23,374 nucleotides of DNA from a virus. The position numbers and the translations under genes were made by a program. Of the stretch, positions 1 through 23,374 are shown piece by piece. The stretch spans positions 1 through 23,374 of IMG/VR virus record IMGVR_UViG_3300027782_000374; one strand, written 5' to 3'. The stretch's first letter is position 1, and every line of letters starts with the position of its first letter. The notes beneath the pieces were generated by a model that saw only the letters and a program-made list of their open reading frames with translations, made no database searches and was not told the DNA's origin.

Positions 1-22
1 CATAGCCTATATAGGAGGAACA

Positions 23-337
23 ATGGCAACAACAGTACATGAGAGTAACAAACTTACGCTCATTGATGGGACAGAGATTGAGGTTAGACCTCTTAAGATT
101 TCTCTTCTTCGCCCATTTATGAAGAAGTTTGAAGGTGTGGCAGCGGTGGCAGACAATAATGAAAAGTCAATGACTCTTCTAGTTGAATGCGTACAAATTG
201 CTATGGAGCAGTATAAGCCAGAATTGGCTAAAGACTTAAAGGCGTTAGAAGACATTCTTGATCTTCCAACTGTCTATAAGATTGTTGAAGCAGCATCAGG
301 CATTGAGCTTGGGTCTGTTAATGACATTCTTGCATAA
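23..337 (+). CDS. Tail assembly chaperone-like protein
   Basis: A 104-residue acidic, mostly helical protein directly upstream of the tape measure gene. That is where siphoviruses encode the chaperone that coats the tape measure protein while the tail tube assembles. The N-terminal part has the pattern seen in such chaperones: a short beta segment (KLTLIDGTEIEVRPLKIS, residues 10-27) followed by helices and a C-terminal 'LDLPTVYKIVEAASGIEL' segment. The start is set by a strong Shine-Dalgarno sequence, AGGAGG at 13-18. Many phages make a longer chaperone form by programmed frameshifting. Here only 25 bases separate the stop from the tape measure start and no extension frame exists downstream, so this may be the only form or the second of two genes whose partner lies left of the window. 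The assignment rests mainly on position and general pattern. Confidence 0.65.
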   Translation: MATTVHESNKLTLIDGTEIEVRPLKISLLRPFMKKFEGVAAVADNNEKSMTLLVECVQIAMEQYKPELAKDLKALEDILDLPTVYKIVEAASGIELGSVNDILA

Positions 338-362
338 TAGTAAAACTTAAAAGAGGTGATAC

Positions 363-3300
363 ATGGCTGATGTAAATGCTAACATTGGCGTAAATATTGA
401 TACGTCTGCAGCATTGGCTCAACTAAAAAGCCTACAGCGCCAGATATCACAGTTTCACTCTTCAATCGCTAAGTCTAGCGAAACAGCAGCACTTGCACAG
501 AGGGATCTGCAGAGAAATTTTCTTAATAGCGTAAACTCTATTGGAGCTTTCTCTGCAGAACTCCGCACTGTCAAAACAACATCTGAGGCATTTACAAATT
601 CTCTTGAGAAGAATAAATTCTCAATGCGAGAATACTTCCGTTATGCGGGAGCATCTACAAAAACATTTGGTCGCTTATTTAAGTCAGAATATGACACAAT
701 TGGCAAGGTAGCAGAAGATCGTGTAAAGAAATTACAAACACAATACATTAAGATGGGCAGAGATGCCTCTGGAGCAATGAAGGCTATTGCTATTATTCCT
801 AATCAATTAGATATGGGAAATTATTCAACACAGTTACAGCTAGCAGCACAGAAACAAGCATTATTTAATCAGTTAATGAGACAAGGATCTACCAACCTTT
901 TAAACTTTGGTAAAAATACACAGTGGGCTGGCCGTCAGTTAATGGTTGGCTTTACCTTGCCACTTATGGCAGTCGGCGCAGCAGCATCAAAGTCATTTAT
1001 GCAGATGGAAGCACAGGCTCTTAAATTTAAAAAGGTTTATGGAGATTTATTTACACCACAAGCTGAAACACAACAGGCTCTTGAAGATGTTCAAGCTTTA
1101 GCAAAACAATTTACTAAGTATGGAATTGCTGTTGCTGACACTGTTGGACTAGCAGCTGATGCCGCAGCAGCAGGTTTTCAAGGAATAGACCTACAACGTC
1201 AAACAACAGAAGCAACAAGATTATCTGTTCTTGGACAAATTGATAATCAACAAGCACTTTCAACAACAATTGCGCTTCAAAATGCTTTTAATATTTCAAG
1301 TGCAGATTTAGCACAAAACATTGATTTTCTTAACGCAGTTGAAAACCAAACTGTTGTATCTCTTGATGACATTACTACAGCAATTCCAAAAGTAGCTCCA
1401 GTAATCCAGCAACTTGGTGGAGATGTAAAAGATTTAGCATTCTTCCTTACGGCAATGAAAGAAGGTGGAGTTAATGCATCAGAAGGAGCTAACGCACTTA
1501 AGTCTGGTCTTGCCTCATTAATTAATCCAAGTACAAAAGCAAAAGACATGCTTCAAGGTTTAGGAATTGATATTAATGGAATTGTTAATAATAATAAAGG
1601 AGATTTAAAAGCAACTGTTATTGGTTTTGCACAAGCTCTTGATACACTTGCTCCTCTTCAAAGAGCAAGAGCAATTGAGCAGATGTTTGGTAAATTTCAG
1701 TTTGCTCGTCTTTCAACATTATTTCAAAACGTAACAAAAGATGGAACTCAAGCATCAAAAGTTCTTGAGTTAGCAGGTGCATCTGTAGGAGACCTTGCAA
1801 ACCTATCAGAAAAAGAATTAGGAATCACTGCTGGCTCTGCAATGAATAAATTTAAAAAATCTGTTGAAGATCTTAAAGCAGCAATTGTTCCAGTTGGAGA
1901 AGCATTCTTAAAAACTGTAACTCCAATTATTGACGTAGTTACAAATATTGCTGACAAATTTAGTAATCTTTCAGACGGAACCAAAAAAGCAATAACCGTT
2001 ATGGTTACTGTTATTGGTGGCCTTGGACCTGTTCTTCTTATGACTTTTGGTTTGCTTGCCAATGGCGTTGCAAACATTATTAAACTATTTTTAACACTTC
2101 GTACTGGATATCAAAGATTAACTGGGCAATCACAAAATTTAGGTGAACAAACACAGTATATGACCAGCGAGCAGATAGATAACGCCGCTGCAGCACACTC
2201 TCTTAACCAGGCACATGCAACCCTTACTCAACAGTTCACAGTAGAGGCAGAGGCCCTTCAGAAGCTTATAGCGGCCTATACAGCAGCAACCAGTGCAGCA
2301 GCAAGGTTTGTAGGAGCAAACCCTGGAATGATGGTCGCACCAGCAAAAAGAAAGAAATTTGCAAACAATGGAATAGTTCGTGGACCAGGTGGACCTAAAG
2401 ATGATAAGGTCCCTATCATGGCTTCTAATGGAGAAGCAATTATTGATGCAGCAACGGTAAACAATAATAAAGAAGCAATTGATTCATTATTAAAGACTGG
2501 CCAATTTGTACCAAAAGTAGACTTAAATGCAGGAAGATCTTTTAGAGGAACAATCACTAATGGTGGAAGACTTCCAGAGATAACACCTGAACAAATTCAA
2601 GCCAGAAATGCTAGAGCTCTTGCACAAATAGAGGCAAACAAGCAAAGAAGAATGGAGATGCAAACTCCTTCTGTTGCTGCACCAGCTCTTGGAGAAAACA
2701 GACAAGTAAATGTACCTGGAACTTATAATTCTGGACACTTTGGTGGCTCTCAGCAAATGTCTGGAGAAAAGTTAATTGCTTATGCAAAAACTATTTCACA
2801 AGAAGCAGGTAAAAAAATTGAAGAAATGGTTTTAAGAAGTGAAAACGGACTTAAAAAATTATTTAATGTTTTTGATAATAGAGTAATAGCAATATCAGAT
2901 GAGCTTAATAGTAAGGTTGGTCAAACAGGAAGTGGCAAAACTGCTCCTATTAGTCTTGCAAAAAGAGATTTAATTACAAATGCAAATGTAAGAGATACAG
3001 AGTTAGTCAATCAATTAAATAAAGCTGGAGTTCCAATAAAAGAAATTAGAGGAACAGTCAGCAAAATAACAACAGAAATTGAAGCTGGGTTTGAACAGCT
3101 TGGTGATGTAACTACAGTAACAGCTGAAGATATTGACAAGATTACAAAAAATGCATATGATGCAGTTGCAAAAACAGATGCAAAAGTAAAAGCTGCATAT
3201 GAAAAAATGCAAAAAATTACTGCTGTAGCAGATCCGACAGCTCGTGGAGGAAGACAAGAAAGAATTTCTCTTGGAGGATCATATAAAGACAATAGAAAAC

Positions 3301-5942
3301 TATACGGAAAAAATATGGAGGTTATGGTAGGAGGAGAACAAAATATTCCTTATGCTACTAAAGGTGCTTTTAAGATTACCCCCGCAATGGCTAAAGAAGC
3401 TAAGTCAACAACAAATGAACTTAAGGCTGTTTATGATCAACTTTCTACGGAAGTAAGAGTTAAACTTTCAAAAATAAATGGTGATGTTAAACTATTTACT
3501 AAAACACTATTAGATGAAGCTAAGGTTGCAGGAATTGCAGGGTATGAACTTGGAAGCAAGGCAATAACTGGTATTGCAAAAGGAACAAGTTCAGCGTCAG
3601 ACTCAAAGAAAGCAATGCAAGAAGGAAAAAATGTTGCTAATGGATTTGTTCGTGCTATAAAAGATGGACAAGATGATGCACTGCTTGCTGGAAAACAGCT
3701 TGGTGATGCCAGCATATCTGGAGTTCAGCAGTCAACTCAAAGAACAAGAAGAGCAGCATCAAGAGCTGCAGGATCACCAGCATCACTTCCAATGTCTCAG
3801 GTTTCAACACAATTAGTTTCAGTTCCAAAAACAGAAGAACAGCTTAAGAAATTTAATGGAACATTAACACAGTCAAGCCCAAAACTTGCTAGAATGAATA
3901 GTGGTTTACAGAGTGGATCCTTTGCTTTAATGAGTCTTTCTGGAATGGCACAAATGTTTGGCGGAAGACTTGGAGAAATATCAAGCAAGGTATTTGCATT
4001 GTCTGGAGCGATATTTGCACTACAAACAGTTACACAGTTGCTTACACAGGCAAAACTATTAGAAATTGCTGCAACAAGAGCAAATACAGTTTCACAATTA
4101 ATGGGTGCCAAAAACTTTAAAGCACTGTTTATTGGAGTAGCTGGATTCCTTCCAAAGCTTAAAATTTTTGGTGCATTTTTATTGAAGTTAGCACAAAGTT
4201 TACCTGGCTGGGGTAAATTAGCAGCAGTTGTTATTTCTGTGGGAGCATCATTATTTGTACTTAACAAAGCACAGCAAGCAGCAAAAGAAAAGGTAGAAGC
4301 GTTTTCAATAGCATTAAAAACAACAACAAAACAACTTGAAAAATTAGGAGAGTATTTTGGAATAACTCCAACTATTAGTGCATTAGAAAAGAAAAATGGA
4401 TTTGCTTCTGGAACGGCAGCACAAATTAATGAAACAGAAAAATTTAAAGAATCAGATGCTTTTAAAGAATATAAGCCAACAGTAAAAGCATTAAAAAATC
4501 TTGATAATGCAGAAGCAACACAAGTATTAAATGCTAAAATTTTTGAATTGCTTGGCGCTGGTTTTTCTAAAGATCAAATTAAAATTATTATTGACGCAAT
4601 TCAACAAGAAGCAAAAAAAACAGATCTAAAAATTGATTTTAGCTCTGTAAATATTGATAAAATGCCTACAAAAGTCCTTGATGATTTTGAAAAACAAATA
4701 AAAAAGTTTTCTCGTAGAGGAAAAGGTCCTGCCACAATAGAAATTTTTGGATCAAAACAAGACTTAGATAAATCAATAACTCAGTATAAACAGGCATCAG
4801 GAGTTGTTAATACTTATGTAAATGGGCTTTCTTCTGCTTTTATTAATGGACAAGTTAATGGAAAACAATTTAATACAATGTTTGATTCATTAACTACAAC
4901 TTTGCAAAAAATTCCAGATAAATCAAATATGATTGTTTTGCTTAATGAAGCATTTAAAAATATGCAACCAGAAGCAGCTAAAGCCGCTGCTGGAGTAAAA
5001 GATTTTTCAGACAAAATCCTTATTTTAAAAGCTGTTTCTCTTGGTCTTGCAGATCAAATATCAAAAGAAATGATTGGAGCTCTTTCTTATACAGGAGATG
5101 ATGCTTTATTAAATGATATTAAAAAACGAACAGAAGTAGACCTTAAAAAAATGTCTGATGATAGGGTTAAAGAGTTAATAAAAATTCAAAAAGAGGCACA
5201 AGATGCTTTGAAGGTTCCAGATGATGCAGCAAATACAGATGTGCTTTCAAAAGAAGCAAAGCTTGCAATTGCTAGACTTCAAAAAGAACTTGACGGACTA
5301 AAAACAAAACGTGACCTTATAAATGAAGCAAATGATGGATTAAAACGTCAATACGAATATCAGCAAAAATTAATGCAGTTGTCAAAAGATGCAATACAGG
5401 CAAAAATCTCTGGAGATTACATCGGCGCAAATATTCTTGAGCAACAAAAATCATTTGAAACTGGTCAGTTCAATAAAGAAACAGACTCTTTAGCCCTTGA
5501 TAAAAAAATAACAGCACTAGAAAATAAAATATCTGCTATGACAGCCGATGTTAGAATAACTAATGCTAATGTTGCACTAGATAAGGCAAAAGCAAAAGGT
5601 AAAGCTATGGGAGGTCTTATTAAGGGCCCAGGAACAGGAATGTCTGATTCTATAGTTGCACGTTTTGCTAACGGTGGACTTCCACAGCTTAGAGTATCTA
5701 ATGGAGAATATATAGTTCAAGCAAAAGCTGTTCAAAATTATGGTGTTGGATTTATGGATGCCCTGAATAATCAAAAAGTAAGTACATCAAATACCTCTTC
5801 ATCATCAGGCAGTACAGTGTATAATATTGATATGACTGTAAATGGTGGTAGCACAAATGCTAATGATATTGCAGATCAAGTAATAAGAAAAATTAATCTT
5901 ATTTCTTCAAAAAATAACAAGTCAAACAGGGTGGCATATTAA
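363..5942 (+). CDS. Phage tail tape measure protein
   Basis: An 1859-residue protein that sets tail length and lies inside the tail tube. At the usual 0.15 nm per residue it predicts a tail of roughly 280 nm. Residues about 190-405 match the TP901-type tape measure core (PhageMin_Tail), with the MVGFTLPLMAVGAAA entry, an alanine-rich helix and 'FLTAMKEGGVNASEGANALK'. Hydrophobic, potentially membrane-active stretches lie near residues 545-580 and 1253-1300. The rest is mainly Ala/Gln/Lys-rich helix and coiled coil. Two glycine-rich 'GPG...SD.I.A..SNGE' boxes occur, one internal (about 668-700) and one near the C-terminus (about 1745-1795). The second is at the usual position in tape measure proteins; the first is unexpected. 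AGAGGTGAT at 352-360 is the ribosome binding site. The stop overlaps the next start by one base (TAATG). I see no lysozyme or peptidase domain. Confidence 0.95.
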   Translation: MADVNANIGVNIDTSAALAQLKSLQRQISQFHSSIAKSSETAALAQRDLQRNFLNSVNSIGAFSAELRTVKTTSEAFTNSLEKNKFSMREYFRYAGASTKTFGRLFKSEYDTIGKVAEDRVKKLQTQYIKMGRDASGAMKAIAIIPNQLDMGNYSTQLQLAAQKQALFNQLMRQGSTNLLNFGKNTQWAGRQLMVGFTLPLMAVGAAASKSFMQMEAQALKFKKVYGDLFTPQAETQQALEDVQALAKQFTKYGIAVADTVGLAADAAAAGFQGIDLQRQTTEATRLSVLGQIDNQQALSTTIALQNAFNISSADLAQNIDFLNAVENQTVVSLDDITTAIPKVAPVIQQLGGDVKDLAFFLTAMKEGGVNASEGANALKSGLASLINPSTKAKDMLQGLGIDINGIVNNNKGDLKATVIGFAQALDTLAPLQRARAIEQMFGKFQFARLSTLFQNVTKDGTQASKVLELAGASVGDLANLSEKELGITAGSAMNKFKKSVEDLKAAIVPVGEAFLKTVTPIIDVVTNIADKFSNLSDGTKKAITVMVTVIGGLGPVLLMTFGLLANGVANIIKLFLTLRTGYQRLTGQSQNLGEQTQYMTSEQIDNAAAAHSLNQAHATLTQQFTVEAEALQKLIAAYTAATSAAARFVGANPGMMVAPAKRKKFANNGIVRGPGGPKDDKVPIMASNGEAIIDAATVNNNKEAIDSLLKTGQFVPKVDLNAGRSFRGTITNGGRLPEITPEQIQARNARALAQIEANKQRRMEMQTPSVAAPALGENRQVNVPGTYNSGHFGGSQQMSGEKLIAYAKTISQEAGKKIEEMVLRSENGLKKLFNVFDNRVIAISDELNSKVGQTGSGKTAPISLAKRDLITNANVRDTELVNQLNKAGVPIKEIRGTVSKITTEIEAGFEQLGDVTTVTAEDIDKITKNAYDAVAKTDAKVKAAYEKMQKITAVADPTARGGRQERISLGGSYKDNRKLYGKNMEVMVGGEQNIPYATKGAFKITPAMAKEAKSTTNELKAVYDQLSTEVRVKLSKINGDVKLFTKTLLDEAKVAGIAGYELGSKAITGIAKGTSSASDSKKAMQEGKNVANGFVRAIKDGQDDALLAGKQLGDASISGVQQSTQRTRRAASRAAGSPASLPMSQVSTQLVSVPKTEEQLKKFNGTLTQSSPKLARMNSGLQSGSFALMSLSGMAQMFGGRLGEISSKVFALSGAIFALQTVTQLLTQAKLLEIAATRANTVSQLMGAKNFKALFIGVAGFLPKLKIFGAFLLKLAQSLPGWGKLAAVVISVGASLFVLNKAQQAAKEKVEAFSIALKTTTKQLEKLGEYFGITPTISALEKKNGFASGTAAQINETEKFKESDAFKEYKPTVKALKNLDNAEATQVLNAKIFELLGAGFSKDQIKIIIDAIQQEAKKTDLKIDFSSVNIDKMPTKVLDDFEKQIKKFSRRGKGPATIEIFGSKQDLDKSITQYKQASGVVNTYVNGLSSAFINGQVNGKQFNTMFDSLTTTLQKIPDKSNMIVLLNEAFKNMQPEAAKAAAGVKDFSDKILILKAVSLGLADQISKEMIGALSYTGDDALLNDIKKRTEVDLKKMSDDRVKELIKIQKEAQDALKVPDDAANTDVLSKEAKLAIARLQKELDGLKTKRDLINEANDGLKRQYEYQQKLMQLSKDAIQAKISGDYIGANILEQQKSFETGQFNKETDSLALDKKITALENKISAMTADVRITNANVALDKAKAKGKAMGGLIKGPGTGMSDSIVARFANGGLPQLRVSNGEYIVQAKAVQNYGVGFMDALNNQKVSTSNTSSSSGSTVYNIDMTVNGGSTNANDIADQVIRKINLISSKNNKSNRVAY

Positions 5943-6448
5943 TGGCATATAAAATTCAAGCGGGAATTCAAATATCTCTCAATGGATCAACCTGGTATAA
6001 ACTAACAGACCATAATAGACAGGCTGTACAAATAGATGTAGAACTAATTGAGTCATCATCTCGTATGGCTAATGGAACTATGAGAAAATATGTAGTTGCC
6101 AAGAAGCATAAGATTTCTACTTCCTGGACATTCCTGCCAACAAAAACAGCAGAAACAGCAGATGGTAACTATGGAGCTGCTTGGATGGAATCATTTTATA
6201 ATGCTAATGCTGGGTTACCAGTTTACGTTAAGATTATTGAATCTAAATTAAATGCCGATCCTGCCGCAGGTGCAATTCCAGATGAATCGGGTACTAATTT
6301 TAAAACAGCACAAACAGAAGATACAGTAACAAATGCAACGGGGTCTAGAACATACAGTGCTTTTATAACTTCATTCTCAAAAACTCTTTCAAAGAGAACT
6401 CCAATAGCAGACTACGTAGATATAAATATTGAGTTTACGGAGATCTAA
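5942..6448 (+). CDS. Tail protein in distal-tail position, tube-like
   Basis: A 168-residue, beta-rich protein translationally coupled on both sides: TAATG overlaps join it to the tape measure gene and to the hub gene. The N-terminus reads 'IQAGIQISLNGSTWYKLTDHNR', followed by 'SSRMANGTMRKYVVAKKHK' and several predicted strands ending in 'DYVDINIEFTEI'. Position between tape measure and hub is where siphoviruses place the distal tail (Dit) protein, the adaptor that closes the tube and anchors the hub. It is shorter than typical Dit proteins and its pattern also suggests a small tail-tube-like fold. A structural role at the tail tip is likely. The exact role is inferred from gene order only. 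Confidence 0.6.
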   Translation: MAYKIQAGIQISLNGSTWYKLTDHNRQAVQIDVELIESSSRMANGTMRKYVVAKKHKISTSWTFLPTKTAETADGNYGAAWMESFYNANAGLPVYVKIIESKLNADPAAGAIPDESGTNFKTAQTEDTVTNATGSRTYSAFITSFSKTLSKRTPIADYVDINIEFTEI

Positions 6449-9400
6449 TGTTAACAAACCTTAGTTCTTCAGTATTCTCAAATTCTAATTCTATAAGCAT
6501 GGTGCCTGTTGTTTCTGCAGAGTGGAATCATAATTTATTTAATCCTCCATATATTACTACTGCAGACACGGGAACTCTTTTGTCAAGCACATTTGCATCA
6601 TCAACTAGTACTGTTTCTACTGAAACAGCAAATGCAAAACCAAACTTTACAACTCAAAAATTTACAATGTCGGGAACTCAAAGTTATGCATCTTATACTG
6701 TAAGTGCTGATAGCGCTTATGCATGTAAAGTAATAACATATGTAAAAACTAACACCCCAACTCCAATTATGGTTACCTCTTATGTATCTGGATCAAATGG
6801 TATTGCTGGATCAGAACAAGAAGAGGTAAGTTCTTTAGGCTGGACAAAAATTATTACATACGTTGGGTTGCCTGCATCAGCAGCAACTGGCATTTCTTCT
6901 TTTACATATAAGCTTAACTTTAATACTTTAGACGGCGCTGATATTAGTCCAGATCCAGTAATATACTTTACAGTTCCACAGGCATATAAAACATCAAGCA
7001 CAGACTACCTGTATGGAAAACTTTGGCCAACTGATAGTCCATTTACATATTTTAGACCAGGAGAGTCATATGTACCATCTGGAAATGCAAATCTTTCATT
7101 TCCAACTAACTATAGAAAAATTTTATCTCCAGTAATAGCTGGTTACACGCCAGCAAATTATTCACCCATTAGCTCAGTTACTCAGATGCCTTCTTTCTTT
7201 TTTGCATCTTCTCCAGTTCCAGGAGTAAAGAGTTTACCTCCAACAGATATTTCTCCCTATAAGTATTTTGTTTCAGGAGAAACTACAAAGAGTATTACTG
7301 GAATATATGAAAAACCTATTCTTTCTAATAAGATTGTTATTAAGTTTAATACTTTACTTACTACCCCCACAATTAATGTTTTAGTAAATGGATCATTGAT
7401 TACTGTTGATGGAAGCCAAAGTATTACCTTTCCTACAAACTCAGATAGTTTTAATACTGGAATATTAACCCTTTATTGGACTGGAACTTCTTGGACAAAA
7501 ACAAAGTGGTCAGAAATGCCAGCTTTCACTAGCAACGGGACAATAAGTAAAACAACAACAATAAGTAAGCTAACAGTAACACAGGTATCAGAAACAAAAA
7601 GATCTCAGGTTAGTTCTTATACCAGTGCAGATGCAATAGCAGACTTTAAGCGCATGCAGGTTATTGAGATATCTCCACGACTTGAAGTTAATGTATCAGA
7701 ATTTGTTCAGTCTTTATCAATAGATAAATCCATAGATTCACAGAGTAGCACCTTGCCTATTTCATCAATAAACTCTAACTCATGCAACATGACATTATCT
7801 GCAATACCGCTAAATAATAATAGTCAACCAGTAAGTATTTTTTCTAGTCAAAGCGACCAGTCATCAACTGTTTTATCAAGCATACTAAGAAAAAATATTA
7901 AACTTTATGTTAACTTTAATGTTTTTCAGTATTCAACACTAGGATTATCTCCAACAACAGCATCAACTTATATTCCTGGAGGAGTATTTTATTCAGATAC
8001 ATGGGATGAAAACGATATAGAGACAATTTCTATTCAATCTTTTGATGTGTCAAGATACCTACAAGCTACTCCAGTGCCAGACTATGTTGCAAACCTAAAA
8101 AGCATTTTTGATATCATAACTAATATATTAGATTCAGCTGGATTTACTGATTATGACTATGACTCCTTGTATACCGTTTGCAACAATAAAGCCATGCCAA
8201 TGGATATTTCTTATTTTTATTGCAACTCAAAAGACTCTACAGTTTTAGATACACTAAATAAAATATTTGTTGCTTACCAAATTGGTGCATATATTGATGA
8301 GTATGGAATTATGAAGTTTCTTGGATTACATTCAATCCTTTCCTCTTCTGGATCATCTTTAGCTCTTGCAGATAAAGATATTAAGCAGGGTGGATTTTCA
8401 ATATCAAACAAAGCAAAACCAGGAAAAATTTCTTTAAGATATCAAGTACCAAAAGTAAAACAATCTCCATCTCTTCAAAATGTAACAAATCCAGCAATTA
8501 AGAACTCACCTTCTTTTGCTTATTCCACTTCCAATGATGTTGTTTGGCAGCAACAAAGCATAGACTCTGTTGGGTTTAACTATCTAAAAAATTCAATGAG
8601 CATAGACGATAATATTATGAGCATTAACGTTAATGATCTTCAAAATATTTTTCATACATTTAATCGTGATGCAGATGGATATGCTTTTATTGAAAACGAA
8701 ATTGTTTCATTTTTACATAAAGAATATGAAATTTCAAAAGAAGGCGGCACCCCTATTTCTGTATCAATAAAAAATGATCTTGAGCTTCAGTCTGAGATTA
8801 ATAATTTTATTAAGCAAAATAGTGTTGGACTTAAAGTTTCTAATGGTTCAACTGAAAAAAATAGCTATGATGTTGTTATTACTCCTACAGGAAATATAAC
8901 AAATGTTCAGCGTGGAATGTTTGGAACTTCTCCATCTGCCCATTCAAGAATAACAAGTCTTGAGAGTAAAGGGTTATCAAAAAAAGTTTTTAACGGTAGC
9001 TATAGTGCTCTTTCTTCAACAATATCTACATCTATTGTTGATAGTGGAGATCCATCAACAGGAGATCAAAGCCTTCCAAGTATTTCAAAAATACAGGTTG
9101 CTAATACAGGAGTTAATAATTTATTAATTTTTCCAACAAGTGAAACAGATATAGGTTACCAGACATACTCTGTAAAATTTGATATGCCTGAACAAAACGC
9201 TTCCTCTGCAGGATTATTTTTTAATATGCAAAGTGAAACATCTTCTTCTGGAGCATATTTTGTTGAGCTTGTAAGGTTTAATTCAATAGACTCAAAAACA
9301 GGAAGCCTTTATTCTCCACCAAAATATAAATATTACTTACTAATTCACAGACCAGTTGGTGGTGTTGCTTTTTGGGCAGACGTAACTGGGCAATGCTCAA

Positions 9401-10593
9401 GCGTTGTAAATAGTTTCCCAAAAATTATTAAAAAAAATACTCAAACATCCCCAACAACATATTCTTATGTAACAGATAACCCATTTAACCTAAAGGTTGT
9501 TCACTACCTTTCTGATGGAACAGATGGAGAAAAAGGAACGACCCAAGCTCAAAAAAGAATAATTTCGGTATTTATAAACAATGTAGAGATTACTGGATGG
9601 AGCGAATCAAAAACAGACGACTACAACATAAACACTAATCCTGGAGGATCTGGATGGAAAGCAACAGAAGTAAACAGATCAACAGGCATGAGGCAAAAAC
9701 CATACTTTACTAATGATATATCTACAGGTAAAAAGTTTGGATTTTTTGCCAGCAGTTTTCCAAAAGTAGTACCTTATTTGCATACAAACAATACTTATTA
9801 TACTGGAACTTCACTTTCTCCAGCATCTCTTAGAGAAATTCATGCTACAGAAAAACCCTTAAAAGAAAGAAGCGTTAGTTATTTTTATCAAGACAGAGAA
9901 TTTTTAAATGGATTAATTCAAGGTCAACCATTGTATGGTAATTCTAGAACATACATAATGCAAACAACACCAGAGATAGCTGGAATTAATTATTATGATA
10001 TTCAGTATACAACACCAGCAGCAGTGTCGGTTGATGTTCTTCCAGTAGAATATATGTGGTATTATTTTCCAGGTAATGAACAAGGAGACCAAAGAAACTA
10101 TCAAAAGAAGTTAGTTGATGAATATTCATTGGCATACTCAACACCAATTAATACAGGATTTAGAGCAAAGATGGCAATTGCAAATAACTCTTCTAATCTT
10201 GTTTTTCTTCATAAAGAAGCAGATGATCTTGATCAGTTTACAATCAATCTTAATCTTTGGACTCATGAAATTGTTGCTCCTTCAGACCCAGCAATTTTAG
10301 AAGAAGTTATTGACCCATCTAATATCTCAGAGGTGGCTCAGCTAGACTCTGAATGGATACAGTCAAAGCAGGCAGCAAAAAGAATGTTAAAAGTTATCTC
10401 TATGGGAATTGAGGGTTTTTCAAAAACGGTATCGCTAAATATATTTGGTAATCCACTAATTCAAGTAGGAGACATTATAACCCTTACATACACACTTAAT
10501 GGCATATCTAGCCAAAGGTATTTTGTAAGTTCTGTAAGTCATTCATTTGAGCAAGGACTTAATACACGACTAACACTTAACAGGATCCAATAG
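6448..10593 (+). CDS. Large minor tail protein, tail hub-like, with lectin-like insert
   Basis: A 1381-residue protein of the tail tip. The last 70 residues, with 'NPLIQVGDIITLTYTLNG' and 'RYFVSSVSHSFEQGLNTRLTL', follow the end pattern of hub/baseplate proteins of the gp27/Tal type, where a small beta barrel is followed by a 'SVSHS...G..T.LTL' strand. Residues about 405-700 (ISPRLEVNVSEFVQSLSIDK through FDIITNILDSAGF and VAYQIGAYIDEYGIMKFLGL) look like the hub core. Between them, residues about 900-1110, lies a concanavalin/LamG-like stretch (YSVKFDMPEQNASSAGLFFN, then ...YYLLIHRPVGGVAFWADVT). The N-terminal 200 residues are Ser/Thr-rich beta sandwich and may bind carbohydrate. It starts at a TAATG overlap with the upstream gene. 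It is much longer than minimal hubs because of these added domains. No protease or lysin motif was found. Domain names are from pattern only. Confidence 0.75.
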   Translation: MLTNLSSSVFSNSNSISMVPVVSAEWNHNLFNPPYITTADTGTLLSSTFASSTSTVSTETANAKPNFTTQKFTMSGTQSYASYTVSADSAYACKVITYVKTNTPTPIMVTSYVSGSNGIAGSEQEEVSSLGWTKIITYVGLPASAATGISSFTYKLNFNTLDGADISPDPVIYFTVPQAYKTSSTDYLYGKLWPTDSPFTYFRPGESYVPSGNANLSFPTNYRKILSPVIAGYTPANYSPISSVTQMPSFFFASSPVPGVKSLPPTDISPYKYFVSGETTKSITGIYEKPILSNKIVIKFNTLLTTPTINVLVNGSLITVDGSQSITFPTNSDSFNTGILTLYWTGTSWTKTKWSEMPAFTSNGTISKTTTISKLTVTQVSETKRSQVSSYTSADAIADFKRMQVIEISPRLEVNVSEFVQSLSIDKSIDSQSSTLPISSINSNSCNMTLSAIPLNNNSQPVSIFSSQSDQSSTVLSSILRKNIKLYVNFNVFQYSTLGLSPTTASTYIPGGVFYSDTWDENDIETISIQSFDVSRYLQATPVPDYVANLKSIFDIITNILDSAGFTDYDYDSLYTVCNNKAMPMDISYFYCNSKDSTVLDTLNKIFVAYQIGAYIDEYGIMKFLGLHSILSSSGSSLALADKDIKQGGFSISNKAKPGKISLRYQVPKVKQSPSLQNVTNPAIKNSPSFAYSTSNDVVWQQQSIDSVGFNYLKNSMSIDDNIMSINVNDLQNIFHTFNRDADGYAFIENEIVSFLHKEYEISKEGGTPISVSIKNDLELQSEINNFIKQNSVGLKVSNGSTEKNSYDVVITPTGNITNVQRGMFGTSPSAHSRITSLESKGLSKKVFNGSYSALSSTISTSIVDSGDPSTGDQSLPSISKIQVANTGVNNLLIFPTSETDIGYQTYSVKFDMPEQNASSAGLFFNMQSETSSSGAYFVELVRFNSIDSKTGSLYSPPKYKYYLLIHRPVGGVAFWADVTGQCSSVVNSFPKIIKKNTQTSPTTYSYVTDNPFNLKVVHYLSDGTDGEKGTTQAQKRIISVFINNVEITGWSESKTDDYNINTNPGGSGWKATEVNRSTGMRQKPYFTNDISTGKKFGFFASSFPKVVPYLHTNNTYYTGTSLSPASLREIHATEKPLKERSVSYFYQDREFLNGLIQGQPLYGNSRTYIMQTTPEIAGINYYDIQYTTPAAVSVDVLPVEYMWYYFPGNEQGDQRNYQKKLVDEYSLAYSTPINTGFRAKMAIANNSSNLVFLHKEADDLDQFTINLNLWTHEIVAPSDPAILEEVIDPSNISEVAQLDSEWIQSKQAAKRMLKVISMGIEGFSKTVSLNIFGNPLIQVGDIITLTYTLNGISSQRYFVSSVSHSFEQGLNTRLTLNRIQ

Positions 10594-10599
10594 GCCCTG

Positions 10600-10608
10600 T
10601 GGTATAAT
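10600..10608 (+). promoter_or_regulatory. Extended -10 promoter before the lectin-like gene
   Basis: TGGTATAAT is a perfect TATAAT hexamer (10603-10608) preceded by the TGn extension. It lies in the only 35-base gap of the tail region. A good -35 is not seen: TTAACA at 10577-10582 would be 20 bases away. Transcription would start near 10615, just ahead of the ribosome binding site AGGAG at 10618-10622, giving a very short leader. It could raise expression of the lectin-like protein and fibre above the rest of the tail genes. Confidence 0.5.
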
Positions 10609-10628
10609 TGATAAAATAGGAGAATAGA

Positions 10629-11138
10629 ATGCCATATGTAAAAATATCAGACCCAAACATCATAGACCTAGCTGCTTGGCACCAAGTTATTAATGTTATT
10701 AATCAGCATAGTGATAGCATTAACTCTATTACAAATAGCTTTGGAGTACAAGGTACTGGTTTAATTGACTGGAATGCAGATACAGATGGGGTACATGAGT
10801 TTACAGTAGGCCCAGAAAAAATTCTTTATGGTAGAACAAAAATAGCTGTAGCAACAGCAACTTCTAATACAGGAGATCAAATATTTTATGGAGATATTGA
10901 TTTTGGAGATAACGTATCTGGAGCAACAACATTTGCTGCTAAACCAATTGTTATTGGTACCATAGAGATGGGTAGCCAAGCTTTTACGGCAACAAACCAT
11001 AATATAATTTTTAGCATCTACGGAGTAACAAAAGATAAGTTTAGTTTTAGAGCAACAAGAGCAACAAGCACAACTTCAAGTCCCTCTCCTTTAACTGGAA
11101 CATTTTATTTAAATTGGCAAGCAATAGGTCCAACCTAA
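10629..11138 (+). CDS. Small tail-tip structural protein, H-type-lectin-like C-terminus
   Basis: A 169-residue protein between hub and fibre. The N-terminal third (PYVKISDPNIIDLAAWHQVI, then VINQHSDSINSITNSFG) is helical and resembles the short attachment or trimerising segments at the front of phage appendage proteins. Residues about 95-169 form a beta-rich domain with the order 'FAAKPIVIGTIEMG', 'HNIIFSIYGVTKDKFSFRAT' and 'GTFYLNWQAIGP'. This resembles the small beta sandwich of H-type lectin domains (PF09458), which often end in 'W.AIG'. It is probably a tail-tip decoration or a fibre connector that may touch sugars. The start is supported by AGGAGA at 10618-10623, and the gene has its own extended -10 promoter. 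The lectin comparison is tentative; the structural role follows from context. Confidence 0.6.
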   Translation: MPYVKISDPNIIDLAAWHQVINVINQHSDSINSITNSFGVQGTGLIDWNADTDGVHEFTVGPEKILYGRTKIAVATATSNTGDQIFYGDIDFGDNVSGATTFAAKPIVIGTIEMGSQAFTATNHNIIFSIYGVTKDKFSFRATRATSTTSSPSPLTGTFYLNWQAIGPT

Positions 11139-11140
11139 TT

Positions 11141-11146
11141 AAGGGG
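11141..11146 (+). promoter_or_regulatory. Ribosome binding site for the GTG-started fibre gene
   Basis: AAGGGG ends five bases before GTG at 11152 and is the only Shine-Dalgarno-like sequence between the two genes. It supports GTG rather than a later ATG as the fibre start. Confidence 0.6.
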
Positions 11147-11151
11147 CTTGC

Positions 11152-14100
11152 GTGAAATCAAAATATCAAAGTGGAAAGTCTGTTGCAAAAAATCCAACAG
11201 TTCCAATAAGTGCAGATGACCCAAGAGTTGCTTGGAATAAAATTTCACAAACAAAATCTCGTCAAGGTGCAGAAATTGATATTATTGGTTTTAATGGTAA
11301 GGCTTTAGTTTCTGGAGGAACATCCTCATCTAATGTATCTGGTGTATCTGGAATAAGCCCAGTAACCAAAAGTTCAAATGACACAAACCTAAAAGATGTT
11401 TTACCAGCAGGAGTAACAAACCTTACAGCTGCATGGGACAATGACGATATTGATCTTACATTTGATTTTGATACTACAAACGAACAAAATAGAAGTATTT
11501 ACAAATTTTTAGTAAGGGTAAGAGATAAGACAAACAATAAGTATTATCTACTAAGAGCTGGTTTCGGGTATCAATCAGAATTTTTAAACACAACTTCTTC
11601 TTCACAAACACTAACAATTCTAGATGCTGATTTACAAAGAACTGGAATAGAATTACCATCAAACATTGATCAAGTTGGAATTGCAGCCTGCAGCCTTTAT
11701 CAAACAGGAAATTATGTAAATGCAACTTTAGCTGCATATGTTTCTGCTTTTCCAAAACCTACTTTTACACTTGGAAAAGGTGTAGATTATTATACAGTTA
11801 CAATGGGAACTGAATTAGCAACAGCACTTACAAAAAATTTTTACGGCATAATTATTGAAGAAAAAATAACAACTGAAACAGTAAAATCAAACGTAAGTCT
11901 TACAGATGGATGGACACAGGCACAAGCATTAACCACTAACTCAGTGTCTGTTATATATGTTCCAGATGGTGCACATAGATGGGTAAGAGTTAAGTATGTT
12001 GCAAAATCTGGAGGAGTTTCAATTTATTCTGAAATTGCAGATATTACTCCAGACCCATTTATGCCAGTAAATACAAACCCTCCTACACAGTTTACAAGTG
12101 CATCAATAGCATGGTCTGGAAATGATATACAAGTTAATTTTGCACAGCCAGTAACAAATTTTGGTAACACCGTAAAGGTAAAACTAGTTCCTTATATTGG
12201 GGGAACTGAAAGTAATTCTCTTTATGCATATTACTATCATTTAATTAATGGAGCAGAAACATCATATAAGATTCCATCACTAGATTTATATGGACAATTT
12301 GGAGAATATTATTCAACTTTTAAAGCATACATTACCGTGCTTTCAAACCAGGGAGTTGAAACAGTAGGTGCAACAATTGTTAGCGGACCAATTACAAGAA
12401 CAACAAGCTTAAGCACCCTTGTTCCAAATATAGCAACAACAAATACTATTGATGGATATACAGTACAGTTTAATTTTGGTGCAACTAATATTGTTAATGC
12501 ATATAATGCCAAGGTTGCATCTACTGGAAATATTAGTGGAACTCTTAATATTCAAAATTCTTTTAGTGGTACTCTTATAAATACTGTTTTAACTTTGTCA
12601 AATTCATTAACTCCAGTCATTGATGGAGTTACGCTTAGCATTGGAGACAGAGTTTTACTTAAAGACCAAACTGATTCAAAACAAAATGGTGTTTACGTAT
12701 ACGCACAATTGCATAGTTTTCAGTGCACTGCATCCGCTGATGTTGCTGGTAGTGGTGTATACAATCAAAGTTTAAATCATAGACTTACTGGAAACACTTA
12801 TTATTTTGCTGGAGGAGACTACATTCTTGGGCCAGGACAAGGATATACAGTGGCACAGTTATTTGCAGCTGGTTCTCAAAGAGCTTATTATGGTGGTTCA
12901 TATACAGCGGGTGCATCAGTTTCTGCTTTTATTCGTGCTTCTAATTTTGACTCAATGTCAGAAATTTCAAACTCTACTGTAACTATTGATTCTGGAACAG
13001 CCAATGCTGGAAAAACTTGGTTAAACACTAACTTAGTAACAGATGCTATAGGTACAAACAATATTAGTTTTTCTCAACAAACTTTTGCTCAAACACCAGG
13101 CTCAAGCGGAGCAACACGTGCAGAGGTTTATCAATATTTTCTATATCCAGGATTTACAAATACCGCTTTACCAGATTATATAGACTATACATATGCTTCA
13201 GGTGGTGCTAATGGAACAAATACTTTTGTCGCTAGTGCAGTTTCTCTTCAAGGGGGAGGATACACACTACCATCTGGAAGAACTGTTAATGATTTTAAGG
13301 GCATGGAAATTCAAGGCAATGGAATTCAACCAAACACCTATGTAACAGATATATCTGGATCGGGACCATATACAATTACAATAAGCAATAACATAGATGT
13401 TTCTAAGTATGGACTTGCATCAGGAAACTATCACTCACAAGCTTTGGTATATTCTGGCACTGCAAATGCTAATGTGTTTTCAAACTATTATAATGACTTA
13501 TATGTTGTTGCGGTTTACTATGATAATTACTTTAATCGTTCTTTATCCTCATCAATAAGAACGGTACGTCCAGTTAATCCCGCACTATCTTTAATACAGA
13601 ATGCAGTACAAGTTGGTGGAACAGCAGGAGCAATATATGTAGGATCATCAGCATCAACAGGTGCAAGAATATTGCTTGGTGTTGATAGCTATTATAATAC
13701 AAACAATTCGTTTTCAGGTATTTTTGCTTACGATGGTTCTGCTATCACGGGTACCGCTCCTACAACATCAATAATTTCAAATGCTGGTTCTGGAGGTTAC
13801 ACCTTTAAAACAATTAACGCTAAGATTGCAGACTGGACTATCACACAAAATGGAATAGAAGAACTTAATGGTTCTAATTATGCTGGACTGTCTGGAAGTG
13901 GAACATATTCATTCTGGGCAGGAGCAGATGTAACTAATAATTCAAATGGCCTTGCTAAATTTTCCGTTACTCCCGCAGGTGCAGTAATTGCAAGAAAGAT
14001 TAGTATTCTTGGAGACGGAACAACTTCTGATTTAATTAATGCTGGTAGCGGGGTATTTAAAGTAACAAACACAGGAGCATTAACAGCACAATCAGCAACA

Positions 14101-16509
14101 ATTTCGGGTAGCATAACTGTAAACCAGCAATCATATTTTGATGCAAATGTAAACATAAGAAATAGCTCGTATCTTATATCAACAGGAACTACAGGACAAG
14201 AAAAACTTCGGCTTGGATCTTTAGGTCTTGAAGCAGTTAATTCATCAGGTGCAGCAACCACAAAAATATATTCAAGTCAAGGAACAGTTACCGTAAACGG
14301 AGTATCACAGGTTAGCCCTAGCTTGTGGAGCAAAAAAGCTTTGTTTGGATCTACAGAAGGAAGTGGTTGGCTTATTGAAGACGGAGTTATATCTTCATCT
14401 TTTATTACTTTAGACTCTGCTACCTATGAAATTAAAGTTGTTTCTAAAACATCAAACTCAACAAAAGGAATTTCTTTAACTGCTGGTTATGACACAGATT
14501 ATGCCATTAAAGCAGGAAATCTATCTAGTCCTAATTTTTGGGTTAAACATGACGGATCTTTGTTTGCTTCAAGTGCAGATATATTAGGAACAATAAAAGC
14601 AAGGCTTGGTGGTTTTGGATATTATCCTCCCAACAGTAGTAACATTAATGTTGGTTGGGAAATTAATGAAAAAGGAATTATAGCCATTAATGATACACTA
14701 AATGGCACATACGGAACAATTAAACTTGGTAATTACTCAATTAAAAGCAACAGCTCATTTGATTTTGGAATTTATGACGAATCTCAGGGAAGTTCTGGAG
14801 ATACAATCTTTCAGACAAGCACTGTAGCAAATACAGAAACAGGAGCAGAAGCAAAAAGATTATTTCTTGGAGATTTATCAAGGCATGTTGAGGTTGCAAA
14901 GTCAGCTCCAGTATCTGGAGTAGGATCTATATCTGTAATGCCATCATCAAGTGCAACTGAAATAACTGCCTATAGATCTGGCGGACTTAGAAACATGTTT
15001 ACCGTTGCTTCTGGTCAAATTAGTGTAGATGGTAATGGTTCAGTTATTGAATATCCAAGTGCTTTTAAAGGTGACATGCTTATTGTTTATGATCCAAATG
15101 ATCCAAATAGTCGTTCTGATAATCCTTGGAGAAAAATAACTGCGGTATATTTAAATACAAAAGGTGTTTCTGGAGTACTATATTACTTTGCAAATTATTC
15201 AATTTATCAGGGTAGCTGTAATACAGCTCCTGGAGCAGGATCAAATTTTACAACATACAACATTGACCGTTCTATTATTTCAGGCACAAATAGAAGTGCG
15301 GTCTATACAGAAGCTTCTGGAGGTGGCTATACATACTATGCTGTTTATAGTACTCTATCGGCTCAAGATGCAGTGAATGCACTAAAGGAACATGCTGCTG
15401 CAAATTCTAATGGATGTGCTCAAATACCAGAATTTACCGATGGCCCGTTTATTTTTATGGGTAGTACAGGTGCAAGCATAGCGTTTACTGGTTCTAATAC
15501 TCAGTCATGGAGAGTTTATAGAACTCAGGCAGGACTTAACGGTGTTACCGTGGGTTCTGGAAATGCAAATATTGTAGACATTACTGATACAGGATTATCT
15601 CCAAATACAATATACTCTTACGGAATAACTATATACTCTGGACTAAATCAAACTGGCATACAGACTTCTTTAGCATATGACAGAACCACATCTGGAGCAG
15701 GTACTCCAACACCAACTCCAACACCTCCAGGTGGAAATATTACATATTATATTGGAACATCAAGATGTAATGGCCCAAGTGGAACTTATATTAGCCAACC
15801 CTCTGTAACTGGACCATTTACTGCAGCTTCTATGCCAACAGATACAGATTCTTATTCAAGCGGAACCGTAACCGTATACAAGTATAGATCAACTGCAGCA
15901 GCAGCACAAACAGCAGCAGAACAAAATGCTTGTTCATTTGGTTACACTCCAACTCCTACTCCAACCCCAACACCTACTCCAACACCTACTCCAACACCTA
16001 CTCCAACACCTACTCCAACACCTACTCCAACACCTACTCCAACGCCTACACCAACTCCTACACCTGCTCCAACAACATATTATTATGCTACATCAAATTG
16101 TGATTTCCAACTTGAAGAGTATGCTCAAAATCCTACATGCTCTACTACGACTACACTTCCTGCAGGATATACTGCAAATACTTTAAAAACAAGTATTGGG
16201 GCTAGAACAGCTAGATATGAATACTACGGAACAGTAGATTGTGCAACTTCTCTAGCACAAGTACAACAGGGTGCTTGTGCTCCAGTATCTCCTACACCAG
16301 CACCTACACCAGCACCTACACCAGCACCTACACCAGCACCTACACCAGCACCTACACCTACACCAACACCAACACCAACACCATTTACGTGTCCTTCAGT
16401 ATTTTATTCAAGAAGATGCTTGCCTACAGAAGGTGCTGCTGGATGCTGTATACCTGATGCCGCACAATATGGATGTGGTGGCTCGGGATCACTTACAACA
16501 TCCTGCTAA
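11152..16509 (+). CDS. Giant modular tail fibre / receptor-binding protein
   Basis: A 1785-residue protein, very rich in Ser, Thr, Asn, Gly and Tyr, following the hub and lectin-like genes. Immunoglobulin/fibronectin-like strands occur near residues 85-170 and 310-400. Residues about 481-517 (VIDGVTLSIGDRVLLKDQTD, then QNGVYVY) match a box common in phage fibres. Residues about 888-995 carry the 'IADWTI...G.FKVTNTGALTAQSATISG' pattern typical of trimeric fibre shafts. From about 1340 the C-terminus changes character: three related modules with a conserved cysteine pair (C1356/C1422, C1539/C1594, C1650/C1709), a fibronectin-like domain (about 1428-1518) and a last 40-residue domain with six cysteines. 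They are joined by Thr-Pro and Pro-Ala-Pro-Thr linkers. The start is GTG with AAGGGG five bases upstream. It is the likely host-recognition protein. The downstream operon may modify it (inference). Confidence 0.85.
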   Translation: MKSKYQSGKSVAKNPTVPISADDPRVAWNKISQTKSRQGAEIDIIGFNGKALVSGGTSSSNVSGVSGISPVTKSSNDTNLKDVLPAGVTNLTAAWDNDDIDLTFDFDTTNEQNRSIYKFLVRVRDKTNNKYYLLRAGFGYQSEFLNTTSSSQTLTILDADLQRTGIELPSNIDQVGIAACSLYQTGNYVNATLAAYVSAFPKPTFTLGKGVDYYTVTMGTELATALTKNFYGIIIEEKITTETVKSNVSLTDGWTQAQALTTNSVSVIYVPDGAHRWVRVKYVAKSGGVSIYSEIADITPDPFMPVNTNPPTQFTSASIAWSGNDIQVNFAQPVTNFGNTVKVKLVPYIGGTESNSLYAYYYHLINGAETSYKIPSLDLYGQFGEYYSTFKAYITVLSNQGVETVGATIVSGPITRTTSLSTLVPNIATTNTIDGYTVQFNFGATNIVNAYNAKVASTGNISGTLNIQNSFSGTLINTVLTLSNSLTPVIDGVTLSIGDRVLLKDQTDSKQNGVYVYAQLHSFQCTASADVAGSGVYNQSLNHRLTGNTYYFAGGDYILGPGQGYTVAQLFAAGSQRAYYGGSYTAGASVSAFIRASNFDSMSEISNSTVTIDSGTANAGKTWLNTNLVTDAIGTNNISFSQQTFAQTPGSSGATRAEVYQYFLYPGFTNTALPDYIDYTYASGGANGTNTFVASAVSLQGGGYTLPSGRTVNDFKGMEIQGNGIQPNTYVTDISGSGPYTITISNNIDVSKYGLASGNYHSQALVYSGTANANVFSNYYNDLYVVAVYYDNYFNRSLSSSIRTVRPVNPALSLIQNAVQVGGTAGAIYVGSSASTGARILLGVDSYYNTNNSFSGIFAYDGSAITGTAPTTSIISNAGSGGYTFKTINAKIADWTITQNGIEELNGSNYAGLSGSGTYSFWAGADVTNNSNGLAKFSVTPAGAVIARKISILGDGTTSDLINAGSGVFKVTNTGALTAQSATISGSITVNQQSYFDANVNIRNSSYLISTGTTGQEKLRLGSLGLEAVNSSGAATTKIYSSQGTVTVNGVSQVSPSLWSKKALFGSTEGSGWLIEDGVISSSFITLDSATYEIKVVSKTSNSTKGISLTAGYDTDYAIKAGNLSSPNFWVKHDGSLFASSADILGTIKARLGGFGYYPPNSSNINVGWEINEKGIIAINDTLNGTYGTIKLGNYSIKSNSSFDFGIYDESQGSSGDTIFQTSTVANTETGAEAKRLFLGDLSRHVEVAKSAPVSGVGSISVMPSSSATEITAYRSGGLRNMFTVASGQISVDGNGSVIEYPSAFKGDMLIVYDPNDPNSRSDNPWRKITAVYLNTKGVSGVLYYFANYSIYQGSCNTAPGAGSNFTTYNIDRSIISGTNRSAVYTEASGGGYTYYAVYSTLSAQDAVNALKEHAAANSNGCAQIPEFTDGPFIFMGSTGASIAFTGSNTQSWRVYRTQAGLNGVTVGSGNANIVDITDTGLSPNTIYSYGITIYSGLNQTGIQTSLAYDRTTSGAGTPTPTPTPPGGNITYYIGTSRCNGPSGTYISQPSVTGPFTAASMPTDTDSYSSGTVTVYKYRSTAAAAQTAAEQNACSFGYTPTPTPTPTPTPTPTPTPTPTPTPTPTPTPTPTPTPTPTPAPTTYYYATSNCDFQLEEYAQNPTCSTTTTLPAGYTANTLKTSIGARTARYEYYGTVDCATSLAQVQQGACAPVSPTPAPTPAPTPAPTPAPTPAPTPTPTPTPTPFTCPSVFYSRRCLPTEGAAGCCIPDAAQYGCGGSGSLTTSC
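15173..16281 (+). repeat. Three copies of a Cys-containing module in the fibre C-terminus
   Basis: Protein-level repeat within the fibre. Each copy opens with a Tyr-Tyr strand leading to a cysteine: YYFANYSIYQGSC near residue 1344, TYYIGTSRC near 1531 and TYYYATSNC near 1642. Each closes with a Tyr-rich strand and an Ala-rich helix ending in a second cysteine: YTYYAVYST...NGC, VYKYRST...QNAC and YEYYGTV...QGAC. The cysteines are 66, 55 and 59 residues apart. Copy 3 has two additional cysteines. Copies 2 and 3 sit between PT-rich linkers, copy 1 before a fibronectin-like domain. I do not recognise the module. Binding of host surface glycans would fit its position. Confidence 0.6.
15945..16074 (+). 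repeat. 12-bp tandem repeat encoding a Thr-Pro linker
   Basis: Six perfect consecutive copies of CCAACACCTACT run from 15967 to 16038, flanked by degenerate versions on both sides. They encode roughly 20 Thr-Pro dipeptides (fibre residues about 1598-1641). The unit is four codons, so gain or loss of copies by replication slippage would change linker length without breaking the frame. Confidence 0.95.
16291..16383 (+). repeat. 12-bp tandem repeat encoding a Pro-Ala-Pro-Thr linker
   Basis: Five perfect copies of CCTACACCAGCA (16291-16350) followed by a degenerate CCTACA/CCAACA tail. They encode five PTPA units and then TP repeats (fibre residues about 1714-1744), joining the third Cys module to the six-cysteine C-terminal domain. 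Like the upstream array it is in frame with slippage-type length change, but its consensus differs, so it is not a simple copy of that array. Confidence 0.93.
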
Positions 16510-16512
16510 AAT

Positions 16513-16542
16513 TTGACATAAACAGAAACGGAATGGTATACT
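16513..16542 (+). promoter_or_regulatory. Sigma70-type promoter of the modification operon, probably leaderless
   Basis: TTGACA (16513-16518), an 18-base spacer, and TATACT (16537-16542) with a TGG extension: a near-consensus vegetative promoter in the 39-base gap after the fibre gene. Only six bases separate the -10 box from the ATG at 16549, so transcription should start at or within a base or two of that ATG. No Shine-Dalgarno sequence precedes the ATG. Together these point to a leaderless first gene. The promoter would drive the five closely packed genes to 19736. Confidence 0.8.
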
Positions 16543-16548
16543 AAAAAG

Positions 16549-16998
16549 ATGATTACAGACAATGATATATATTTTTTCTGGGATAAGTATCCTGGAAGAC
16601 AACAAATGGCTCTTGCTTTTGGTGTGGATGGTAAGGTTGTTGCTGCCTTTGCCACTTATGTAGATTTTTATGATTTATTGCTTTCTGCTGATGAAATCGT
16701 TGCAACAAATGATGACAGCTCTATTGTTAATTTTATTAAAAACGGAGAAGTAATTGAAACATTACAAACTTCATCTTTTTTAGGAAGCCTTCTATGTAGC
16801 AAACCAGATCTATTAGAAATGTACCGCCACCCAAACCCAGAACAATTAGCAAAGAATGCTGGCGTAGGACCAGGCCATCTATATGATGAAAACGGTGAGT
16901 TTAGGCTTCCTTATGAGGGATGGGACACTGAAATGGTTGACGGTATGTTTAACTCTGACCGAGAGTATCATTTGATAGAATTTTATACAGGAGAATAA
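16549..16998 (+). CDS. Uncharacterised protein, first gene of the modification operon
   Basis: A 149-residue acidic soluble protein that I do not recognise. The first half (about residues 8-75) alternates strands and helices with 'FGVDGKVVAAFATYVDFYDL' and 'LSADEIVATND'. The second half is less regular, with 'KPDLLEMYRHPNPEQLAK' and a Tyr/Trp/Glu-rich end 'REYHLIEFYTGE'. There is one cysteine and no membrane segment, signal peptide or clear catalytic motif. The ATG sits six bases downstream of a TATACT -10 box and has no ribosome binding site, suggesting leaderless translation. It ends one base before the next gene and so is very probably co-transcribed with the dioxygenase, radical SAM and glycosyltransferase genes. 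A role linked to them is plausible but unproven. Confidence 0.75.
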   Translation: MITDNDIYFFWDKYPGRQQMALAFGVDGKVVAAFATYVDFYDLLLSADEIVATNDDSSIVNFIKNGEVIETLQTSSFLGSLLCSKPDLLEMYRHPNPEQLAKNAGVGPGHLYDENGEFRLPYEGWDTEMVDGMFNSDREYHLIEFYTGE

Positions 16999-16999
16999 C

Positions 17000-17287
17000 A
17001 TGTCTGAAAAAACAGCATTTGAAAAATGGAAAGAAAAAAACTATGAAAATACACAAAAAGAAAAAGAAGAAATAGCTAAAAAAATAATGGATAAGACAGT
17101 AAAGCCTTGGGATCTATTAAATCCAAATGCTCCAAGAAGCACAGATTTATTAGCAGAAGAAAGGTTTAATATTTGTTTGTCTTGCCCAGAAATAATAAAA
17201 TTTACAAAACAATGTAGGAAGTGTGGTTGTTTTATGGCAGCAAAAACAAAACTAGAGGCAGCAACTTGCCCATTAGGAAAGTGGTAA
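17000..17287 (+). CDS. Small multi-cysteine zinc-binding protein, DUF6171-like
   Basis: A 95-residue protein with a Lys/Glu-rich helical N-terminal half and a C-terminal cysteine cluster: C59 and C62 (ICLSCPEI), C72, C75 and C77 (CRKCGC), and C90 (TCPLGKW, the last residues). The signature R-F-x2-C-x2-C ... C-x2-C-G-C ... K ... C-P-x-G-K-W agrees with my recollection of the DUF6171 family of small phage and bacterial proteins of unknown function. Zinc binding is the natural reading of the cysteines; iron-sulfur binding is an alternative, considering the radical SAM gene nearby. AGGAG at 16989-16993 sets the ATG. It lies one base after the preceding gene and three bases before the dioxygenase gene, in the same operon. 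Confidence 0.75.
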   Translation: MSEKTAFEKWKEKNYENTQKEKEEIAKKIMDKTVKPWDLLNPNAPRSTDLLAEERFNICLSCPEIIKFTKQCRKCGCFMAAKTKLEAATCPLGKW

Positions 17288-17290
17288 AAA

Positions 17291-17890
17291 ATGATAAAAG
17301 AAGAAATAGCACCAGGAATAGTTGTATATCATAAAGTAATTCCTGAAAGTGAAAATCTATATAAAGATATTGAAGAAGGAATAATTTCTGCGGGATTAAG
17401 ATGGACAGAAGCCTCAGTAAAAGAATCTTCTGATCCAATGGTAAACACTAAAACAAGAGATACAAGCACCTTTGGTATTCCATATAAGGGTTATGTTGAA
17501 GATAAAATACCAGAAAATATGTCTGAAGAATTTTTTGCTAGCATCAATAATTTGTTTTTTAAAAACTTTGACCCCATAGAAAAAGACTATATGTCAACTT
17601 ATGGAATATTTTTAGATTGGCATGACACTTATGGAATATTAAAGTATGGTGCTGGTCAGTTCTTTAGTAATCATATAGATGATCATCCATCATATCACAG
17701 GAGAGTGTCTACTGTTTATTATTTAAATGATAATTACACGGGTGGAGAAATTAACTTCCCTCGTTTTAATATAACATTTAAACCAAAAGCTAATCAGATG
17801 ATAGTTTTTCCATCTACATATGTTTATAATCACTCAGTGTCTCCAGTTATTGAGGGAGAAAGGTATGCTGTTGTTAGTTGGCTTAAGTGA
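17291..17890 (+). CDS. 2OG-Fe(II) dioxygenase, prolyl-4-hydroxylase-like
   Basis: A 199-residue single-domain enzyme with the complete active-site set of the 2-oxoglutarate/Fe(II) oxygenase superfamily. The iron triad is H128, D130 (NHIDDH) and H181 (YNHSVSPV), and R191 (EGERYAVVSW) is placed to bind the 2-oxoglutarate carboxylate. Between them 'RRVSTVYYLND', 'TGGEINFPRF' and 'KPKANQMIVFPS' follow the prolyl-4-hydroxylase fold order. The expected reaction is hydroxylation of a protein side chain, proline being the best guess, using O2 and 2-oxoglutarate and releasing succinate and CO2. AGGAAAG at 17275-17281 serves as ribosome binding site. Its stop overlaps the radical SAM start (GTGA). Phages carry many such genes with unknown substrates, so the family is sure but the substrate is not. 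The Thr-Pro and PAPT linkers of the fibre encoded just upstream are attractive candidates. Confidence 0.9.
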   Translation: MIKEEIAPGIVVYHKVIPESENLYKDIEEGIISAGLRWTEASVKESSDPMVNTKTRDTSTFGIPYKGYVEDKIPENMSEEFFASINNLFFKNFDPIEKDYMSTYGIFLDWHDTYGILKYGAGQFFSNHIDDHPSYHRRVSTVYYLNDNYTGGEINFPRFNITFKPKANQMIVFPSTYVYNHSVSPVIEGERYAVVSWLK

Positions 17891-18822
17891 TTAAGTTAGT
17901 TCAGTTAGATCCTAATGGACTATGTAATCTTGGATGTTGGTTTTGTCCTGTAGCATATGAAGAAAATCCATTAATTGGAAGAAACACAATGTCTATTGAC
18001 ACTATTAGTTCTATCATAAAACAGCTTAAAGATGGAATTGGAGACTTTGTAGATCCTTCGTTTTCTTTTATTTATACCGCACATTATAATGAGGTATTGC
18101 TATATAAACACTTTAAGGAAATGCTTGACTTATTTAGAGAGCAAAAAATAAGGACCATGGTTCTTACAAACGGATCCCCACTAACAAAAGACAAAATGGA
18201 CATAATAAAAGAATACAAAGATGTAGTTGATTTAATTCATTTTAATACACCTTCTGCTGACGCAAACACCTGGGCAAAAATGACGGGGAAAAGTCCAAGT
18301 ATGCACCAAAGAGTAATGGATAACATTAGATATGCTATAGATAACTTTCCTAATCAAAAAATTTCAATGCAGGTTAATGGAATTAACGAGACCTCTCTTG
18401 GATACATGGAGTTGCTAGAAAATTCTCCAGAAATAGACTTAAATGATAATACTGGAGATACTGCTACTGCTGTTAAACAAATGAAAGAAAAATTTCCCGA
18501 AATTAATATTTCTACAAACACTGCATTAGTAGATAGAGCGGGATATCTTGATAAGCGTAAAATCATGAAAAATAAGATAAACATTAAAAGCAAAGTTGTT
18601 GGCTGCAATAATATGGGGGGAAGACCTGACACATGGATGCACATAAATGCAAATGGTTCTGTCTTTCTTTGTTGCAATGATTATGATTTTGAAACGGTAT
18701 TTGGCAATATCAATGAAACACCAATTAAATATATATGGGAAAGCCAAGAAAGACAAGACATGATCGCTAATTCTTATGAAAGCTTTTGTACAACATGCAT
18801 TCACGCAATCTGGCAGGAATAA
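17887..18822 (+). CDS. Radical SAM enzyme with SPASM-like C-terminus
   Basis: A 311-residue enzyme. C13, C17 and C20 in 'GLCNLGCWFCP' form the CX3CX2C motif that holds the [4Fe-4S] cluster cleaving S-adenosylmethionine to the 5'-deoxyadenosyl radical. The middle is an alternating helix/strand barrel (for example KIRTMVLTNGSPL). At the C-terminus C240, C262/C263 (SVFLCCNDYDF), C301 and C304 (FCTTC), with the intervening 'FGNINETPIKYIWES', follow the pattern of a SPASM/twitch auxiliary iron-sulfur domain, usual in enzymes modifying peptides or carbohydrates. The GTG start is chosen because it overlaps the dioxygenase stop (GTGA) and lies just before the first conserved strand; no good ribosome binding site is visible, so translation is probably coupled. 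The substrate cannot be told. Tight linkage to hydroxylase and glycosyltransferase suggests a shared target or donor sugar. Confidence 0.88.
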   Translation: MIKLVQLDPNGLCNLGCWFCPVAYEENPLIGRNTMSIDTISSIIKQLKDGIGDFVDPSFSFIYTAHYNEVLLYKHFKEMLDLFREQKIRTMVLTNGSPLTKDKMDIIKEYKDVVDLIHFNTPSADANTWAKMTGKSPSMHQRVMDNIRYAIDNFPNQKISMQVNGINETSLGYMELLENSPEIDLNDNTGDTATAVKQMKEKFPEINISTNTALVDRAGYLDKRKIMKNKINIKSKVVGCNNMGGRPDTWMHINANGSVFLCCNDYDFETVFGNINETPIKYIWESQERQDMIANSYESFCTTCIHAIWQE

Positions 18823-19736
18823 TGAAAAAAAGTATCTTTATTCAAATAACTTCTTATCATGACTATGAACTTGAAAAGACTATTAAGGATGCTATAAATA
18901 AATCTTCAGGAGAAACTGAATTAGTCTTTGGTGTACACTCAATATTTTATCAAGACAATTTATGGATAGAGCCAGTAAAACAAATACACAATGTTAAATT
19001 AATTGAAAGCAAAGCACCAGATAATATCGGCATGGGTCTTGGAAGATCTATTTCCCACAGCTTATACTCTGGAGAAGATTATTACTTTCAGATAGATGCT
19101 CATAGTAGATTTGATTTAAATTGGGATATTTTTTTAATAAATGAAATAAAAGCACATAAAGCTAATGGGTTTGAAAAACCACTTATAACTCAATATCCAA
19201 AACCATTTTGGTATGAAGGTGATATAGAAAAAACAAGAGATAACGAAGAAGTTGTTACCCAGTTTTACTGGAAATATAGGGACAGATTTAAAAATAATAG
19301 AACGCCAATGCAAGGTACTACATTAAATCCAAAGGGAAATAAATTTTCTATTTCTGTTTCCGGCGGATCTATATTTACAGAAGGAGAATTTTTAAAGCCA
19401 AATAATTTAATATTTGCTGACGGAGAAGAAATATTTATAGCAGCAAGAGCATACACTCACGGATATGACATGTTTGTGCCTAGCAAAATGTTTATGTTTC
19501 ACCTTTACTATAGAGATGAAGGAAAAAATAAAAGAAGAACTGTTTATTCGGATTGGCCACAACAAACAGATTATTTAGGAAAAATATCCTCTGATGAAAT
19601 AAAACTTGTTTTAACTGGAGATGGACTTGTTGGAGATGGTAGGCTTGGAAACAGTAGATATTTATGGGAATATGGAAAATTTGCTGGATTGGACTTTGTT
19701 AATGGAGAAATTATTAATAACTACTATGAGTTTTAA
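18822..19736 (+). CDS. Skp1-type GlcNAc-transferase-like glycosyltransferase (PF11397/GT60-like)
   Basis: A 304-residue glycosyltransferase. The opening 'KKSIFIQITSYHDYELEKTI', the segment 'GEDYYFQIDAHSRF' with the metal-binding D92-x-H94, 'KPLITQYPKPF', 'SVSGGSIFTEGEF', 'FADGEEIFIAARAYTHGYD' (E202/E203, H213) and 'MFHLYYR' (H227) match, in order, the family of the Skp1 GlcNAc-transferase (GlcNAc, PF11397; CAZy GT60). The best studied members add alpha-GlcNAc to a hydroxyproline made by a prolyl 4-hydroxylase. An ATG 36 bases upstream is in frame, but ATG at 18822 is preferred: it forms a TAATG overlap with the radical SAM stop, has GGCAGGA just before it, and places the family's first strand at the N-terminus. 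No signal peptide or membrane segment is visible, so it should act in the cytoplasm of the infected cell. Donor and acceptor are inferred, not shown. Confidence 0.85.
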   Translation: MKKSIFIQITSYHDYELEKTIKDAINKSSGETELVFGVHSIFYQDNLWIEPVKQIHNVKLIESKAPDNIGMGLGRSISHSLYSGEDYYFQIDAHSRFDLNWDIFLINEIKAHKANGFEKPLITQYPKPFWYEGDIEKTRDNEEVVTQFYWKYRDRFKNNRTPMQGTTLNPKGNKFSISVSGGSIFTEGEFLKPNNLIFADGEEIFIAARAYTHGYDMFVPSKMFMFHLYYRDEGKNKRRTVYSDWPQQTDYLGKISSDEIKLVLTGDGLVGDGRLGNSRYLWEYGKFAGLDFVNGEIINNYYEF

Positions 19737-19748
19737 TTCAGATATATG

Positions 19749-19757
19749 TGCTATAAT
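19749..19757 (+). promoter_or_regulatory. Extended -10 promoter before the small-protein and replication genes
   Basis: TGCTATAAT is a perfect -10 hexamer (19752-19757) with TGn extension in the 54-base gap after the glycosyltransferase gene. No convincing -35 exists, as at the 10600 promoter, whose TGGTATAATT it resembles. Transcription would begin near 19764, leaving a 27-base leader with the ribosome binding site AAAAGGGG at 19778-19785. A second possible -10, TATACT at 19771-19776, has no -35 and is less likely. This promoter could serve all genes to the end of the window. Confidence 0.5.
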
Positions 19758-19790
19758 TAAATATATTTTGTATACTTAAAAGGGGTAAAA

Positions 19791-19958
19791 ATGACTACAA
19801 AGCACGATCTAGTAATTACTGCGCTACAGCAGAGAATTGGCGAATTAGTTGCCAATTACGAAACACAGATAGCCATACTAAGGGCTGATATTACAATTAA
19901 TATGCAAGAACAGGAAGCATCAGAAGATGAAACTCCTGAGCTATACATAGCAGACTAA
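19791..19958 (+). CDS. Small helical protein of 55 residues
   Basis: A short gene starting MTTKHDLVITALQQRIGELV and ending PELYIAD. Residues 5-42 have a heptad-like spacing of Leu, Ile and Val (L7, I9, L12, I16, L19, I27, I30) and should form one long helix or coiled coil. The last 15 residues are acidic. A strong ribosome binding site (AAAAGGGG, 19778-19785) and an extended -10 promoter upstream support real expression. The reading frame has no competitor on either strand. It may be a small regulator or a scaffold that dimerises. I do not recognise the family and context gives no firm function. Confidence 0.7.
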   Translation: MTTKHDLVITALQQRIGELVANYETQIAILRADITINMQEQEASEDETPELYIAD

Positions 19959-19978
19959 AAAACAGTATTAAAATAAAT

Positions 19979-20170
19979 ATGTTAACTTGTAAACGATGCA
20001 CTGGTAGGATTTTTGTTGACAGACAATATACTTCTCAAATGCATATTGAGACCTACTGTGTGCGATGTGGTGAGAGAAAGTTTTATCATCCCCCGCAAGA
20101 AAGTAGGGAGGGCAGATGGCTACTGCTAAACGAAAAATACAGAGCGAAGAATACAATAACGAGTCTGTAA
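19979..20170 (+). CDS. Small zinc-ribbon protein
   Basis: A 63-residue protein with two CxxC knuckles, C4/C7 (LTCKRCTGRIF) and C27/C30 (TYCVRCGERKF), spaced as in a zinc ribbon. The middle 'VDRQYTSQMHIE' would be the connecting beta strands. It starts 20 bases after the previous stop, with no clear Shine-Dalgarno sequence; the A-rich upstream stretch may help initiation. Its last 55 bases overlap the start of the next gene in another frame, so residues after about 45 are under dual coding. Small zinc ribbons of this kind are common in phage early regions and usually bind nucleic acid or partner proteins, but this one has no known function. An antisense frame here lacks these features and is not a gene. 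Confidence 0.7.
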   Translation: MLTCKRCTGRIFVDRQYTSQMHIETYCVRCGERKFYHPPQESREGRWLLLNEKYRAKNTITSL

Positions 20171-20658
20171 TAAAAGGAAACCAAAAGATTTGGTTTTTAA
20201 ATGGTGACCTTGTTAGAATGCATCACAACTCCAGATCAACTGGAATGACTTCTTTTTATAACATTACAAAAGATAGACTTGAAACTTGTTTGCGTACTGA
20301 CTTTAGGCGCAACCGTGAAAGAGCATACACTATAACAGAAACGGCTATTCTTGTCAATAGACATAGAAAATATTTACCAAGACTAATTAAATCAGGAACT
20401 ATTCCTGGACCAACAGGTTCAAGAAAAGGCGGGGAACCAGGATGGCAAGTAAGAGCATACTATTCAGAATCACAAGTAAAAGAGATACGTGCTATACTTG
20501 CAAGTATACATATTGGACAACCAAGAAGAGACAAATTAATAACAAATAACATGACTCCTACTAGTCAAGAATTGACAAGGCGAATGGGAGATGGTATTCT
20601 TACATATACAAAGACAGAAGACGGAAGATTTATTCCAACTTGGTCAGAGAGCATTTAA
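20116..20658 (+). CDS. MerR-type helix-turn-helix DNA-binding protein
   Basis: A 180-residue basic protein. Residues 71-99 (YTITETAILVNRHRKYLPRL, then IKSGTIPGP) followed by 'YYSESQVKEIRAILA' (115-129) show the MerR/excisionase-type winged helix: a recognition helix, a short wing and the 'Y.S..QV..I' helix. The first 65 residues hold 'KIWFLNGDLVRMHHNSRSTG' and 'YNITKDRLETCLRTDFRRNR', probably a second, beta-rich element. No effector domain or dimerisation coiled coil is obvious at the C-terminus. The ATG is set by GGGAGG at 20106-20111 and lies inside the end of the zinc-ribbon gene. Position ahead of helicase and primase suggests regulation of early transcription or recognition of a replication site. 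The DNA-binding call is sound; the target is unknown. Confidence 0.75.
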   Translation: MATAKRKIQSEEYNNESVIKGNQKIWFLNGDLVRMHHNSRSTGMTSFYNITKDRLETCLRTDFRRNRERAYTITETAILVNRHRKYLPRLIKSGTIPGPTGSRKGGEPGWQVRAYYSESQVKEIRAILASIHIGQPRRDKLITNNMTPTSQELTRRMGDGILTYTKTEDGRFIPTWSESI

Positions 20659-20676
20659 AATAGGAATGGGTGGATA

Positions 20677-20886
20677 ATGGAAAACGATTCAACAAAGGTA
20701 AACGTAACACTTGGATATACTCTTAACCTGGGAAATTTCCAGTCACTAAGACTTGACCTTGGAGTTATTGATAATGCACGTAATGGTGAAACAGTAGACC
20801 AGGCTTTTAATCGTGTATATAAGTTTGTAGAAGATAAGCTTACAGAGAAGATCAAAGAAGCACAAGAAGAGGCATCTGAAGGATAA
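20677..20886 (+). CDS. Small acidic protein of unknown function in the replication module
   Basis: A 69-residue protein with a beta-rich first half (KVNVTLGYTLNLGNFQSLRL, then DLGVID) and an amphipathic helix (VDQAFNRVYKFVEDKLTEKI) with an acidic end. Similar small proteins appear next to helicase genes in other phages as far as I remember, without a known role. GGGTGG at 20668-20673 is the ribosome binding site. The stop overlaps the next ATG (TAATG), so it is translated together with the following gene. It could be an accessory to the replisome; there is no direct evidence. Confidence 0.65.
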   Translation: MENDSTKVNVTLGYTLNLGNFQSLRLDLGVIDNARNGETVDQAFNRVYKFVEDKLTEKIKEAQEEASEG

Positions 20887-21194
20887 TGGCTGAACGCAAA
20901 GACAGAATGGCTTTGCTCAGTAGATACTCAAAATTACATACAGCAAAATATGAAACAAAACCATCTCTAAACCTAAACGTAGAACAATGGGCAGCAGATG
21001 GGCTAGTTGAGTCCTACGGAATTTCCCAATGCTATGATCTGCTAGATTATTACTTTTCTGTTGCACAAGAAACAAGTTGGAATTACTTTGCTTATAATGC
21101 AGAAAAAATTCTTAATGGTAAACTAGAAGTAGAAGAAGATATTAAACAAAGAGAAGAATTAAGAAAAAAAGCAAAGGAGTGGCTGAGTGAATAA
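20886..21194 (+). CDS. Small helical protein, possible helicase loader
   Basis: A 102-residue, predominantly helical, charged protein lying directly upstream of and overlapping the DnaB-type helicase gene by eight bases. Features are 'LNLNVEQWAADGLVESYGIS', 'CYDLLDYYFSVAQETSWNYF', 'NAEKILNGK' and a Lys/Glu-rich C-terminal helix. Small helical proteins encoded immediately before a phage replicative helicase are often loaders or replisome organisers (SPP1 G39P or DnaD-like), and the Tyr/Trp-rich middle is loosely reminiscent of DnaD C-terminal domains. I cannot make a family match; the loader idea is from gene order. The ATG overlaps the previous stop (TAATG). Confidence 0.65.
   Translation: MAERKDRMALLSRYSKLHTAKYETKPSLNLNVEQWAADGLVESYGISQCYDLLDYYFSVAQETSWNYFAYNAEKILNGKLEVEEDIKQREELRKKAKEWLSE
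21173..21179 (+). promoter_or_regulatory. Ribosome binding site that sets the GTG start of the helicase
   Basis: AAAGGAG, seven bases before GTG at 21187, lies within the end of the upstream gene and is the strongest Shine-Dalgarno sequence in reach. It supports the GTG start and the eight-base gene overlap. Confidence 0.7.
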
Positions 21195-22410
21195 TACAGA
21201 AGCAAAAGTAATCTCAGCGGTCCTAGCAGATAAACAGCTTCATGTTTTGTTGCAGGCAAATGTAGAGACACTGCTTCGTACTCACAATGATGTATGGAAT
21301 TTTATTAGACTATACGCTGAAAATAATGGAACAGTACCCCCAACATCTTTAGTTGTAGAAAAGTTTAGAGACTTTCAGCCAGTACAAGGAATTGGTGCAA
21401 CTAAACATCACCTTGAAGAACTCCAAACAGAATATTTAAATGATAGTCTTAAAGACATTCTAAGATCCGCAGCAGGCGAAGTTCAAAGTGGGCAAGGCTC
21501 AATAGCCCTTGAAGAATTAATTACAAAGACTTCGCAGTTAAAGAAAAACACTTCATCAATTCGTGATATTGATGCAACAGATATTGACTCTGCTGTTGCA
21601 TATTTTAAAAATGTTAAAGAACAGCAGGCACTTGGTCACAGAGGAATTAAAACAGGTTTGCCAGGGTTTGATAATTACTTACCTTCTGGAATTATGCCAG
21701 GGCAGCTAGGAGTCTTTCTAGCATACCCAGGTATAGGAAAGTCATGGATGGCTCTATACTTTGCTGTACAGGCCTGGAAGCAAGGTAAAACACCCCTTGT
21801 AATCTCTCTTGAGATGAGTGAAACAGAAGTTCGCAACCGTGCATTTACCATTATGGGAGAAGGTCTTTGGTCACACCGTAAACTTTCAAATGGTGAAGTT
21901 GAACTTGACATGATGAAGAAATGGCATGCAGATAAAATTGAGGGTCGTCCACCATTTCATATTATTTCTAACGATTCTGGTGGAGAGGTAACCCCTTCAG
22001 TTATTCGTGGAAAGCTAGACCAGTATAAACCAGACTTCGTTATAGTAGATTATCTTCAGTTAATGTCTCCAAATCAAAAATCTGATAATGAAACGGTACG
22101 AATGAAGAACCTTTCAAGAGAACTTAAATTAATGGCTATTAGTGAAGAAGTGCCTATCATATCTATTTCATCTGCTACCCCAGATGATGCAAAAGATATG
22201 TCCAGCGTTCCAACCCTTGGACAAACTTCTTGGTCAAGACAGATTGCCTACGATGCTGACTGGGTATTAGCAATGGGTCGTGCAAGCAATAGTGATGTTA
22301 TTGAGTGTGCTTTTAGAAAGAATCGTAATGGTTTTATGGGTGATTTTCTAGTTCAATGTGATTTTGATAAGGGCTATTATCGTTATAAGGATTTTGAAGA
22401 TGGCAAGTAA
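21187..22410 (+). CDS. DnaB-type replicative DNA helicase
   Basis: A 407-residue helicase that should unwind the phage replication fork as a hexamer. The N-terminal helical domain (about 1-120) is short and has the 'EAKVISAVLAD' start of DnaB N-domains. The RecA-like C-domain has Walker A at 179-186 (AYPGIGKS), the catalytic E209 in 'VISLEMSETEVRNR', Walker B with D288 in 'FVIVDYLQLM', 'IAYDADWVLAMGR' and the 'RKNRNGFMG' arginine-finger region. One motif departs from the norm: where DnaB has a conserved 'SQLNR' strand end, this protein reads 'SISSATPDD', and the 'DLRESG' segment is replaced by 'TSWSRQ'. It starts with GTG preceded by AAAGGAG and overlaps both neighbours. It is shorter than bacterial DnaB (about 470 residues), mainly in the N-domain. 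Confidence 0.93.
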   Translation: MNNTEAKVISAVLADKQLHVLLQANVETLLRTHNDVWNFIRLYAENNGTVPPTSLVVEKFRDFQPVQGIGATKHHLEELQTEYLNDSLKDILRSAAGEVQSGQGSIALEELITKTSQLKKNTSSIRDIDATDIDSAVAYFKNVKEQQALGHRGIKTGLPGFDNYLPSGIMPGQLGVFLAYPGIGKSWMALYFAVQAWKQGKTPLVISLEMSETEVRNRAFTIMGEGLWSHRKLSNGEVELDMMKKWHADKIEGRPPFHIISNDSGGEVTPSVIRGKLDQYKPDFVIVDYLQLMSPNQKSDNETVRMKNLSRELKLMAISEEVPIISISSATPDDAKDMSSVPTLGQTSWSRQIAYDADWVLAMGRASNSDVIECAFRKNRNGFMGDFLVQCDFDKGYYRYKDFEDGK

Positions 22411-23326
22411 AGATATATATACAGAAGATCAAATTCGTCGTGTTCTTAATGGAGCAGGAATTGATATAGAGGCTGAGTTTGGTTCTGACTTTATTATATT
22501 TTGTCCATATCACAATAATAATAGAACACCTGCAGGAGAAGTTTCAAAAGAATCTGGCCTATTCTTTTGTTTTGGCTGTCAAGTAACAAAAAATTTAACT
22601 GAGTTAATTATGTTTATGTCAAATAGGACATACTTTGAGGCAGTTCGTTATATAAAAAGCAAGGAGCAGGAGTTAAACCTTTCTTCTGTAATCAATAAAG
22701 CTTTATATGCTCCAGCCGACTTTGTTCAGTATGACGAACTACTAATTAAAAGACTAAATAATCAAGCAATTGAATCACCAAGAGCAATGAGATATTTTGA
22801 GGGTCGCAGCATAACAAAAGATTCTGTGGTAAAATTTAATTTAGGTTTTTCAGAAAAACAAGACTCGGTAACAATACCAATGTCAACTCCAGATGGAATG
22901 TGTATTGGTTTTGTTGCTAGAACAATTGAAGGCAAAGACTTTAAGAATACCCCAGGGTTGCCAAAAAGTAAGATTTTGTTTAACTTGCACAGAGTTAAAA
23001 CATCAACAACAGTCTATGTAGTTGAATCATCATTTGATGCTATTAGACTTGATCAAGTAGGTTTTCCAGCAGTTGCAACACTGGGAGCTAATGTATCTGC
23101 ATCACAGATTAAACTATTAGCAAAGTACTTCAATAATGTTGTGCTTGTTGCAGACAATGATGAGGCTGGCTCTATCATGAAAGATAAACTAGTTGAAAAG
23201 CTAGGCCACCTTGTTACAGTAATACAGCTAGATAAAAAATACAAAGATATAGGCGATATGGATGATGAAGCAATTAAAAAGTTGGAGTTCCAATTTGACA
23301 ATTCAATCATTACCATGCTAAAATAA
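22400..23326 (+). CDS. DnaG-type primase, compact form
   Basis: A 308-residue primase making RNA primers for lagging-strand synthesis. A CHCC zinc finger is at C35, H38 (FCPYHNNNRTP), C57 and C60 (FFCFGCQ). 'YFEGRSITKDSVVKFNLGFS' (about 130-150) and 'GFVARTIEGKDFKNTPG' belong to the catalytic core. The Toprim part has E209 in 'VVESSFDAIRL' and D252/D254 in 'VLVADNDEAGSIM'. It ends soon after Toprim, so the C-terminal helicase-binding domain of bacterial DnaG is missing and contact with the helicase must be made differently. An in-frame ATG exists 42 bases upstream, but the ATG at 22400 is preferred: it overlaps the helicase stop, follows an AAGG at 22387-22390, and gives MASKDIYTEDQI, matching where DnaG proteins begin. 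Confidence 0.92.
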   Translation: MASKDIYTEDQIRRVLNGAGIDIEAEFGSDFIIFCPYHNNNRTPAGEVSKESGLFFCFGCQVTKNLTELIMFMSNRTYFEAVRYIKSKEQELNLSSVINKALYAPADFVQYDELLIKRLNNQAIESPRAMRYFEGRSITKDSVVKFNLGFSEKQDSVTIPMSTPDGMCIGFVARTIEGKDFKNTPGLPKSKILFNLHRVKTSTTVYVVESSFDAIRLDQVGFPAVATLGANVSASQIKLLAKYFNNVVLVADNDEAGSIMKDKLVEKLGHLVTVIQLDKKYKDIGDMDDEAIKKLEFQFDNSIITMLK

Positions 23327-23355
23327 AAACATAACAAACACAGGAGAAAAATAAA

Positions 23356-23374
23356 ATGGCTATTGTAAAGGGAC
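23356..23374 (+). CDS. Start of a further gene, cut by the window edge
   Basis: ATG at 23356 preceded by a good ribosome binding site, AGGAGA at 23342-23347. Only MAIVKG is visible before the window ends. Given its place after helicase and primase it probably belongs to the replication or recombination genes, but nothing in the visible residues identifies it. Confidence 0.7.

Follow-up and report, generated by a model that had tools for sequence, protein, structure and literature searches.

What do the enzyme genes placed directly behind a tail fibre gene act on? The question is raised by a freshwater phage, a virus record of IMG/VR (IMGVR_UViG_3300027782_000374), of which we analysed positions 1 to 23,374, a stretch of 23,374 nucleotides hereafter called the window. 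A sequence-only reading had described a fibre gene with long Thr-Pro and Pro-Ala-Pro-Thr linkers, followed by an operon of a prolyl-4-hydroxylase-like dioxygenase and a transferase with Skp1 GlcNAc-transferase family motifs, and had proposed that the two enzymes perform Skp1-like two-step chemistry on the fibre. The gene order of the window (tape measure, minor tail protein, 170-aa protein, fibre, enzyme cassette, HTH protein, DnaB, primase) is similar to that of Stanwilliamsviridae, which are Streptomyces phages and the nearest known relatives of its tail and DnaB proteins (~20-38% identity); an actinobacterial host is likely. The features on which the argument turns are as follows.

11152..16509, plus strand: tail fibre / minor tail protein of 1785 aa, the proposed substrate; position matching the Stanwilliamsviridae counterpart
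15703..15729, plus strand: linker 1, TPTPTPTPP (5 Pro, 4 Thr)
15946..16077, plus strand: linker 2, (TP)20-APTT (21 Pro, 22 Thr)
16291..16383, plus strand: linker 3, PTPAPT repeats (16 Pro, 10 Thr)
16513..16542, plus strand: promoter-like TTGACA-18-TATACT with extended -10, just 3′ of the fibre stop (11/12 match, weak evidence)
16549..16998, plus strand: 149-aa ORF of no family; relatives recur 5′ of DUF6171
17000..17287, plus strand: DUF6171 / phrog_13558, small Cys-rich protein (PF19668, E=3.5e-6; phrog_13558, 9.4e-15)
17291..17890, plus strand: 2OG-Fe(II) oxygenase, prolyl-hydroxylase type (PF13640, E=1.4e-18)
17887..18822, plus strand: radical SAM/SPASM enzyme (PF04055, 1.6e-13; PF13186, 2.6e-12)
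18822..19736, plus strand: GT60 / PF11397 glycosyltransferase (E=1.7e-32; 113.7 bits against a cut-off of 21)

The fibre, whose counterpart at the same place in Stanwilliamsviridae is a 2021-aa minor tail protein, carries all three linkers in its C-terminal part, where they separate small domains and together hold 42 Pro and 36 Thr. The codons of linker 2 are mixed (CCA/CCT and ACT/ACA). Both the window linkers and those of relatives contain the Ala-Pro, Ser-Pro or Thr-Pro dipeptides or Pro blocks by which glycomodules are recognised (PMC7769824).

The cassette genes share one strand with close spacing or overlaps, in the order 149-aa ORF, DUF6171, oxygenase, radical SAM/SPASM and GT60. Profile matches and conserved residues agree with the coordinates and motifs read earlier for the oxygenase and the transferase, and the operon behind the fibre is present, but the pair is not adjacent: the radical SAM/SPASM gene, whose best PDB match is BtrN, lies between them. 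That gene and the DUF6171 gene had both been overlooked. DUF6171 is the constant marker of the cassette, and its protein likely binds a metal or an Fe-S cluster. The transferase probably starts at ATG 18822, which overlaps the stop codon of the radical SAM gene as TAATG, and TTG 18786 is disfavoured against it. The promoter-like sequence 3′ of the fibre gene lacks conservation: most relatives show no counterpart at the same position. Lying next to each other, fibre gene and cassette could be transferred together.

The assignment of the oxygenase is supported by both residues and fold. Across 39 diverse relatives, the iron triad is nearly invariant (H128 in 39/39, D130 in 37/39 with Glu in the remainder, H181 in 39/39), and position 191 is Arg in 34 and Lys in 5. 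Sequence matches in the PDB include the P4H 3itq and a PKHD enzyme. In a model built from 39 sequences (pLDDT 96.5), all 50 of the 50 PDB matches listed are prolyl hydroxylases (TMq 0.61-0.75), and among these matches the fold lies nearer to prolyl hydroxylases than to other 2OG enzymes. They include the Pseudomonas P4H bound to EF-Tu (4iw3, the top Foldseek match), an algal P4H both free and in complex with (Ser-Pro)5, Dictyostelium PHD, human PHD2 and the chlorella virus P4H. The earlier call of a prolyl-4-hydroxylase-like dioxygenase with H128/D130/H181/R191 thus stands. A defence role was rejected as an alternative, since the PADLOC hits amounted to a generic model for 2OG enzymes and weak matches to viperin.

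The transferase matches PF11397 above the gathering score, in line with the family motifs recognised before, although no PDB chain matching it by sequence was found. Its relatives conserve a DxH motif (D92 in 34/35, H94 in 35/35), E202/E203 and H227; together with the model (35 sequences, pLDDT 94.6), this conservation indicates a GT-A fold with a metal-binding DxD/DxH motif. The nearest folds of the model are mucin-type polypeptide GalNAc-transferases (ppGalNAc-Ts), which act on Ser/Thr. GT60 contains both the Skp1 hydroxyproline transferase (Gnt1) and the mucin Thr transferases of Trypanosoma cruzi (PMC6939170, PMC9472816), and the PF11397 match does not separate hydroxyproline-specific from Thr-specific members. 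Family membership therefore leaves the acceptor undecided.

The evidence that bears most directly on the substrate comes from related phages, in which we compared linker type with enzyme content. A linker was scored, per 24 residues, as aliphatic Pro-rich with at least 9 Pro and at most 2 Phe/Tyr, and as poly-Thr with at least 13 Thr, thresholds set by the analyst after the first locus sets; each bait scan covered at most the best 80 loci. The pooled set comprised 109 non-redundant DUF6171 cassettes (DUF6171 below 90% identity), none chosen for a repeat. Cassettes with both enzymes had aliphatic Pro-rich linkers without exception (28/28), as did 31/48 of those with the oxygenase only; the other 17 of these 48 had linkers of the aromatic PFFP type (10) or of neither kind (7). 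Where neither enzyme was present, aliphatic Pro-rich and poly-Thr linkers were both absent (0/14 each). In the cassettes where GT60 occurred but no oxygenase was recognised, linkers were poly-Thr in 11/19 and Pro-rich in 2/19, and no poly-Thr linker occurred among the remaining 90 cassettes; this class calls for caution, for ORF calling was mechanical, and a distant oxygenase may go unrecognised, as happened in locus L651. Fisher tests on this table gave 9e-13 and 2e-10, p values that ignore ancestry.

Sets gathered independently of linker type gave the same picture. When DUF6171 served as bait, in a scan made with the linker rules already fixed, Pro linkers occurred in 21/35 loci with the oxygenase versus 1/15 without (p=5e-4); all nine GT60+oxygenase loci were Pro-rich, five of seven with GT60 alone were poly-Thr, and none of eight with neither enzyme had such a linker. 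Of the two GT60-alone loci that were not poly-Thr, L651 lies on the contig of L220, in which a second-type oxygenase was recognised. With a neutral tail-gene bait, loci holding the oxygenase had a Pro linker in 6 cases and lacked it in 1, those without the oxygenase in 2 and 23, respectively (p=2e-4). The oxygenase thus tracks Pro-rich linkers in linker-blind sets, as the sequence-only reading had suggested checking, and the enzyme pair is not equally frequent beside structural proteins poor in proline. The comparative tests, made on sequences, support the view that linker and enzymes belong together.

Baiting with the enzymes themselves added detail. Among 65 loci found with the transferase, relatives at 68-81% identity mostly showed the order DUF6171-oxygenase-radical SAM-GT beside a Pro-rich ORF, and distant relatives mostly DUF6171-GT without oxygenase, many with poly-Thr linkers such as TTTTTTTAAPTTTTTT. 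With the oxygenase as bait, a Pro-rich fibre lay just upstream at nearly every locus with enough sequence. For close oxygenase relatives, an aliphatic Pro-rich ORF lay upstream in 51 of 55 non-redundant usable loci, a minority of which had entered via the GT and PT baits; of the four exceptions, L290 and L335 were collagen-like or less strongly Pro-rich, L370 had a mixed PVAPPFFP linker, and the fourth was L204. Two loci from other phages, found via the PT repeat (L130, L132), carry oxygenase, radical SAM and GT60 genes beside a PT ORF.

The association could also arise by hitchhiking, with repeat-rich fibre ends and cassette exchanged as a block while the oxygenase acts elsewhere, for instance on EF-Tu. 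The genes are indeed adjacent, the top structural match is a P4H bound to EF-Tu, and tree-based pairs are too few for significance: the DUF6171 tree yielded only 3-4 independent pairs (~2.5 in the same direction, 0 opposite), below significance, and the tail-gene set 4.4 the same way and 0 opposite. On the GT tree, oxygenase and Pro linkers follow clades, and a distant GT clade has other oxygenases. Much of the co-occurrence is shared ancestry. Against hitchhiking, the repeat unit diverges among close oxygenase relatives (PT, APTP, PTPPA, TPVAP, APIPAP, PVTPP, PPPIIAT) with Pro-richness kept, none of the 14 DUF6171 cassettes with neither enzyme is Pro-rich, and GT60-only cassettes have another linker type. 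We therefore consider hitchhiking quite unlikely.

A second alternative is that the transferase, radical SAM enzyme and oxygenase act on host glycans, for example in superinfection exclusion, and not on the fibre. Capsule modification has been ascribed to clusters of phage GTs that include 2OG and cupin enzymes (PMC7824862), and O-chain modification to GTs near fibres (PMC7029224). From such a role, however, one would not predict linker type in the fibre to go with the enzymes carried; the predicted folds are those of peptide-acting enzymes, and the nearest known phages infect Streptomyces, which is Gram-positive and has no LPS. Modification of the host surface is accordingly very unlikely in our view.

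Our preferred reading, in which we have moderate confidence, is that the genes behind the fibre form a self-modification cassette for disordered fibre stalks, both enzymes acting on the linkers. In the first step, the 2OG-Fe(II) enzyme would hydroxylate prolines of the Thr-Pro/Pro-Ala linkers, which we infer from its modelled prolyl-hydroxylase fold and its co-occurrence with Pro-rich linkers. In the second, GT60 would place a HexNAc, probably GlcNAc, on the same linkers; more speculatively, the radical SAM enzyme might then change the sugar or the peptide further. Such a stalk, comparable to mucins or to the hydroxyproline-rich glycoproteins of plants, would itself be a glycoprotein that is stiff, resistant to proteases or able to mask the surface, and would hold receptor-binding domains off the tail.

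Whether the two steps depend on each other is a separate question. In a strictly serial, Skp1-type pathway, GT60 would add GlcNAc only to the hydroxyproline made by the oxygenase, for which speak the prolyl-hydroxylase fold, the PF11397 membership, the Pro-rich linkers of all GT60+oxygenase cassettes and the fact that Skp1 Gnt1 is a GT60 enzyme (PMC6939170). Strict dependence of GT60 on a prolyl hydroxylase is nevertheless contradicted by the 19 non-redundant GT60 cassettes without recognised oxygenase, which usually stand beside poly-Thr linkers. Every linker that accompanies both GT60 and the oxygenase contains Thr (2-13 per 24 residues); in oxygenase loci without GT60 the count ranges from 0 to 12, Thr-free linkers included (p=0.02). 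The nearest folds of the transferase are Ser/Thr transferases, and the oxygenase is elsewhere paired with other sugar genes. We consider the serial route rather unlikely; of the Skp1-like chemistry first proposed for the fibre, the hydroxylase fold and its tracking of Pro linkers are supported, and an obligate sequence of steps is not.

GT60 thus probably glycosylates the same linkers, with Thr, as in T. cruzi mucins, a likelier acceptor than hydroxyproline, because GT60 without a recognised oxygenase usually stands beside poly-Thr linkers, no linker of the enzyme pair is Thr-free, GT60 has Thr-specific members, the modelled folds are those of Ser/Thr transferases, and the oxygenase also accompanies other sugar genes. 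In those other cassettes the oxygenase is kept and GT60 is replaced by GT61, or by a GDP-mannose-epimerase-like gene and a second sugar gene that, having no Pfam match, we take from its motif to be fucosyltransferase-like; further variants add a second hydroxylase-like or a cupin/JmjC gene. A modular linker-decorating cassette is the simplest reading of these arrangements, in which the linkers may be hydroxylated and glycosylated in parallel and not in series. A broader picture, in which an extensive group of tailed phages from fresh water bears Hyp-rich/mucin-like fibres with their own prolyl hydroxylase, exchangeable GTs (GT60, GT61, GDP-sugar genes) and linker-enzyme co-evolution, and in which the window GT60 caps hydroxyproline, is a tentative possibility that we rather doubt.

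The association does not run in the reverse direction. PT repeats in IMG/VR had an oxygenase neighbour in only 9/62 cases and a GT60 neighbour in 8/62, and poly-Thr repeats a GT60 neighbour in 1/46; repeats were therefore rejected as predictors of the enzymes, and Pro/Thr linkers do not require them. Isolated phages yielded GT60 in three jumbo phages alone, none with an annotated fibre close to the gene. In cyanophage S-MbCM7, oxygenases follow gp12, and the examined part of that fibre holds no Pro-rich stretch. Pure aromatic PFFPPFFP linkers stand without oxygenase in the tail-gene set and are followed by arrays of oxygenases in another phage group; as the two groups disagree, we claim no rule for aromatic linkers.

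The chemistry envisaged is already known from eukaryotes. Like the Skp1 pathway of Dictyostelium and Toxoplasma, the cassette combines a prolyl-hydroxylase-type 2OG enzyme with a GT60-family transferase (PMC6939170); Skp1, however, is a cytosolic protein with one target proline, whereas the phage has long repetitive fibre linkers, a GT60 type found also where the hydroxylase is missing, and a radical SAM gene in addition. TcOGNT of T. cruzi, likewise of GT60, acts on mucin Thr, comparable to the poly-Thr linkers of oxygenase-less relatives (PMC9472816), but is a Golgi enzyme acting on GPI-anchored mucins without a prolyl hydroxylase partner. In plant and algal AGPs and extensins, Ala-Pro, Ser-Pro and Thr-Pro repeats serve as hydroxylation and O-glycosylation modules (PMC7769824), and the algal P4H with (Ser-Pro)5 ranks among the top structural matches of the phage oxygenase; plant HRGPs differ in being secretory-pathway products that receive arabinogalactan or arabinose from other transferase families.

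Viral parallels are more partial. Chlorella virus PBCV-1 also encodes a prolyl hydroxylase (vCPH, 5C5T; fold match TM 0.62), but is a eukaryotic virus. To our knowledge, no linked fibre or GT60 cassette accompanies its P4H. For mycobacteriophages, phage GTs have been proposed to modify virion proteins (PMC11256854); that case concerns the capsid, without prolyl hydroxylation, and not Pro-rich fibre linkers. According to a study of prophage collagens, prolyl-hydroxylating enzymes of this kind are absent from bacteria and viruses (PMC3368898). In the open-access full texts searched, we found no description of a phage whose virion proteins undergo prolyl hydroxylation.

If the preferred reading is true, phages would independently use the strategy of plant walls and mucins to obtain stiff, protected fibres. 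Linker sequence and enzyme content would then make virion glycosylation predictable from metagenomes, and the cassettes would provide GT60 enzymes and prolyl hydroxylases, small and soluble, with which repeat proteins could be produced in hydroxylated or glycosylated form.

The radical SAM/SPASM enzyme of the window (17887-18822), for which BtrN was the top PDB match, is mostly limited to the closest clade of glycosyltransferase relatives.

Searches for relatives with different baits gathered numbered loci (L) that place cassette-type genes in other settings. In SAR86 marine bacteria, a 2OG oxygenase gene and a GT60 glycosyltransferase gene form a conserved divergent pair (L422, L426, L443 and other SAR86 loci), and in the betaproteobacterial genomes at L429 and L432 the GT60 gene adjoins one for a PTPEPTPE- or SPAPTDTPAPT-repeat protein. 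A second group of freshwater phages carries tandem 2OG-Fe(II)-like genes, up to about 10 per array, with a small ORF containing PPFFPFFPPFFP repeats immediately 5′ of the array (L403, L407, L354 and similar loci), as exemplified by:

L403, upstream of 10001: 2OG-Fe(II)-like array with PPFFPFFPPFFP-repeat ORF

At L335, L336 and L290, collagen-like GPxGPQGPxG sequences adjoin relatives of the oxygenase, and a collagen-type substrate is possible for these enzymes.

Because a GDP-mannose epimerase/dehydratase-like gene and a gene encoding the WNGRFGNRMHQ motif lie within the oxygenase cassettes of L097, L134, L161, L271 and others, cassettes of this type suggest that the phage itself makes the GDP-sugar for its fibre.
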